Part shown: one piece after another, positions 1 to 64,000 of the stretch
Layout: each line of letters begins with the position of its first letter
Numbering within the stretch: the stretch's first letter is position 1
Assembly: GCF_000307165.1 (NCBI RefSeq)
Contig: NC_018704.1
Coordinates: 1,302,001 to 1,366,000 of the forward strand
DNA length: 64,000 nt
Reading direction: 5' to 3'
DNA from: Amphibacillus xylanus NBRC 15112
GTDB lineage: Bacteria; Bacillota; Bacilli; Bacillales; Amphibacillaceae
The notes under the pieces: model-generated
Told to the model about the DNA's origin: nothing
What the model saw: only the letters and a program-made list of their open reading frames with translations
The model's database searches: none
Program-made: the position numbers and the translations under genes

Positions 1-379
1 TGTTGATCTATTAATTAATGATTTTAATTTTCCAATTCAATTACGTATGGTTCCAACGGTCAGAGAAGCGGACGGTTTAGCGAAAAGTAGTAGAAATGTA
101 AATTTATCCGACGCTGAACGAAAAGAAGCGATAAATTTATATCAATCACTTTTAATCGGTAAACAAAGAATCATTGACGGCAGACATTCTATTGATAAAA
201 TAGAAAGAGACTTAACCGACTATTTAAATCAGCGTATATCTGGTAAAGTGGATTATGTTGAAATTTTAAGTTTCCCAAGCTTAGAACCAATTACAACCGA
301 TGATAAACAAGTTATAATTGCTTTAGCTGTTCAATTTAAACGCGTACGATTAATAGATAATCTTATTATTAACCTGTAA
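1..379 (+). CDS. panC: Pantothenate synthetase, C-terminal part (cut by window edge)
   Basis: Pantothenate synthetase joins pantoate and beta-alanine with ATP in the cytoplasm. The reading frame is open from base 2, so only the last 125 or so residues are present and the true start lies outside the window. The family motif PTVREADGLAKSSRN, which contributes to the ATP site, is at residues 17-31 of the visible part. The next gene, panD, starts 22 bases after the stop and makes the beta-alanine substrate, so the two are almost certainly one operon, as in B. subtilis panBCD. The pantoate-forming enzyme PanE is encoded separately near 45.8 kb. Confidence 0.95.
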   Translation, partial: VDLLINDFNFPIQLRMVPTVREADGLAKSSRNVNLSDAERKEAINLYQSLLIGKQRIIDGRHSIDKIERDLTDYLNQRISGKVDYVEILSFPSLEPITTDDKQVIIALAVQFKRVRLIDNLIINL

Positions 380-401
380 TAGTTAGATTGGGGGTCTTCC
401 T

Positions 402-788
402 ATGTTTCGGACAATGATGAAATCAAAAATTCATCAAGCACGTGTAAGTGAAGCCAATTTAAATTATGTCGGAAGTATTACAATTGATCAGGATTTACTT
501 GATGCAACTGATATTCTTCCAAATGAGAAAGTGCAAATTGTAAATAATAATAATGGGGCTCGCTTTGAGACATATGTGATTCCAGGTGAAAGAGGAAGTG
601 GCGTCATTTGTTTAAACGGTGCAGCAGCTCGACTAGCTCAAGTAGGAGATATCGTGATTATTATTGCTTATGCAATCATTTCAGATGACGAGCTACCAAG
701 TTTTACACCTAAAGTTGCACTTGTAGATGAATTTAATCGGATAGTTAAAATGATTGATACAGAACCACCATTAACAGAAACAATCTAA
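402..788 (+). CDS. panD: Aspartate 1-decarboxylase, pyruvoyl type
   Basis: Decarboxylates L-aspartate to beta-alanine for pantothenate synthesis. At 128 residues it has the normal length. The proenzyme cuts itself between Gly24 and Ser25; both are present in the sequence YVGSI, and Ser25 becomes the pyruvoyl cofactor. The conserved segment CLNGAAARL at residues 70-78 is also present. A ribosome site (GGGGGTC-like) lies just before the ATG. It follows panC directly and is the last gene of the pantothenate operon. Confidence 0.96.
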
Positions 789-868
789 CATGGATAAAAT
801 AATAAACGATCAATTATTTTTATTGTTATTTATAATAAATGGTTTAATTTTTAGATGGAGTTGATTTG

Positions 869-3613
869 ATGAAGACTTTTGCGATTGTAGACTTAGAGAC
901 AACTGGTAATTCAGCACATAAAGGGGACCGAATTATTGAAGTTGCTATTGTAATTTACCGAGATGGTAAAATCATCAAGCAATATAATCAACTCATCAAT
1001 CCTGAAACACATATTTCAAGATTTATTAGCTATTTAACAGGCATCACAAATGAAACGGTCGTTGATCGACCTATTTTTTCTGAGGTCGCTCATGAGATAT
1101 ATTCGCATTTTGAAAATGTATATTTTGTTGCACATAACGTACCTTTTGATCTCGGATTTTTAAATTATGAATTAAAGAATGCAGGTTTACCTGCTATTAC
1201 TCAACCAGTTATCGACACTGTCGAGCTTAGCCGAATTTTATTGCCTCAAGCGCCAAGCTTTAAATTGGGTCATTTATCAGAGTGGCTTGGAATTTCCCAT
1301 GACGATCCACATAGAGCTTTATCAGACGCACTTGTAACAACAAAATTACTAGATTATTTATTAAAGAAATTAAACTGCTTACCGTTAACAACGATCAAGC
1401 ACTTAAAAAGACTAGCACCAGATTTTAAAAGCCAATTAAATGAAATATTGTCAGAGCAACAAGAAGCAGCAAAACAAAATAAGGCAATTAATGATCGATT
1501 TAATTATGCTTATAACATTGCATTTAAACCAATTGAAGCGAGTGTTCGAGACAATACAATAGATCAAACTCTATCATTTGGTGAGTACTTAGATACTTTG
1601 TTTAGTGAGAAATCTGAGTTAAGAAATCAAATCGCTAACTATGAGGAACGCCCTGGCCAAAAGGAAATGGCAGAGTCTATTTATCATGCATTTCAAAGTC
1701 AACAACACGCATTAATTGAAGCAGGGACTGGAACGGGTAAAACTTTAGCATATCTGATAGCTGCTTGTTATCAATCAACAAAGCAACGCCAAAAAGTATT
1801 AATTAGTACATATTTGATTCATTTACAGCAACAAATATTACTACATGAATGGCCACAATTACAGAAGGCACTCCCTTTTGAATGTGACATTGCCGTATTA
1901 AAAGGGAAAGATCATTATATAAATCTGGCCAAGTTTAGCCAAGCACTACATGAAGAGAGTTATAATTATGATCAAGTGCTAACAAAAGCTATTTTACTTA
2001 TCTGGTTGACCGAAACTAATACGGGAGATATTGATGAAATTCAATTGCCGGCTAGTGGAGAACAACTATTTAAACGGATTTCAGCTAGAAATCAAGTACA
2101 ACATGTTAAACAAGATTCATATGAAAATATTTATTATCAAACAGCGCGTAAAAAAGCAGAAACTGCCGATGTATTAATCATAAATCACTCATTATTAGCT
2201 GATGCAATGAAGCAAGATGATGGTATTATTCAATCTCACGATCATCTGATTGTCGATGAAGCACATCATTTGGAACGGGTTGTGGCAAATCATTATGGCT
2301 TACAAATTAATTCAATTGTTTATCATAAGAAGCTTAAATCTATTGAGCACTTTATCGAGAATAGTTTAATTGAAAATAACCAAATTAAGCGAAGCTTGCA
2401 AAATTTCGTTAATGTGGCAATTGAATCAAGTGAATTATTATTTAATTTTCTATTTCATTACGTTGATAAGTATAAAAAGAATAATTCTAGTAAAAATGAG
2501 TTAGGTCGATCTCAAGTTTTAATCGAAAATAAAGACCATTCTGATTGGCTCCTAATTATTGAAATGGCAGAACGGTTAGAATTTGCTTTATATGATTTAA
2601 TTAGGCAGCTTGATCAACTGAATTTCAATGATTTAAATCAAGCGCGGAAAATTTTATTTACTGAGGATTTGCTAACTATGAAAAACTCAATTAGCGAATT
2701 TTTCAGATCAAATGTATTCAATAAACAAGTTAAATGGATTGAAACTGAACGACTAGGAACGCAGAAAGTCGTCTATTTATATCAACAACCACTCAATACG
2801 AATCAAATCATTGCTGATGATTTAAATAATCGAATAAAGAGCATTGTTTACTTAAGTGCATCATTATCAGTATCAGGGAATTTTGATTTTATCAAGAATG
2901 AGCTAGGTTTGAATAATCAGCATTTATTGGAGTCAAATATAATCTCACCATTTCCATTTCATGAGCAAGTTCAACTCTTAATTCCAAACGATTTCCCAAT
3001 TGCTGATTATGAAAATTTTGATCCTTTTATTGAGGCAACTTGTGAATTAATCTTTACAATGGCTGATATAACAAGTGGTCGTATGCTTATTTTATTTAAT
3101 TCTTATGATATGCTTAGAAAAGCCTATTACTTATTAAAAGAAATATTTGATGAGCAGTACTTATTAATTGCGCAAGGTATTACAAGTGGAAGTCATGAAC
3201 GTCTTAAAAAGAACTTTCAAAGTTTTGATAAGTCAATTCTACTTGGTACAAATGCCTTTTGGGAAGGGTTAGACATACCTGGAGATGATTTATCTGTTGT
3301 GATGATGGTTAGATTACCTTTTGAATCACCTAATCACCCAATTGTAAATCAGAAACATCAACTTATTGCTGAAAATGGAAAAAATCCATTTGTATCATAT
3401 TCACTTCCTAAAGCAGTTATTCGGTTTAAACAAGGTTTTGGTCGATTAATTCGTTCACAATCTGACCGTGGGATAATAGTTGTCTGTGATGATCGAATTA
3501 TGACAAAAAGATATGGTAAAGCATTTACAGACTCGATCCCTAATGTACCTATCCATCATCGTCGAACAAATGAATTATTGGATATAACAAATGATTGGTT
3601 TTTTAACAATTAA
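869..3613 (+). CDS. dinG: DinG-family helicase with N-terminal 3'-5' exonuclease domain
   Basis: Long Firmicutes form of DinG, 914 residues. A DnaQ-like exonuclease domain occupies about residues 1-170, with the first acidic motif DLETTG at 8-13. An XPD-like superfamily 2 helicase follows, with Walker A (EAGTGTGKT) near 284-292 and a DEAHH box near 463. I chose the ATG at 869 because a GGAG ribosome site sits eight bases upstream; an in-frame TTG directly precedes it. The cysteines that bind the Fe-S cluster in E. coli DinG are not evident, as is usual for the Bacillus-type protein, which acts mainly as an exonuclease. Place and order match B. subtilis (panD-dinG-ypmB-aspB). Confidence 0.93.
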   Translation: MKTFAIVDLETTGNSAHKGDRIIEVAIVIYRDGKIIKQYNQLINPETHISRFISYLTGITNETVVDRPIFSEVAHEIYSHFENVYFVAHNVPFDLGFLNYELKNAGLPAITQPVIDTVELSRILLPQAPSFKLGHLSEWLGISHDDPHRALSDALVTTKLLDYLLKKLNCLPLTTIKHLKRLAPDFKSQLNEILSEQQEAAKQNKAINDRFNYAYNIAFKPIEASVRDNTIDQTLSFGEYLDTLFSEKSELRNQIANYEERPGQKEMAESIYHAFQSQQHALIEAGTGTGKTLAYLIAACYQSTKQRQKVLISTYLIHLQQQILLHEWPQLQKALPFECDIAVLKGKDHYINLAKFSQALHEESYNYDQVLTKAILLIWLTETNTGDIDEIQLPASGEQLFKRISARNQVQHVKQDSYENIYYQTARKKAETADVLIINHSLLADAMKQDDGIIQSHDHLIVDEAHHLERVVANHYGLQINSIVYHKKLKSIEHFIENSLIENNQIKRSLQNFVNVAIESSELLFNFLFHYVDKYKKNNSSKNELGRSQVLIENKDHSDWLLIIEMAERLEFALYDLIRQLDQLNFNDLNQARKILFTEDLLTMKNSISEFFRSNVFNKQVKWIETERLGTQKVVYLYQQPLNTNQIIADDLNNRIKSIVYLSASLSVSGNFDFIKNELGLNNQHLLESNIISPFPFHEQVQLLIPNDFPIADYENFDPFIEATCELIFTMADITSGRMLILFNSYDMLRKAYYLLKEIFDEQYLLIAQGITSGSHERLKKNFQSFDKSILLGTNAFWEGLDIPGDDLSVVMMVRLPFESPNHPIVNQKHQLIAENGKNPFVSYSLPKAVIRFKQGFGRLIRSQSDRGIIVVCDDRIMTKRYGKAFTDSIPNVPIHHRRTNELLDITNDWFFNN

Positions 3614-3707
3614 CGATCAATTGTTAAGTATCCCATATTCATTTAGTTTTTTACTGCGAACAAGAAAAAAACTGTTATAATATAATAGGATTAACTGACA
3701 AGTCGAT

Positions 3708-3771
3708 TTGCTTTAAATTAATACTAGGAATATTAAATGATCGTAGCTAGATTTAATATAATTCAAAGCAA
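3708..3771 (+). other. Long-range inverted repeat in the ypmB-aspB leader
   Basis: TTGCTTTAAATT at 3708-3719 pairs with AATTCAAAGCAA at 3760-3771 (11 of 12 positions), enclosing about 40 AT-rich bases. A TATAAT box lies near 3676, so the repeat would fall within the 5' leader of the ypmB-aspB transcript. No poly-T run follows, so it is not a simple terminator. Its role is unknown. Confidence 0.35.
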
Positions 3772-3820
3772 GACTAAGATCACATTTTGATCAAAAATAT
3801 GAAAAAGAGTTGGTAAGACT

Positions 3821-4357
3821 ATGATTAATCATACCGATCAATCGATCAAAATCAATCGCTTGAAAATATTTATTGGACTTCTTATAGGCATTGTAGTTAT
3901 GTTGCTTGCATACTGTATCTATTTATATCAATACATTAATCAATCAAAAGCTGACATGTTCGACAACACATTAGCCCGGGTCAATAATGAATTGAAACTA
4001 GATTCTATTAAGCAGATTTCACGCTACCATGGTACCGTTTTTTATCATGTCGTGGAAGCTGAAACAATAGATAATGAAGCAATTGTAGTTTTTGTTGATC
4101 AGACTGATGAGTTAAAAGAATTAATTGTTTATTCAAAATCTGATTGGATCGCTGACAATGATATTATCAATCAGTGGAAATTAGATGTGAATTACCAAGA
4201 AATTTATCATATCCAATATGGATTAAGAGATGATATTCCGTTATTAGAGATAGTTTATCTTGATCAAAATAATCGACTCAGCTATGATTATTATCGATTA
4301 GAAAATGGCGAGTATGATAGTGGTATATCATTTGCAAATAAATCAAATTACAGGTAG
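3821..4357 (+). CDS. ypmB: YpmB-like membrane-anchored protein (DUF5590)
   Basis: 178-residue protein with one N-terminal membrane segment (about residues 15-36: FIGLLIGIVVMLLAYCIYLY) followed by an extracytoplasmic domain. Length, topology and position between dinG and aspB match B. subtilis YpmB, a DUF5590/PepSY-like protein of unknown function. The small gene ypmA, which lies before ypmB in B. subtilis, is not visible here. aspB begins eight bases after the stop, so the two are probably cotranscribed. Confidence 0.8.
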   Translation: MINHTDQSIKINRLKIFIGLLIGIVVMLLAYCIYLYQYINQSKADMFDNTLARVNNELKLDSIKQISRYHGTVFYHVVEAETIDNEAIVVFVDQTDELKELIVYSKSDWIADNDIINQWKLDVNYQEIYHIQYGLRDDIPLLEIVYLDQNNRLSYDYYRLENGEYDSGISFANKSNYR

Positions 4358-4365
4358 GTGATCCC

Positions 4366-5550
4366 ATGGAATTATCAAATCGAGTACAAACTTTAACACC
4401 TTCTTCAACACTAGCTATTACAGGAAAGGCTAAGGCTCTTAAAGATGCAGGACATGATGTGATTGGTTTAGGTGCTGGTGAACCAGATTTCAACACACCA
4501 GATTATATAATTGAAGCAGCTGAGTATGCAATGAAAAATGGCCTAACACGATACACGCCTTCAGGAGGTATCCTTGAGCTTCGGGAGGCAATAGTAAATA
4601 AAATGCTAAGAGATCATCAGCTTAGCTATCAGCCAGAACAAGTTATTGTAACAACTGGAGCGAAACACGCTTTATTCACACTTTTTCAGGTGTTATTAAA
4701 CAAAGGGGACGAAGTGATTGTACCTGCCCCATACTGGGTAAGTTATACAGAACAAATTAAATTAGCAGAGGGTACTCCAGTTATTGTTGATTGTTTAGAA
4801 TCAAATGATTACAAACTGTCAGCAGAACAGTTGGAAGCTGTCATAACTGATAAGACTAAAGCGCTCATTATTAATTCACCAAATAACCCAACTGGTATGA
4901 TGTATTCAGAGGCTGAACTAAAAGCTATTGGTGAGGTTTGCTTAAAACATAATTTAATGATTATCTCTGATGAGATTTATGAAAAATTAACTTATACAGA
5001 TCGACCACATGTTTCAATCGCACAATTATCAGACGAATTAAAACAACAAACAATAGTAATCAATGGCGTATCTAAGTCTCATGCCATGACTGGATGGCGT
5101 ATTGGTTACGCTTGTGGAGATTCGAAAATCATTAAAGCAATGACAAACTATGCATCACATTCAACATCGAATCCAACGACAATTTCACAATATGGTGCAT
5201 TAGCAGCATATCAGGCAAATGACGATGAGATTGAGTTAATGAAAAAATCATTTAAAGACAGATTAGAACAAGGTTATGAAATGCTGAATAAACTGCCAGG
5301 ATTTAAATGTATTAAACCACAAGGTGCATTTTATTTATTCCCAAATGTGACTGAAGCATTAAAATTAACTGGTTTTAACAATGTTGATGATTTTGCAGCA
5401 GCGATACTTGAAGAAGAGAAAGTTGCGATCATTCCAGGGTCAGGCTTTGGAGCACCAAATAATGTTCGTTTATCGTATGCAACAGACTTAGACCAACTTT
5501 TAGAAGCAATTAAACGAATTGAGCGATTTTTACTAAATAATCAAAAGTAA
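4366..5550 (+). CDS. aspB: Aspartate aminotransferase, class I (PLP-dependent)
   Basis: Transfers the amino group between aspartate and 2-oxoglutarate, feeding asparagine, lysine and nucleotide synthesis. 394 residues, the normal length for the Bacillus AspB subgroup. Visible motifs: GLGAGEPDFNTP near the N-terminus, NSPNNPTG before the PLP-binding part, and SKSHAMTGWRIGY, where the lysine forms the Schiff base with PLP. A GGTAGGTG ribosome site precedes the ATG. asnS follows within 40 bases, as in B. subtilis. Confidence 0.95.
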   Translation: MELSNRVQTLTPSSTLAITGKAKALKDAGHDVIGLGAGEPDFNTPDYIIEAAEYAMKNGLTRYTPSGGILELREAIVNKMLRDHQLSYQPEQVIVTTGAKHALFTLFQVLLNKGDEVIVPAPYWVSYTEQIKLAEGTPVIVDCLESNDYKLSAEQLEAVITDKTKALIINSPNNPTGMMYSEAELKAIGEVCLKHNLMIISDEIYEKLTYTDRPHVSIAQLSDELKQQTIVINGVSKSHAMTGWRIGYACGDSKIIKAMTNYASHSTSNPTTISQYGALAAYQANDDEIELMKKSFKDRLEQGYEMLNKLPGFKCIKPQGAFYLFPNVTEALKLTGFNNVDDFAAAILEEEKVAIIPGSGFGAPNNVRLSYATDLDQLLEAIKRIERFLLNNQK

Positions 5551-5589
5551 TGATTGTATAGAATCAATAATGTTTTGGAGGAAGAACTA

Positions 5590-6882
5590 GTGAAAACAAC
5601 AATTAATCAAGTAAAAAATTATCTAAACAAAGAAGTAACAATTGGTGGTTGGCTTGCCAATAAAAGATCAAGTGGAAAAATTGCATTTTTACAATTACGT
5701 GATGGAACAGGATTTATCCAAGGAGTTGTTGTAAAAGCTGAAGTGACAGAAGAAGTATTTACAATTGCAAAAGGATTATCACAAGAATCATCAGTATATG
5801 TTACTGGTACAATTGTAGAGGATACACGTTCACCATTCGGCTATGAAATGCAAGTGAAAAATATCGAAGTGATCCATGAAGCTGTTGATTATCCAATCAC
5901 ACCAAAAGAGCATGGAACAGAATTCTTAATGGATCATCGTCATCTATGGTTACGATCAAAGAGACAGCATGCCGTAATGAAAATTAGAAATGAAATTATT
6001 CGTGCAACTTATGAATTCTTTAATGATAATGGCTTTATCAAAATCGATCCACCAATTTTAACTGCTACATCTGCCGAAGGAACAACAGACTTATTCCATA
6101 CAGAGTACTTTGATCAAGAGGCATATTTATCTCAAAGTGGACAATTATACTTAGAAGCAGCGGCAATGGCGTTTGGTAAAGTTTTCTCATTTGGTCCAAC
6201 ATTCCGAGCAGAAAAATCAAAAACACGTCGCCATTTAATTGAGTTTTGGATGATGGAACCAGAGATGGCGTTTGTTGAGCATGAAGAGAGTTTAGAGGTC
6301 CAAGAAAATTATATTACGTATATTGCTCAATCAGTACTAAAAAATTGTGAATTAGAATTAAAAACACTTGATAGAGATCTTGATAAACTGAAAAACATTC
6401 AAGCACCTTTCCCAAGAATCACTTATGATGAAGCAATTAAGATCTTGAAAGAAAAAGGCTTCGATGACATTGAGTGGGGAGATGACTTTGGTGCACCACA
6501 TGAAACAGCAATTTCTGAAGACTTTGATAAACCAGTGTTTATTACACACTACCCAGCTGAATTAAAGGCATTTTACATGAAACCAGATCCAGAACGACCA
6601 GAAGTCGTTTTATGTGCAGACTTAATTGCACCAGAAGGCTACGGAGAAATTATCGGTGGCTCACAACGAATTGATGATTTTGAATTGATGGAAGAACGCT
6701 ATCAAACACATAACTTAACTGGTGAATCGTACCAGTGGTATCTAGAGTTACGTAAATACGGTAGTGTACCACATTCAGGTTTCGGGGTCGGTTTAGAGAG
6801 AACTGTTGCTTGGTTCTCAGGAGTGAAACACGTACGTGAAACGATTCCATTCCCAAGATTATTAAACAGATTATATCCATAA
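5590..6882 (+). CDS. asnS: Asparaginyl-tRNA synthetase
   Basis: Class IIb aminoacyl-tRNA synthetase charging tRNA-Asn. I place the start at the GTG at 5590, five bases after a TTTGGAGGAAG ribosome site. This gives 430 residues, the usual Bacillus length; earlier in-frame codons would add 12 unlikely residues. An N-terminal OB-fold anticodon domain ([24 protein letters not shown] split over residues 17-40) is followed by the catalytic core, with [16 protein letters not shown] as motif 2 and [10 protein letters not shown] as motif 3. It follows aspB closely and ends in a clear terminator. Confidence 0.95.
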
Positions 6883-6902
6883 AAATAAAATGTATTATCT
6901 AG

Positions 6903-6938
6903 CGCTAGTGAGTGATTAAATCATTCTCTAGCGTTTTT
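6903..6938 (+). terminator. Rho-independent terminator after asnS
   Basis: CGCTAG at 6903-6908 pairs with CTAGCG at 6928-6933, with further pairing inside the arms, then TTTTTAT. It ends the ypmB-aspB-asnS transcript. Confidence 0.85.
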
Positions 6939-7016
6939 ATATAATTCTCAAACAGGAGCTTGTCAATATAGTTCTTTAATCAGAAGATGTGATAGAATGG
7001 GGGAGAGGTGACAATT

Positions 7017-7703
7017 ATGAATGAATTATATCAATTAGTGCTGTCAGATCAAATGATGATACCAAAAACATTATTTCTAAAATATAAATATTTATCAATT
7101 GATGAAGAGGAGTTAGCTGTAATCTTACATATTCATCGATTTAGTCAAGAGGGAGTCCATTTCCCAACTCCATACAAACTTGCAGAATTAATGTCAATTG
7201 ACGAACAGAAATGTAGTCAAATCCTTAGACAGCTGATTCAAAAAGATTTACTAACAATTATAGAATTTCATACAGAAAATGATATCGTAAATGAACGTTA
7301 TTCATTAGAGCCATTGTGGAAAAAATTATATCAAAAACAACAAGAACCGAAAGAAACGATTGATACAAGTGATCAATTAATGAATATTTTTGTTTTATTT
7401 GAACAGGAATTTGGTCGTCCATTATCACCATTTGAAATTGAGACGATTAATATATGGCTAGATGATGAAGTACTTGAACCAAGCTTAATAAAGGCAGCTT
7501 TAAGAGAGGCTGTTTTGATGAATAAATTAAACTTTAGATACATTGATCGGATTTTGAGTGAATGGTCAAGAAAGGGAATTTGTACAGTTGACCAGGCAAG
7601 AGAACACTCTAAACAGTTTCGACAAGCACAACAAAATCCTCAAAGCATCAGACCAAAAGCTGATCCATCAATTTACTATAATTGGCTAGAAGAAGAGGAT
7701 TAA
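7017..7703 (+). CDS. dnaD: DNA replication initiation protein DnaD
   Basis: Primosomal protein that helps DnaA/DnaB-type loading of the replicative helicase in Firmicutes. 228 residues, near the 232 of B. subtilis. The N-terminal winged-helix DDBH1 domain covers about residues 1-110. The C-terminal DDBH2 domain (about 120-205) contains FEQEFGRPLSPFEIETI and ends in the family YxxxIL-type segment FRYIDRILSEW. I chose the ATG at 7017 over the GTG at 7008 because the GAGAGGTG ribosome site overlaps the GTG. nth follows with 23 bases between. Confidence 0.93.
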   Translation: MNELYQLVLSDQMMIPKTLFLKYKYLSIDEEELAVILHIHRFSQEGVHFPTPYKLAELMSIDEQKCSQILRQLIQKDLLTIIEFHTENDIVNERYSLEPLWKKLYQKQQEPKETIDTSDQLMNIFVLFEQEFGRPLSPFEIETINIWLDDEVLEPSLIKAALREAVLMNKLNFRYIDRILSEWSRKGICTVDQAREHSKQFRQAQQNPQSIRPKADPSIYYNWLEEED

Positions 7704-7726
7704 CAGTATTTTTAAGGAGAGAACCG

Positions 7727-8383
7727 ATGCTAAATTTAAAGCAAATTCGTTATTGTCTAGACGTAATGACTGAAATGTTTCCAAATGCAGCGTGTGAACT
7801 CGTACATGATAATCCATTTGAACTATTAGTTGCGGTAGTTTTATCTGCTCAAGCAACTGATGAACACGTTAATAAGGTAACTAAAGACTTATTTAAAAAA
7901 TATAAAACGCCATATGATTATATATCAGTACCACTAGAAGAATTACAACAAGATATTAAGTCAATCGGATTATTTAGGAATAAAGCAAAGAATATCCAAA
8001 AGCTGTCCGAGACATTAATAAATGAATATAATGGACAAGTACCTCAAACCTTTGAAGAATTAGAATCGTTAGCCGGAGTAGGGCGTAAAACAGCTAATGT
8101 CGTTCTATCTGTAGCATTTGGTGTCCCTGCAATTGCGGTCGATACACATGTTGAAAGAGTTACAAAACGTTTAGGTATTTGTCGCTGGAAGGATACACCG
8201 CTCGAAGTTGAAAAGACTTTAATGCGAAAAGTTCCAAAAGAGGAGTGGAGTGCAACGCATCATCGACTAATCTTTTTTGGACGTTATCATTGTAAAGCGA
8301 GAACACCTAACTGCGATGATTGTGAATTACTAAGTCTCTGTCGTGAAGGTCAGAAAAGAATGAGACAAAAAGAGAATAATTAA
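7727..8383 (+). CDS. nth: Endonuclease III (DNA glycosylase/AP lyase)
   Basis: Removes oxidised pyrimidines and cuts at abasic sites in base-excision repair. 218 residues. The helix-hairpin-helix LAGVGRKTANVV carries the catalytic lysine, and VDTHVERV carries the catalytic aspartate. The C-terminal 4Fe-4S loop has the exact C-x6-C-x2-C-x5-C spacing (CKARTPNCDDCELLSLC). The ATG at 7727 follows an AAGGAG site. In B. subtilis ypoC comes next; it is missing here, and the strand changes to ponA. Confidence 0.96.
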   Translation: MLNLKQIRYCLDVMTEMFPNAACELVHDNPFELLVAVVLSAQATDEHVNKVTKDLFKKYKTPYDYISVPLEELQQDIKSIGLFRNKAKNIQKLSETLINEYNGQVPQTFEELESLAGVGRKTANVVLSVAFGVPAIAVDTHVERVTKRLGICRWKDTPLEVEKTLMRKVPKEEWSATHHRLIFFGRYHCKARTPNCDDCELLSLCREGQKRMRQKENN

Positions 8384-8472
8384 TAATATTTTCTCATGTA
8401 TATTGATAAAATAAGTTGGCAAAAGAAAATAATCCAAGTGTTAAAAGTATTTTTAATCATTTATACAAAAAT

Positions 8473-8509
8473 AAAACATCTCGACTGAAAGTTTAGTCGA
8501 GATGTTTTT
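8473..8509. terminator. Bidirectional terminator between nth and ponA
   Basis: AAAACATCTCGACT at 8473-8486 and AGTCGAGATGTTTT at 8495-8508 form a strong hairpin with A and T tracts on both flanks, placed between convergent genes. Confidence 0.9.
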
Positions 8510-8549
8510 ATTGATTTATATCATATATTTAAGCGAGTTTGATAATAAG

Positions 8550-11069
8550 TTAACTAGCATTTCCACCTATATTAGTAAAATTACCAAAGTCATCATCTTC
8601 AGTCTCATCTTCTGAATTATCCGGCTGTTCATTGTTCTCAGCGTCGTTAGGATCTGGACTCTCTGGTTGCTCAGGTTGTTCAGGGTTCACAGGCTGTTCC
8701 GGTTCTTCAGTTTGTTCTGGTTCTTCTGTATCTTCTGGTTCTTCTGGTTCTTCAGGTTCTTCGATAACTTCATCTGGAATCCTAATCTCAATTCGTTTTG
8801 TTTCACTTGTAGAATCAGGATTATCAGCACTAACAGCAGTTACTTCAATAGTGTAAGTCTTGCCTTTTTCAATCTTACTAATTGTAAATGAAAGCTCTGA
8901 TGTCTGTGATTCATTACTTGAACCATCCTCAACACCATAATTGACAATAAAATTAACATCTTCATCGTTAGGGTGTGACCACTCAATTAAGATTTGATCC
9001 GCTTCTCCATCATAAGTTGCTGATAAGTTCTTAACAGGGTCAATGCGCTCATATTGAGTTGATTGCTCAGTTGGTTCATACCCACGTTTGAATAATTCTG
9101 TGACCTTTTGTGAGTCTGGTGTATATTCACTTGGTAACTTAGGTGGGTTTGATCCACGTTCAATTGTAACTCTTACAACCGAATCTGGCATCTTAAAGTC
9201 CTCAGTCTCGATGTTTGCTGATAACTCACCCATTATATGTCTAAATAATTCTCTTGAAATTGACGTATATCCACTTGGTATTGATTTAGACGGATCACTG
9301 TATCCAGTCCAAACTGATATAGTAAATTTAGTTGTATAACCAGCAAACCATGAGTCAACATTCTTATCTGTTGTACCAGTTTTACCTACCATTGGCAATC
9401 CAGGAATATTTGCTGCTCTACCTGTACCAGCATCACCTTGAACGACTGAACGAAGTAAATCAGTTACCATATAAGCTGTTGCATCTGACATTGCCGCAAC
9501 TGGTTCAGATTTTAATATTTCTTCACGACCATCACCAAAGATAACTTTAGTTACTGCATATGGTTCGTTGTAAATACCTGCGTTACCAAAAGCAGCATAA
9601 GCCCCAGCAATGTCTAATGCAGAGACACTTAATTTTGATCCACCAATACCATCACGAATATTTAGACCTTCTTCTGGAATCGGTAGACCTAATCGTTCAG
9701 CAAATTCAGTCGCTTGGCCAATGCCAACTTCACTCAAGGTATGAAGTGTTGGAACGTTTAAAGAACGTTGCATTGCGTAGCGTGCAGATACAGTACCACC
9801 ATATTCATCGTTCCAGTTTGTAACTGGTTTTGTACCAGCAACCTCAAAAGGACCATCATTAGTAATTTGCTGATAAGTAGACCAATTTAAGTATTCAATT
9901 GCAGGGCCAAAACTTAAAATGGGCTTAATCACTGATCCAGGCTGGCGTTTAGCTTGAATGGCCATATTAAAGCCACCAGCTTGACGGTTTCTACCCCCAC
10001 CAATTGCTTGAATTGCACCAGTTGTTGTCTCAATCACTGCCACACCAGATTGTAGTTCTTCATCTGGATAAGCAATTGGACTATTTTCTGATAATAAATA
10101 TTCAACATGCTCCTGAGCTTCAGGTACTAAAGTTGTATGAATGACTAAACCATCATTATAAATATCAGCATCAAGCTTTTCTTCAACTTCAATTCTAACT
10201 TGATCTAGGAAAGCTTGATAGGGAGTTGATTTTCTTTCTGGTAGATTCAACATATCTTCTACTTTAACTTGAGCAGCTTCATCTGCTTCTTCTTGAGTAA
10301 TCTTCTCGTGACGAACCATCAATTTTAAAACTGTATTCATACGTTCTTGAGCTAAATCCGGATTAACGGTTGGATCATACGCAGAAGGACGTTGTGGTAA
10401 TCCAGCTAGTAATGCTGCTTGTGGCAATGTTAATTCATCTAAGTCGGTAATTCCAAAATACGCCTCAGCAGCTGTTGCGACACCATATGCACCGTTACCA
10501 TAGAAGATTTTATTTAAATACATTTCTAGTATTTCTTCTTTTTCATACGCTCGATCTAATTGAAGTGCTAACCACTGTTCTTGGATTTTTCGTTTCATTG
10601 TTTTTTCTGGTGTTAAAAATGAACTCTTAACAACTTGTTGTGTGATTGTACTACCACCTTCGGCACCAAAGCCATCGGTTAAGTTTGCAATTACAGCGGC
10701 GATACTTCTTTTAATATCAACACCAGAGTGACTAAAGAATCTCACGTCCTCAGTTGCTAAAACAGCATCAACTAAGATGTCTGGTAAATCTTCATAGCTA
10801 ATCTTTGTCCGTCGTTCTTGTCCTAAATCAGCAAACACGTCACCATTTATATCTAGTACTTTAGTTGACGCAGGGTCTCCAAGTAATGAATGATCTAATT
10901 TTGGTGTGGTAATTATAAAGTAGCTAACTATGATTATGACCGCCAAGACAGCGAGACCTGCTACAGCTGCTGAAATTTGGAATATTAATTTCCATACTGA
11001 TTTTTTATTTTTCTTTTCGTTTTGTTGTGCTTTACGTCTTGCGACACGCGATTGACTATTTTCCGTCAT
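8550..11069 (-). CDS. ponA: Class A penicillin-binding protein 1 (transglycosylase/transpeptidase)
   Basis: Polymerises and cross-links peptidoglycan at the outer face of the membrane. Order of parts (numbered from an in-frame ATG two codons upstream, at 11075): basic cytoplasmic tail, membrane helix about 29-53, GT51 glycosyltransferase domain (ATEDVRFFSHSG, GGSTITQQVVK), transpeptidase domain with active Ser in SVIK near 381, SLN near 438 and KTG near 565, a fibronectin type III-like domain, and a C-terminal tail of about 60 residues built of EEP/EQP repeats. The ATG at 11069 sits nine bases from GGAGG, better than the one at 11075. It is transcribed after recU, 12-18 bases downstream, the conserved recU-ponA operon. 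Confidence 0.95.
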   Translation of the reverse strand: MTENSQSRVARRKAQQNEKKNKKSVWKLIFQISAAVAGLAVLAVIIIVSYFIITTPKLDHSLLGDPASTKVLDINGDVFADLGQERRTKISYEDLPDILVDAVLATEDVRFFSHSGVDIKRSIAAVIANLTDGFGAEGGSTITQQVVKSSFLTPEKTMKRKIQEQWLALQLDRAYEKEEILEMYLNKIFYGNGAYGVATAAEAYFGITDLDELTLPQAALLAGLPQRPSAYDPTVNPDLAQERMNTVLKLMVRHEKITQEEADEAAQVKVEDMLNLPERKSTPYQAFLDQVRIEVEEKLDADIYNDGLVIHTTLVPEAQEHVEYLLSENSPIAYPDEELQSGVAVIETTTGAIQAIGGGRNRQAGGFNMAIQAKRQPGSVIKPILSFGPAIEYLNWSTYQQITNDGPFEVAGTKPVTNWNDEYGGTVSARYAMQRSLNVPTLHTLSEVGIGQATEFAERLGLPIPEEGLNIRDGIGGSKLSVSALDIAGAYAAFGNAGIYNEPYAVTKVIFGDGREEILKSEPVAAMSDATAYMVTDLLRSVVQGDAGTGRAANIPGLPMVGKTGTTDKNVDSWFAGYTTKFTISVWTGYSDPSKSIPSGYTSISRELFRHIMGELSANIETEDFKMPDSVVRVTIERGSNPPKLPSEYTPDSQKVTELFKRGYEPTEQSTQYERIDPVKNLSATYDGEADQILIEWSHPNDEDVNFIVNYGVEDGSSNESQTSELSFTISKIEKGKTYTIEVTAVSADNPDSTSETKRIEIRIPDEVIEEPEEPEEPEDTEEPEQTEEPEQPVNPEQPEQPESPDPNDAENNEQPDNSEDETEDDDFGNFTNIGGNAS

Positions 11070-11087
11070 GCACATCGACCTCCATTC

Positions 11088-11681
11088 TTAAAAAAACAGT
11101 TGATCAATTATTTTAATATAATCAACGATTGCAGGATAATTGATTGGGATTTCAAAACCGTTATCTAAAAAATAATGATACGGTATTGATTTTCGACCTG
11201 CATCATCATATTGACGATCCCATAAAGGAAAAAGTTTCGTTGCTTCTAATAAAAAAGTTTTTCCTAATGTTTTAAACCGTACAATAACAAAAGCAATTCC
11301 ATTATGTTTTACAATGGCCTTCATATGTTCTATTTGATGCTCATGAAAATTATGAAGTGGAAAGGATGTTTTATTTCTTGTTTCTTTAGCTTCAAAATCA
11401 AGATAGTGCCCTTTATATAAACCATTATAATCAGTTGTTGATGCTTGTTTAAAATATGCTTCTTTAATGACAGCTGCACTACGTTTAGGATAATCAACCT
11501 TGACAATTTGTACAGGGGTAGGTTTCTTATGAATCACACATATGTCATGAGTGAGATAATATTGATTCGTCACGTTAATATCTTCTTCTAATGACATACC
11601 TCGATTACTATATGATTGTTTATGACTGTTTAAGTTGCGTGATAGTTGAACCGAGCGTTTTTTTCCATTTGGGTAATTCAT
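11088..11681 (-). CDS. recU: Holliday junction resolvase RecU
   Basis: Cuts four-way DNA junctions during recombination and chromosome segregation. 197 residues, near the B. subtilis length of 206. The nuclease core is visible: [22 protein letters not shown] (broken here only for reading: [13 protein letters not shown]) carries the acidic metal ligands and the lysine, and [14 protein letters not shown] follows. An AGGAGGAG-type ribosome site precedes the ATG. It heads the recU-ponA operon, pairing recombination with cell wall synthesis as in other Bacillaceae. Confidence 0.95.
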
Positions 11682-11850
11682 TTAAATCTCCTCCTGCATG
11701 ATCCTATCATAGCAGATTACTACCTCTTTTGAGAAATAAAAAGATAGAGTAATAATTTCAGGGAATCATATAAATGTTGAGTTAATAGCATTATTAACAT
11801 AATTTCAATTATATATAAGAAAACTTACGATAAATTATCTGTAAAGAAAT

Positions 11851-11882
11851 CACTAGTTTTGTTGAACGTTCACTAGTTTTGT
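11851..11882 (+). repeat. Two direct repeats CACTAGTTTTGT, 20-base period
   Basis: Perfect 12-base copies at 11851-11862 and 11871-11882, about two helical turns apart, in the divergent gap between recU and the small gene at 11951. A TACAAT box near 11911-11916 lies downstream, so the pair sits where an activator could bind. The protein that would bind is unknown. Confidence 0.5.
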
Positions 11883-11950
11883 CATGATGCAGGTATTTAG
11901 CTAAGTGATGATTAATACAATATATACGCACAAAAAAGGAGAGGGTATGT

Positions 11951-12121
11951 ATGACAAATAAAAATGAAATAAAAAAATTTAAATCACGACTCGTTAAGCT
12001 AAATACGCAATTAATTCAAATTGAAAAAAAACTTTCCTATAATACCGATTACATGATTTGTTTAAATCATCAAAAATGTATCGATCAAATAATGAAGCAC
12101 TATGATCAATTAGCGTATTAG
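11951..12121 (+). CDS. Small protein of unknown function (56 residues)
   Basis: An AAGGAGAGGG ribosome site eight or so bases before ATG supports translation. The product is lysine-rich and mostly helical (KFKSRLVKLNTQLIQIEKK, residues 9-27) with two cysteines (C37 and C43) in a segment CLNHQKC. It has no signal peptide or membrane segment. It sits where B. subtilis has small ypp genes between recU and cotD, so it may be a diverged member of that set, but I do not recognise the family. Confidence 0.55.
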   Translation: MTNKNEIKKFKSRLVKLNTQLIQIEKKLSYNTDYMICLNHQKCIDQIMKHYDQLAY

Positions 12122-12278
12122 TTAGATATATTCAACTTAAAATTAAATGAAGCTCCTTAAAATTATAGCAAGTTTTATAATAGGTCAGTAACAGATTTTT
12201 CTTTCTGGCTTTTTTGTATTGTTCATGTTTACCTAATTTCACGAACATGTTAGAATCTGTGTGAAAGGAAAGATGCCG

Positions 12279-12617
12279 ATGTTATATAAACTAACTGATC
12301 AATTGCAAGTCGCCAGTTTGAAATTAAGAGATCGATTTTTACATCATGAAGCACCAGAAGATCCAAGAGATTCAGACTTTTTTCAAATGGTTAAGGCAGA
12401 AACTGAACCATATTTTAATCTTGTTGCAAAATGGGAAGAACTTGCCTTAGACGCTGTCAAAAGTCGAAAAGTCATCGTTCATCCGCAACAAATTGAAGCA
12501 ACAAGAGAGAATTTCGAACTCATTTTGTTGCATAGTTATTATATAGATGAAAAACCAAAAAAATTTATGGAGCTTGTACAAGCGATTGATTATGTGTGCC
12601 AACAAATTAAATATTAA
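12279..12617 (+). CDS. yppE: YppE family protein (DUF1798)
   Basis: 112-residue all-helical cytoplasmic protein. The segments YFNLVAKWEELALDAVKSRKV and VHPQQIEATRENFELILLHSYYID resemble the YppE four-helix family (DUF1798), and the position just after recU agrees with B. subtilis yppE. Function is unknown. I prefer the ATG at 12279, nine bases after AAAGGA, to the GTG at 12261 and the ATG at 12273, which overlap or crowd the ribosome site. Confidence 0.75.
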   Translation: MLYKLTDQLQVASLKLRDRFLHHEAPEDPRDSDFFQMVKAETEPYFNLVAKWEELALDAVKSRKVIVHPQQIEATRENFELILLHSYYIDEKPKKFMELVQAIDYVCQQIKY

Positions 12618-12657
12618 TCACTAAGTAATTTATTGATTTTATGGCTAATAGCCCGCT

Positions 12658-12684
12658 ACCTCAAGGACAGTTGATCATAAGCTA
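12658..12684 (+). promoter_or_regulatory. Sigma-K-like promoter of cotD
   Basis: AC at 12658-12659, then 16 bases, then CATAAGCTA at 12676-12684. This matches the sigma-K pattern AC, 16-17 bases, CATANNNTA exactly. It lies 30 bases before the cotD start, consistent with late mother-cell expression. Confidence 0.7.
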
Positions 12685-12714
12685 TTATGAATTAACATAA
12701 GAAAGGGGATTAAA

Positions 12715-12999
12715 ATGCGGAGACCAAATTGCCAAGGACCAGTAAAAACAATTGTTTGCCCGACTAAACACAAGTGTATGAATACACAAAGCTTTAGTAA
12801 CGTAAATTACGTTCATCCGACGCATACAACGATTACTGATTATCACACAGTCCAAAACACACACTTTTATCCACAAACGACGTCATGGCAGCAAGTCGTT
12901 AATCAAACTAATGTATTTGGAGGACAAACGTGGCCTCAAGGACAAGGTCAGGGTGTTCAACCATTCCAACAACCTAGAAACAGGTTCAATTTCCTATAG
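12715..12999 (+). CDS. cotD: CotD-like spore coat protein
   Basis: 94-residue, His-, Gln-, Thr- and Asn-rich protein with the CotD pattern: VCPTKHKCMNTQSF, YVHPTHTTITDYHTVQNTHF (residues 34-53) and YPQTTSWQQVVNQ. CotD is an inner spore coat protein made late in the mother cell. Position before ypsA-gpsB is the same as in B. subtilis. An AAAGGGG ribosome site precedes the ATG, a sigma-K-like promoter is upstream and a terminator follows immediately. It is the clearest sporulation gene in the window. Confidence 0.82.
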   Translation: MRRPNCQGPVKTIVCPTKHKCMNTQSFSNVNYVHPTHTTITDYHTVQNTHFYPQTTSWQQVVNQTNVFGGQTWPQGQGQGVQPFQQPRNRFNFL

Positions 13000-13009
13000 A
13001 CGTCTAAAA

Positions 13010-13036
13010 GGAGCTGGCATTAACCAGCTCTTTTTA
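13010..13036 (+). terminator. Terminator after cotD
   Basis: GAGCTGG at 13011-13017 pairs with CCAGCTC at 13024-13030, followed by TTTTT. Confidence 0.85.
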
Positions 13037-13089
13037 ATGTCTACATAAGATATGTTAAAATAGATGAAGAAGGTAACGAAAGGAAACAT

Positions 13090-13650
13090 ATGATGGAAAA
13101 AACAATGGTAGTGACTGGATATAAAGCTTATGAAATGAATATCCGTTCAGCTAAGGATGATCGCCTACCTTATATTAAGAAAGCGATTAAGGACAGACTG
13201 ATTGGATTTATTGAAAATGGTGGAGAATGGGTTTTAACCTCTGGTCAAATAGGAATTGAATTATGGACTTGTGAAGTCGTCCTTGAGTTAAAAGCTGATT
13301 ATGATATCAAGTATGCGATTATCCCACCGTACAATCAACAAGAAGTAAGATGGCAAGAGCAAGACCAAGAGCTTTATTTTCATTTAGTTAATGAAGCAGA
13401 TTACTATGCATTATTATATGAAGATAATTATAAAGGTCCATATCAATTTGCTGCTAGAGATAGTTGGTTAATTGAAAAAAGTGATTGTTGTCTACTTGTA
13501 GTTGACGAAGAATTTCCTGGCAGTGTAGGTTTTTTCCTAGACAGGGCAAAAAAATACCGAGAATCAAATGATTATGCGATTTATTACATGACGTCAGATG
13601 ACTTAAATGACACCATACGAGAAATGCAGGAAAATAATCAATCGTTTTAA
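13090..13650 (+). CDS. ypsA: YpsA-like protein, SLOG superfamily (DUF1273)
   Basis: 186-residue cytoplasmic protein. The N-terminal MVVTGYKAYE and the LTSGQIGIELWTCEVVLELK segment are typical of DUF1273, a Rossmann-like SLOG fold that binds nucleotides or related ligands. YpsA has been linked to cell division and glucose-related effects in Bacillus, but its reaction is not known. It lies just before gpsB, as in B. subtilis. Two adjacent ATG codons (13090 and 13093) follow an AAAGGA site; either could be used. Confidence 0.88.
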   Translation: MMEKTMVVTGYKAYEMNIRSAKDDRLPYIKKAIKDRLIGFIENGGEWVLTSGQIGIELWTCEVVLELKADYDIKYAIIPPYNQQEVRWQEQDQELYFHLVNEADYYALLYEDNYKGPYQFAARDSWLIEKSDCCLLVVDEEFPGSVGFFLDRAKKYRESNDYAIYYMTSDDLNDTIREMQENNQSF

Positions 13651-13721
13651 ATGTCATTGACATTTACATTAAAGTTTGAAAAAATGAAGGAAGAGTTATG
13701 TAAAATATGAGGTGAGAAATT

Positions 13722-14018
13722 ATGGCTGCGCAAAGTCAATTGACAACTAAAGATATTTTAGATAAAAATTTTAAAACCGCTATGAGAGGGTACAATCAAG
13801 AAGAAGTAGATGAATTTCTTGATATCATCATCCAAGATTACGAATATTTTAATCAAACGATCGAACAATTAAAACGAGAAAACGAAATCTTAAAAGCTAG
13901 AAGTGAACAACCAAGAAAGCGAGTAACACCATCTAATCATCAAGTGAATTATGACATATTAAAACGAGTTTCAAATCTAGAAAAAGCAGTTTTTGGAAAG
14001 AAATATAGCGATGAATAA
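13722..14018 (+). CDS. gpsB: Cell division protein GpsB
   Basis: 98-residue DivIVA-like coiled-coil protein that guides PBP1 between the side wall and the division site. The N-terminal lipid-binding/PBP-binding domain contains the marker [19 protein letters not shown] coiled coil runs to about residue 65, and a short C-terminal trimerisation domain follows a linker. The partner PBP1 (ponA) lies only 2.7 kb away on the opposite strand. An AGGTGAG site precedes the ATG. Confidence 0.94.
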
Positions 14019-14091
14019 CATATGGTAGTATTTACTAGGTGATAAATACAAAAGCCTATGTTATAATTATTGCTGACGTTAGAGAGATCGC

Positions 14092-14508
14092 ATAAATGAA
14101 TGTTTGCGTAATCGCTATAAATACTAAGTATTTATAGAGGAAAGTCCATGCTCGCACAGGCTGAGATGCTTGTAGTGTTCGTGCTTGATGAATTCATAAA
14201 TCAAGGCAGTTGTTAATCAACTGACGGCAGGATCATTAGCTAAGTCTTTTTATAGATATGCAATTGATCCATAAAAGTGCCACAGTGACGTAGCTAAATT
14301 GGAAACGATTTAGGTGGAACGGGTAAACCCCACGAGCGAGCAACCCAAATTATGGTAGGGGCATCTTGGATTAGGGAAATGAACCGAAACAAGGACGGAT
14401 CATGTGAGAATGATTCCGTAGATAGATGATTACGACTAACTGTACAAGGTTGACCACCGTAATAGTACGTTAGTACAGAACATGGCTTATAAAACATTCA
14501 TTGGTCAT
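14092..14508 (+). ncRNA. rnpB: RNase P RNA, Bacillus B-type
   Basis: Catalytic RNA that matures tRNA 5' ends. Universally conserved blocks are present: AGAGGAAAGTCCATGCTCGC, TGACGGCAGG, AAAGTGCCACAGTGACG, GGTAAACCCC, GAGCGAGCAACCCAAA and TAGATAGATGATTACG. Helix P1 is formed by AATGAATGTTT (14095-14105) and AAACATTCATT (14492-14502), an 11-base perfect pairing that fixes the approximate ends. The gene lies between gpsB and ypsC, as in B. subtilis. A TATAAT box at 14062-14067 is the likely promoter element. Confidence 0.97.
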
Positions 14509-14520
14509 ACGATATTGATT

Positions 14521-14562
14521 AAAACCTTCCAATGACAATTCTAGTCAGATGGAAGGTTTTTT
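14521..14562 (+). terminator. Terminator after rnpB
   Basis: AAAACCTTCC at 14521-14530 pairs with GGAAGGTTTT at 14551-14560, with a T run at the end. Confidence 0.88.
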
Positions 14563-14592
14563 ATTAAAAATTTTGAAAAGAGAAGTGAAATA

Positions 14593-15738
14593 ATGATAAA
14601 AACAGTAAAACTACTAGCTACTTCAGCAATGGGCTTAGAAGCAGTTGTTGCGAATGAAGTTCGTGCATTAGGATATGAAAATGTTACAGTTGATAATGGA
14701 AAAGTCATTTTTGAAGCAGACTTAGCTGCGATTCCACGTTGTAATCTTTGGTTAAGGTCAGCTGACCGTGTTAAAGTAATTGTAGGTGAATTTGAGGCTA
14801 AAACATTTGATCAGCTATTTGAATCGACAAAAGCATTAAATTGGCAAGATTACATTCCTGAAGATGGTGCTTTCCCTGTAATCGGGAAATCAGTCAAGTC
14901 TACATTATATAGTGTATCTGATTGCCAAAGAATCGTTAAAAAAGCTGTAGCAGAAAAATTAAAACAAAAACATGGTGTTGCATTAAATATGCCTGAAACT
15001 GGTGCGATGTATCGCATTGAAGTGGCGCTTTTAAAAGATCAGGTCACTTTAACCCTTGATTCATCTGGACAAGGCTTGCATAAACGTGGCTATCGTGTAG
15101 GACAAGGGGAGGCGCCATTAAAGGAAACTCTAGCAGCATCACTAGTACAATTAACTAATTGGCGTCCAGAATTTCCATTAGTTGATTTGTTCTGTGGTTC
15201 AGGAACCATTTTAATTGAAGCCGCTTTAATCGGTCAAAATATTGCACCGGGCTTTAATCGGGAGTTTGCCAGTGAAGAATGGAGCTTTATTAATCAGAAA
15301 TTATGGGACGAAGCATTTGAAGAAGCTGAGCAGTTAGCTAATTATGATCAGAAACTTAATATTACTGGTTCAGATCTTAATCCTAAAATGATTGAGATTG
15401 CGAAACAAAATGCGATAGAGGCAGGACTTGCCGATTTAATTAATTGGAAGCAAATGAATGCAGCGGACTTCCACCCGAAAGAAAATAATGGTTACTTAAT
15501 TACTAATCCACCATATGGAGAACGATTAAATAATCAAGCGGAAGTCGAAACGATCTATCAACAACTTGGTCAAGCGATGAATAGAAATCAAAGTTGGAGT
15601 AATTATATTTTAACCTCTAACGAAAATTTCGAAAAACTTTATGGCAAAAAAGCGACCAAAAAACGGAAGCTGTTCAATGGCTTTATAAAAGTAGATTACT
15701 ACCAATACTTTGGTAAACATATAAGAGAGGATGATTAA
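14593..15738 (+). CDS. ypsC: 23S rRNA guanine-N2 methyltransferase, RlmL/YpsC type
   Basis: 381-residue SAM-dependent methylase. An N-terminal THUMP RNA-binding domain (about 1-155) is followed by a Rossmann methylase domain with the SAM motif VDLFCGSGTILIEAA and the N6/N2-amino methylase motif TNPPYGERL (NPPY). Family members modify 23S rRNA guanine 2445. B. subtilis ypsC is also directly after rnpB. The stop overlaps the ribosome site of the following carboxypeptidase, suggesting coupling. Confidence 0.9.
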   Translation: MIKTVKLLATSAMGLEAVVANEVRALGYENVTVDNGKVIFEADLAAIPRCNLWLRSADRVKVIVGEFEAKTFDQLFESTKALNWQDYIPEDGAFPVIGKSVKSTLYSVSDCQRIVKKAVAEKLKQKHGVALNMPETGAMYRIEVALLKDQVTLTLDSSGQGLHKRGYRVGQGEAPLKETLAASLVQLTNWRPEFPLVDLFCGSGTILIEAALIGQNIAPGFNREFASEEWSFINQKLWDEAFEEAEQLANYDQKLNITGSDLNPKMIEIAKQNAIEAGLADLINWKQMNAADFHPKENNGYLITNPPYGERLNNQAEVETIYQQLGQAMNRNQSWSNYILTSNENFEKLYGKKATKKRKLFNGFIKVDYYQYFGKHIREDD

Positions 15739-15739
15739 T

Positions 15740-17230
15740 ATGTCAACGTCTGAACAAAAATTTATTGATTTGATGAAACAAATTACTGCATATTCAGAGG
15801 CAATCGCATTAATTCATTGGGATTTAAGAACGCATGCACCAAAAAAGGGTATGGATCAACGTTCAGAAACAATCAGCTTACTCTCTGAGAAAGTTACCGA
15901 GCTACAACGATCAGATTTAATGAAACAATTAATTACTGAACTAAAGACATCAAATATATCACCGATTATTGAAAAGTCAGTACAAGAATGTGAAAGAATC
16001 TATAATAAACAAAAGAATATTCCGACTGAAGAAGTAGTTGAGTTTATTCGACTCAGTTCAAAATCAGAAACAGCGTGGCAGGAAGCAAGAGAAAAACGTG
16101 ATTTTTCGATTCTTGCACCATATTTAGAAAAATTAGTTGAAATGAATAAAAAATTCGCTCAATATCAAGGTTATACAGAAAATCTGTACGATGGTTTGTT
16201 AAATGATTTCGAGCCAGGTTTAACGACTGAAATATTAGATCGTGTTTTCAATCAATTAAAACCAGTTTTAATCAAATTAGTAAAGCAAATTAACAACGCT
16301 AATGTAACTGTGGATGCAAGTTTATTACAAAAACCGTTTCCTAAACAGGCTCAAGAAGCATTTTCTTTAGCAGTGCTTGATAAAATGGGCTATGATTTTG
16401 ATGCAGGTCGTTTAGATGAAACGATCCACCCATTTGCAATCGGCATTAACCCAAATGATGTTCGTGTAACGACACGCTATGATGAAAATGATTTTAGAAC
16501 AGCTGTATTTGGAACGATTCATGAAGGTGGACATGCACTCTATGAGCAAAATATTGATCCTGATTTGCATCAAACCGTATTAGCAAAGGGCGCATCAATG
16601 GGGATTCATGAGTCGCAATCGCTATTTTGGGAGAATTTTATTGGAAGAAGTCGCTCTTTCTGGGAAAGTCACTTTAAGTTATTTAAAGAACATGCACCAG
16701 ACAGTTTCCAATCAGTAGACTTTGATGAATTCTTTAAAGCAATTAATGAAGTAAAACCGAGCATGATTAGGATTGAAGCAGATGAACTAACGTATTCATT
16801 ACACATCATTATCCGTTATGAGCTCGAAAAAGAACTAATCAATGGTGATTTAAAGGTTAAAGACTTACCAAAAGCATGGAACGACAAAATGGAGGCATAT
16901 CTAGGCATTCGTCCAGAGAATGATCTTGAAGGTGTGTTACAGGATATTCATTGGGCTGCAGGCGATATTGGATATTTCCCAACTTACGCTTTAGGCTATA
17001 TGTATGCTGCGCAAATATTTAATGCGATTGAAAAAGATATTTCTATGGACCAGATGATCCGTTTAGGTGATTTTGAACCAATAAAGGCTTGGCTAACTGA
17101 GAAAATCCATCGCCATGGCAAGATGAAACAACCGTTAGAACTTATTGAAGAGGTAACAGGAGAAGGTCTAAATCCAGATTATCTAATCAAATATTTAACG
17201 AATAAATATACAGATATTTATCAACTTTAA
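15740..17230 (+). CDS. ypwA: M32 family metallocarboxypeptidase (Taq type)
   Basis: Cytoplasmic zinc carboxypeptidase, 496 residues, the usual size. The zinc motif HEGGHALYE (HExxH) and the downstream HESQSLFWEN, giving the third zinc ligand, are visible; YFPTYALGYMYAAQI near the C-terminus is another family marker. The ATG at 15740 is nine bases from AGAGAGG, better than the one at 15731, which touches it. B. subtilis ypwA lies in the same neighbourhood. Confidence 0.93.
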   Translation: MSTSEQKFIDLMKQITAYSEAIALIHWDLRTHAPKKGMDQRSETISLLSEKVTELQRSDLMKQLITELKTSNISPIIEKSVQECERIYNKQKNIPTEEVVEFIRLSSKSETAWQEAREKRDFSILAPYLEKLVEMNKKFAQYQGYTENLYDGLLNDFEPGLTTEILDRVFNQLKPVLIKLVKQINNANVTVDASLLQKPFPKQAQEAFSLAVLDKMGYDFDAGRLDETIHPFAIGINPNDVRVTTRYDENDFRTAVFGTIHEGGHALYEQNIDPDLHQTVLAKGASMGIHESQSLFWENFIGRSRSFWESHFKLFKEHAPDSFQSVDFDEFFKAINEVKPSMIRIEADELTYSLHIIIRYELEKELINGDLKVKDLPKAWNDKMEAYLGIRPENDLEGVLQDIHWAAGDIGYFPTYALGYMYAAQIFNAIEKDISMDQMIRLGDFEPIKAWLTEKIHRHGKMKQPLELIEEVTGEGLNPDYLIKYLTNKYTDIYQL

Positions 17231-17239
17231 GTAATGATT

Positions 17240-17287
17240 ATTTTAGCTCAACAGGTTAAATTGACTTGATTGAGCTAAAACTTTTTT
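17240..17287 (+). terminator. Terminator after the M32 carboxypeptidase
   Basis: TTTTAGCTCAA near 17241 pairs with TTGAGCTAAAA near 17270, followed by CTTTTTT. Confidence 0.8.
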
Positions 17288-17387
17288 GTTAAGAACACAT
17301 GTTTGTAGATCTTTTCTTTTTTAATAAACTATATTATACTAAAAGTAGATTTAGAGATTAAATGTGTTTGGGAGTAGGGGATCGATT

Positions 17388-17660
17388 GTGAAATACTATC
17401 AATCTCTAGCAGATTACATTGAGAAACTATGGGATAAAGGATTTAAGCTGACTGATGAACAGGTTCGGTTTATTTACTTTGCCAAGAAATACACTAACGC
17501 TGATGAGTGGCTAGCCTGTATCGCGTTGGAAAAGACTTTAAAATTAAAATTCTCTTTTAATGGTTCGTTTTATATTAGCTTATTAGAAGTATTAAACGAA
17601 CATCAAGTTAAAACAAAACAAGAAGTCATTCAAATTCTTAAGCAGAAGGGTATTTTCTAA
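17388..17660 (+). CDS. Small conserved protein, DUF6123-like
   Basis: 90-residue cytoplasmic protein starting at a GTG preceded by GGGAGTAGGGG. The segments YIEKLWDKGFKLTDEQVRFIYFAKKYT and FSFNGSFYISLLEVL are typical of a small Bacillaceae family I recall as DUF6123; function is unknown. Its last 23 bases overlap the end of the convergent ypeP gene. The family assignment is from memory of its pattern, so it is tentative. Confidence 0.6.
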   Translation: MKYYQSLADYIEKLWDKGFKLTDEQVRFIYFAKKYTNADEWLACIALEKTLKLKFSFNGSFYISLLEVLNEHQVKTKQEVIQILKQKGIF

Positions 17661-18057
17661 TTGATTCTGCCTTTAAATGAATCGCTTGTTTTGCTAGACG
17701 ATCTGCATGCTTATTTTGACTTTCTGGAATCCATTTAATAAAACAATAAGGAAAATGTGCCATTTTTGCAATCGCTTGTTCGACTAATGTAGCAAAGGGC
17801 TCTTTTTTATATTTACCTTTATCAATTAAATCAACTAAAAGTTTGGAATCAGAGCGAATTGACAAGATTTCACTTAAAAACTCCTGCTGACAATAATCAA
17901 GCACAAACAGTAATGCTTGAAACTCTGCTACATGATTCGAACTTTCACCGATATATTTTTGACCTTCAACTCTTACTTTACCACTTTTTATGATAAAGCT
18001 AATACCACTTGGTCCAGGATAACCTTTTGAAGCTCCATCAATATATATTTCCAACAT
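17638..18057 (-). CDS. ypeP: RNase H-like protein (YpeP type)
   Basis: 139-residue RNase H fold protein. Candidate metal-binding acids are visible in order: IDGAS (D7), AEFQALL, RSDSKLL and the C-terminal KHADRLAKQAI. Such short proteins form the YpeP/RNase HI-like group of Bacillaceae; B. subtilis YpeP has been reported to lack or have very weak RNase H activity, so activity here is uncertain. It lies downstream of csp, separated from it by a terminator. Confidence 0.85.
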   Translation of the reverse strand: MLEIYIDGASKGYPGPSGISFIIKSGKVRVEGQKYIGESSNHVAEFQALLFVLDYCQQEFLSEILSIRSDSKLLVDLIDKGKYKKEPFATLVEQAIAKMAHFPYCFIKWIPESQNKHADRLAKQAIHLKAESIRKYPSA

Positions 18058-18078
18058 ATAACCACAACCTTTGATTCA

Positions 18079-18107
18079 AAATAAAACGGTGACTATATAG
18101 CCACCGT
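18079..18107 (-). terminator. Terminator after the cold-shock gene
   Basis: On the minus strand ACGGTGGCTATATAGTCACCGT forms a near-perfect hairpin (18085-18106), followed by TTTATTTT, just after the csp stop. Confidence 0.82.
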
Positions 18108-18116
18108 GAAGTTGTA

Positions 18117-18317
18117 TTATCTTTTTTCAACATTTGCTGCTTGAGGACCACGATCACCTTCAACAATTTCAAAAGTTACTTCTTGGCCTTCTTCAAGCGT
18201 TTTAAAACCTTCTTCTTGAATTGCAGAATAATGAACGAATACATCATCGCCTTCTTCTAATTGAATAAAACCATACCCTTTTTCTGCATTAAACCATTTT
18301 ACTACACCGTTTTGCAT
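18117..18317 (-). CDS. csp: Cold-shock protein, CspA/B/D family
   Basis: 66-residue single-strand RNA/DNA-binding protein that melts RNA structure. RNP1 (KGYGFIQ) and RNP2 (VFVHYSAI) are both intact, as is the start [14 protein letters not shown]. Position next to ypeP matches B. subtilis cspD. An AGGAGG ribosome site lies eight bases before ATG. The upstream 150 bases hold a promoter-like pair and a large hairpin with seven T residues, suggesting leader control. Confidence 0.95.
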
Positions 18318-18383
18318 GTAAATAATCCTCCTAATTTTCTCAAACCATTGCTATTTGAGATCTGTAGTACAAATAAGATAACC

Positions 18384-18440
18384 AAAAAAAGCCCTAATGA
18401 AGGGTAGGATCGATTCCTACACCACTTCAATTAAGGCTTA
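18384..18440 (-). terminator. Bulged hairpin with T7 tail upstream of csp
   Basis: On the minus strand AAGCCTTAATTGAAG pairs with CTTCATTAGGGCTT, and the loop holds a second hairpin (GTAGGAATCGATCCTAC); seven T residues follow. It may be the terminator of the NlpC/P60 gene that ends 130 bases upstream. A TTGACG, 17 bases, TAACAT promoter-like pair lies between that gene and the hairpin (about 18484-18512 on the minus strand), so it could also be an attenuator in the csp leader or the end of a small RNA. Confidence 0.7.
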
Positions 18441-18568
18441 AAAATAGATCCCAGTCATCTTCTTTGCTTATCATAATGTTAGCGCACTCACAGCCGTACG
18501 TCAAGCTGATTGAGTATTTTTTTAACTATAATTCGGTTTAATTAGTCAATAAAGACAAATATATGGTC

Positions 18569-19585
18569 TTATTCAATTTGAACTCGTCTGCTACCTAAAT
18601 ATCTTGTTTGCCAATAATCTTGACTAAGTGCTGAAGTCATGACACCTTTTGACTCACTCGCATGAATAAATTGGCCATTTCCTAAGTAAATGCCGACATG
18701 GGAAGGGCCTTGTTTATAAGTTTCAAAAAATACTAAATCACCAACTGATGGTTGATCAACAGATTTCGTTTGATTCCACATTTCTGATACGGTTCTCGGT
18801 ACCGAGATCGACTGTTGATTAAAGACATATTGAACGAACCCACTACAATCAAATCCAGAAGGAGAAGTTCCACCCCATTGATACCGAACTCCCGTTTGAT
18901 CCTTTGCATTTTGAATAACGTGCTCAATTTGATTATTTCCTGTATTTTTTTTAACGGATTCATTTGTATTGTCTTGAGCGATATTATTGCTAATATCTTC
19001 TTTTATTTGTGTTGTAATCTGAGTTTCTTGTTGAATTGTTTCAACAAGCTCTATTGTCACAGCTGGTGTCTCTTCAAGTCCGAACGCACGTTGCGCATTT
19101 AATAAAGCTGTTTCGGTAATAGGTCCGAAAATACCGTCAAACTGATCATCATAATAACCAAGATAAAATAAGGCTCTTTGTAAAGCTTTAATTTCGTCAG
19201 AAGAGGTGCCATAATAGAGAGGGTAGTCGATAGATGAGAGTTTTTCTAAATAATAATTCTGCTCAGCTTTAATAATTGCTTCTACAGTTTCTTGATTGAT
19301 TGAGCCATCAGGTATGAGCGCATGATCAGCTTGAAATTTTTTTAATGCATACTCAGTAAATAAACCATATTCACCGTCAATTGATTCATCATAATATTTG
19401 AGATCATTTAACTTATGCTGGATGACACGGACAACTTGACTATGGTCACCGTATGACATATGTTGAAGTTCTTGTTCAGCTAACCATTGACTTTGTAACA
19501 TGGGATAGGCATCGATATAAGTGGCAAATGGTTGACTGATAATATAACTGTAAGCAACAGATTGCTTAACAATATTTTTAGCCAT
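18569..19585 (-). CDS. Peptidoglycan-binding NlpC/P60 endopeptidase
   Basis: 338-residue cell-wall hydrolase that should cut the D-Glu to diamino-acid bond in stem peptides. Two peptidoglycan-binding type 1 repeats (VQ-type: LNDLKYYDESIDGEYG and LFYLGYYDDQFDGIFG) are followed by a linker rich in Asn, Thr and Gln, then an NlpC/P60 domain with Cys247 (FDCSGF), His296 (SHVGIYLG) and His308 (FIHAS). The N-terminus (MAKNIVKQSVAYSYIISQ) does not look like a normal secretion signal, which is odd for a wall enzyme. The gene stands alone on the minus strand, divergent from thyA. Confidence 0.9.
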   Translation of the reverse strand: MAKNIVKQSVAYSYIISQPFATYIDAYPMLQSQWLAEQELQHMSYGDHSQVVRVIQHKLNDLKYYDESIDGEYGLFTEYALKKFQADHALIPDGSINQETVEAIIKAEQNYYLEKLSSIDYPLYYGTSSDEIKALQRALFYLGYYDDQFDGIFGPITETALLNAQRAFGLEETPAVTIELVETIQQETQITTQIKEDISNNIAQDNTNESVKKNTGNNQIEHVIQNAKDQTGVRYQWGGTSPSGFDCSGFVQYVFNQQSISVPRTVSEMWNQTKSVDQPSVGDLVFFETYKQGPSHVGIYLGNGQFIHASESKGVMTSALSQDYWQTRYLGSRRVQIE

Positions 19586-19732
19586 AAAACTTAAATGCCT
19601 CCTTTGTCATGATCATGATAAAATACTTGTTAATTTAAGTGTATTCATTGATCTAATAATAAATGATTCTTGAACGTAATGTTAAACTTCTGTAATATGA
19701 ATGTATGGTATTTGATTTAGGGAGGAAAATAG

Positions 19733-20692
19733 ATGTCTAAAAATGAACAAGCTTACTTAGACCTTTGTAAACAAATTCTCGACAAAGGTACTAAAAAAGA
19801 TGATCGAACTGGAACGGGAACGTATTCTATCTTTGGTGCGCAAATGCGCTTTAATTTACAGGAAGGTTTCCCATTATTAACAACTAAAAAAGTTAATTTT
19901 AAATTAATTGCTACTGAACTTATTTGGTTTATCCGTGGCGATACAAATATTCAATATTTACTAAAAAATAATAATAATATTTGGAATGAATGGGCATTTA
20001 AACGATGGGTTGAAAGTGATGAATATACTGGCCCTGATATGACGGACTTTGGGAATAGAAGTTTAGCAGATGAAGCATTTAATCAGCTTTATCAAGCAGA
20101 AATGAAAAGTTTTAAAGAGCGCATTATTGCAGATGATGAATTTGCTAAAAAATATGGTGAGTTAGGTCCTGTTTATGGAAAGCAATGGAGAGATTGGCGT
20201 ACCTCAACAAATGAGACAATTGATCAATTAAAAAATGTCATTGAGCAGATTAAGACTAACCCTGATTCACGTCGACATATTGTCACTGCATGGAATCCTG
20301 AAGATGTACCAAAAAACATGGCATTACCCCCATGTCATGCACTTTACCAATTTTACGTAGCTGATGGTAAATTATCATGTCAGCTTTACCAGAGAAGTGC
20401 TGATGTCTTCTTAGGTGTACCATTTAATATCGCAAGTTACGCATTATTAACACACTTAATCGCACACGAATGTGGCCTTGAAGTAGGTGAGTTTGTTCAT
20501 ACACTTGGAGATGCACATATTTATTCAAACCATGTTGAGCAGATTAAAGAGCAGTTATCAAGAGAAAGTCTACCATTACCAAGTCTTGAAATAAATCCTG
20601 AGCTTAAATCAGTTTTTGATGTTGAGCTTTCAGATATTACGTTAAATAATTACCAATCACATCCAGCAATTAAAGCACCTATTGCTGTATAG
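19733..20692 (+). CDS. thyA: Thymidylate synthase
   Basis: Converts dUMP to dTMP with methylene-tetrahydrofolate. 319 residues, the longer form known from Lactobacillus and other Firmicutes, with the insertion around residues 85-135. The catalytic cysteine lies in [10 protein letters not shown], and the substrate loop [17 protein letters not shown] is intact. A GGGAGG site precedes the ATG. dfrA follows after 11 bases and regenerates the folate that this enzyme oxidises. Confidence 0.97.
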
Positions 20693-20703
20693 GAGTTGAG
20701 CAT

Positions 20704-21192
20704 ATGCTGTCAATGATATTTGCCAACGATAAAAACTATCTAATTGGAAAAGACAATTGGATTCCGTGGGATATTCCTAATGACTTAGGATTCTTTAAAG
20801 CAATGACAACAGGTAAAACGATTATAATGGGTCGTAAAACGTTCGAATCATTTAAAAAACCATTACCAAATCGCCATCATGTTGTTTTAACAAGAAATCG
20901 TGATTTTAAAGCAGAAGGCTGTGATGTTTTCCATCATATTGATGATGTATTAGCATATATCAAACAATTTGAAGATCAAGAAGTTATCGTCATTGGTGGT
21001 GCGGAAATTTACGTGCAATTTTTCCCGTATGCGGATCGACTATATATCACATATATTGATCACGAATTTGAAGGTGATACTCATTTACCTAAGTTTGATT
21101 TGTCTGATTGGCGATTAACGTCTAAGGAAAAAGGTATAAAAAACGCTGAGAACCCTTATGATTATTACTTTTTACAGTATGATCGCAATTAA
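20704..21192 (+). CDS. dfrA: Dihydrofolate reductase
   Basis: Reduces dihydrofolate with NADPH. 162 residues with the normal landmarks: LIGKDNWIPWDIPNDLGFFK (Met20-type loop and the acidic residue after the W), GRKTFESF (NADPH-binding) and VIGGAEIYVQF. It is cotranscribed with thyA, as in many Firmicutes. A GGAG site lies before ATG. Confidence 0.96.
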   Translation: MLSMIFANDKNYLIGKDNWIPWDIPNDLGFFKAMTTGKTIIMGRKTFESFKKPLPNRHHVVLTRNRDFKAEGCDVFHHIDDVLAYIKQFEDQEVIVIGGAEIYVQFFPYADRLYITYIDHEFEGDTHLPKFDLSDWRLTSKEKGIKNAENPYDYYFLQYDRN

Positions 21193-21209
21193 AGGATAGG
21201 AGGTTCAAT

Positions 21210-21428
21210 ATGCAATCATTTTACCAATATATGATGCGCTATCGTGGTGCGCAAAAAGCCTCTTTAGAGCGACAATTAGCCGATTGGATTTATGATGATC
21301 ATGGATTTCCTAAACATAGTACTTCATATAATGAAATCAGTGATTATCTGGAATGGAGTAGTCCATTCAATGAAGCAATCAATTTGTTTGAGAAGTTGTG
21401 GGACGACTATATAGAAGTTAGTCAGTAA
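21210..21428 (+). CDS. yozE: YozE family protein (UPF0346)
   Basis: 72-residue SAM-like helical protein. The pattern SFYQYMMRYRG, DDHGFPKHSTSYNEISDYLE and a closing LWDDYIE is that of the YozE/UPF0346 family, which has no known function. It is placed 17 bases after dfrA with a GGAGG site, so it is probably the last gene of the thyA-dfrA operon; a terminator follows. Confidence 0.85.
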   Translation: MQSFYQYMMRYRGAQKASLERQLADWIYDDHGFPKHSTSYNEISDYLEWSSPFNEAINLFEKLWDDYIEVSQ

Positions 21429-21451
21429 AAAAGATTTATAATTAAGATACA

Positions 21452-21498
21452 AATGGCTTCAGCTAATTGATGTTAAACGCGCTGAAGCCATTGTTTTC
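21452..21498 (+). terminator. Terminator after yozE
   Basis: AATGGCTTCAGC at 21452-21463 pairs perfectly with GCTGAAGCCATT at 21481-21492, followed by GTTTT. Confidence 0.88.
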
Positions 21499-21527
21499 TA
21501 TAAGTTTAAAAATGAGAGGATTGAGTA

Positions 21528-22685
21528 ATGGTGCGTATCTTACATACTGCTGATTGGCATTTAGGGAAAATCGTCAATGGCGTACATATGACCGATGATC
21601 AAAGCTATGTCATAGAGCAGTTCTTTCAAATTATTGAAGATTATAAGCCTGATCTGATTATAAACGCTGGTGATATTTATGATCGTGCGATACCACCAAA
21701 AGAAGCGGTCGATTTATTAGATCAAACTTTAACGAGATTAATGACAGATTTTAAAATACCAACTTTAATGATTTCAGGCAATCATGATAGTCCAGATCGA
21801 CTACATTTTGGTAGTCAGCTATTTCGCGATCATCAATTATATATACAGTCGAAATTTGTGTTACCAATTGAACCGATAACGATTTATGATCGATTTGGAC
21901 CTGTTCATTTTTATTTAATTCCATATTTTGAACCTGCTGATGTTCAAAAATATTATCCAGATGAAGAAATCACTACACATCAAATTGCAATGGAATCAGT
22001 CATTCAGTCAATAAAAGAAAGTCTGAATCCAAATGAACGACATGTATGTGTAGCGCATGCCTTTTTAGCAGGTGGTATGTCGTCTGATTCTGAAGACCGT
22101 TTATCAATGATTGGTGGTAGCCCATATATAGAAGTTAGTCTATTTAAAGACTTTAATTATGTTGCATTAGGTCATCTTCATCAACCGCAAAAAATTAGTT
22201 CTGACCACATTCAATATAGTGGATCACTGTTAAAATATTCATTTTCAGAAGCAAACCAAACAAAATCAATGACAATAATTGAACTCGATGACCAAGGTGA
22301 GATCAGCCTTGAACGAATTCCGCTGAAACCAAAGCACGATCTTCGTGTTTTAACTGATTATTTTGATCAATTACTTAATGGTCCAGAATACGAAGCGTCC
22401 GAAGATTATTTACATATTCAATTGTTAGACGATGGACAAATTCTTGATCCCATTACACAGTTAAGAAAGAAATTCCCGAATATATTGCGACTCGAAAAGA
22501 TAACTAAACAATCTGCCCGAGGATTAAATGAGCTTGAACGAATGAAACAAAGACAAAAACGTTCTGAATTAGAATTGTTCGAAGACTTTTACTTTGAACT
22601 CACTGATCAACGACTGACGGAAAAGAGAAAACAAATGCTTCAATCAGTAATTAATCAAATCAATCAAAAGGAAAGGGAACAATAA
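21528..22685 (+). CDS. sbcD: Nuclease SbcD (Mre11-type subunit)
   Basis: 385-residue metallophosphoesterase that, with SbcC, cuts hairpins and blocked DNA ends. All metal-binding motifs are visible: HTADWHLGK (residues 5-13), NAGDIYDRA, SGNHDSPDRL, HAFLAGG and GHLHQPQ. sbcC starts one base after its stop, so the subunits are translated together. An ATGAGAGGA ribosome site precedes the ATG. Confidence 0.95.
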   Translation: MVRILHTADWHLGKIVNGVHMTDDQSYVIEQFFQIIEDYKPDLIINAGDIYDRAIPPKEAVDLLDQTLTRLMTDFKIPTLMISGNHDSPDRLHFGSQLFRDHQLYIQSKFVLPIEPITIYDRFGPVHFYLIPYFEPADVQKYYPDEEITTHQIAMESVIQSIKESLNPNERHVCVAHAFLAGGMSSDSEDRLSMIGGSPYIEVSLFKDFNYVALGHLHQPQKISSDHIQYSGSLLKYSFSEANQTKSMTIIELDDQGEISLERIPLKPKHDLRVLTDYFDQLLNGPEYEASEDYLHIQLLDDGQILDPITQLRKKFPNILRLEKITKQSARGLNELERMKQRQKRSELELFEDFYFELTDQRLTEKRKQMLQSVINQINQKEREQ

Positions 22686-22686
22686 T

Positions 22687-25600
22687 ATGAGAGTAATTAA
22701 CTTAACATTTGTAGCATTTGGACCCTTTAAAGAGAAACAAACGATTGATTTTACACGACTAGGAAATGAATCAATTTTCTTAATTACTGGTCCAACAGGA
22801 GCTGGAAAAACAACAATTTTTGATGCCATATGCTATGCCTTATATGGTCGAGCTAGTGGAAGCGATCGTGATCACGATAATTTGAGAAGTGACTTTGCTT
22901 CTGTTGAAGATCATACGGAAGTTAGTTTAACATTTGCGATTAAAGATACGACTTATATAATTAACCGAAAACCTAAACAACTACGCCCGAAAAGTCGTGG
23001 TGAAGGTTTTGTTGAAGAACCACAATCAGCAAGTCTTTATCAAATAAGAGATGAAGAATCGCATTTAATCACGAGTCGAATTAAAGATGTCAATGAAACG
23101 ATAGAAAATATTATTGGACTCGATTATGATCAGTTTTTAAAAATGATTATGATCCCACAAGGTGAGTTTAGAAAGCTAATCAGTGAAAATAGTAACGAAC
23201 GAGAAAAAATTCTACAAAAAATCTTTCGAACTCATGTTTATCAGAGCATCACAAATACATTAATAACAAAGTCAAAGGATATGATGCAGCAATTAAAAAC
23301 ATTCCAAAACCAAATAACTGATCAACTTAGTTTTGTTGAATGGGATGTAGATGAAGTCATTAGAGAACAGTGGACACAAGATGAAGAAATCAATCAATTA
23401 AAACTATTGATTAACCACTTGGATACAAATCATCAAATAGCAACCGAAAATTATCAAAAACAAAAAGCAGCTCTAGCTGATGCCGAATCATATTATCATG
23501 AACAAATGAAATTAAATGATGAATTTCAAAGACTAAATGACGCGATTAATAAGAAAACTGAGTTAGAACAGCAAGCAGAAATGATTAATGGCTTGAGGGA
23601 TAAATTTCAACTAGCTGAAAAAGCAGCCAAGTTAGAAGTGTATGAAGAACAACTTAATATAAGAACAGAAGAAGCTGAATTAGAAACAACAAAGCTAAAT
23701 CAATTAGAACAAGAGCTCAAAGGTATACAAGAAAATTACACTCAAAGCAAAGCACAGTTTGAAAAAATCCAAGTAACTTATCCTGAAAAATTAAAAGAGC
23801 AAGAGATTTTACGGGAGGAGCAACGTCAGACAGAAGCATGGGTAAAATATATTGATTTAGAATCAAAGCTTGGAGCCCAACAACAAATCCATGATCGTTT
23901 GACTAAGCAACTTAATGTAGAAAAGGCCAATTATGAACAGCTCAAACTAACCCTAAATCAGACGAATCAACAGCTAGATAAACAAATTGAGCATAAAGAA
24001 GAATCACTAAAGTTAACTCATGAATATACTTTAGCAAACGAAAGCTTAAAAAAAGCACAACAGCTCAAGAAAAATTATGTTGAGCTAGTCGAGCTAGAAA
24101 AAATTACCGATAAATTATCATTTAAGAGTCAACAGCTTGAACAGGAACTAAAGGACTGTCAAGATAACTTACAAGCGTATGAAAAAAATTATCAGCAGCA
24201 TGTGGCAAGTCACCTAGCTTCACAATTAAAAGAAGGAGAGCATTGCCCTGTTTGTGGATCGATAGATCATCCAATGTTAGCAATTGCGACTCACGATCCA
24301 GTCCATGATCAAGAGAAAGAAATATTAATTAGTAAAAAGGAACATATAGAAGAACAAATTAGCAAATTTAAAAGTCAATGGATAGATCATCAAGCTGATT
24401 ATCGCATCATGGAACAATCCGTAATTGAACTATCTAAATTGTTTGATCAAAATTACGAAGATATAACAGAAGAAACAATTGAACAAATCTTAAATTCAGC
24501 TCAAGATAAAGTTAAAGAGCTGACACTAAAAATACAACAGATTGAAGAATCAGTTAAACTAAACCAATCATTGAAAGAGACAAAGTCACAGCTAAATAAA
24601 CAATTATCAGAGATTGAACGAGTAATTGAACAACAAGCAGCTGAAGTAAATAAAGTAGTGCAAGATATCTCAAGATTAGAAGGTGAGATGAATAGCTACA
24701 AGCAATACAAACCCGATACGGAGTTAAGTTTTCAAGAGTGGGAATTAAAATTAAACGATCAGCAAGACAAACTAGAAAAATGGTTTAGCAACTACACTGA
24801 GCACGAAAAATTACTGAATCAACTGACTGATCAAGTAAATACGTTAAAAGCACGATACGAAACGCAAAAACAGTTTACAGAGCAACTGCAAAGAAACCAA
24901 TTAACTGCCAAGAATACATTCAAAGAGCAGTTAAGAAGAGTTGGATTTAAAGATTACCAAACATATTCTCTTGCTAAGTTAAAAGAAGACGAGCGTCAAC
25001 AATTGGATGTTCAAATTAAACAATATGACGCATCAGTCAATGAGCTAAATACAACGATTCATACATTGGAAAGTAAGTTAAAAGACTTCAAACAACCAAA
25101 TCTAACAGAGATAGAACAACAATTAGAGAAAATTAAAAACGAGCATGAAACGTCTATTCGTTTATTAGAACAATTAGCTGAAAAGCACAGTAGGCATTTA
25201 AAGATATTGAATAAAGCATTAGACTTAAAAGAGGCATATACTGAATTAGATCAAGATTACCGTGATATGTCGGCATTAGCTGAGATGGCAAATGGTGATA
25301 ATCATTTGAAGTTGTCTTTTGAACGATATGTGTTATCAGCATTTTTAGAGGAAATTTTATATCAAGCCAACTTACGGCTTAATCAGCTAACAGATCAACG
25401 ATATGAGCTAAAAATCAGTGATAAGCTGGCTAAACACGGTGCGAAAAGTGGTCTAGATTTAGAAGTATTTGATCAACATACTGGTAAACAACGATCGATT
25501 AAGACGCTATCAGGTGGGGAAGGCTTTCAAACATCACTATGTTTAGCACTAGGCATGGCAGATGTTGTTCAAGCACATGCAGGTGGGGTTCAATTAGATA

Positions 25601-25797
25601 CATTATTTATTGATGAAGGTTTTGGAACACTTGATGAGATTACACTTGAACAAGCAATTAACACATTAAAAGCATTACAACAATCAAACAGAGTATTAGG
25701 AATAATTTCACACGTCAATCAACTAAAAGAAGAGATTCATGCAAAATTGGAGATTACTTCAACACCTAATGGTTCATTTGCTAGATTTAATTTATAA
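22687..25797 (+). CDS. sbcC: Nuclease SbcC (Rad50-type ATPase)
   Basis: 1036-residue SMC-like partner of SbcD. Walker A (GPTGAGKTT) is at about 35-43. Two long coiled-coil arms flank a zinc hook, CPVCG, at 520-524. The ABC signature LSGGEGFQTSL begins near 941, and Walker B with the D-loop (LFIDEGFGTLDE) is near 973-984. It is intact and of normal length. Together with SbcD it should keep inverted repeats and broken ends under control. Confidence 0.96.
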   Translation: MRVINLTFVAFGPFKEKQTIDFTRLGNESIFLITGPTGAGKTTIFDAICYALYGRASGSDRDHDNLRSDFASVEDHTEVSLTFAIKDTTYIINRKPKQLRPKSRGEGFVEEPQSASLYQIRDEESHLITSRIKDVNETIENIIGLDYDQFLKMIMIPQGEFRKLISENSNEREKILQKIFRTHVYQSITNTLITKSKDMMQQLKTFQNQITDQLSFVEWDVDEVIREQWTQDEEINQLKLLINHLDTNHQIATENYQKQKAALADAESYYHEQMKLNDEFQRLNDAINKKTELEQQAEMINGLRDKFQLAEKAAKLEVYEEQLNIRTEEAELETTKLNQLEQELKGIQENYTQSKAQFEKIQVTYPEKLKEQEILREEQRQTEAWVKYIDLESKLGAQQQIHDRLTKQLNVEKANYEQLKLTLNQTNQQLDKQIEHKEESLKLTHEYTLANESLKKAQQLKKNYVELVELEKITDKLSFKSQQLEQELKDCQDNLQAYEKNYQQHVASHLASQLKEGEHCPVCGSIDHPMLAIATHDPVHDQEKEILISKKEHIEEQISKFKSQWIDHQADYRIMEQSVIELSKLFDQNYEDITEETIEQILNSAQDKVKELTLKIQQIEESVKLNQSLKETKSQLNKQLSEIERVIEQQAAEVNKVVQDISRLEGEMNSYKQYKPDTELSFQEWELKLNDQQDKLEKWFSNYTEHEKLLNQLTDQVNTLKARYETQKQFTEQLQRNQLTAKNTFKEQLRRVGFKDYQTYSLAKLKEDERQQLDVQIKQYDASVNELNTTIHTLESKLKDFKQPNLTEIEQQLEKIKNEHETSIRLLEQLAEKHSRHLKILNKALDLKEAYTELDQDYRDMSALAEMANGDNHLKLSFERYVLSAFLEEILYQANLRLNQLTDQRYELKISDKLAKHGAKSGLDLEVFDQHTGKQRSIKTLSGGEGFQTSLCLALGMADVVQAHAGGVQLDTLFIDEGFGTLDEITLEQAINTLKALQQSNRVLGIISHVNQLKEEIHAKLEITSTPNGSFARFNL

Positions 25798-25828
25798 GAA
25801 GAATAATTTCATTTAGGAGGTAAGGTTA

Positions 25829-26077
25829 ATGTCAATGCCGATTACTTTTGAATGGGTACTTGTTACAGAAGGTAAGCAAGAACGCGTTCCTGATCAACCA
25901 AATAGTTATAAAATTACGCTTGATGGCTATCATTTATTTCCCATCGAACAGACTATTGAGATTAAACGTCATAAAGAAAAAGGACATATCGGATTTGGTG
26001 AGATCCTTGAATTACGTTGGCATAAGCAACAAACTACTTGCATCTATCGACTGACTTCTCTTCAAAGCGTCAATTAG
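25829..26077 (+). CDS. DUF2584 family protein
   Basis: 82-residue protein of beta-rich composition. The start MSMPITFEWVLVTEGKQER and the segment YHLFPIEQTIEIKRHKEKG fit the DUF2584 family of Bacillaceae, whose function is unknown. An AGGAGG site precedes the ATG, 30 bases after sbcC, so it may be cotranscribed with it. It has no membrane or signal segment. Confidence 0.7.
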   Translation: MSMPITFEWVLVTEGKQERVPDQPNSYKITLDGYHLFPIEQTIEIKRHKEKGHIGFGEILELRWHKQQTTCIYRLTSLQSVN

Positions 26078-26246
26078 TGACAGTTAAGTATCCTAAGACT
26101 GTCAATTGATTGATTATTATGCGCTTGCCTGGGAAATAAATCAGGCATTTGTTTTAATGATGACTTGTTAACTTATTAGATTTTAATCACATTTTCATTG
26201 ATTTCACGTAGACTATTGTACGGGAAAAATGAAAAGAGGGAAAGTC

Positions 26247-26834
26247 ATGAAACAAATGCCTGTAAATTATCATACTCCAATGCCATTCCAACCTATGAGA
26301 CCAATGCAACCACGATGGTCACCTTATCAAACTCTTGGACAACAAGCTATTCAACATACACAGCAAATTGGTTCAGCCTCTACTAAAAGTTCTAGTTCAG
26401 GTTTATTAGGCTTATTGAAAAAATTAAATCCCTCTGGTGGTGGATTATTTGAAACTTTAGATAAGATTCAACATTTCTTAAAGATGTCTCAATCAATTGC
26501 TCCAAAAATTCAAGAGTACGCACCACTGATAAAGAATTTACCAACGATGCTGGAACTGATGAAAGAGTTTGAAGATGATGATGAAGGGGAAACTAATGAA
26601 GTAGCAAACAGTGATCTTGCTGAGAATACTGATGGCGATACAGATCTACTTGATCAAATTTTAGGTATAGAAGAAGTAGAAGAAGTAAAAGAAGAACCAA
26701 AAACAACAAAAAAGCAAGAAGCGGTAGCAATCAAAATTGAAGACAAGAATACCAAGGGCGATAATTTATTTAAAATTGAAACGATGTCTGAAGAGAATAA
26801 TGTAAACTATCATGCACCTATGCTATTTGTTTGA
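26247..26834 (+). CDS. yqfQ: YqfQ/VrrA-like protein
   Basis: 195-residue protein with a Pro-, Met- and Gln-rich N-terminus ([13 protein letters not shown]), a Gly/Ser stretch, the family core AQ-type helix [20 protein letters not shown], and a long acidic and Lys-rich C-terminus. This arrangement is that of YqfQ/VrrA, a Bacillus family of uncertain role, perhaps linked to spores. I prefer the ATG at 26247, which follows AGAGGG, to the earlier ATG at 26229, which overlaps that site. Confidence 0.7.
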
Positions 26835-26890
26835 TAATTGAATGGTATCCACATACAATAAGAGAAACTCTAGGAAATGAGGAAAACAAT

Positions 26891-27856
26891 ATGTCAATGA
26901 ATAATCATGCGATCGCTACATTTGCTGGTGGTTGTTTTTGGTGTATGGTTGAGCCGTTTGATGAACAACCAGGTATTATTTCAGTCATTTCTGGTTACAC
27001 TGGGGGAAATAAAGAGCACCCAACTTATGAAGAGGTAGCTAGTCATACAACAGGTCATTATGAAGCGGTACAAATCACATATGATCCAAATCTTTTTCCA
27101 TATGAGAAGTTAGTAGAATTATTTTGGCAACAAATTGATCCCACAGATGCTGGAGGTCAATTTAACGACCGTGGGGAATCATATCAAACAGCTATCTTTT
27201 ATCACAATGAAGAACAAAAAGAAATAGCAGAAAAATCAAAAAAAGCATTAGCAGCATCGGGGAAATTTGATCGACCGATTGTTACGAAGATACTACCGGC
27301 GAAGACCTTTTATCGTGCTGAAGATAATCATCAAGACTACTATAAGAAAAATCGATTCCATTACCAGCTTTATAAGAAGGGCTCTGGTCGAGAGGACTTT
27401 ATTAATCAACATTGGAAGCCAAAGTTTTCTCAAGCAGAATTAAAGAAGAAATTAACGCCGATTCAGTACCATGTGACAAAAGAAAATGGAACTGAACGTC
27501 CGTTCGAGAATGAATATTACGATCTAGAGGAAGATGGTATTTACGTTGATATTATAAGTGGTGAACCATTATTCTCTTCATTGGATAAATATGATGCCGG
27601 CTGTGGTTGGCCAAGCTTCACTAAACCAATTAATAAAAATGAATTAGAAGAATTATTAGATACATCATATGGTATGAGACGAATAGAGGTAAGAAGCAAA
27701 ACTGCTGATAGTCATTTAGGGCATATTTTTGATGATGGTCCTATTGAACAAGGTGGTATGCGATATTGTATTAACTCAGCTGCGATGAGATTTATTCCTA
27801 AGGATAAATTAGAAGCAGAGGGCTATGGAAGGTATAAACGTTTATTTGATAAATAG
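26891..27856 (+). CDS. msrAB: Bifunctional methionine sulfoxide reductase MsrA-MsrB
   Basis: Repairs both stereoisomers of oxidised methionine in one polypeptide of 321 residues. The MsrA half (about 1-165) has the catalytic GCFWC with Cys15. The MsrB half (about 180-321) has CGWPSF and the catalytic Cys293 in RYCINSAA; the zinc CxxC pairs of some MsrB proteins are absent, as in many Firmicutes. The ATG at 26891 follows an AATGAGG site. The fused A-B order is common in Firmicutes. Confidence 0.95.
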
Positions 27857-28020
27857 GAAATCTAAATTTAGTTACTAATCAGACAAGTTTTGCTGAGTTA
27901 TCTAGGAAAAACATAAATAATTAAACTATTATGTCGATATATTGCTAACAATGGTTATTTTTTTAGTAAAAACGTGCTAAAATAGTAAGTAAAGAGACAT
28001 AATAAGGAGGGCTGTACACA

Positions 28021-28227
28021 TTGATTCATAAAAATTGGGAAAATAAAGATACCATTAAAACAATCAAGTGTGTGCATGCAGACGCAAAGAAATTTGTAGT
28101 CAACAATATGCTAACACCAGGTAAGAGTTACCCAGTAAAAAATGAGACCGATGAATTTTATTTTATCATTGACAATTCTAACCGGATTGGCGGTTTCAAA
28201 AAAGAATACTTCACAGAATTGAATTAA
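28021..28227 (+). CDS. Small conserved protein, DUF6501-like
   Basis: 68-residue cytoplasmic protein that starts at a TTG ten bases after AAGGAGG. The pattern IHKNWENKDTIKTIKCVHAD, FVVNNMLTPGKSYPVKNETDE, ending in IGGFKKEYF, matches a Bacillaceae family I recall as DUF6501. No function is known. The N-terminus resembles no signal peptide. It lies alone between msrAB and a phosphatase gene. Confidence 0.65.
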   Translation: MIHKNWENKDTIKTIKCVHADAKKFVVNNMLTPGKSYPVKNETDEFYFIIDNSNRIGGFKKEYFTELN

Positions 28228-28293
28228 TTTTCCATCAACATATGACTTTCTGATAACGACGGTAAGTATAATGCTTGTTTAGGAGATGATCCA

Positions 28294-28842
28294 ATGAAGA
28301 AGCTCGTTTTGATTAGACATTGTCAAGCTGAAGGCCGGCATAGAGATTCACCTCTAACATACCATGGGATAAACCAAGCCCATCGCTTGGCTGAATTCTT
28401 AGAAGAAAAGGATTATCAGATTGATAAAGTCTTTTCTAGCCCTTATATGCGTTCACTCGAAACAATTAGGCCCTATTCTTTAAAAACCGGGGTTAAAATC
28501 GTGGTGGATTCACGCTTGTCAGAACGCATTCTAAGCTCAGAGCCTGTTGAGGATTGGCTAGATGCTATTGAAACTTCTTTTGAGGACTTGGATTATGCTT
28601 TGCCAGGTGGAGAATCTTCTAATGATGCACTTAACCGTGTATTAGAATTAATAGAGGAAATTAAACAAGATGAAGATGACTGTGAAACTGTTGCTTTTGT
28701 AACACATGGTAATTTACTATCAATACTTTTGAGGCATTTTGATCATAGCTATGGATTTAAACAGTGGCGATTATTAAGAAAACCTGATGTTTTTATTATT
28801 GAGTATGATCAAGAAAATTGTCAGCTTCAACATATTTGGTAA
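28294..28842 (+). CDS. Histidine phosphatase family protein
   Basis: 182-residue member of the phosphoglycerate mutase-like branch-2 superfamily. The phosphate-accepting histidine is in LIRHCQAEG at the N-terminus. The second arginine is in SSPYMRSLETI, and the second active-site histidine is in FVTHGNLLSILL. The substrate cannot be read from the sequence; homologues act on small phosphoesters. An AGGAGATGA site precedes the ATG. Confidence 0.88.
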   Translation: MKKLVLIRHCQAEGRHRDSPLTYHGINQAHRLAEFLEEKDYQIDKVFSSPYMRSLETIRPYSLKTGVKIVVDSRLSERILSSEPVEDWLDAIETSFEDLDYALPGGESSNDALNRVLELIEEIKQDEDDCETVAFVTHGNLLSILLRHFDHSYGFKQWRLLRKPDVFIIEYDQENCQLQHIW

Positions 28843-28873
28843 TTGTTATTTTATTTTTGGGGGAGGAAAAATA

Positions 28874-29113
28874 ATGGCATTTGTCATTACATCACCGTGT
28901 ATTGGAGAGAAATACGGTGAGTGTGCAGAAGTTTGTCCAGTGGATTGTATTGAAGAAGGGGAAGAGATGTTTTACATTGATCCAGATCTTTGTATTGATT
29001 GTGGAGCTTGTGAAGCGGTTTGCCCTGTCGAGGCAATCTTTATGGAAAGTGAAGTTCCTGATGAGGAACATGAATACATTGCATTAAACCGTCGTTTTTT
29101 TGAAGAAAAATAA
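28874..29113 (+). CDS. fdx: Ferredoxin, bacterial 7Fe/4Fe type
   Basis: 79-residue electron carrier. The first cysteine cluster is in SPCIGEKYGECAEVCPVDCI and the second in CIDCGACEAVCPVEAI, the arrangement of the PCIG-type ferredoxins. The ATG at 28874 follows GGGGGAGG; longer frames extending into the preceding phosphatase gene have no ribosome site. Three terminal residues EEK and the acidic overall charge are typical. It could serve anaerobic redox enzymes. Confidence 0.92.
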   Translation: MAFVITSPCIGEKYGECAEVCPVDCIEEGEEMFYIDPDLCIDCGACEAVCPVEAIFMESEVPDEEHEYIALNRRFFEEK

Positions 29114-29126
29114 TATAACCTGTTAT

Positions 29127-29158
29127 ACCGTTACCTAGAAAAAGGTGGCGGTTTTTAT
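29127..29158 (+). terminator. Terminator after ferredoxin
   Basis: ACCGTTACCT pairs with AGGTGGCGGT (two G-U pairs), followed by TTTTT. Confidence 0.75.
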
Positions 29159-29290
29159 TTGCTCACTGAAAAATCATGTGATGTTATAACAAAGTATCCA
29201 TTGAAATTTGTAATATATATAAAATATTTAATAAATATTCCTTTGCATTTTTTGATTAAATAAGTAAAGTAAGTGAAGAGTAAAAATTTT

Positions 29291-29324
29291 AAGTCGTGTA
29301 GTACATTTGCTACACGACTTTTTT
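29291..29324. terminator. Bidirectional terminator at the acyP end
   Basis: AAGTCGTGTAG at 29291-29301 pairs with CTACACGACTT at 29310-29320; A/T tracts lie on both sides. It most likely ends the minus-strand acyP transcript. Confidence 0.82.
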
Positions 29325-29328
29325 ATGT

Positions 29329-29610
29329 TTAATGTTTTAAATTAAACGTTCGATAATTAATTAACTGATCAGAAATTGAAAGTTCTACGTTTCTAACTTT
29401 AGCAACTCGACTTGGTCCTGCTTTAATCTGATCAATAAATTGATATAACTGCTCAGCTTTTCCTTCTGCTTCTATTTCAACAGTACTATCAGGCAAATTT
29501 CTAACCCAACCAGTAATACCATATTTATCAGCGAGCTGCAACGTTGTAAAACGAAATCCAACTCCTTGGACCCGACCAGAAATAATCATATGTGCATGTA
29601 ACTTCGCCAT
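29329..29610 (-). CDS. acyP: Acylphosphatase
   Basis: 93-residue enzyme that hydrolyses acyl phosphates. The phosphate loop SGRVQGVGFR carries the catalytic arginine, and the catalytic asparagine is in GWVRNLPDSTVE. The length and fold pattern are normal. A GAGGTGAG ribosome site precedes the ATG. It stands alone on the minus strand. Confidence 0.94.
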   Translation of the reverse strand: MAKLHAHMIISGRVQGVGFRFTTLQLADKYGITGWVRNLPDSTVEIEAEGKAEQLYQFIDQIKAGPSRVAKVRNVELSISDQLINYRTFNLKH

Positions 29611-29751
29611 TTTCTCACCTCAATATTTATCATAACTATTTTTCAACCGCCTAAACAACGACTATAAAAAAATATATAACAATCGGATAAAATCAGTGTT
29701 TAAGATTAGACTATGAATACATTATACGATAAAATTTAAGCAAAGAGAGGA

Positions 29752-30129
29752 GTGGTTGTAATCAATACTTTTTCTGATTTTTTAGCAAAAATTGATAACG
29801 TAAATCACCGTGAAAGAACTGAAGCAATATTAGACTGGATATTGAAGACATTTCCAAACTTAAAACCAGAAATTAAATGGAATCAACCAATGTTTACTGA
29901 TCATGGCACATATATTATAGGCTTTAGTACTGCAAAAAAACATTTAGCTGTTGCTCCTGAGGAAGTAACGATTGCTAAATTCTCAGATCAAATTAAGAAT
30001 TCTGGATACTCTCACACTAAAGGGCTATTTCGAATTGGGTGGGAACAGGAAGTTGATTATAAGTTACTTGAAGAGATAATTAAATTTAATATTGAGGATA
30101 AATTAGATACAACTACATTTTGGCGCTAA
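29752..30129 (+). CDS. DUF1801 / YdhG-like (frataxin-like) protein
   Basis: 125-residue protein. The segments AILDWILKTFPNLKPEIKWNQPMF and GYSHTKGLFRIGWEQEVDY are typical of the DUF1801/YdhG group, which in B. subtilis includes the iron chaperone Fra. The start is unclear: a strong AGAGAGGAG sequence runs directly into the GTG at 29752, and no better in-frame start follows before TTTTCTGATTTT. The family is fairly clear, the iron role is not shown here. Confidence 0.72.
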   Translation: MVVINTFSDFLAKIDNVNHRERTEAILDWILKTFPNLKPEIKWNQPMFTDHGTYIIGFSTAKKHLAVAPEEVTIAKFSDQIKNSGYSHTKGLFRIGWEQEVDYKLLEEIIKFNIEDKLDTTTFWR

Positions 30130-30141
30130 CTATAAGAACTA

Positions 30142-30179
30142 GTCTAAAATCTTAACTTACTAAGATTTTGGACTTTTTT
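30142..30179 (+). terminator. Terminator after the DUF1801 gene
   Basis: GTCTAAAATCTTA pairs with TAAGATTTTGGAC (one G-U pair), followed by TTTTTT. Confidence 0.85.
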
Positions 30180-30237
30180 ATTATTGACACAATTTCGTCA
30201 TATTTACTAGTTTAAAATATAAATAAGTAAGAAAAAG

Positions 30238-30253
30238 TGTGATATATGTCACT
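30238..30253 (+). promoter_or_regulatory. Crp/Fnr-like operator before trhP1
   Basis: TGTGATATATGTCACT matches the Fnr pattern TGTGA, six bases, TCACA at nine of ten half-site positions. A CATAAT -10 element lies at 30274-30279, which puts the predicted transcription start near 30286 and the centre of the site at about -41. This is the standard position for an activator of the class II type. The regulator itself is not in this window. Confidence 0.5.
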
Positions 30254-30315
30254 GATTTTATATCTGATTGCTTCATAATAATTGTAGTCAATTTATTTTT
30301 AATCAGGACGGAGTT

Positions 30316-30351
30316 AATTTTAGCTAATTATCAATCAGCTAAAATTTTTTT
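30316..30351 (+). terminator. Terminator-like hairpin in the trhP1 leader
   Basis: AATTTTAGCT at 30316-30325 pairs perfectly with AGCTAAAATT at 30337-30346, followed by a T run. It lies between the predicted promoter near 30280 and trhP1, so it may act as an attenuator. Confidence 0.7.
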
Positions 30352-30395
30352 CTGTTTATAATAGAAGTTAGTGATTTTTTAAAGGAGATAAGACA

Positions 30396-31319
30396 ATGAC
30401 GTTATATATACCTGAATTACAAGCATCTGCAAGAAATATTGATGAAGTAAAACGATTAGCTCTTGCTGGTGCTGATGCATTATTAATTGGTCATCAACAA
30501 TTTGCTAACCGTGTACCTGGCGATTTTGAACTGTCTGACATTCGTGAGGCAACCGAATGGCTTCATAACCAAGGTAAGAAAGTATATGTTAGGGTCAATG
30601 CGATTTACCACAATCAACATTTAACCGAATTACCAAGTTATTTAAAAGAGTTAGAAGAAATCAATGTTGATGGCATTATTGCAGGAGATCAATCTATTTA
30701 TCAAATTTTATCTGATATTAATAGTTCTTTACCTCTAACTTGGGATCCAGAAACATTATCAACGAACTATCAAACATTGAATTTCTGGGCTAATAGAGGT
30801 TTAAAACGAGCAACATTATCTAATGAGCTGTCTTTAACTGCTGTGTTTGAGATGAAAGAGAAAGTTAATTTTCCAATTAATATTCAAGTTCACGGTATGA
30901 CTAATATTTTTCATTCTAAGCGAAAGTTAATTAGAAACTACTACAATCAAATCGATCAAGCATATGATTCAACCGTTCAACGTTATATTAAAGAAAATAA
31001 GAAGCCCGAAACTCATTATCCAATATTTGAAGACGTAAATGGCACACACATTATGAGTAATGAGGACTTAGCAATGATTGAGTATCTTGATCAAATTCTT
31101 GATGCGAAGATTGACGGACTGTATATTGAGGGGATCCTTAAGACAATAGATTACAATGAGCAAATTGTTTCATTATACCGAGAAGCAATTGATACTTATT
31201 TAGATGATCCAGCAGCTTATGCGCTTAAAAAAGCAGACTATAAGCAAGCTATTGATGAAATTCAACCAGAGAGTCGTAGACTTAACACCGGATTCTATTT
31301 TAAAGAACAGATTTATTAA
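30396..31319 (+). CDS. trhP1: U32 family protein, tRNA hydroxylation factor TrhP1 (YrrN)
   Basis: 307-residue protein of peptidase family U32. Most members now known act in RNA hydroxylation rather than proteolysis; B. subtilis TrhP1 and TrhP2 are needed for 5-hydroxyuridine at tRNA position 34, with prephenate as the hydroxyl source. The N-terminus (ELQASARNIDEVKRLALAGADALLIG) and DGLYIEGILKTIDYNEQIV fit. It lacks the cysteine-rich block of its partner (the same position reads QVHGMTNIFHSKRKLIRNYY). trhP2 follows after 17 bases. An AAAGGAG site precedes the ATG. Confidence 0.88.
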   Translation: MTLYIPELQASARNIDEVKRLALAGADALLIGHQQFANRVPGDFELSDIREATEWLHNQGKKVYVRVNAIYHNQHLTELPSYLKELEEINVDGIIAGDQSIYQILSDINSSLPLTWDPETLSTNYQTLNFWANRGLKRATLSNELSLTAVFEMKEKVNFPINIQVHGMTNIFHSKRKLIRNYYNQIDQAYDSTVQRYIKENKKPETHYPIFEDVNGTHIMSNEDLAMIEYLDQILDAKIDGLYIEGILKTIDYNEQIVSLYREAIDTYLDDPAAYALKKADYKQAIDEIQPESRRLNTGFYFKEQIY

Positions 31320-31336
31320 TAAGAGGGGTTATATAG

Positions 31337-32560
31337 ATGATAACTAGAAAAAAACCAGAATTACTTGCACCCGCAGGTAATTTAGAAAAACTAAAATTTG
31401 CTATACATTATGGAGCCGATGCTGTTTATATTGGTGGACAACAGTTCGGTTTAAGATCGAATGCGGGTAATTTTACTTTTGATGAAATGCGTGAAGGTGT
31501 AGCATTTGCTAATAAATATGGTGCAAAAGTATATGTTGCTGCTAACATCATTGCACACAACGAAAACTTAGAAGGTTTACATGAATATTTTAAAGAATTA
31601 TATGATATTGGGATAGCAGCTGTTATCGTTGCCGATCCAGCATTAATCCAAGCCTGTCGTGAAGCAGCACCAGATTTAGAAGTGCATATTAGTACACAAG
31701 CATCTGTTGCTAACTGGAAAACAGCAGAATTTTGGAAGAATGAAGGTATTCCACGTGTTGTTCTCGCTAGAGAGGTTTCTGTTGAAGAAATTCGCGAAAT
31801 GAAGGAAAAGGTTGATATTGAAATAGAGGCATTTATTCATGGTGCGATGTGTATTTCATATTCAGGTCGCTGTGTTTTATCAAATCATATGTCTGCTAGA
31901 GATGCAAATAGAGGGGGATGTGCCCAGTCATGTCGTTGGAAGTATGACCTATTTGAGGATGGAATTGATGGTACAGAGCCAATCTCAGAATTAGCTAACG
32001 AACAATACAGCATGAGCTCCCAAGACATGAGTATGGTAGAATATTTACCTGATTTAATTGAGGCAGGTGTAGATTCATTTAAAATCGAGGGTAGAATGAA
32101 GAGTATTCACTATGTCGCAACTGTTGTGAACGTCTATCGAAAAATAATTGATACTTACTTCGAAGATCCTGAGAACTACAAAATTGATCCAGAGTGGATT
32201 GATGAAATTTGGAAAGCAGCGCAACGTTCATTAACGAGTGGCTTTTACTATAATGAACCAACTGAAAAAGACCAGCTTTTCGGTAGACCTGCTAGAATTC
32301 CTAAATACGATTTTGCTGGATTAGTTTTGGATTATGATGAAAATACGAAAATTGCAACAATCCAACAAAGAAATAACTTCGGTGTCGGTGATGAAGTTGA
32401 ATTCTTCGGGCCAAACTTCTATCACTTTAAGCAAACAATCACTGAACTTTGGGATGAGAACGATGAACCAATTGACCGCGCTAAACATGCGATGATGATT
32501 ACAAAAGTACGACTAGACCAACCAGTTGAAAAATATAATATGATGCGTAAAGGCAAATAA
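31337..32560 (+). CDS. trhP2: U32 family protein, tRNA hydroxylation factor TrhP2 (YrrO)
   Basis: 407-residue U32 protein, homologue of E. coli TrhP (YegQ). The start KPELLAPAGNLEKLKFAIHYGADAVYIGG (residues 5-33) is typical. The signature EAFIHGAMCISYSGRCVLSNH is followed by RGGCAQSCRWKY, giving four cysteines that could bind a metal or Fe-S cluster. DSFKIEGRMKS is also conserved. It forms an operon with trhP1. Its C-terminal beta domain (about 325-400) is present, so the protein is full length. A terminator follows. Confidence 0.92.
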   Translation: MITRKKPELLAPAGNLEKLKFAIHYGADAVYIGGQQFGLRSNAGNFTFDEMREGVAFANKYGAKVYVAANIIAHNENLEGLHEYFKELYDIGIAAVIVADPALIQACREAAPDLEVHISTQASVANWKTAEFWKNEGIPRVVLAREVSVEEIREMKEKVDIEIEAFIHGAMCISYSGRCVLSNHMSARDANRGGCAQSCRWKYDLFEDGIDGTEPISELANEQYSMSSQDMSMVEYLPDLIEAGVDSFKIEGRMKSIHYVATVVNVYRKIIDTYFEDPENYKIDPEWIDEIWKAAQRSLTSGFYYNEPTEKDQLFGRPARIPKYDFAGLVLDYDENTKIATIQQRNNFGVGDEVEFFGPNFYHFKQTITELWDENDEPIDRAKHAMMITKVRLDQPVEKYNMMRKGK

Positions 32561-32567
32561 ATCACTT

Positions 32568-32612
32568 ATCATACCTTTTGTAAAGTTTACGATACAAAAG
32601 GTATGATTTTTT
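32568..32612 (+). terminator. Terminator after trhP2
   Basis: ATCATACCTTTTGTA pairs perfectly with TACAAAAGGTATGAT, followed by TTTTTT. Confidence 0.92.
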
Positions 32613-32709
32613 ATTTTCATAAATATGAGTTGCTTAAAATTAATAGATTGACTATATTTATAAAAAGAAGTTTTTAAATTTTCAAATAATAATAGGTGGA
32701 GGTTAATAT

Positions 32710-33078
32710 ATGAGTTTTTCATTGTTGAAGATTGATCATGTTCAGTTAGCTGCTCCAAAGGGTTCTGATGACCGTGCAAGACAATTTTATTCAGACGTTT
32801 TAGGACTAAAAGAAATAGAAAAACCCGAAATATTAAGTAAACGTGGTGGAGTCTGGTTTTTAATTGGCAATCAACAAGTTCATATTGATATTGAAGAACC
32901 GTTTAATCCAGCTAAAAAGGCTCACCCTGCATTTGTTGTTGAGAATCTTAATCACTTAAAAGCACATTTATCTAAACACAATATCGAATATCAAGTTGAT
33001 ACACTACTACCTGGAGCCAATAGAATCTATATCAATGATCCATTTGGTAATAGAATTGAATTACTAGAGTGGAAATAA
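32710..33078 (+). CDS. Glyoxalase/bleomycin-resistance (VOC) family protein
   Basis: 122-residue vicinal oxygen chelate protein with two beta-alpha-beta-beta-beta units. A candidate metal ligand is His in LKIDHVQLAAP; VHIDIEEPF supplies a second His, and FGNRIELLEW the last Glu. The substrate is unknown. It has an AGGTGGAGG ribosome site and is followed 37 bases later by a GNAT gene, so the two could be cotranscribed. Confidence 0.85.
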   Translation: MSFSLLKIDHVQLAAPKGSDDRARQFYSDVLGLKEIEKPEILSKRGGVWFLIGNQQVHIDIEEPFNPAKKAHPAFVVENLNHLKAHLSKHNIEYQVDTLLPGANRIYINDPFGNRIELLEWK

Positions 33079-33115
33079 AACGAAAATGGCAATAGAAAGG
33101 TTATGGGGAGGACAT

Positions 33116-33622
33116 ATGAAATACATTGAAATTAAAAAAACTGACATGAAGGCAATACATGAATTGTCTAGTTTAGCATCTAAAATTGTGAAAGAACATT
33201 ATGATCCGATTATAGGTAAAGCTCAAAATGATTATATGATCGAAAAGTTCCAATCGGTTACATCAATTCTTGAGCAATTAGCACAGAATTATCAATATTA
33301 TTTCGTCACAGATTATCATAATAGAAAAATTGGGTTTATCGCTTTTTACCCTAGGAGAGACGATCTATATTTAAGTAAATTTTATCTAGAAAAAGAGTAC
33401 CGTGGTCAAGGCATAGCAAGTGAAATGTTTGATTTCGTAAAAAGTAAAGCACAAGCATTAGGCTTTAATATAATTGTACTTAATGTAAATAAGGAAAATC
33501 TAGTTGCCATTCGTGCTTATGAAAGATTGGGTTTAATTCGGATTACTGAGGAGAAAATTGATATCGGTAACGGCTATTATATGGATGATTATGTTTATCA
33601 ATATTTAATCAAAAATAAGTAA
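33116..33622 (+). CDS. GNAT family N-acetyltransferase
   Basis: 168-residue acetyltransferase. The acetyl-CoA-binding motif A is visible as EKEYRGQGIASEMFDFV, and motif B as NKENLVAIRAYERLGLI. It resembles the GNAT proteins that modify small molecules or protein N-termini, but the substrate cannot be inferred. The ATG at 33116 follows GGGGAGG; the upstream in-frame ATG at 33086 has no ribosome site. Confidence 0.88.
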   Translation: MKYIEIKKTDMKAIHELSSLASKIVKEHYDPIIGKAQNDYMIEKFQSVTSILEQLAQNYQYYFVTDYHNRKIGFIAFYPRRDDLYLSKFYLEKEYRGQGIASEMFDFVKSKAQALGFNIIVLNVNKENLVAIRAYERLGLIRITEEKIDIGNGYYMDDYVYQYLIKNK

Positions 33623-33730
33623 AAAGAAGTTGTCATTATCTTAAAAGTAAAGAATTAACTGGTTTTTTTTATTCAAAAAAATCATATTATAAACATATAT
33701 GGAAAAATATTATTACAGAGGAGATGTATG

Positions 33731-33937
33731 ATGAAAAGATTTTTTTACTGATTATGATTTTTAGCTTTTTAGTTGGTTGTTCCGCAGAAGCAGAGTATAA
33801 TGCAGACGTCGATAGAACAATTATATCCTCGACTAATCTAGAAAAAAACGAAAGTTTATATATTAGATGATTATGATAACTTGTTTGTGATAAAAAACGA
33901 ATCGATATTAAAATATGTAGCACTTCCTGAAGGATAA
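33731..33937 (+). pseudogene. Small lipoprotein gene broken by two frameshifts
   Basis: An AGAGGAG site and ATG open a frame MKRFF that runs into a stop within seven codons. Adding one base to the seven-T run at about 33740-33746 restores a signal peptide LLIMIFSFLVGC with a lipobox cysteine, then SAEAEYNADVDRTI. A second one-base change at the A run near 33841-33849 restores TKVYILDDYDNLFVIKNES and KYVALPEG, ending at 33937. Both breaks are in homopolymers, so this is a decayed gene, a phase-variable gene or a sequencing artefact. The intact product would be about 67 residues with no family I know. Confidence 0.65.
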
Positions 33938-34014
33938 TTATTAATTCTTAAAATCTGACAAAATCGCATTAATTATGCCATCGAATATAGAAATTGTCTA
34001 TTATACTATGAAAT

Positions 34015-34043
34015 TTGACTTGTTAATGCAAGCGCTTTACAAT
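34015..34043 (+). promoter_or_regulatory. Promoter with cre-like operator before the GH43 gene
   Basis: TTGACT at 34015-34020, a 17-base spacer and TACAAT at 34038-34043 form a good sigma-A promoter. The spacer and -10 box overlap ATGCAAGCGCTTTACA (34026-34041), which has the AAGCGCTT core and TG/CA ends of a catabolite-responsive element, with one extra base. CcpA bound here would block the promoter. Confidence 0.7.
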
Positions 34044-34128
34044 TACAATAGAGTATAAGAGATTTGAATCTCTAGCTTAAAGATATAGCAATGTTTAGTA
34101 TAATAAAAATTTTGGTGGTGTATATTTT

Positions 34129-35538
34129 ATGAAAAAACAAGGGTTTAATCCATATCTTCCATCATGGGAATATATCCCTGATGCAGAACCTTATGTATTT
34201 AATGATCGCGTTTATATTTATGGTTCGCATGATCGTTTTAACGGAGATGTTTATTGCTTAAACGATTATGTTACTTGGTCTGCACCAGTTGATGACTTAA
34301 CAGACTGGCGCTATGAAGGTGTTATTTATAAGAAAACTGACGATCCACTGAACAAGGATGGTAGCATGTGTCTTTATGCACCGGATGTGACAATTGGTCC
34401 AGATGGTCGTTATTATTTATACTATAACCTAGATAAAACACCTCTAGTATCAGTAGCAGTATCTGATTCACCAGCAGGGAAATTCGAGTTTTATGGTTAT
34501 GTTCAAGATAAAGACGGAAATCGTCTAGGTGAAAGACCTGGAGATGAACCACAATTTGATCCAGGTGTATTAACTGAAGGAGATAAGACATTATTATTAA
34601 CTGGATTCTGTGCAGTTGGTGATAAATCACGTACAGGTGCTATGGCAACAGTACTTGGACCAGATATGATTACGATTGTTGAAGAAACAGTTACTGTATT
34701 GCCAAGCGAACCATATGCTAAAGGTAGTGGTTTTGAAGGTCATGAGTTTTTCGAAGCACCTTCACCAAGAAAAATTGGCGACACATATTATATTATTTAT
34801 TCTTCAACTGTATTTCATGAACTATGCTATGCAACAAGTAAGCATCCAACAAAAGGCTATGAGTTCCAAGGTGTTATTGTAAGTAATAATGATATGCACA
34901 TTGATACTTATAAGCCAGCTAATAAACCAATGGCTTACGGTGGAAATAACCACGGAAGTATTGTTGAAATTAATGGCCAGTGGTATATTTTCTACCATAG
35001 ACATACAAATGGTTCAAACTTTAGCCGCCAAGCATGCTTAGAACCAATTGAAGTATTAGAGGATGGTTCAATTCCACAGGTAGAGATGACATCATGCGGT
35101 CCTAATGGTGGACCATTGGAAGGACGCGGAGAGTATCCTACTTATATCGCTTGTAATTTATTCCATAAAGATGAACAAGCTTATTCAGGAGATCTGTGGA
35201 TGAATACTCAATTCCCACGCATTACTCAAGATGGTAAAGATGGCGATGAGGAAATCGGCTATATTCAAAATATGACTGATTCTTCAACAGCAGGATTTAA
35301 GTATTTTGACATTAAAGATGTAACTAAGTTTAGAATTAAATATAGAGGCTATTGTAATGGTCACTTTGAAGTGAAAACTACATGGGATGGCGAAGTACTT
35401 GCAACGTTCCCGGTAAGCAATAAAAATATTTGGACTGAAGTAGAATCAGATATTAATATGCCGAACGGCATCCAGTCAATCTATATCACATATAGAGGAC
35501 ACGGTCGACCAAGCTTAGCTTCATTTACATTAATTTAA
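34129..35538 (+). CDS. Glycoside hydrolase family 43 enzyme (xylosidase/arabinofuranosidase-like)
   Basis: 469-residue protein with a five-bladed beta-propeller domain (about 1-320) and a C-terminal beta-sandwich resembling CBM6 (about 335-469). The three GH43 acids are visible as candidates: Asp18 (IPDAEPY), an Asp in the YAPDVTIG segment and Glu in GHEFFEAPSPRK. No signal peptide, so it should act on imported oligosaccharides, probably xylo- or arabino-oligosaccharides. It stands alone with its own promoter and terminator and a cre-like site. No sugar transporter lies beside it. Confidence 0.88.
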   Translation: MKKQGFNPYLPSWEYIPDAEPYVFNDRVYIYGSHDRFNGDVYCLNDYVTWSAPVDDLTDWRYEGVIYKKTDDPLNKDGSMCLYAPDVTIGPDGRYYLYYNLDKTPLVSVAVSDSPAGKFEFYGYVQDKDGNRLGERPGDEPQFDPGVLTEGDKTLLLTGFCAVGDKSRTGAMATVLGPDMITIVEETVTVLPSEPYAKGSGFEGHEFFEAPSPRKIGDTYYIIYSSTVFHELCYATSKHPTKGYEFQGVIVSNNDMHIDTYKPANKPMAYGGNNHGSIVEINGQWYIFYHRHTNGSNFSRQACLEPIEVLEDGSIPQVEMTSCGPNGGPLEGRGEYPTYIACNLFHKDEQAYSGDLWMNTQFPRITQDGKDGDEEIGYIQNMTDSSTAGFKYFDIKDVTKFRIKYRGYCNGHFEVKTTWDGEVLATFPVSNKNIWTEVESDINMPNGIQSIYITYRGHGRPSLASFTLI

Positions 35539-35549
35539 TTTTTAATTAA

Positions 35550-35592
35550 AAATCCTTACTCGTTATATAAATGATGAGTAAGGATTTTTTTG
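35550..35592 (+). terminator. Terminator after the GH43 gene
   Basis: AAATCCTTACTC pairs with GAGTAAGGATTT, followed by TTTTTT. Confidence 0.9.
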
Positions 35593-35918
<326 letters not shown>

Positions 35919-36101
35919 TTAATTATTTTCACCGAACATATCATCAATGATATGAAATATTAAGACTGTCATCATAATGATTACCGGTGTCTTACTATGC
36001 GACATTAAATCTAAATACGGCAATATTAATGCTGCCAGTACGACGATTACAACTAATATTCGTATAAAAATAAGTCTATCGTTCAAAAATCGCTTAATCA
36101 T
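35919..36101 (-). CDS. Small two-helix membrane protein of unknown function
   Basis: 60-residue protein with a basic start (MIKRFLNDR) and two likely membrane helices, about residues 12-30 (IRILVVIVVLAALILPYL) and 38-52. An AGGTGGTGAT ribosome site sits before the ATG, and the start overlaps the TGA of the glyoxalase fragment (ATGA). No family recognised. The gene is downstream of degV and the remnant and could be translated from the same transcript. Confidence 0.55.
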   Translation of the reverse strand: MIKRFLNDRLIFIRILVVIVVLAALILPYLDLMSHSKTPVIIMMTVLIFHIIDDMFGENN

Positions 36102-36359
36102 ATGATCACCACCTGATTTAGTCCTTTTAATTCCGTTACTTCATAACCTTTATCCGATAATTCTTTATACTTTGCCTCTAAATCTTCAACCCCTAATGCA
36201 ATATGACCATATGCATTACCTAAGTCATATGGTTCTTCACGGTCGTAATTATAAGTAAGTTCAAGCTCATAAGATTCTCCTGGTAAAGCTAGAAATACAA
36301 GCGTAAATTTACTTTCAGGAAAGTCAGCTCTACGAGTTTCTACATAACCAATTGCTAAG
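36098..36359 (-). pseudogene. Glyoxalase I fragment, both ends missing
   Basis: The frame immediately after the degV stop reads VETRRADFPESKFTLVFLA and then ELELTYNYD and AYGHIALGVEDLEAKY, the middle of a lactoylglutathione lyase (GloA). The first 25 or so residues, with the first metal-binding His, are gone, and so is the C-terminal DPDG-type segment with the last Glu. It retains only two of the four metal ligands and should be inactive. The frame can be read from a start inside degV, but the N-terminal residues then are not GloA-like. Confidence 0.75.
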
Positions 36360-37214
36360 TTACTTTGGTGCAATAAAAACACCAACAATATTTGGTCCTG
36401 AATGAGCACCGATTACACTTGTGAGTAGACGAATATTAATGTTCATATCAGGATATTCATTTAATAATTGAAGACGCACTTCTTCAGCAACTTCTGGAAT
36501 ATTACCATGCGCTACATCAATTTGAACCGGATAATCAATTGATTCAATATGCTCCTTAACTAATTCAATTAATCTATTAGTTGCACGTTTGTTTGTTCGT
36601 ATTTTTTCTGCTATTTCTAAACCTTTTGAATTCTTTGCTTCAATCCGAATAATTGGTTTAATTTTTGCTAATTTAGCCACTGTTCCTAGAACTGCTGGTA
36701 CTCTTCCACTTTCAACTAAATTTTGCAAATCATATATTGCTGCAAAAGCGATTACTTTTTCTCTTAATTCGTCTAAATGGGTCATAATTTCATCAACTGT
36801 TTTGCCTTGATCTGCTAAGCGTTTAGCTTCAATTGCTAAGTGACCAGCCGGAATTGAAACAAGTTTAGTGTCATAAACAGTTACTTTTGCTTGATCAATT
36901 TCCTGGGCGACTAGATTTAATGTTTGAACTGTTCCTGAAACTGTCGATCCTAAACTAATACTTAATATCTCATCATATTCTTGACTTAATTTATTATATA
37001 ATTGAAAGGCTTCATTAGGTTGAGGTTGCGAAGTTGACGGTACTTTACTTGAGTTAGCCATTTTCGCATAAAATTCTTGATTGGTAATCTCAAAGCCATC
37101 TTTATAAGTCCTGTCTTCAAATACAATTTCTATTGGTAATATGTATATTCCTAATTCTTCAGCTTGTTCAGGTGTAATATTGCAGCCTGTATCAGTCACA
37201 ATTGCAATACTCAT
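36360..37214 (-). CDS. degV: DegV family fatty-acid-binding protein
   Basis: 284-residue two-domain protein. The start SIAIVTDTGCNITPEQAEELGIYILP (broken motif: TDTGCNIT) and PSTSQPQP are family markers, and SISLGSTVSGTVQ contributes to the lipid head-group pocket. Homologues (FakB) bind fatty acids and hand them to the kinase FakA. The C-terminus VIGAHSGPNIVGVFIAPK is complete, so the fusion point with the glyoxalase remnant lies just after its stop. A GGAGGATCAG site precedes the ATG. Confidence 0.9.
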   Translation of the reverse strand: MSIAIVTDTGCNITPEQAEELGIYILPIEIVFEDRTYKDGFEITNQEFYAKMANSSKVPSTSQPQPNEAFQLYNKLSQEYDEILSISLGSTVSGTVQTLNLVAQEIDQAKVTVYDTKLVSIPAGHLAIEAKRLADQGKTVDEIMTHLDELREKVIAFAAIYDLQNLVESGRVPAVLGTVAKLAKIKPIIRIEAKNSKGLEIAEKIRTNKRATNRLIELVKEHIESIDYPVQIDVAHGNIPEVAEEVRLQLLNEYPDMNINIRLLTSVIGAHSGPNIVGVFIAPK

Positions 37215-37296
37215 TACTGATCCTCCATTCTGATCTCTTTATATTAGTTTATCATATTTAATGATACTAAAGGTCTTATAGCAGAATAACAAGAAA

Positions 37297-37328
37297 AACG
37301 TGACATTTTAATAAACAGATGTCACGTT
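37297..37328 (-). terminator. Hairpin after the DUF2200 gene
   Basis: AACGTGACAT and ATGTCACGTT form a ten-base stem; read on the minus strand it is followed by TTTCTTG. It would end the DUF2200 transcript before degV. Confidence 0.65.
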
Positions 37329-37334
37329 TCAATG

Positions 37335-37688
37335 TTATGAATTCCTTAGTATCTTTTCCATTGCTTTACCTTTTGCTAATTCATCAATTAACTTGTCCAT
37401 GTATCTAATTTCTTGCATAATTGGTTCTTCAATTTCTTCTACTCTGACACCACAAAGTACACCTTTAATTAACTATCTATTTGGATGTAATTTAGGTGCA
37501 TGTGTAAAGAAGTTTTCAAAATCTGTCTCAAGTTCTATATGTTTATTTACTTCATCCATGCTATAGCCCGTTAACCAAGTAATAATTTGATCGACTTCTT
37601 CCTTTGTCCGTCCTTTTCGTTCTACCTTTTTTATATAAAGTGGATACACTTTTGCAAAACTCATTGTATAAATTTTATGTTTGTTCAC
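37335..37688 (-). pseudogene. DUF2200 gene with in-frame TAG stop
   Basis: From a GTG behind AAAGGGG the frame reads a normal DUF2200 protein (KHKIYTMSFAKVYPLYIKK, KGRTKEEVDQIITWLTGYS) up to HPNR, then meets TAG at 37473-37475. The same frame continues without a break as [17 protein letters not shown] and [18 protein letters not shown] to a TAA at 37335-37337. Those are the expected C-terminal residues of the family, so a single base change made the stop. The product is either 71 residues, truncated, or the gene is dead. Function of DUF2200 is unknown. Confidence 0.85.
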
Positions 37689-37829
37689 GGTGATACCCCT
37701 TTCTCTCAATTACGAATAACACTACTGATAATATTGTAACACGAATTAAGTTAATTTACGTGTTACGGTGCTTATTAAAGAGAAACATTAGATTTATAAA
37801 AGATAACACGTGCTGAACATCATATTTAT

Positions 37830-39404
37830 TTAATAGCCCGAATCGTCAGAGGTTAGATTGTCTATCATCTTATAATCATATTTTTGTAATGGCTTTTCTG
37901 CAGGGCCTTCCAAGACTACACCTGTGTAAGAAAACCTTGATCCATGACATGGGCAATCCCACGACCTCTCACCTCTATTCCAATCAACTTCACAACCGAT
38001 ATGAGTACATGTGGTGTCTACAATATGAATCTTCCCCTCTTTATCCTTATACGCCCCTTTTCTTTCTCCATCTATAGTCAAAATAGCCGCTTCATCATTT
38101 GCGATAGATTCAGTTGTTATATGACTTAATTGCAGCTTTCCTTTAATTAATTGTTCTACTACATTCGCATTTTGAACAATTAAGTTTTTTATACTTGGTA
38201 TCGGATAAAATCTTGACGGCCTATAAAGATCTTGATAATTATTTTTTCGCTTTAACACGAGATCAGACAACAGTATAGCTGCATGAGTACCATTAGTCAT
38301 ACCCCACTTCCGATAACCCGTAGCAATTAAAATTCGATCTTGTCCTTGGGTTATCTTACCGACATATGGTACTTTATCGATTGTAATCAAATCCTGAGCT
38401 GACCATCGATGAGAAATTGCTTCAAGACCTAAATGATGTTTTCCGAAAACCTCTAATGCTTCATAATGCTTCAGTGTATCTTCACTTTGCCCTGTTTTAT
38501 GGCTTTCCCCACCAATTAAAATCATCTCTTCATCATTAATCGTTACAGATCTTAATGATCGTTTCGGTTCATCGGCACTAAGGTACATGCCTCCAGGATA
38601 TTTAATATTTGATTTTGCAGCAATAATATATGATCTTTCTGCATGCATTCTAGCTGAATATAGTCCAATCCCTTCATAAAATGGGAAATGACTGCAAGCT
38701 AATATATAATCAGCTGTTACAGAAAACTTTTCACTAGTATAAACAGTTCGTTGGATTCTTGTTTCCACATCAACAGCAGTTGTCTGCTCAAAAATTTGCG
38801 CACCTTTACTTATTATCTGTTTAACTAACGCAGTTAAATATTTTACTGGATGAAACTGTGCTTGATTACTCATGATTAAGGCATTTTTCACCTCAATACC
38901 AAATGGAATAGAATCAACCAAACTTCCTTTAATATTTAACTTCTCATAGGCAATAGCTTCTTTTTCAATTTTTTCTTGATATTTTTCTGTTGTTGCGTAA
39001 AGCCAGGCGTCTTGAGGGCTGAAATCACAATCAATTTCATGTAATTCAATCGTTTTTTTGATAAAATTCAGTGCTTCCATATTGGATTCATAATACATAC
39101 CTGCTCTGTCTATACCTATGTTACGAATCAATTCATCATAAATCAGATCATGTTGTGCTGTTATTTTCGCAGTCGTATGTCCTGTGGTACCATTCAATAG
39201 CCGGTCAGATTCTAATAGGGCAACTTTCAAACCAGCATTCGTTAATAAATAGGCAGTGGTAATTCCTGTGATACCACCACCAACGATAACGGCATCAACA
39301 TGAATATCTGTATTTAGCTTCGGGAAATTAGGTAATTCATCATAATTAGTCCAATAAGAATTTGGCGATTCGGGTAGTTTATCTTGTCTATATTTATTAA
39401 CCAT
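37830..39404 (-). CDS. FAD-dependent oxidoreductase with C-terminal Rieske domain (YhfW-like)
   Basis: 524-residue protein. The N-terminal dinucleotide-binding motif VDAVIVGGGITGITTAYLL begins near residue 40 of the DAO-type FAD domain. The C-terminal 100 residues form a Rieske 2Fe-2S domain with CTHIGC and CPCHGS as cluster ligands. This order is that of B. subtilis YhfW; the substrate is unknown. The ATG at 39404 lies seven to eight bases after TTGGAGG. It is not in an operon. Confidence 0.9.
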   Translation of the reverse strand: MVNKYRQDKLPESPNSYWTNYDELPNFPKLNTDIHVDAVIVGGGITGITTAYLLTNAGLKVALLESDRLLNGTTGHTTAKITAQHDLIYDELIRNIGIDRAGMYYESNMEALNFIKKTIELHEIDCDFSPQDAWLYATTEKYQEKIEKEAIAYEKLNIKGSLVDSIPFGIEVKNALIMSNQAQFHPVKYLTALVKQIISKGAQIFEQTTAVDVETRIQRTVYTSEKFSVTADYILACSHFPFYEGIGLYSARMHAERSYIIAAKSNIKYPGGMYLSADEPKRSLRSVTINDEEMILIGGESHKTGQSEDTLKHYEALEVFGKHHLGLEAISHRWSAQDLITIDKVPYVGKITQGQDRILIATGYRKWGMTNGTHAAILLSDLVLKRKNNYQDLYRPSRFYPIPSIKNLIVQNANVVEQLIKGKLQLSHITTESIANDEAAILTIDGERKGAYKDKEGKIHIVDTTCTHIGCEVDWNRGERSWDCPCHGSRFSYTGVVLEGPAEKPLQKYDYKMIDNLTSDDSGY

Positions 39405-39605
39405 TAATTTTTCCTCCAATATTGTTGCTCTACATAATTAGCATTCCTGATTAATAAGCGATTATACCACTTTATAAAGCAACTAATTTTCTCAGCGCCT
39501 CTAGTATAAGTAATATTAGAATTAACGATTTACGGTTGACCCCTTCCCTTTTAAATAACTTGTGTTTATGGTAAACGAATACAAATGTTATGTAAGTCAA
39601 TCTAG

Positions 39606-39633
39606 TTGTATAATAAAAATTATGTGTTATAAT
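39606..39633 (+). promoter_or_regulatory. Promoter of the riboswitch-nrdHIEF transcript
   Basis: TTGTAT at 39606-39611, 16 bases, TATAAT at 39628-39633. The predicted start, near 39640, is about 45 bases before the riboswitch. Confidence 0.6.
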
Positions 39634-39683
39634 TCAATATGTAGTATATCGAGTTGTAATTAACAATAAAATAACACAAAATA

Positions 39684-39855
39684 TAGTATCTTGAGTAATG
39701 GTGACATTTATATGTCTTAAAAGGGAATTCAGTCAAATCTGAAGCTGCCCCCGCAACTGTAAGTGTTGACGAACTAGCAAACCACTGTATCATTTCTTTG
39801 ATATGGGAAGGGCTATAGTAGGATGAAACACTAGCCAGGAGACCTGCCAATACTT
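39684..39855 (+). ncRNA. Cobalamin (B12) riboswitch
   Basis: Adenosylcobalamin-sensing leader RNA. The conserved core is present: TTAAAAGGGAA, GCTGCCCCCGCAACTGTAAG, and the B12 box AGCCAGGAGACCTGCC at 39833-39848. P1 can be formed by AGTAT (39685-39689) and ATACT (39850-39854). A terminator hairpin follows at 39928-39955, so ligand binding should stop transcription before nrdHIEF. Control of a B12-independent ribonucleotide reductase by B12 is known from other bacteria. Confidence 0.95.
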
Positions 39856-39927
39856 ATAGTTTCTATTTTTCGGGGATGAAAAAGCAGAAACGATAGAACA
39901 TTATCACTACCTTTCTGTCGTTTTACG

Positions 39928-39955
39928 CCATTCATGCTCTAATGAATGGTTTTTT
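39928..39955 (+). terminator. Terminator of the B12 riboswitch
   Basis: CCATTCAT pairs with ATGAATGG, followed by TTTTTT. Additional pairing between AACGATAGAA (39890s) and TTCTGTCGTT just upstream may take part in the switch. Confidence 0.85.
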
Positions 39956-39979
39956 ATTATTTAAAGGGAGGGAAATTTA

Positions 39980-40018
39980 ATGCTTGCATATACTACACCC
40001 AAAATTATCTTCAAATAA
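39980..40018 (+). CDS. Possible 12-residue leader peptide
   Basis: AAAGGGAGGG is followed six bases later by ATG and a frame encoding MLAYTTPKIIFK then TAA. The ribosome site is stronger than those of most genes here. It lies between the riboswitch terminator and nrdH and might influence nrdH translation or RNA stability. It may also be chance. Confidence 0.35.
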   Translation: MLAYTTPKIIFK

Positions 40019-40063
40019 AACTAAATTTTCATATACAACTTATATATACGGAGGAATTTTATC

Positions 40064-40285
40064 ATGGAAGTAATAGTTTACTCAAAAAGCGGCTGCCCTG
40101 AATGCGTCTTTACGAAAAAATTTCTTGAGGAAGAAAATATATTATATAAGGAAAAAAGAGTTGATCAAAATAAAGCGTATTTAGATGAAGTTATAGAATT
40201 AGGATTTAGTTCTTTACCCGTCGTTAAGATAGGAGATCAAATTTTTTCAGGCTATCAACCTGATAAATTACAAACGTTGGTGTAA
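40064..40285 (+). CDS. nrdH: Glutaredoxin-like NrdH redoxin
   Basis: 73-residue thioredoxin-fold protein that reduces the class Ib ribonucleotide reductase. The redox motif is CPEC (SGCPECVFTKKFL). The cis-proline segment SSLPVVKIGDQIFSGYQPDKL is typical. A GGAGGAA site precedes the ATG. It is the first gene of the nrdHIEF operon and is two bases from nrdI. Confidence 0.9.
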   Translation: MEVIVYSKSGCPECVFTKKFLEEENILYKEKRVDQNKAYLDEVIELGFSSLPVVKIGDQIFSGYQPDKLQTLV

Positions 40286-40287
40286 TA

Positions 40288-40677
40288 ATGGCTAAAATTG
40301 TATACTACTCACAAACGGGTCAAACAAGAAAATACGTTCATAAAGTAAAACAATATCAAGCAATTGAAATTACCCCGTCAAATTTTGAGATTGAGATGAA
40401 CGAACCTTTTATTCTTGTTATGCCCTCATACGAACCTAACATTCATCCTATTGTAACGGATACGGCAGCTGAATTTTTAGAAACAAAATGTAATCTTACT
40501 TTATGTAAAGGGTTATTTGGAGTTGGTAATCGGAATTTCGCTAACTTGTTTTGTATTACTGCTAAAGTTCTAGCAAAGGAATACAATCTTCCTTTATTAC
40601 ATCAATTAGAATTCCAAGGAACCGCGTCAGATGTCACAAAATTAGAAGAGGAGTTGAAACTAATTGAGCAAATATAA
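40288..40677 (+). CDS. nrdI: Flavodoxin-like NrdI
   Basis: 129-residue FMN protein that helps build the dimanganese-tyrosyl radical of NrdF. The FMN-binding loops YSQTGQTRKYV and LVMPSYEPNIHP and the GVGNRNFANLFC segment are visible. It overlaps the start of nrdE by 14 bases, indicating translational coupling. Its start is two bases from the nrdH stop. Confidence 0.9.
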   Translation: MAKIVYYSQTGQTRKYVHKVKQYQAIEITPSNFEIEMNEPFILVMPSYEPNIHPIVTDTAAEFLETKCNLTLCKGLFGVGNRNFANLFCITAKVLAKEYNLPLLHQLEFQGTASDVTKLEEELKLIEQI

Positions 40678-42859
40678 TATTCAAGCAATAGAAAAAACTA
40701 AAGATATTACTTACTTCAAATTAAATAATCAGGTTAATATACCGAGTGAAAATAATGAAATTCAATTAAATAAGGATAAAGAGGCTGTCAGGGCTTACTT
40801 TTTAGAACATGTTAATCCCAATACAGTGTTCTTCCACACACTTGAAGAAAAAATAAATTACTTAATTGAAAATGATTATATTGAGGAAGCATTTATAAGA
40901 AAATATGATTTTGAATTTATAAAGCAGTTATTTAACTTTTTATACGAACAAAAATTTAGATTCAATAGTTTTATGGGAGCTTATAAATTTTATAACCAAT
41001 ATGCACTTAAAACTAATGATGGTAGTAAATATTTAGAAAGATATGAGGATCGCATTGGATTTGTTGCTTTATATTTAGCTACAGGTGATGAAAAGTTAGC
41101 TTGGAATATTGCAAAAGAGCATATTAACAAACGTTTCCAACTAGCTACACCAACATTCTTAAACGCTGGTAAAACATCTCGTGGTGAACTTGTCAGTTGT
41201 TTCTTACTTGACATACAAGATAATATGGAATCAATTGGTCGGACAATTAATTCTGCTCTTCAACTATCAAAGCGTGGTGGCGGCGTTGGTATTAACTTAA
41301 CTAATCTAAGAGAAGCTGGTGCACCAATTAAAAAGATTGCTAACGCTGGATCAGGTGTGGTTCCAGTGATGAAAATATTCGAGGACAGCTTCAGTTATGC
41401 AAATCAACTTGGACAGCGTAATGGTGCAGGTGCTGTATATTTAAATGTTTTCCATCCAGATATTTATGAGTTTTTATCTACTAAAAAGGAAAACGCTGAT
41501 GAAAAAATTCGTGTGAAAACATTATCATTAGGTCTTATTGTGCCAGACAAATATTATGAATTATTAAAAACAAATGCACCAATGTATCTATTTAGTCCGT
41601 ATGATATTGAACGAATCTATAGTAAGCCATTTTCTTATATCAATATTACTGAAATGTATGATGAGCTAGTGCAAAACGATAACATTAAAAAGTATAGAAT
41701 TAATGCTCGCGAGCTAGAACAAGAAATCTCAAAGCTTCAACAAGAATCTGGTTACCCATATATTGTGAATATTGATACTGTAAATAATGATAACCCAATT
41801 AACGGTCAAATTATTATGAGTAATTTATGTAGTGAGATTCTACAAGTTCAATCCCCTTCTGAATTAAATGAAGATATTTCATATAAAGCAGTTGGTCACG
41901 ACATCAGTTGTAATTTAGGATCAACAAATATTACCGAGATGATTAAGTCAGATAACTTTGAAGAATCAATTGATACCGCTATTCGTGCATTAACATCTGT
42001 TTCAGATATGACAAGTATTAAAGCCGTTCCGACTGTTGATAAAGGTAATCGATCATATCATTCAATTGGGCTAGGAGCAATGGGATTACATACAGCTTTA
42101 GCTACTAATCAAATTCATTATGGATCAGATGAAGCGATTGAATTTACTGATGCTTATTTTAGAGCTGTAAGATATTATGCATTAAAGACAAGTAATAAAC
42201 TTGCCCAAGAAAAACAAGAGACATTTTTTGAGTTTGAGAAATCTGCATATGCTGATGGATCATATTTAAGGACAAAATACATCGATCAAGAAGAGTTTAC
42301 TTTTAAGTCAGAAAAAGTGAAGGAAATATTTAAAAATGTTCCAATGCCTACAATCGAGGATTGGAAAGAATTGAATGATGATATCATGAAGCATGGGCTT
42401 TATAATGCATATTTACTTGCGATAGCACCAACAGGTAGTATTTCGTATATTAACGAGGCATCAAGTTCACTTCATCCTATTGTGAATTTAATTGAAAATA
42501 GACAAGAAGAAAATATCGGTTCAGTTTATTACCCTGCCCCTCATTTAAATAATAAAACGATTCAATATTATCAATCTGCTTATGATACAGACATGCGTGA
42601 TGTAATTAATACATACGCAGCGGCTCAAAAGCACATTGATCAAGGTATGAGTCTAACGTTATTTATGCGCTCTGTCATCCCCGAAGGACTTTACGAATGG
42701 AAGAATGGAAAAACGCAAAATATGACGACAAGAGATTTGAATCGATTAAGAAATTATGCTTGGACAAAGGGAATTAAAACGATCTATTATGTTCGAACAC
42801 ATACTGGTAACTATTCACAAGAAATTGGTGTTAATCACTGTGAAAGTTGCATTATATAA
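40664..42859 (+). CDS. nrdE: Class Ib ribonucleotide reductase, large subunit
   Basis: 731-residue catalytic subunit reducing ribonucleoside diphosphates. Markers: SRGELVSCFLL with the first active-site Cys, LSKRGGGVGIN, NLCSEILQVQ with the radical-bearing Cys and Glu, and the C-terminal CESC pair for re-reduction by NrdH. The start is a TTG 11 bases after AGAGGAG. Expression is under the upstream B12 riboswitch. Confidence 0.96.
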   Translation: MSKYNIQAIEKTKDITYFKLNNQVNIPSENNEIQLNKDKEAVRAYFLEHVNPNTVFFHTLEEKINYLIENDYIEEAFIRKYDFEFIKQLFNFLYEQKFRFNSFMGAYKFYNQYALKTNDGSKYLERYEDRIGFVALYLATGDEKLAWNIAKEHINKRFQLATPTFLNAGKTSRGELVSCFLLDIQDNMESIGRTINSALQLSKRGGGVGINLTNLREAGAPIKKIANAGSGVVPVMKIFEDSFSYANQLGQRNGAGAVYLNVFHPDIYEFLSTKKENADEKIRVKTLSLGLIVPDKYYELLKTNAPMYLFSPYDIERIYSKPFSYINITEMYDELVQNDNIKKYRINARELEQEISKLQQESGYPYIVNIDTVNNDNPINGQIIMSNLCSEILQVQSPSELNEDISYKAVGHDISCNLGSTNITEMIKSDNFEESIDTAIRALTSVSDMTSIKAVPTVDKGNRSYHSIGLGAMGLHTALATNQIHYGSDEAIEFTDAYFRAVRYYALKTSNKLAQEKQETFFEFEKSAYADGSYLRTKYIDQEEFTFKSEKVKEIFKNVPMPTIEDWKELNDDIMKHGLYNAYLLAIAPTGSISYINEASSSLHPIVNLIENRQEENIGSVYYPAPHLNNKTIQYYQSAYDTDMRDVINTYAAAQKHIDQGMSLTLFMRSVIPEGLYEWKNGKTQNMTTRDLNRLRNYAWTKGIKTIYYVRTHTGNYSQEIGVNHCESCII

Positions 42860-42884
42860 TTAGGAACTAGGAAAGGGATGTAGA

Positions 42885-43892
42885 ATGAGAAAAAAATATT
42901 TTAATGAGATTCTAGCCAGTGAAGACAATCGTCATTCTGTTCATTACTATAAATCAATCGATTGGAATCAAATTGAAGATGGATTAGATAAAGCAACCTG
43001 GGAAAAGTTAACGAGCCAATTTTGGTTAGACACACGAATTCCGGTTAGTAATGATCGTAATGACTGGAGAATGCTCTCTGATCAAGAGCGTGATGTTATA
43101 AATAAAGCATTTGTTGGTTTAACTTTATTAGATACATTACAATCTGAAGAAGGCGCAAATGCGATGCGAGATGATGTACGAACACAACATGAAGAAGCTG
43201 TATTAAACAATATTTTATTTATGGAATCCGTACATGCAAAATCATATTCGACTATTTTCATTTCTTTAAATACAACAAATGAAATAGACAAGATTTTCGA
43301 CTGGGGCAATAATAACCTGTTAATCCAATATAAAGCTAAGCGTATTAATGAAATCTATCAAAATGGCAGTCCTTTACAAAAAAAAGTAGCTAGTGTATTT
43401 CTCGAATCATTTTTATTCTATAGCGGCTTCTATGCACCACTGTGGTATTTAGGAAACAACAAGCTTGAAAATGTCGCAGAAATTATTAAGCTTATTATTC
43501 GTGACGAATCTGTTCATGGCACATATTTAGGTTATAAGTTTCAACTTGGTTTCAATGAACTATCTGAGGATAAACAAAATGAACTAAAGGATTGGATTTA
43601 TGCACTTCTTTTTGACCTAATGAAAAATGAAGAGAAATTCACCGAAGAAGTTTATTCACAAGTTGGTTGGACATATGATGTGATGACTTTTGTAAAATAT
43701 AATGCAAATAAGGCACTACAAAATTTAGGATTCGAAGCTTTTTATCAAGATGGGATGCCAGAGCATGTAAATCCGATTGTGATGAATGGTATTTCAACTG
43801 AATCATCAAATCATGACTTTTTCTCTCAAGTTGGCAATAGCTATTTGATTGGTGAATCAGAGGCTATGGATGAGGATGACTATAATTTTTAA
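42885..43892 (+). CDS. nrdF: Class Ib ribonucleotide reductase, small subunit
   Basis: 335-residue ferritin-like subunit holding the metal centre and tyrosyl radical. Metal ligands are in NNILFMESVHAKSYS and RDESVHGTYLG; the preceding LDTLQSEEGANAM region carries the first acidic ligand. Length is normal for NrdF. An AAAGGGATG site precedes the ATG. It is the last gene of the operon, followed by a terminator. Confidence 0.95.
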   Translation: MRKKYFNEILASEDNRHSVHYYKSIDWNQIEDGLDKATWEKLTSQFWLDTRIPVSNDRNDWRMLSDQERDVINKAFVGLTLLDTLQSEEGANAMRDDVRTQHEEAVLNNILFMESVHAKSYSTIFISLNTTNEIDKIFDWGNNNLLIQYKAKRINEIYQNGSPLQKKVASVFLESFLFYSGFYAPLWYLGNNKLENVAEIIKLIIRDESVHGTYLGYKFQLGFNELSEDKQNELKDWIYALLFDLMKNEEKFTEEVYSQVGWTYDVMTFVKYNANKALQNLGFEAFYQDGMPEHVNPIVMNGISTESSNHDFFSQVGNSYLIGESEAMDEDDYNF

Positions 43893-43933
43893 ATCATTAA
43901 AATCAAAAATTGATTGATAACGATCTACTTTAT

Positions 43934-43979
43934 AATCGAGTAGAAGGCGGTTAATTACCTCCTCCTACTCGATTGTTTT
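43934..43979 (+). terminator. Terminator after nrdF
   Basis: AATCGAGTAG pairs with CTACTCGATT across a 21-base loop that holds further partial pairing, followed by GTTTT. Confidence 0.8.
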
Positions 43980-44009
43980 AATAAATTACTTTAGAAAATC
44001 AATAAAAAA

Positions 44010-44112
44010 GGGTTCAATGTCAAATAGTGTTGGTAGGTTTTATAATTAGCCGAGAATAAATTTATATTAATTTTAATTAAGATACAACTTGTTCACCTGC
44101 TGTTTTTCACTT
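44010..44112. repeat. Solo end of an ISL3-like insertion sequence
   Basis: About 103 bases starting GGGTTCAATGTCAAATAGTG match, with few changes, bases 57815-57917, where the same sequence flanks an ISL3-type transposase fragment. Here no transposase remains. The repeat runs through GCCGAGAATAAATTTATATT and ACAACTTGTTCACCTGCTG. The rest of the 43.9-44.3 kb gap holds only the nrdF terminator and no gene. Confidence 0.85.
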
Positions 44113-44277
44113 CTTAATTATAAAGGAATCTGCTGGCCTTTTTCTATTAAAACACAAAAAGGTGTCAGCGAATTCGAAAAAAAGAACTCACCAACACCAA
44201 AAATTATAGAAACTAAAAAAGCTGTACAACAATAGCGATAGCTATAAATTGTACAACTTATCAGATAACTTTTAATT

Positions 44278-45117
44278 TTACTGCTTAAGTGCTCCATTTG
44301 GTTTGGGTATTTCCGTATCATCAAGTAAATTCATTTCAATGAAATAGGCAAGAAATCTCTCAGCTAATTCTTTTTCATTTTCGTCTGTTTTTAAGGAAAT
44401 AAGATCTGTTAAGATTTGTGCCGTCATAACATTGTCATAATATCGATATCGACCGGAATTCCATGTTGTTCGGTGCGGATAATTCTTATTAATATAGTAG
44501 TTCCAGAACAACATCTTGTCAGATTCCTCTTTAGTTAATGTAATTCGATAACTCTCATGTGCAGTAATCATACCTTCATCGTTTAACTCACCAGAAAATG
44601 TTTCATTCACCATATAGAGGCCAATAATTTTCCTATCAACTTCCTCTTCATCACTAGCTCTAACGGTTAATAAAACTGCACTATTTGGACGTAGACGAGC
44701 AACTTTATTTGGTTGACCTTCATTCTTACCGCTTTGGATCGTACCTGTTGAGACTTGCCAATCTGTAAATATAGCATCTACCTCTTCTTCCTCGATCCAG
44801 AAAACAACTTGTGAGCTTTCGTGAATTTTTATATCCTTCAGCTTATTTCTCCGATAGGCAATTTCCGCTTGTTTTCTTTGTTCTTCATCAAGTTTTTGCT
44901 GCTCTAACTCTTTTTCTGCTTTTTCCTTTGTTAGAATATCTTTCATAGATTCAGCAACATCACGATCTTTTAATTTGATAAATTTACCTAAAGCATCTGG
45001 ATATACGAATTTTTTCGTATCATCCTCAAAATCAACGGTAATAAACGTCTCGTCATGATCAATAATTTTCCCCTTACCAAAAACCTCATGAGTTATTTTT
45101 TCATTAATTAAATTCAC
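44278..45117 (-). CDS. Conserved protein of unknown function
   Basis: 279-residue cytoplasmic protein starting at a GTG nine bases from AGGGG. The first 60 residues form a small beta domain (HEVFGKGKIIDHDETFITVDF, KKFVYPDALGKFI) often found at the start of uncharacterised Firmicutes proteins. A Lys/Glu-rich coiled coil follows at about 58-95, then a globular domain of about 180 residues with many aromatic residues (MLFWNYYINKNYPHRTTWNSG). I do not recognise a catalytic motif. It has no partner gene beside it. Confidence 0.8.
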   Translation of the reverse strand: MNLINEKITHEVFGKGKIIDHDETFITVDFEDDTKKFVYPDALGKFIKLKDRDVAESMKDILTKEKAEKELEQQKLDEEQRKQAEIAYRRNKLKDIKIHESSQVVFWIEEEEVDAIFTDWQVSTGTIQSGKNEGQPNKVARLRPNSAVLLTVRASDEEEVDRKIIGLYMVNETFSGELNDEGMITAHESYRITLTKEESDKMLFWNYYINKNYPHRTTWNSGRYRYYDNVMTAQILTDLISLKTDENEKELAERFLAYFIEMNLLDDTEIPKPNGALKQ

Positions 45118-45172
45118 TCATTCACACCCCTATAAAATATATTCTGAAAACACATGTGCTTGTAAAATTAAT

Positions 45173-45214
45173 AAAAAACGTACGCAGTTTCTAATCGAAA
45201 GAAGTATGCGTACG
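45173..45214 (-). terminator. Terminator after panE
   Basis: On the minus strand CGTACGCA and TGCGTACG close a hairpin followed by TTTTTTAT. Confidence 0.85.
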
Positions 45215-45328
45215 ATTTGAATCGTTAGCTGGCTAATAACCTTTCTATTTCTATTTTATCACAATTTTATTTTAATTTCAAATTAGCTATTGACAGACAT
45301 GTTTTGAATGTAATATAATTATTATTTT

Positions 45329-46255
45329 TTAGTTATTGTGCAAAAGACTTTGTTCGTAAACTTTAAGGTTTTGGTAAATTGCTCTTAGATACGGAACTTT
45401 TAGGTTCGCTTGTTCAGCAAGAGTTAATAAATGGCCATGGATATGATCTCCCTCAATCAATGATCCTTTTTCCATATCGCGTTGCATTGAGGTTTTAAAA
45501 TGATATGATAACTCGTCGATTGCTAATAATTGGCCATCTTCAACATGATCAGCAATTGGTGCATGATGTGCTCTCATAATTTGGGTAACTTCGTCAAACA
45601 AGGCTTTAATGAAATCTCTGCCTCCTAAACTCTCTCGAATCGGCCCAATTGGTGCGCGCATTAATGTCGTTAGTCCTGATAGAATGGTAATGCGTAAATA
45701 TTTATGCCACATATCTTGTAATATTTGTGTACTTAAAATAAAATCAGCTTTCGTCCCACTAAAAGCAGTGGCTACGCATTGAATTCGCTCTGTCATTTCA
45801 TTGTTCAATTCTCCAAACACAAGCTTATCAAAAGAACTTGAATGTATGACTTCTCCTGATTCATTTAATGTCGTTTCAATTTGACATAGGCCACCAGCTA
45901 CTCGTTCCTTACCAAATTCATTAATTAATTGATCTAAGTGAGAAATCCCATTTAATAAAGGGATAATAACTGTGGTTCCACCAACAAATGGTTTTAAATC
46001 CTTAATCGCTTCGTCCAAATGGTATGCCTTTGTTGAAAGTAGCACAACATCAAATGGATCTGAATGCTGGTCTTTAGTCATTAATTGTGGTTTAAATGAA
46101 TAATTAGCATTTGTACTCTTGATAACTAATCCTGATTGTTCTAGTTGTTGCTTTCTTTTTTCCCTAACAAGGAAAACAACATCTTCCCCTTTTTCAACTA
46201 AGCGGCCACCAAAATAGCCACCAATTCCCCCTGCACCTAATACTAAAATTCGCAT
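45329..46255 (-). CDS. panE: 2-dehydropantoate 2-reductase
   Basis: Reduces ketopantoate to pantoate with NADPH. 308 residues. N-terminal nucleotide-binding motif ILVLGAGGIGGYFGGRL; the catalytic lysine is in the DMWHKYLRI segment, and the ELSYHFKTSMQRDMEKG C-terminal region is typical of the family. It supplies the pantoate used by PanC, encoded at the left edge of the window. A GGGGGAG site precedes the ATG. The AI-2E-type gene lies 25 bases upstream on the same strand, so they may form one transcript. Confidence 0.92.
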   Translation of the reverse strand: MRILVLGAGGIGGYFGGRLVEKGEDVVFLVREKRKQQLEQSGLVIKSTNANYSFKPQLMTKDQHSDPFDVVLLSTKAYHLDEAIKDLKPFVGGTTVIIPLLNGISHLDQLINEFGKERVAGGLCQIETTLNESGEVIHSSSFDKLVFGELNNEMTERIQCVATAFSGTKADFILSTQILQDMWHKYLRITILSGLTTLMRAPIGPIRESLGGRDFIKALFDEVTQIMRAHHAPIADHVEDGQLLAIDELSYHFKTSMQRDMEKGSLIEGDHIHGHLLTLAEQANLKVPYLRAIYQNLKVYEQSLLHNN

Positions 46256-46280
46256 AGTCGCTCCCCCTTAATCACTGATT

Positions 46281-47429
46281 TTATCCTTTAACTTTCAATC
46301 TACCTTTATATTTTTCTTTTAAGACGACATTATCTTTGATCAAACGGTAAATTGCTGATGAGATCGGTACACCAAATAACATTCCCGGTACGCCCCAAAG
46401 TCCGCCCCCAATTGTTATACCGACGATAACCCATAATCCCGATAAGCCAATTGATTGACCTACGACACGCGGATAAATAATATTTCCTTCAATCTGCTGA
46501 ATGACAATAATTAATACTAAAAATAATAAAGCACGAATTGGTGATTCAACTAGGATTAAGAGAAAACCAACTGATGCTGAGATATATGCACCGACAAAAG
46601 GAATATAGGCAGTGACACCTGTTAAAGCACCAATCATACCGGCATATGGGAAACGGAAAATCCACATACCAAGCGCGACCATAGAACCAAGAATAACCGC
46701 TTCAATAGTTTCTCCAACAAAGAAGCTACTAAATGAATCATTCAGCACATTTAATACATAACGCAGGTTCTGATCCAAACGTTCTGGCAAAAACGCTTTT
46801 GAGACACGTTTAAATTGTCCTGCTAATTTTTCTTTCGTTAACAAAATGTAAATAGAGATAATAATCGCTAAAAATATATTAACAATAAAATTAAATACAG
46901 ATCCAATTGTTGAAACAGTTGTCTCAATGACATTTCCAGTAAAATTATTGATCATATTTAAGAATTGACTCGCAAATCCTTGCCAATCAATATCAACATC
47001 TTGGACGAAATCTGCAAGTTGTGGAAATAAATCATTATATTGAAGGATCCAATTTTCAACCATTGTAAACAATTCAGGGGCCTTTTCAATCATTGTAGCG
47101 AACACTGAAATGAGCTGTGGTGCAATTAAACTAATGACAAACACAATAATGAACAGCACAACAATAAAACTAGAAAGGATACTGACTGGTCGCCGAGTCA
47201 TTCTTACCCACTTTGCATGTTTATTAGGAAAATATATTTTTTCAAATTGGACCATTAAAAGATTAATAATATAGGCAATCCCTGCTCCCATAATGATCGG
47301 TTGTAAAACCGTCATCAGAACAGACAGCCATTGAAGGACTTGTTTGTAATTTGTAATTAATAAGATTACAATCGCCCCAATAATTAAATATTTCATAATT
47401 AATTTATCAATTCGTTTATAATTATCCAT
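46281..47429 (-). CDS. AI-2E family transporter (PerM-like permease)
   Basis: 382-residue membrane protein with about eight helices and a large extracytoplasmic segment around residues 110-190. The C-terminal motif region GALTGVTAYIPFVGAYISA and GNIIYPRVVGQSIGL are typical for the AI-2 exporter/PerM family. Substrates in this family vary, so AI-2 export is not established. The ATG at 47429 follows AAAGGGG; an earlier in-frame ATG at 47489 lacks a good site. Confidence 0.85.
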   Translation of the reverse strand: MDNYKRIDKLIMKYLIIGAIVILLITNYKQVLQWLSVLMTVLQPIIMGAGIAYIINLLMVQFEKIYFPNKHAKWVRMTRRPVSILSSFIVVLFIIVFVISLIAPQLISVFATMIEKAPELFTMVENWILQYNDLFPQLADFVQDVDIDWQGFASQFLNMINNFTGNVIETTVSTIGSVFNFIVNIFLAIIISIYILLTKEKLAGQFKRVSKAFLPERLDQNLRYVLNVLNDSFSSFFVGETIEAVILGSMVALGMWIFRFPYAGMIGALTGVTAYIPFVGAYISASVGFLLILVESPIRALLFLVLIIVIQQIEGNIIYPRVVGQSIGLSGLWVIVGITIGGGLWGVPGMLFGVPISSAIYRLIKDNVVLKEKYKGRLKVKG

Positions 47430-47557
47430 GACATTTTTCCCCTTTAATTGATAAGTATTGTAGTCTAATTCTAACTGATATTTTGACATAAATCATCTTT
47501 TAATATGATAATTTTTATACAAATCAGATAATTTATCAATCGTAAATGATGGATCCT

Positions 47558-48742
47558 TTAGTTTGGTTTAATGGCTAATGCACCAACCAATGCTGCTAAA
47601 GCACTAAATCCCGCTAATACAAAATATAACAGTTTGAAATCGCTTTCAATAATCGCTACTATAGGTGGACCTGTAGCTACACCTAAAAACCTCATGCTAC
47701 TATATATTGACGTTACACTTCCTCTAATATTTTTCTTGACGCCCTTAGTTATTAAGGTATCTAGACATGGCAATGAAAGTCCTATTCCTATACTTGAAAT
47801 AGACAAAAATATCGTCATTAATACAAGTCCAATCCCCTTAAAGATAAATAAAAACGGAATACTAACCAAAAGGTTCCCACCAAAAATTATCCGCTTCATT
47901 AGGACTTTATTGTCACCAATAATTTTTCCAGACAGAAACGATGAAATACATAATATCAATAAAGGTATTGCCAATATAAGTCCGCCATATACTCCCTTAA
48001 TTTCGTACTCATTTTCAAGTAGATTTGAAAAGTTAAATTGATATCCGAATAGCACGAACATATTTAATACACCAATAATGAAAACGGAAATAATCCACTT
48101 TCCATCTTTTCTAAATGTTTTGTTAATTTTTTTCTTAAAAGCCTTGAAAGCTTGATGATCGACAGCAGTCCTTTTCGGTACTTTCACTAAAAATATAATC
48201 AACAACAGAGCAGTAATTGAAAATATCGGGACAAAAATAAATGGTAGATACCAAAGAAATTGAGCCAATAATGACCCGATGATAGGACTTAAAACTTTCC
48301 CAAATGTGTTTGATGTTTCGATGATACCTAGTGCTTGACTTGCATCATCCTCATCCCTATACATATCACCTACTGTCGGTATGACAACGGGAAACGCACC
48401 AGCGGCTCCAACACCTTGGATAAACCGTCCAATCATTATTAAATAATATGGATCGTTAAGCTTCCAGGAAGCAAAAGCAGAGATCGCTCCACCTATTGCG
48501 ACAATGATCAAACTTGGTATAATTACGACTTTTCGTCCAAATCGATCAGACAAGTAGCCAGCAATGGGGATAAATACGATGGCTACGACGGAATAAATCG
48601 TTATAATAAGGCTTGATTGTAATTGAGTAATACTAATTTTAGACTGTAAAATCGGTAGTACGGGGATTAACATAGAATTTCCAAGCGTCATGACCAACGG
48701 GATAGAGGCAAGTGCAAGTAAATCAAGTTTTTTTCGTTTCAT
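47558..48742 (-). CDS. MFS transporter, drug efflux type
   Basis: 394-residue protein with twelve predicted membrane helices. The MFS loop 2-3 motif is GYLSDRFGRKVVI, and the helix 5 drug-proton antiporter motif appears as GVGAAGAFPVVIPTVGD and GIIETSNTFGKVLSPIIGSLL. These favour a proton-driven exporter, substrate unknown. It is divergent from mvaA. Its start lies in an AT-rich 180-base gap. Confidence 0.88.
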   Translation of the reverse strand: MKRKKLDLLALASIPLVMTLGNSMLIPVLPILQSKISITQLQSSLIITIYSVVAIVFIPIAGYLSDRFGRKVVIIPSLIIVAIGGAISAFASWKLNDPYYLIMIGRFIQGVGAAGAFPVVIPTVGDMYRDEDDASQALGIIETSNTFGKVLSPIIGSLLAQFLWYLPFIFVPIFSITALLLIIFLVKVPKRTAVDHQAFKAFKKKINKTFRKDGKWIISVFIIGVLNMFVLFGYQFNFSNLLENEYEIKGVYGGLILAIPLLILCISSFLSGKIIGDNKVLMKRIIFGGNLLVSIPFLFIFKGIGLVLMTIFLSISSIGIGLSLPCLDTLITKGVKKNIRGSVTSIYSSMRFLGVATGPPIVAIIESDFKLLYFVLAGFSALAALVGALAIKPN

Positions 48743-48923
48743 TCATTATCATCCATTCAGTATCATTTTAAATAACTTACTATATTTTGAACTGATCGGT
48801 CCTTTTCATACTATGGAAATCATCTTCACAGTTACTGTTTGTCAATTGTGTTACAATACTGTTAGCATATAAGCAGATCAATAGATAACTCATATCTATT
48901 CACATAAGTTTGGAGGTTAAATG

Positions 48924-50213
48924 ATGAAAAAAAATCAATTAGATAAATTTTATATGAAAACAATTGAAGAGCGGATTGAAGCTCTAATAGAACTTAATAA
49001 GGCAGACCATCGTTCAGTAGCAGATTTTAAAGCAGATTTAATCTTACCGGAAGAAATTAGCGATCATATGATTGAAAATGTAGTTGGAACTTATCAGCTT
49101 CCACTAGGATTAGCACTACACTTTTTAATTGATGGACAGGACTATTTAATCCCAATGGCTACTGAAGAACCATCAGTTGTGGCAGCTGCAAGCTTTGCTG
49201 CTAAAACAATTCGACTAGCTGGTGGCTTTACTACAGAGGCGAAATCGCGAGTGATGATCGGTCAAGTGGCACTTAAAGATATAGATGATAAAGAAGTGGC
49301 AATCGAAGAAATCATAAAAAATCAAGATCAAATCATCTCAATTGCAAATAGCGCCCACCCTTCTATCGTTAAACGTGGTGGAGGAGCTCAGAAAATTGAT
49401 CTTCGTTGGATCGATAAAGATGATGAGTATGGTACTCCCCCATTTCTAGTTATTCATCTTCATGTTGATACTCAAGAAGCAATGGGTGCAAATATGATTA
49501 ATACAATGGCCGAAGCTATTAAGCCTTATTTAGAGCAACTTACAGGTGCGAGAGCTGTTATGGGGATTTTATCAAACTATGCGACTGAATGTTTAGCAAC
49601 TGCGAGATGCCAAATTCCAGTGAATATATTGGAACGTCGCGGCCTTTCAGGTGAAGAGGTGCGTGATCGAATTATTGAAGCTAATCAATTTGCTCTAGCT
49701 GATCCCTATAGAGCAACTACAAACAATAAGGGGATTATGAATGGTATTTCCGCTGTCGTATTAGCAACAGGTAATGATACGCGTGCAATTGAAGCAGGTG
49801 CGCATGCATATGCAGCAAGATCCGGGCAATATCGTTCACTAACAAAATGGACAAAAGCTGAAAATGGTGATTTATTAGGTGAACTAACAATGCCTTTACC
49901 AGTTGGTACAGTTGGTGGATCGATTACGATTCACCCAGGTGCAAAATTCGCCCATCATATTCTAGGTTCACCTCATGCAAAACAATTAGAGTCAATTATC
50001 GTATCAGTAGGATTAGCACAAAACTTTGCCGCAACAAGAGCGCTTGTAACAGATGGTATTCAAAAAGGTCATATGGCATTACAAGCGAAGTCTTTAGCGA
50101 TTAATGCAGGTGCAAAAGGAGAAGAAATTCAAAAAGTCGCTCGCCGTCTTCGTAAAGAAAAACATATGAATTTAAATACTGCAAAACAAATCTTGGCAGA
50201 ATTACGTCATTAA
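48924..50213 (+). CDS. mvaA: Hydroxymethylglutaryl-CoA reductase, class II
   Basis: Makes mevalonate from HMG-CoA. About 429 residues, typical of the bacterial class II enzyme. ENVVGTYQLPLGLA holds the catalytic Glu, TNNKGIMNG the catalytic Lys, DAMGAN is seen as EAMGANMINTMAEA, and SPHAKQLE has the C-terminal His. The mevalonate route is less common than the MEP route in Bacillaceae. ATG codons at 48921 and 48924 both follow GGAGGT; the second has better spacing. Confidence 0.95.
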   Translation: MKKNQLDKFYMKTIEERIEALIELNKADHRSVADFKADLILPEEISDHMIENVVGTYQLPLGLALHFLIDGQDYLIPMATEEPSVVAAASFAAKTIRLAGGFTTEAKSRVMIGQVALKDIDDKEVAIEEIIKNQDQIISIANSAHPSIVKRGGGAQKIDLRWIDKDDEYGTPPFLVIHLHVDTQEAMGANMINTMAEAIKPYLEQLTGARAVMGILSNYATECLATARCQIPVNILERRGLSGEEVRDRIIEANQFALADPYRATTNNKGIMNGISAVVLATGNDTRAIEAGAHAYAARSGQYRSLTKWTKAENGDLLGELTMPLPVGTVGGSITIHPGAKFAHHILGSPHAKQLESIIVSVGLAQNFAATRALVTDGIQKGHMALQAKSLAINAGAKGEEIQKVARRLRKEKHMNLNTAKQILAELRH

Positions 50214-50216
50214 AAG

Positions 50217-50253
50217 TAACACCCCTAACTTTGATCTAGAAGTTAGGGGTGTT
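50217..50253. terminator. Bidirectional terminator between mvaA and mvaS
   Basis: AACACCCCTAACT pairs perfectly with AGTTAGGGGTGTT between two convergent genes. Confidence 0.88.
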
Positions 50254-50274
50254 GATTTAATTATAAATTAAAAT

Positions 50275-51450
50275 TTATAAATGGTTTTTATTCACATATT
50301 GACGCATGTGATCTTTAATACCTGCTAAGCAAATTGGTGCAGGATCCGCTTCAATATCTAATTCAATATCTCCGATTCCATTAGGGATCGTATCCATAAA
50401 TACTTTTTCATAGCGATCAATTGAAATCTGCTTACGATCTTCAAGCATTTGTACATGTTGCTCGGTTAATAAATGATTTCGATAATCAGGTTGTAGAACA
50501 CCTGTAAAGAACTCACCAACAGAACCAGATCCATAGCTAAATAGCCCAATAGTTGCTCCATCTTCAAGCGAGTTATTTTGCTCAAGCAATGAAATCAGGT
50601 TTAAGTATAAAGAACCTGTGTAGATGTTACCAACAATTGCATTATAATGTTTAGCTACTTCATAATAGTCTAATAGTCGCTTCTTATCAGCTTCATCTGC
50701 ATCTTCTAATACAGCTTGAAGTGCTTTTAAGCCCATTTTTGTATACGGTGTATGAAAAACTAATGCTTCAAAATCTTTTAAGCTTGTCTGTGTTTTTTCT
50801 TGATATTGGGCAAACAATTCCTTAAAGAAATTGATATACTGGATAACAGAGAATTTACCTTGAACGTATGCTGTATCTGAATATAAAGGTCGCCAAAAGT
50901 CCATCGCATCGTCTGTCTGATATACACTTGGACTCTCAATTGTCATTAGTTTCGGATCACGAGCGATAACCATCGCTACTGCCCCTGCACCTTGAGTGAT
51001 TTCTCCACCTGTATTTAAACCATAGCGAGAAATATCTGAAGCAAGTACTAATACACGGCTATCTGGATTTAAGGCGACATGCCCTTTAGCTATTTGAATG
51101 CCAGCTGTAGCACTATAGCATGCTTGCTTAATCTCGATTGAACGAGCTGATTTTTTTAAGCCTAATAAATCATGCGCAAATATTCCGGCAGCTTTAGAAT
51201 GGTCGACTCCCGTTTCAGTTGCAAAAATAACATAATCTATTTTATCAATATCATCTTGAGTTAAAATTCTCAATGCCGCATTTGCAGCTAAAGTTACTGA
51301 GTCCTGTGTTTTGGGTGCTACTGCCATTTTTTCTTGTCCAATACCTACTTTAAATTTACCTGGCTCAACACCTCTAGCCTCAGCTAAATCACCAGTATCA
51401 ATATACATTGCTGGTGTATAAAAGCCTATTTTGTCAATTCCAATTTTCAT
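50275..51450 (-). CDS. mvaS: Hydroxymethylglutaryl-CoA synthase
   Basis: Condenses acetyl-CoA with acetoacetyl-CoA to HMG-CoA. 391 residues from the ATG at 51450, which puts the nucleophile Cys in KQACYSATAG at residue 111, the same as in the well-studied S. aureus enzyme. The catalytic Glu is in FATETGVDHSKA, and the His is in VFHTPYTKMG. It is next to mvaA and the thiolase, forming a three-gene mevalonate block on both strands. Confidence 0.95.
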   Translation of the reverse strand: MKIGIDKIGFYTPAMYIDTGDLAEARGVEPGKFKVGIGQEKMAVAPKTQDSVTLAANAALRILTQDDIDKIDYVIFATETGVDHSKAAGIFAHDLLGLKKSARSIEIKQACYSATAGIQIAKGHVALNPDSRVLVLASDISRYGLNTGGEITQGAGAVAMVIARDPKLMTIESPSVYQTDDAMDFWRPLYSDTAYVQGKFSVIQYINFFKELFAQYQEKTQTSLKDFEALVFHTPYTKMGLKALQAVLEDADEADKKRLLDYYEVAKHYNAIVGNIYTGSLYLNLISLLEQNNSLEDGATIGLFSYGSGSVGEFFTGVLQPDYRNHLLTEQHVQMLEDRKQISIDRYEKVFMDTIPNGIGDIELDIEADPAPICLAGIKDHMRQYVNKNHL

Positions 51451-51674
51451 TTCGGTCACTTCCTTTAAATATTTACTTCATAAATAAAGTAAAACGATAA
51501 TTATAACAGGCTAAATTAAATTCTTAAGTATACTTTAACATGAATAAATAAATTTCACTAATTATTATTACGGTTTTATAGATAAAAAGCAATTTAAATA
51601 TATTAAATGAATAACTCACGAAAATCTGTTAAAATTGAATAGTAACTTCTAAGCTGAAAAAGGAGTTGTTTATA

Positions 51675-52853
51675 ATGGAAGAAATCGTAATAGTTAGTGC
51701 TGTACGTACACCAATTGGAAAATTCGGTGGTGCTTTAAAAGATATTTCTGCGCGACAATTAGGTGCAATTGTAGTTAAAGAAGCAATTAAGCGCGCTAAA
51801 TTAGATCCATCTGATATTGACCAAGGAATTTTTGGACAAGTGTTACAAGCTGGATCAGGTCAAAATGTGGCTCGTCAAATATTAGTAGATGCAGATGTTC
51901 CTTACTCAAAGCCTGCGATGACCATCAATGAAGTTTGTGGCTCTGGATTAAAAGCTATCATTCTAGGTAGTCAACAAATTCAACTTAACCAAGCAGAAAT
52001 AGTTGTCGTTGGTGGTGTTGAAAGTATGAGCAATGCCCCTCATATCCTACCAAATTACCGCTTTACCAAAGAGCTAGAACAAAAAAATCTGATTGATTCA
52101 ATGATTCATGATGGTTTGACAGACGCATTTAGTCACATGCATATGGGTATTACTGCGGAAAATGTAGCAAAGAAATATAATGTTACTAGAGAAGAACAAG
52201 ATCAATTTGCACTAAATTCTCAACATAAAGCTCAACGTGCTCAAGAAACAGGTAAGTTTAAAGACGAGATTGTCCCTGTTCCTGTTATATCTGAGACTGG
52301 AGATGAGGTACTATTTGATCAAGACGAACATATTAGAAAAGATGTTAAAATAGAAGATTTAGCTAAACTTAGAACTCCTTTTCTTGAAGGTGGTACTGTA
52401 ACTGCTGGTAATGCTTCTGGAATTAACGATGGTGCAGCAGCATTAATCTTAATGAAAAAATCAACAGCCGAGAAACGAGGACTAAACTATTTTGCAACAA
52501 TTAAGGATTACGCTGAGATTGGTATGGATCCAAGCTTAATGGGCTATAGCCCTTATCTATCAATTAACAAACTCGTTGAAAAAGCTCAAATCGATCTTAA
52601 TCAAGTTGATTTATTTGAAATTAACGAAGCCTTTGCAGCACAAAGTATTCCAGTTGTTCGCGATTTAGGGATTGACCCTAACAAAGTCAATGTAAATGGT
52701 GGCGGAATCGCTCTTGGTCACCCTATCGGTGCTTCCGGAGCAAGAATCGTCGTGACACTCCTTCACGAAATGAATAAGACGGATGGAAAATTAGGAATCG
52801 CTAGTCTTTGTGTCGGTGGCGGAATTGGTGTATCTATGCTTGTTGAACGATAA
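51675..52853 (+). CDS. thlA: Acetyl-CoA acetyltransferase (thiolase)
   Basis: Joins two acetyl-CoA to acetoacetyl-CoA, the first step toward mevalonate. 392 residues from the ATG at 51675, preceded by AAAAGGAG. The nucleophile is Cys88 in NEVCGSGLKA. Other markers are NGGGIALGHPIGASGAR and the second active Cys in LCVGGGIG. Divergent from mvaS and close to mvaA, it should feed the mevalonate pathway. Confidence 0.95.
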   Translation: MEEIVIVSAVRTPIGKFGGALKDISARQLGAIVVKEAIKRAKLDPSDIDQGIFGQVLQAGSGQNVARQILVDADVPYSKPAMTINEVCGSGLKAIILGSQQIQLNQAEIVVVGGVESMSNAPHILPNYRFTKELEQKNLIDSMIHDGLTDAFSHMHMGITAENVAKKYNVTREEQDQFALNSQHKAQRAQETGKFKDEIVPVPVISETGDEVLFDQDEHIRKDVKIEDLAKLRTPFLEGGTVTAGNASGINDGAAALILMKKSTAEKRGLNYFATIKDYAEIGMDPSLMGYSPYLSINKLVEKAQIDLNQVDLFEINEAFAAQSIPVVRDLGIDPNKVNVNGGGIALGHPIGASGARIVVTLLHEMNKTDGKLGIASLCVGGGIGVSMLVER

Positions 52854-52861
52854 AATAGTAA

Positions 52862-52901
52862 AAAGCTAAAGATTGATAAATATTAATCTTTAGCTTTTTT
52901 C
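52862..52901. terminator. Bidirectional terminator between thlA and ogt
   Basis: AAAGCTAAAGATT pairs with AATCTTTAGCTTT, flanked by A and T tracts; it overlaps the ogt stop. Confidence 0.85.
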
Positions 52902-53414
52902 ATGATCAGATTTTTCAATGTTTAGTAAAGCTTGCTTTAATGCTAGACCTGAACGAAAACCTGTTAATTTATTATTTTTACCAATTACACGGTGACAAGG
53001 CACAACGATAAGGAGTGGATTTTGTCCAATCGCACGACTGACTGCTCGAGTTGCGGTTGGACGATTCATACGTTGTGCGAGTTCACTATAGCTCAATGTC
53101 TCACCATATGGAATGTCCTGAAGATAACGCCAAACATTTTTTTGAAAGTCAGTACCTTTTTGATCGATTGCGAAATCAAATGTTTTAAGCTCGCCAGCAA
53201 AATATTTAACTAATTGTTCAGTTTCGGCTACAAATAGCTGGTCATTTTGAATCAGTTGAAAATGATTAAATCTTTTTTTAAACCAGTTATCTGCAAAATG
53301 ATTCGCCCTATCTATGTCTGTCTCAATTAGCGTTAACCCATGTTTTGTCTTATATAATGTTAATTGATAATCTTGGATATTAATTGTCGTGTAATGAATC
53401 ATGGTCTGAGACAT
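52890..53414 (-). CDS. ogt: Methylated-DNA-protein-cysteine methyltransferase
   Basis: Repairs O6-alkylguanine by transferring the alkyl group to its own cysteine. 174 residues from the ATG at 53414, behind AAAGGGAGAG. The acceptor site is VPCHRVIGKN, and the DNA-binding segment is PYGETLSYSELAQRM with RAVSRAIGQNPL. No AdaA-type domain. An upstream in-frame start would overlap the chromate transporter gene. Confidence 0.93.
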   Translation of the reverse strand: MSQTMIHYTTINIQDYQLTLYKTKHGLTLIETDIDRANHFADNWFKKRFNHFQLIQNDQLFVAETEQLVKYFAGELKTFDFAIDQKGTDFQKNVWRYLQDIPYGETLSYSELAQRMNRPTATRAVSRAIGQNPLLIVVPCHRVIGKNNKLTGFRSGLALKQALLNIEKSDHEKS

Positions 53415-53466
53415 TTCATCTCTCCCTTTAAATAAATCTAAATGATTTAATGCTCCCATTGTACAG

Positions 53467-54045
53467 TTATTGCGCAAATTTAAAGACAATTCCGATGATA
53501 GCTGATAATGCAATAAAAAAGATTGGATGTAAATGTTTTATTCGCTTATATCTCATTAAGAGAAAAATAACAATCGCCAAGACAAGTGCCTTCCAATTAA
53601 CAAATCCTACCCAATCATTAAATTCTCTTAATTGATTGAAATCGAATAAATCAATCCAAACAACCGAGAACCCCGCTGCAGCGATAAGAGCAGTTGAAGC
53701 GGGTCTTAATCCATAAAATGCAGCATCTACAATATGATTATCTCTAAATCTCGTTAGAAAACGAGCTATGATTAAAATTATTATAATGGATGGTGTTACT
53801 AGTCCTAATGTAGCAATAATTCCACCGAAATAGCCTGCAGTTAGATGACCTGTATATGTAGCCATATTAATGCCGATCGCTCCTGGAGTTGATTCAGATA
53901 TAGCGATCATATCAGCAAGCTGTTCATGGCTAAACCAGCCCATTCTATCAGACATATCGTATAAAAACGGTAATGTGGCTAGACCACCACCAACTGCAAA
54001 TAAACCAGCTTTAAAAAACTCATAAAACAGTTGTAAATATATCAT
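53467..54045 (-). CDS. chrA: Chromate transporter, short-chain subunit
   Basis: 192-residue CHR domain protein with about six membrane helices. The marker FFKAGLFAVGGGLATLPFLYD matches the first CHR motif, and SESTPGAIGINMATYTG the second. Short CHR proteins work in pairs; the partner is encoded just upstream and overlaps by four bases (ATGA). Transports chromate or a related anion; specificity is unproven. Confidence 0.88.
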   Translation of the reverse strand: MIYLQLFYEFFKAGLFAVGGGLATLPFLYDMSDRMGWFSHEQLADMIAISESTPGAIGINMATYTGHLTAGYFGGIIATLGLVTPSIIIILIIARFLTRFRDNHIVDAAFYGLRPASTALIAAAGFSVVWIDLFDFNQLREFNDWVGFVNWKALVLAIVIFLLMRYKRIKHLHPIFFIALSAIIGIVFKFAQ

Positions 54046-54593
54046 TTTTCAAGTCTCCTTTCTTGCCATTTTGCGATAACACCAAGTACTCCAGCCATAA
54101 CAACAAATAATGCCGGGGACCAGGTTGTGAAAATGGAAAGTGAAAATACAAGGAGAAAGATTAAAAGTCCTACTTTATCCACAACTGAGCTTTTCCATAG
54201 CTTTAATACAGCATTTAAAATTAAAATATAAACACTAACACGGATTCCAGCAAATGCGTTTTGTATAACGGTAGAATCTGAGAAATTACGCATGAACATT
54301 GCTATTAATGTAATGATTATGTATGAAGGAAATACTAAACCTAGTGTTGCAATGATTCCGCCTAACACCCCTCGCTGTTTTTGTCCGATAAATGTTGCTG
54401 TGTTAACTGCAATGATACCCGGTGTTGTCTGACCAATCGCAAAATAGTCAATCATTTCTTCTTCTGTTGCCCATTTCTTTGCTTCTACCACTTCTTTTTG
54501 TAAGATTGGTAGCATTGCATAACCGCCACCAAACGTTAATAAGCCTACACGTGAAAAAGTTAAAAATAAATCCAGATAAATTTTCAACATCAT
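54042..54593 (-). CDS. chrA: Chromate transporter, short-chain subunit
   Basis: 183-residue partner CHR protein. The first motif appears as FSRVGLLTFGGGYAMLPILQ, the second as GQTTPGIIAVNTATFIG. Its stop overlaps the start of the second CHR gene, so the two subunits should be made in equal amounts. A GGGGGATGATG stretch precedes the start at the two adjacent ATG codons. Confidence 0.88.
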   Translation of the reverse strand: MMLKIYLDLFLTFSRVGLLTFGGGYAMLPILQKEVVEAKKWATEEEMIDYFAIGQTTPGIIAVNTATFIGQKQRGVLGGIIATLGLVFPSYIIITLIAMFMRNFSDSTVIQNAFAGIRVSVYILILNAVLKLWKSSVVDKVGLLIFLLVFSLSIFTTWSPALFVVMAGVLGVIAKWQERRLEK

Positions 54594-54715
54594 CCCCCTA
54601 ACTATCTTTTCTTTATCATTTAAATACTAATAAAAGCTTACGGATTAATGACTCGAATGTCAAATAGTATCGAATTATAGGTTAATAAAGTGATATCTAA
54701 CATAAATTTAATCAT

Positions 54716-54756
54716 AAAAAAAACGCACTATGAATTTAAAGTTAAACTCAGTGCGC
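54716..54756 (-). terminator. Terminator after the DUF2512 gene
   Basis: On the minus strand GCGCACTGAGTTTAA and TTAAATTCATAGTGCG form a long hairpin, followed by a run of eight T residues. Confidence 0.85.
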
Positions 54757-54780
54757 TTGTCAGACGTAGTTTTTATTTTG

Positions 54781-55215
54781 TCAAAAAAAATCATCGATAT
54801 CATCAAATATAGGGTCAAATTCCGAAGAGAACTCCGTTAAATAATCATAACTACTGGTAAATATATTGTCTTGTCGTAGATTAAGCTCATCAACAACATA
54901 GAAATGAAAAAAGATTTCATAAAAACTGAGCACAATCGTTGAAATAAACGCTGCTATAAGTTGATCACCGCCAAACTTGATCAGTCCTAGCATTGAAAAA
55001 ATTAGCACAAAATTAGCGACAAGATCAAACATCGTTGCGATAAAATTATTTGTTCGTCCTAAGATAATAATATCGCCAACATAATAAATCAGTAAACTAA
55101 TCAAACTTACAAAGATAATTTGACTGATTGATATTCCATAAGCTATTCCTAAAACTAAATATAATAAGATTAATGTAGCAGCATACTTGATGCTTAATAA
55201 TTTTATATGTGCCAT
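54781..55215 (-). CDS. DUF2512 family membrane protein
   Basis: 144-residue protein with four predicted membrane helices over residues 1-112 and an acidic tail (EFSSEFDPIFDDIDDFF) in the cytoplasm or outside. The core IKYAATLILLYLVLGIAYG and YVGDIIILGRTNNFIATMFD fit the DUF2512/YndM family of spore formers. Function unknown. A GGAGGTGATAGG ribosome site precedes the ATG. Confidence 0.8.
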   Translation of the reverse strand: MAHIKLLSIKYAATLILLYLVLGIAYGISISQIIFVSLISLLIYYVGDIIILGRTNNFIATMFDLVANFVLIFSMLGLIKFGGDQLIAAFISTIVLSFYEIFFHFYVVDELNLRQDNIFTSSYDYLTEFSSEFDPIFDDIDDFF

Positions 55216-55286
55216 CCTATCACCTCCATAGCATTAGGATGGCACAGTTCGACAAATTTATACATTTACAAGGAGTAAAATGTTGC

Positions 55287-57164
55287 TTATTTTAATACTT
55301 CCCAAATATCATTTGTGTAGCTTAGTGGATCCTCAATAGGCAATCCCTCAATTAGTAACGCTTGATTATATAAAATGTTTGTTAGTTTCTCAAATTTCTG
55401 ATTGTCTTTATTAAAGGCAAGTTTTAGAGATTCAAAAATATCATGATTCGTATTAATTTCTAAGATCTTATTAGCTTTAATACCTTGATTATCAGGCATC
55501 ATGCTTAATACTTTTTCCATTTCAATCGAAATTTCACCTTCATTTGTTAAGCAGACAGGATGTGATTTTAATCGTTTAGAACGTCGAACATCAGTTACTT
55601 TATCTTTAAGAACCTCTTTCATTTGATCAAAAAGATTTTTCTCTTCGTCTGTTAACTTTTCTTCTTTTTCGTCTTGCTCATCATTTAGGTCAAGATCTCC
55701 GCTCGATACAGATTTAAATGTCTTACCTTTATATTCATTTAACATTTTAATTGCAAATTCATCGATATCCTCTGTTAAGTACAGTATTTCAAAGCCTTTC
55801 TCTTGAACCATTTCAGTTTGAGGTAAGCGCTCAATTCTGGCATTCGTTTCACCAGTTGCATAATAAATGACTTCTTGTCCTTCTTTCATTCGTTCAACAT
55901 ATTCAGCAAGCGAAACGAGTTTCTTTTCAGTTGAAGAATAGAATAGTAGTAAATCTTGTAAATCGTCTTTATTCTGTCCGAAATTGTTATAGACGCCAAA
56001 TTTCAACTGACGACCAAACGCTTTATAAAACTTCTCGTACTTGCCACGGTCATTACGCAACATCTTTAATAATTCTTGTTTAATCTTACGGGTTAGATTT
56101 TTTTCAATTAAGCTGAGTTGGCGATCATGCTGAAGCATCTCACGTGAGATATTCAATGATAGATCCTCTGAATCAACCAAACCCTTCACAAAGCTAAAGT
56201 GATCTGGCAGTAGTTCAGATGCCTTATTCATAATTAAAACACCATTTGAATATAACTCTAAGCCCTTCTCATATTCTGCTGAATAATAATTGAATGGGGC
56301 CGTTTCAGGGATATATAAAATCGCTTGATAACGAATATTACCATCCACACTAATATGAATATGTGTTAGTGGCTGATCAAATCCATAATGCTTCTCTTCA
56401 TAAAACTTCACATAATCTTCATCAGTTAATTCTGTCTTGTTCTTTTTCCAAATTGGCACCATACTATTGATTGTTTTTTCTTCGATAACTGTTTCATACT
56501 CGTCTTTTGATCCTTCTTTAAGCTTTTGTTCACTCATTTCCATCTTAATTGGATAACGAATAAAATCCGAATACTTTTTAATAATTGATTGCAGACGATA
56601 TGTTTCTAAATATTGATCGTAATCTTCGTCTTCTTCATTTTCTTTAATAGTTAAAATAATCGTCGTACCAACCGTTTCTTTATCACATGGCTCAATCGTA
56701 TACCCTTCTGCTCCTTCAGAATACCACTGGTATGCTTGATCTGCGCCATGAGCTTTAGATTTGACAGTTACACTATCCGCTACCATAAATGCAGCATAAA
56801 AACCAACACCAAATTGACCAATAATATCATGACCATCTTTAATCTCATTTTCATTTTTAAATGCTAATGAACCACTTTTAGCAATAACACCTAAATTAGT
56901 TGCTAATTCTTCTTTCGTCATACCAATTCCAGTATCAGTTATTGTTAATTGACGTTTTTCTTTATCAACGTCTATTTTTATGTAATAGTCACTTTGGTTA
57001 AATGTAATTGAATCATCAGTTAAAGCTTTGTAATACATCTTGTCAATTGCATCACTTGCGTTAGAGATTAGTTCTCTTAAGAAAACTTCTCTTTTAGAGT
57101 AAATTGAATTAATCATCAAGTCTAATAGTCGTTTTGATTCTGCTTCAAATTGTTGCATTACCAT
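55287..57164 (-). CDS. htpG: Hsp90 chaperone HtpG
   Basis: 625-residue ATP-dependent chaperone. The GHKL ATPase domain shows [23 protein letters not shown] and [12 protein letters not shown] (ATP lid); the middle and C-terminal dimerisation domains follow. I chose the ATG at 57164, seven bases after AAAGAGGAG. A CIRCE-like operator lies 29 bases upstream, indicating HrcA control, unlike B. subtilis htpG. Confidence 0.95.
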
Positions 57165-57192
57165 ATCTATCTCCTCTTTCAAAATTCATTGA

Positions 57193-57255
57193 TTAGCACT
57201 TGAAGGCCTAGAGTGCTAACATATATTTTTTATCATAGAATTACAGTGATGTCAA
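57193..57255 (-). promoter_or_regulatory. Promoter and CIRCE operator of htpG
   Basis: TTAGCACTT, nine bases, GAGTGCTAA (57193-57219) matches the CIRCE consensus in 17 of 18 arm positions. On the minus strand TTGACA (57250-57255), 17 bases, TAAAAA (57227-57232) forms the promoter just upstream, so HrcA bound here would repress htpG in the absence of heat stress. Confidence 0.85.
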
Positions 57256-57291
57256 TTGAAGTGATAATCCGACAAGATGATGATATTTTCA

Positions 57292-57321
57292 AAATAAAAA
57301 CACTAGCTATATGCTAGTGTT
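57292..57321 (-). terminator. Terminator after the IDEAL-domain gene
   Basis: AACACTAGC and GCTAGTGTT form a nine-base stem, followed on the minus strand by TTTTATTTT. Confidence 0.82.
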
Positions 57322-57359
57322 AAGCTTAGTAATAATAAGATGTTATAAATCTATAATAA

Positions 57360-57686
57360 CTAGTTTTGTTTTACCTTTAATGCTTGATACTTTATCATTA
57401 ATGAGTCAAACCATGCTTTATCATTAGTTAATAAGGCAAGGTCTATTAACTGTTTAATTTCAGCTACACTAAATTGTTCATTTTCCTGATCTACAGTTAC
57501 TTTATTTAATTCTACTTGGATACTTTGACCAGAAAGGAATTGATTATCACTTGTTACAACACGTAGTTGAACAACCTCATTATTATCAATTGTCTTTTCA
57601 ACATATCCGTGAATCAATTCTCCTTTACTTGACTTAAGCTTAACCCAATCACCGACCATTACCTTTTTGTATTCTTGCGGACTCAT
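57360..57686 (-). CDS. IDEAL domain protein
   Basis: 108-residue protein. The first 65 residues form a small beta domain (VMVGDWVKLKSSKGELIHGYV), and the C-terminal helices IKQLIDLALLTNDKAWFDSLM match the IDEAL domain of Bacillaceae, named for its motif. Some relatives control competence or sporulation proteins, but this one has no known role. The ATG at 57686 follows AAGGTGG; an earlier in-frame ATG lacks a site. Confidence 0.72.
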   Translation of the reverse strand: MSPQEYKKVMVGDWVKLKSSKGELIHGYVEKTIDNNEVVQLRVVTSDNQFLSGQSIQVELNKVTVDQENEQFSVAEIKQLIDLALLTNDKAWFDSLMIKYQALKVKQN

Positions 57687-57814
57687 GTTTTGACACCACC
57701 TTTTGTTTGAATTAACTGAATAATATGAATTATCATACATTTAGTTAAATGATATTGTAATCATAAACTTGATTGGTGTCAACAAAATTGTTTTGGTAAT
57801 ATATCTAGATTTTT

Positions 57815-58186
57815 GGGTTCATTGTCAAATAGTGTTGGTAGGTTATATAATTAGCCGAGAATAAATTTATATTAGCTTTAATAAAGATACAACTTGTTCA
57901 CCTGCTGTTTTTCACTTATAAATTAAATGGCTGCTTCATATCGTGTTTCTTTTTGCATTTTTTTACTCGAATTTGTTTCTATTACTTTAAACTTGAAGTG
58001 AATCATAATTCGTTTCTTGAAATTATAAAAATTACGATAACCGTATGCGACTTTGCTTAGTAACTTAATCTTGTAGTTAATCCCTTCAATTCGACCGTTG
58101 TTGTATGTGTGAATAAAACTATTCTGTATATATTGTACAACCGATTTTTGAATAATCGCTGAGTGTATATTCAAATGAAAAAAACC
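57815..58186 (-). mobile_element. Truncated ISL3-family insertion sequence
   Basis: The minus-strand frame ending near 57923 encodes the last 80 or so residues of an ISL3 transposase: YNNGRIEGINYKIKLLSKV and AYGYRNFYNFKKRIMIHFKF. The 5' part of the gene and the other end of the element are missing; the fragment joins directly to the terminator of the V-ATPase operon. The outer end GGGTTCATTGTCAAATAGTG at 57815 is repeated at 44010. It cannot move by itself. Confidence 0.88.
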
Positions 58187-58213
58187 ATTCGTCAATTTTA
58201 ACGAATGGTTTTA
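58187..58213 (-). terminator. Terminator of the V-ATPase operon
   Basis: On the minus strand AAACCATTCGT pairs with ACGAATGGTTT, followed by TTTTTC. Confidence 0.87.
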
Positions 58214-58219
58214 TATAGT

Positions 58220-58849
58220 TTACTGCCCCATATCTTTAACTTTCATAATCCGAGTGATGTTAGCACGTTCATTTTCTTCTAGTTTCATTTCGATATAATA
58301 TATCGTTTCTTTTAGTTCTGGTATCTTTAAATATTCAAGTGCGTTAACACGGCGTCTCGTTTTCTCAATTTCATCAGCCATAAGTTGACAAGTTTTCTCG
58401 ATCTCAGATAGTTTAAGTAACTTCGGTAAAATTGTCTTAATTCGTTCAATTGCTTGATCTAATTCACTATTTGAATTCAGAAAACCGTATTGCATCTCAG
58501 GCTCTATTACAGATTCATCGACCGTAAAATTCATTTGAGGTACGATAACACTCATAATGTTCTTTTCTTGAATATCTAATGAAACTGTCGTATTAGGAAC
58601 GGCAAATAATTCTTCAATAAATGCTTCATTCAATAATGATTTTGCTACTACAAAAGCACGCATTGCTTCTGTTAGTTCTTGTTCAACTGCAGAACGTAAT
58701 TCATTATTTTCACGAATTAATAAAATGAATTGTCGCATCAGCTCGTCTTGTTTATCTTTCAAAAGCTTATGACCACGGGTTGAAATAGCTAAACGGTCTT
58801 TAAGTTTGGATAATTCCATCCTTGTTGGCTTGACATCTAATCGCGCCAT
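58220..58849 (-). CDS. ntpD: V-type ATPase subunit D
   Basis: 209-residue central-stalk subunit, a long antiparallel coiled coil that turns inside the A3B3 ring. The start [18 protein letters not shown] and [18 protein letters not shown] near the C-terminus are the family markers. It follows ntpB by seven bases and ends the operon. No ntpH or ntpJ potassium-transport genes follow, unlike Enterococcus hirae. Confidence 0.95.
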
Positions 58850-58856
58850 GACCTAA

Positions 58857-60233
58857 TCACTCTCCTTCCGGCATAAACTTTTCAATCATATCACTCTTAA
58901 TTCGCTTCAATTCTGATTTTGGTAAGATCGAAAGTAGTTCCCAACCAAGGTTTAAAGTTTCTTCAATCGTACGGTTTGTATAGAAACCTTGATTAATGTA
59001 TTCTGCTTCAAATCGATCAGTAAATTCTACATACAATCGATCAGTTTTAGATAGAGCAGAATCACCTAATACAACCGCTAATTCTTTCGCTTCTTTACCT
59101 TTTGCATATGCAGCAAACAATTGGTTCATTGTTGGTGCATGGTCTACTCGAGTTTTACCTTCACCTGTTCCTTTATCCTTTAATCGTGATAAAGATGGTA
59201 AAACATCAATCGGTGGTTTAATCCCTGCATTGTGTAAATCACGTGAAAGAATAATTTGTCCTTCAGTAATATATCCTGTTAAGTCAGGAATTGGGTGAGT
59301 AATATCATCCTCTGGCATTGAAAGAATCGGTATTTGAGTTACTGATCCTTTTTTACCAACTAAACGACCTGCACGCTCATACAATGTTGAGAGGTTAGTA
59401 TATAGGTAACCAGGATAACCACGGCGACCAGGAACCTCACGTCTTGCAGCAGAGATTTCACGTAATGCCTCACAATAGTATGTCATATCAGTCATAATAA
59501 CGAGTACGTGCATATCTTTTTCAAACGCTAAATACTCAGCAGTTGTAAGTGCCATCTTAGGCGTTGCGATACGCTCAATTGCTGGGTCATTAGCTAAGTT
59601 AATAAACATAACTGAACGGTCAATAGCGCCAGTTTTACGGAAGTCTTCCATAAAGAATTCAGCTTCATCAAATGTGATCCCCATTGCTGCAAAGACAACC
59701 GCGAATTTTTCATCACTATTTAAAACAGCAGCTTGACGTGCTATTTGTGCAGCTAATTCTTTATGTGGTAAACCTGAACCAGAGAATACCGGTAGCTTCT
59801 GACCACGTACAAGTGTATTTAAATGGTCAATTGAAGAAATACCAGTTTGAATAAATTCGTCTGGATAGTCACGAGCAATTGGGTTGATCGCTTGCCCGTT
59901 AACATCTAGACTAGCTTCTGGAATGATAGCTGGTCCATTATCAATTGGTTGACCCATTCCATCAAAGACACGACCTACCATGTCTTCTGAAACATCAATT
60001 GAAAGTGGGCGTCCGCGGAAACGGACTTTTGTATCTTTAATATTAATTCCACTTGGTCCTTCAAAAATCTGAACCATAGCTTTATCGCCGTCAACTTCAA
60101 GTACTTGACCGTGGCGAATTTCACCAGTTTGCATTTGAATTTCAACTAGTTCATCATATTTTACACCTTCAACTTGCTCTACTGCCATCAGAGGTCCAAT
60201 GACTTCACTAACTGTTTTATATTCCTTCAGCAT
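58857..60233 (-). CDS. ntpB: V-type ATPase subunit B (non-catalytic)
   Basis: 458-residue nucleotide-binding but non-hydrolysing subunit of the ring. The P-loop position reads [11 protein letters not shown], the form typical of B subunits. The segment [23 protein letters not shown] is conserved. Its start overlaps the end of ntpA by 17 bases. Confidence 0.97.
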
Positions 60234-62010
60234 TATCTGTCACGCCTCCTCTAAAAACAATTTGATGAATCGTTTCTTTAATATCTTCTTTAAGTTGACG
60301 AATTTGATCAATTTGATCTTCGCTTATATATTTAGCTCTAGCAATTCGATCACGAATTTCATCAGTGCCTTCAATAATTTCATTGAAGTAAGCACCAAGT
60401 TTCATCGCTTCACGAGCCTCTTTTTCAAATGATAAAATTAAATCGAGCATTAAGAATTGTTTTTGACGCGATGTATATGTATCAACATCGTCAAAAGCAT
60501 TTTGCTGGAGATAATCTTCTTTTAATGATTGAGCAATAACCATTGTGAGACGATCTTTCTCTGATAATGATTCAATACCAACTAAACGCACGATCTCTTC
60601 AAGCTCTGCTTCTTCTTGTAAGATGTTCATTGAATGTTGAACCATATTAGACCAATCTACTTTTAGTTCATTATCCATATACTCTCCAACTTCTGTAAGG
60701 TATAGAGAATATGAAGTTAACCAGTTTACAGAAGGGAAATGGCGTTTTTGTGCAAGTGATGAATCAAGTGCCCAATAAACCTTAACAACACGTAATGTGT
60801 TCTGAGTAACTGGTTCAGACGTATCTCCCCCTGGAGGTGATACCGCACCGATTGCTGTAATACTACCTTCTCGATCTTCTGATCCCACTGAAATAACGCG
60901 ACCTGCACGTTCATAATATTCTGCAATTCGGCTTCCTAGGTAAGCTGGGTAACCTTCGTCACCTGGCATTTCCTCAAGACGACCTGACATTTCACGAAGT
61001 GCTTCCGCCCAACGAGATGTAGAGTCAGCCATAATCGCAACACTATAACCCATATCACGGAAGTATTCTGCAATTGTGATACCTGTATAAATAGATGCCT
61101 CACGCGCAGCAACTGGCATGTTTGACGTGTTAGCAATTAAAATTGTTCGTTCCATTAATGATTCACCAGTGTTTGGATCAATTAGTTCTGGGAATTCATT
61201 AAGTACGTCTGTCATTTCATTTCCACGTTCACCACAACCTACGTATACTACAAGGTCAACATCACTGAATTTTGCGATTTGGTGTTGAACAACTGTTTTA
61301 CCAGCACCAAATGGTCCTGGAACCGCAGATACTCCACCTTTTGTAATTGGGAAAAATGTATCGATAACACGTTGACCTGTTACCATCGGTTGATTTGGAT
61401 TTAACTTTTTCTTAAATGGACGTCCACGACGAACTGGCCATTTTTGTAACATCGTTAATTCTTTAATTCCATCTTCAGTCTCAACAGTGTAGATTACGTC
61501 ATTTAGAGTGTATTCGCCACTTTCAATTGACTTAATCGTACCTTTAACACCATGTGGAACCATAATACGATGCTCAATAACTTTTGTTTCTTGGATTGTT
61601 CCAACAATATCACCAGGTATGACTTGATCACCTACTGATTTAGTTGCTGTAAATGCCCATTTTTTATCTCTGTCTAAATTTGATATATTAACGCCTCTGA
61701 CTAAGTAATTACTTTCTGTCTTTACTTTAAATGCATCTAATGGACGTTGAATTCCGTCAAACATTTGTGAGACGATTCCTGGTCCTAATTCTACTGACAA
61801 GGCTTCTCCAGTAGTTTCAACTGGTTCACCAGGTCCAAGTCCAGAGGTTTCTTCATATACTTGGATAGAGGCAACATCATGTCGCATCTCAATGATTTCG
61901 CCTACTAGCTTCATATCCCCTACATAACAAAGGTCATGAATGTTCGCATGTTCCATTCCCTCTGCCATAACTAAAGGACCGGAAACTTTGACTATTTTCC
62001 CTGTTTTCAA
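60217..62010 (-). CDS. ntpA: V-type ATPase catalytic subunit A
   Basis: 597-residue catalytic subunit. Walker A is GPFGAGKTV at 232-240, and the A-subunit-specific insertion (about 110-200) is present. [23 protein letters not shown] and [16 protein letters not shown] are typical. The start is a TTG after AGGAGGGG. The complex could pump protons or sodium; the ion-binding K subunit is outside the window, so this stays open. Confidence 0.97.
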
Positions 62011-62026
62011 ATATGTCCCCTCCTAG

Positions 62027-62338
62027 TTATAAAATATTTTGTCCTACTGCTTTTTCAACGTTTTGTTGGATTCTGTTCTTCCCTATATTAAGTGATCCCT
62101 TATGATTCGGAATTAATATGATTGCTGGTTTAATCTCAGCATCATATCGCTTAATAGTATCTGGAATTTCTTTTGCAATTGCTTCAGTTAAATAAATGAC
62201 GCCATAATTTTGCTCAGCTAATGAATCAATTGTTTCCCTGGCTACATTACCGTTATCTGTTGCAAATACATCAAATCCAAGTATTTTGAAAGGAAGTACC
62301 GAATCTTTATCGCCAACTACTCCAATTTTAAGAGCCAT
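62027..62338 (-). CDS. ntpG: V-type ATPase subunit F (NtpG in Enterococcus)
   Basis: 103-residue central-stalk subunit with a CheY-like fold: [21 protein letters not shown], then [12 protein letters not shown]. The ATG at 62338 overlaps the end of ntpC by 11 bases; an AGAAAGGA site lies within ntpC. Subunit F sits with D in the rotor. Confidence 0.92.
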
Positions 62339-63332
62339 AAATAGGTCGCATCCTTTCTCTAATGATATCTTCATTAATTTGATTGTCTTTACCGACTAGA
62401 ATTAATCGAATATTAGTAATTTCTCTTTCGACAGCAAAAATATAAGCCACTACAGGCATAGGGCCGAAAGCTTGATACTTACCCTCATCCATTAATTCGT
62501 TGATAATTTCTTCAATTATTAAATCAATCATCATTGGATTAAAGTCAGATCTAGAATCTGAAAAAACTTCATTTAGATATTTAGCATAAGGTTGACTTAA
62601 GTAAAGCTCACTTAATGCTGCTTTTCCTTGATCTGCTGCATCGATGAGTGTTTGTTTAGGTATAGACCCTGAACTAGATAAAACAGTATGCATAAATGAT
62701 CGAGATTTATTCTGATTTAAACTTCGAATGACAGTCGATAAATTATCTAAATCTATCATGACATCAACGACTTTTGAAATTGTCGGATTATCTAATTCAT
62801 CTGCGATTGCACGAATATGCTTGTAATAGTAAGTATCCATAAAAACATCAATTGCTTCAATCCGCTCAAATGTTTGATAATCATCCAAAGCAAGTTGAAC
62901 CGCTTCAATCATAATTGGATCAAGAACTTCTGATTGTTCTGTTTTAACTAAATTACGTAAACTTGAAATCGACTCTTTTCCAATCGGAATTAATAAATGT
63001 TCAAGATCAATTTCTTTAACTTTTTGCTTCAGTAAAACTTTCAAATTATGATAGCTATACCGTAGCGTATATATTTGTATGACTTCACTATTTGGCGTAG
63101 TCTGAAAAAGCTCATTATAAACAGTTTGCAAACGAGTCATTAAAAACTGATCGAAGTTCTTCGTATGTAACACTTCTTGTTCATCAAAATAATAGTCAGT
63201 GCCCTTTAGAACATCTAAAGCACCACGAAGCCCTTCAGCTCGAAGCATTTTTTCAAAATCATCACGCGTAAACAATCTCGTTTCTGCTACGCGAATTTGT
63301 GTGTTAATGCCTTTATATTCAGTATCGTGCAT
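62328..63332 (-). CDS. ntpC: V-type ATPase subunit C (d subunit)
   Basis: 334-residue funnel-shaped subunit that connects the central stalk to the membrane ring. The start [20 protein letters not shown] and [11 protein letters not shown] fit the AC39 family. A GGAGGGAG site precedes the ATG. The gap of 115 bases to ntpE is larger than others in the operon. Confidence 0.93.
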
Positions 63333-63447
63333 TTATTCTCCCTCCTTACTGAGTATTGTGTACTATCAGTCTATTTTGTTAATTTTCCTCTGATAGTATA
63401 AGCAAAACTTTGACGGTCGCCACAAGCGCTTGACGATCAGTCAAGTT

Positions 63448-64000
63448 TTAAAAAGCTAAGGATGCAAGTTGTGGAGAAAATTCTTTTTTCAGCTCATTTA
63501 TTAAAATATCAAAGCAGAAATTGTAATCAATTCCGCCTTGCTCTAAAATAAATCCAGCCTTATTCTTAACGATTTCGTCTGATACAGTAACAACTGAATA
63601 TTGAGCTAATACTTCTTGTACAGGTTTTGATTTAATCTTATCTATTGAATGCTCACCAGGAACAATTGACCAGCTCTTATTTTGATCAATTTGTTTTAAT
63701 ACGCCTGAGATAAATTCTGCAAATTGGTTATCGTCCCAATTTTGAATTTCTTCAATAGCTTTGTCAAAGATTGTATTCAATAAAGCCTGTTTTTTAGCTA
63801 ATATATTATTTCTTAAATTATTCTTCATTGTTTGTGCTTGACGTTCGTAATCGTTGTTGACACTTTGAACAATAAGTTCTTTTTGTTTCTCTTCATTTTG
63901 TTGAAGTTTCTGACGAGTTTCCTCAAGTTTGTCATCAGCAATTTTTCGATATTCAGCTAATTTACTTTCTCCTTGCTCTTTAGTTTGAGCTAGGATTTGC
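63448..64000 (-). CDS. ntpE: V-type ATPase subunit E (5' end outside window)
   Basis: Peripheral-stalk subunit. The open frame runs without a stop from the right edge to a stop at 63448, about 183 residues. The visible N-terminal part is a Lys-, Glu- and Gln-rich coiled coil (ESKLAEYRKIADDKLEETRQ), followed by the globular C-terminal domain (SVVTVSDEIV-type segment, GGIDYNFCFDILINELKKEF). The in-frame ATG at 63828 is internal, not the start. Confidence 0.9.
   Translation of the reverse strand, partial: QILAQTKEQGESKLAEYRKIADDKLEETRQKLQQNEEKQKELIVQSVNNDYERQAQTMKNNLRNNILAKKQALLNTIFDKAIEEIQNWDDNQFAEFISGVLKQIDQNKSWSIVPGEHSIDKIKSKPVQEVLAQYSVVTVSDEIVKNKAGFILEQGGIDYNFCFDILINELKKEFSPQLASLAF

Follow-up and report, generated by a model that had tools for sequence, protein, structure and literature searches.

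The question raised by this locus is whether the trhP1-trhP2 genes of Amphibacillus xylanus NBRC 15112 are switched on when oxygen runs out, and by which regulator. Both genes are on the plus strand, trhP1 (yrrN-like, U32 family) at 30396-31319 with its start codon at 30396, and trhP2 (yrrO-like, U32 family with a C-terminal domain) at 31337-32560 of the window, by which we mean the whole 64,000-nucleotide stretch analyzed, positions 1,302,001-1,366,000 of a genome made up of a single contig of 2,569,486 bp. The products are tandem U32 proteins, with PF01136 in both and PF16325 in TrhP2 only; the NCBIfam TrhP model matches each of them below its 534-bit cut-off. Two redundant routes lead to ho5U34, one through TrhO, which requires O2, and one through TrhP, which is O2 independent, and the possession of both has been proposed to suit life with and without air (PMC6599085). 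In the open literature, we found no transcriptional link of these two routes to oxygen. The parallel routes invoked in the earlier note do coexist in A. xylanus, whose TrhO, a UPF0176/rhodanese protein, scores 306 bits against NF001133 (cut-off, 170) and carries the motif CTGGIRCE. Across the family, TrhO was present in 156 of the 159 genomes surveyed, compared to 164 of 249 sampled genomes of other families; trhP1-trhP2 was found in 46 of the 159.

Before trhP1, on the plus strand, lies a predicted Fnr-type operator, TGTGATATATGTCACT (30238-30253), identified by its sequence and by its conservation at this position. It has the form TGTGA-N6-TCACT, fits the palindrome test TGTGA-N6-TCACA/T, and differs solely in its last base from TGTGAN6TCACA, the Bacillus subtilis Fnr consensus (Reents 2006, as cited in Table 1 of PMC8151001). 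A -10 box, CATAAT (30274-30279), follows 20 nt past the operator, and a scan of the plus strand before trhP1 for a TTGACA-like -35 box found none. Based on the -10 box alone, transcription is predicted to start at A30286 or G30287, placing the operator center (30245.5) at -40.5 or -41.5. Both the Crp/Fnr-like operator some 41 bases before the predicted start and the CATAAT box, as they had been proposed from the letters of the DNA, thus held up, with a geometry like that of a class II activator site. The terminator of an upstream DUF1801 gene (30141-30180, plus strand) separates that gene from the trhP promoter. A candidate second promoter, TATAAT at 30357-30362, was rejected; it has no -35 box and is absent from the sister genome.

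Might the motif be no more than a palindrome that arose by chance in AT-rich promoter DNA, serving no regulator? The bare 16-mer pattern occurs at seven distinct places in the A. xylanus genome and is not enriched over a reversed control, which would fit such a reading; being similar to the control, the genome-wide count is uninformative as evidence, and the site gains its significance from its conservation upstream of trhP1. By chance, the exact pattern is found in about 0.027% (2.7e-4) of simulated 200-bp upstream regions of the same dinucleotide content, which argues against the chance reading, as does the conservation of position and spacing over 15 genera while most flanks changed. When the -10 box was included in the pattern, there were 20 matches in 11 genomes versus 1 in the reversed control. 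Eleven of these 20 matches are at trhP1, and for A. xylanus, as for 6 of the 10 relatives included, this is the sole match. The comparative data already contradict the chance reading, to which we give scarcely any credence; the site is genuine, far beyond what chance would yield.

Upstream DNA was compared for all 46 trhP-bearing genomes of the family (the window and 45 others), and 29 of them, the window included, had the exact pattern no more than 200 nt from trhP1. In the 29 aligned promoters, TGTGA and TCAC are invariant and most of the bases between them are weakly conserved; the -10 box follows the operator by 20 to 21 nt in 27 of 29, and the site and spacing have been kept while the flanking sequence has mostly diverged. 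The pattern precedes [CT]ATAAT by 20 nt at all seven loci with a close TrhP1 (L003-L009, from Amphibacillus, Halolactibacillus, and one MAG), and it was found at none of 12 other loci with a different TrhP1 type (Trichococcus and others). A TrhP1 tree, unsure in its details since it was built on the few columns of the first ~130 residues, groups the window's TrhP1 with 26 others as type A (support, 100/100). Every one of these 27 type A genomes, spanning 15 genera, has the site, so that the loss in close relatives that would have spoken against the operator was not seen. The remaining 19 genomes of the family have TrhP1 proteins (type B) that fall together with those of Trichococcus, Granulicatella, and their relatives; on this sequence evidence, type B TrhP1 looks like a separate acquisition. 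Among these 19, the exact site was found in 2 (L054 and L070), with a near match in one more (L055); about 10 Fnr-positive family genomes with a type B TrhP1 have no exact site, a point against control by Fnr. Independent gains of the site were probably few in number.

The type A promoters (for example, L039-L049) share two further elements, AAAGTA ahead of the operator and the leader sequence TAGACTGTATTTTTGAGGTGA past the start; both are kept from genus to genus but degraded in Amphibacillus. In 6 of the 17 type B promoters without an exact Fnr site (L053, L072, L073, L077, L093, and L094), we noted TTGTCANANA, which matches part of the ResD consensus given in PMC8151001, in reverse complement, with a chance of about 1% each. 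These promoters may possibly answer to ResD rather than to Fnr.

The expectation that the site would be conserved before yrrN in related genera was borne out in the 15 genera of the family and failed beyond it; all 40 genomes sampled from the order's other families had trmR directly upstream of trhP1, and none of the 40 had the exact site within 1.5 kb upstream of trhP1. Within the window's family, trmR was upstream of trhP1 in 0 of 45. The A. xylanus trmR (L125), whose product matches YrrM of PDB 5zw3 (E, 8e-54), sits without trhP between mltG-like and greA-like genes, a neighborhood that we take to be the one in which B. subtilis keeps yrrM (gene order also per PMC6599085). Thus, trhP1-trhP2 stand apart from trmR, behind their own promoter. 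Compared to the B. subtilis yrrM-yrrN-yrrO operon (trmR-trhP1-trhP2), the tandem TrhP1-TrhP2 are orthologous and belong to the same mo5U pathway, but in A. xylanus the two genes stand alone, with trmR elsewhere. One can envision that trhP1-trhP2 left a housekeeping trmR operon to form a module run by Fnr in anaerobiosis, TrhO remaining the constant enzyme for aerobic life, and that oxygen control of decoding capacity evolved through more than one regulator, given that the TrhP that other genera in the family seem to have acquired separately sometimes has a ResD-like site; we hold this history tentatively, with a little under even confidence.

Which protein would read the operator? The earlier note made its proposal depend on an Fnr- or Crp-family gene, and the A. 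xylanus genome encodes two PF00325 proteins, L001 and L002. L001 (contig positions 1869609-1870307) is a B. subtilis-type Fnr, with a C-terminal CxxCxxxxC (C222, C225, and C230) and a recognition helix RESVNR; Asp137, in FRDL, is its likely fourth cluster ligand, an equivalence drawn without aligning the B. subtilis protein. The orthologues that we read retain CENCPxxLC, the Asp of FRDL, and RESVNR, and the ligands of the [4Fe-4S] cluster in this type of Fnr have been described (PMC3520743). All site-bearing genomes encode an L001-type Fnr (E < 1e-60), and the site was found in none of the six trhP-bearing family genomes without a good Fnr (Fisher, 0.0013, phylogeny ignored; two of the six are weak cases, G142 being 75% complete and G141 having a fragment only). 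Phylogeny likewise ignored, the presence of trhP follows that of Fnr, which is found in 40 of 46 trhP-bearing and 38 of 113 other family genomes. The single near-complete family genome without TrhO (G112; L056) has trhP and lacks both Fnr and the site, as would be expected if TrhP must then be always on.

The alternative that L002 uses the trhP site derives from its being the only other PF00325 protein of the genome and from the binding of Crp-like motifs by ArcR of Staphylococcus aureus. L002 has no C-terminal cysteines, and its recognition helix, PETVSR, lacks the Arg by which Crp-type proteins read TGTGA. It was also not found in the site-bearing genomes G005, G006, G007, G008, G012, G027, and G035; on this lack of co-occurrence, in at least seven site-bearing genomes, we rejected it as the regulator, and we regard its use of the site as very unlikely.

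A second alternative is that the trhP site is an operator for Rex, which represses at high NAD+/NADH and releases when oxygen is short. Rex sites do resemble the trhP site, the S. aureus consensus being TTGTGAAW4TTCACAA (PMC2883068), and A. xylanus has TGTGAA-N4-TTCAC sites at a butanediol-dehydrogenase-like gene and two SDR genes. Against this, an A at position 6 together with a T at position 11 is seen in 0 of the 29 trhP sites, the outer T and A of Rex sites are not kept (the base after the 16-mer is G in 23 of 29), and the constant 20 to 21 nt to a -10 box without a -35 box fits an activator. Rex was rejected on this disagreement of both inner and outer bases, and we consider it very unlikely to be the trhP regulator.

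Other sites of related form were noted in A. xylanus. The Rex-like sites just mentioned (L023, L024, and L025) lie before their respective genes; TGTGACAGATTTCACA, between pflB-like and adhE-like genes (L022; contig positions 304886-304901), is a candidate Fnr or Rex site; and TGTGATTTCTGTCACT, with TATAAC at 21 nt, is antisense to the start of a recX-like gene (L026; 646682-646697, minus strand).

With Fnr as the preferred regulator, other matches to the site plus -10 pattern in relatives are of interest; these lie before feoB-like and DUF438-like genes in G014, a genome with more sites, and before a mobB-like gene beside fnr in G012, all named by eye, and fit an anaerobic regulon. As for nitrate respiration, narG is present in 6 of 18 genomes, and the 16-mer matches in the narG control search fell mostly inside coding sequence. 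A. xylanus reportedly lacks a respiratory chain, which makes the usual Fnr regulon uninformative there. In the only transcriptome that we found for A. xylanus, pflB and adhE were not induced 30 to 240 min after sudden removal of oxygen, and trhP is not in the gene table (PMC13398963); these data therefore speak neither for nor against control of trhP by Fnr.

The leader contains a second feature to which the earlier note drew attention, a hairpin with a T run (30316-30351, plus strand). Its stems, AATTTTAGCT (30316-30325) and AGCTAAAATT (30337-30346), form 10 perfect, AT-rich pairs around a loop of 11, with the T run at 30345-30351. If this were a real attenuator or terminator, the promoter would mainly yield a short transcript, about 65 nt long, with trhP expression set by readthrough, possibly on top of Fnr. 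Consistent with that, the leader folds better than shuffled sequences (z, -3.1 to -3.8), and the nearest relative (L003/L058) retains the 10-bp stem around another loop. However, the stem has two G-C pairs only and a stability of -7.8 kcal/mol (z, -3.1), half that of the conventional terminator behind the upstream gene (30141-30174; -15.4 kcal/mol); it has the T run but not the stable, G+C-rich stem of an intrinsic terminator, and was not called by the terminator scan. The hairpin is also absent from the third genome of the genus (G003) and from all other genera, where the leader is short; an Rfam search of the leader gave nothing at the gathering threshold and one chance-level match, and no conserved antiterminator was seen in it. 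The perfect stem noted earlier is there, then, as a weak, terminator-like hairpin confined to A. xylanus and its nearest relative. Judged from these comparisons, it is a recent, lineage-specific addition outside the conserved design, and it may trim readthrough, or perhaps protect the RNA or have no effect; we think it unlikely that it sets trhP expression.

Sequence, geometry, conservation, gene content, and the separation from trmR lead us to infer Fnr binding, anaerobic induction, and an effect on tRNA, and we consider it likely that reduced Fnr, acting as a class II activator, turns on trhP1-trhP2 in anaerobiosis, giving ho5U34 when TrhO is without O2. Segment 30238-30279 would then be a class II, activator-dependent promoter. 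In this reading, the B. subtilis-type Fnr, with its [4Fe-4S] cluster intact at low oxygen, would occupy TGTGA-N6-TCACT near -41 and turn trhP1-trhP2 on through a contact with RNA polymerase that makes up for the missing -35 box. TrhP1-TrhP2 would hydroxylate U34 of NYN-decoding tRNAs in a prephenate-dependent reaction, and ho5U, and mo5U via TrmR, would still be made when TrhO cannot work. Site-bearing cells probably switch their tRNA-modification route in this way when oxygen runs out. The suggestion, made from the window alone, that Fnr activates these genes without oxygen gains support from the Fnr gene, the conserved site geometry, and the coexisting TrhO. It came with the remark that no such report was known in Bacillaceae; likewise, our search of the open literature, with subscription papers and RegPrecise outside it, turned up nothing published on control of trhP by Fnr. 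A conserved Fnr-type promoter on the O2-independent route offers a direct and cheap test of the idea that the two routes serve life with and without oxygen.

The proposed switch resembles two known systems. At B. subtilis Fnr promoters, the site is at -41, and the trhP locus shares with that regulon the operator consensus, an Fnr with C-terminal cysteines, and, as predicted from the -10 box, the -41 geometry; it differs in that the A. xylanus target is a tRNA-modification operon rather than nitrate respiration or fermentation. The Fnr of Escherichia coli has N-terminal cysteines and reads TTGAT. In that organism, experiments show that the U32 hydroxylases UbiUV are activated by Fnr and replace O2-dependent enzymes in the absence of air (PMC10470549), a parallel that the earlier note did not bring up. 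The likeness lies in O2-independent U32 hydroxylases under Fnr, a putative activator in our case, beside O2-dependent enzymes (UbiI/H/F there and TrhO here), whereas the substrate is ubiquinone in one case and tRNA in the other. This parallel suggests that O2-independent U32 hydroxylases repeatedly come under Fnr.
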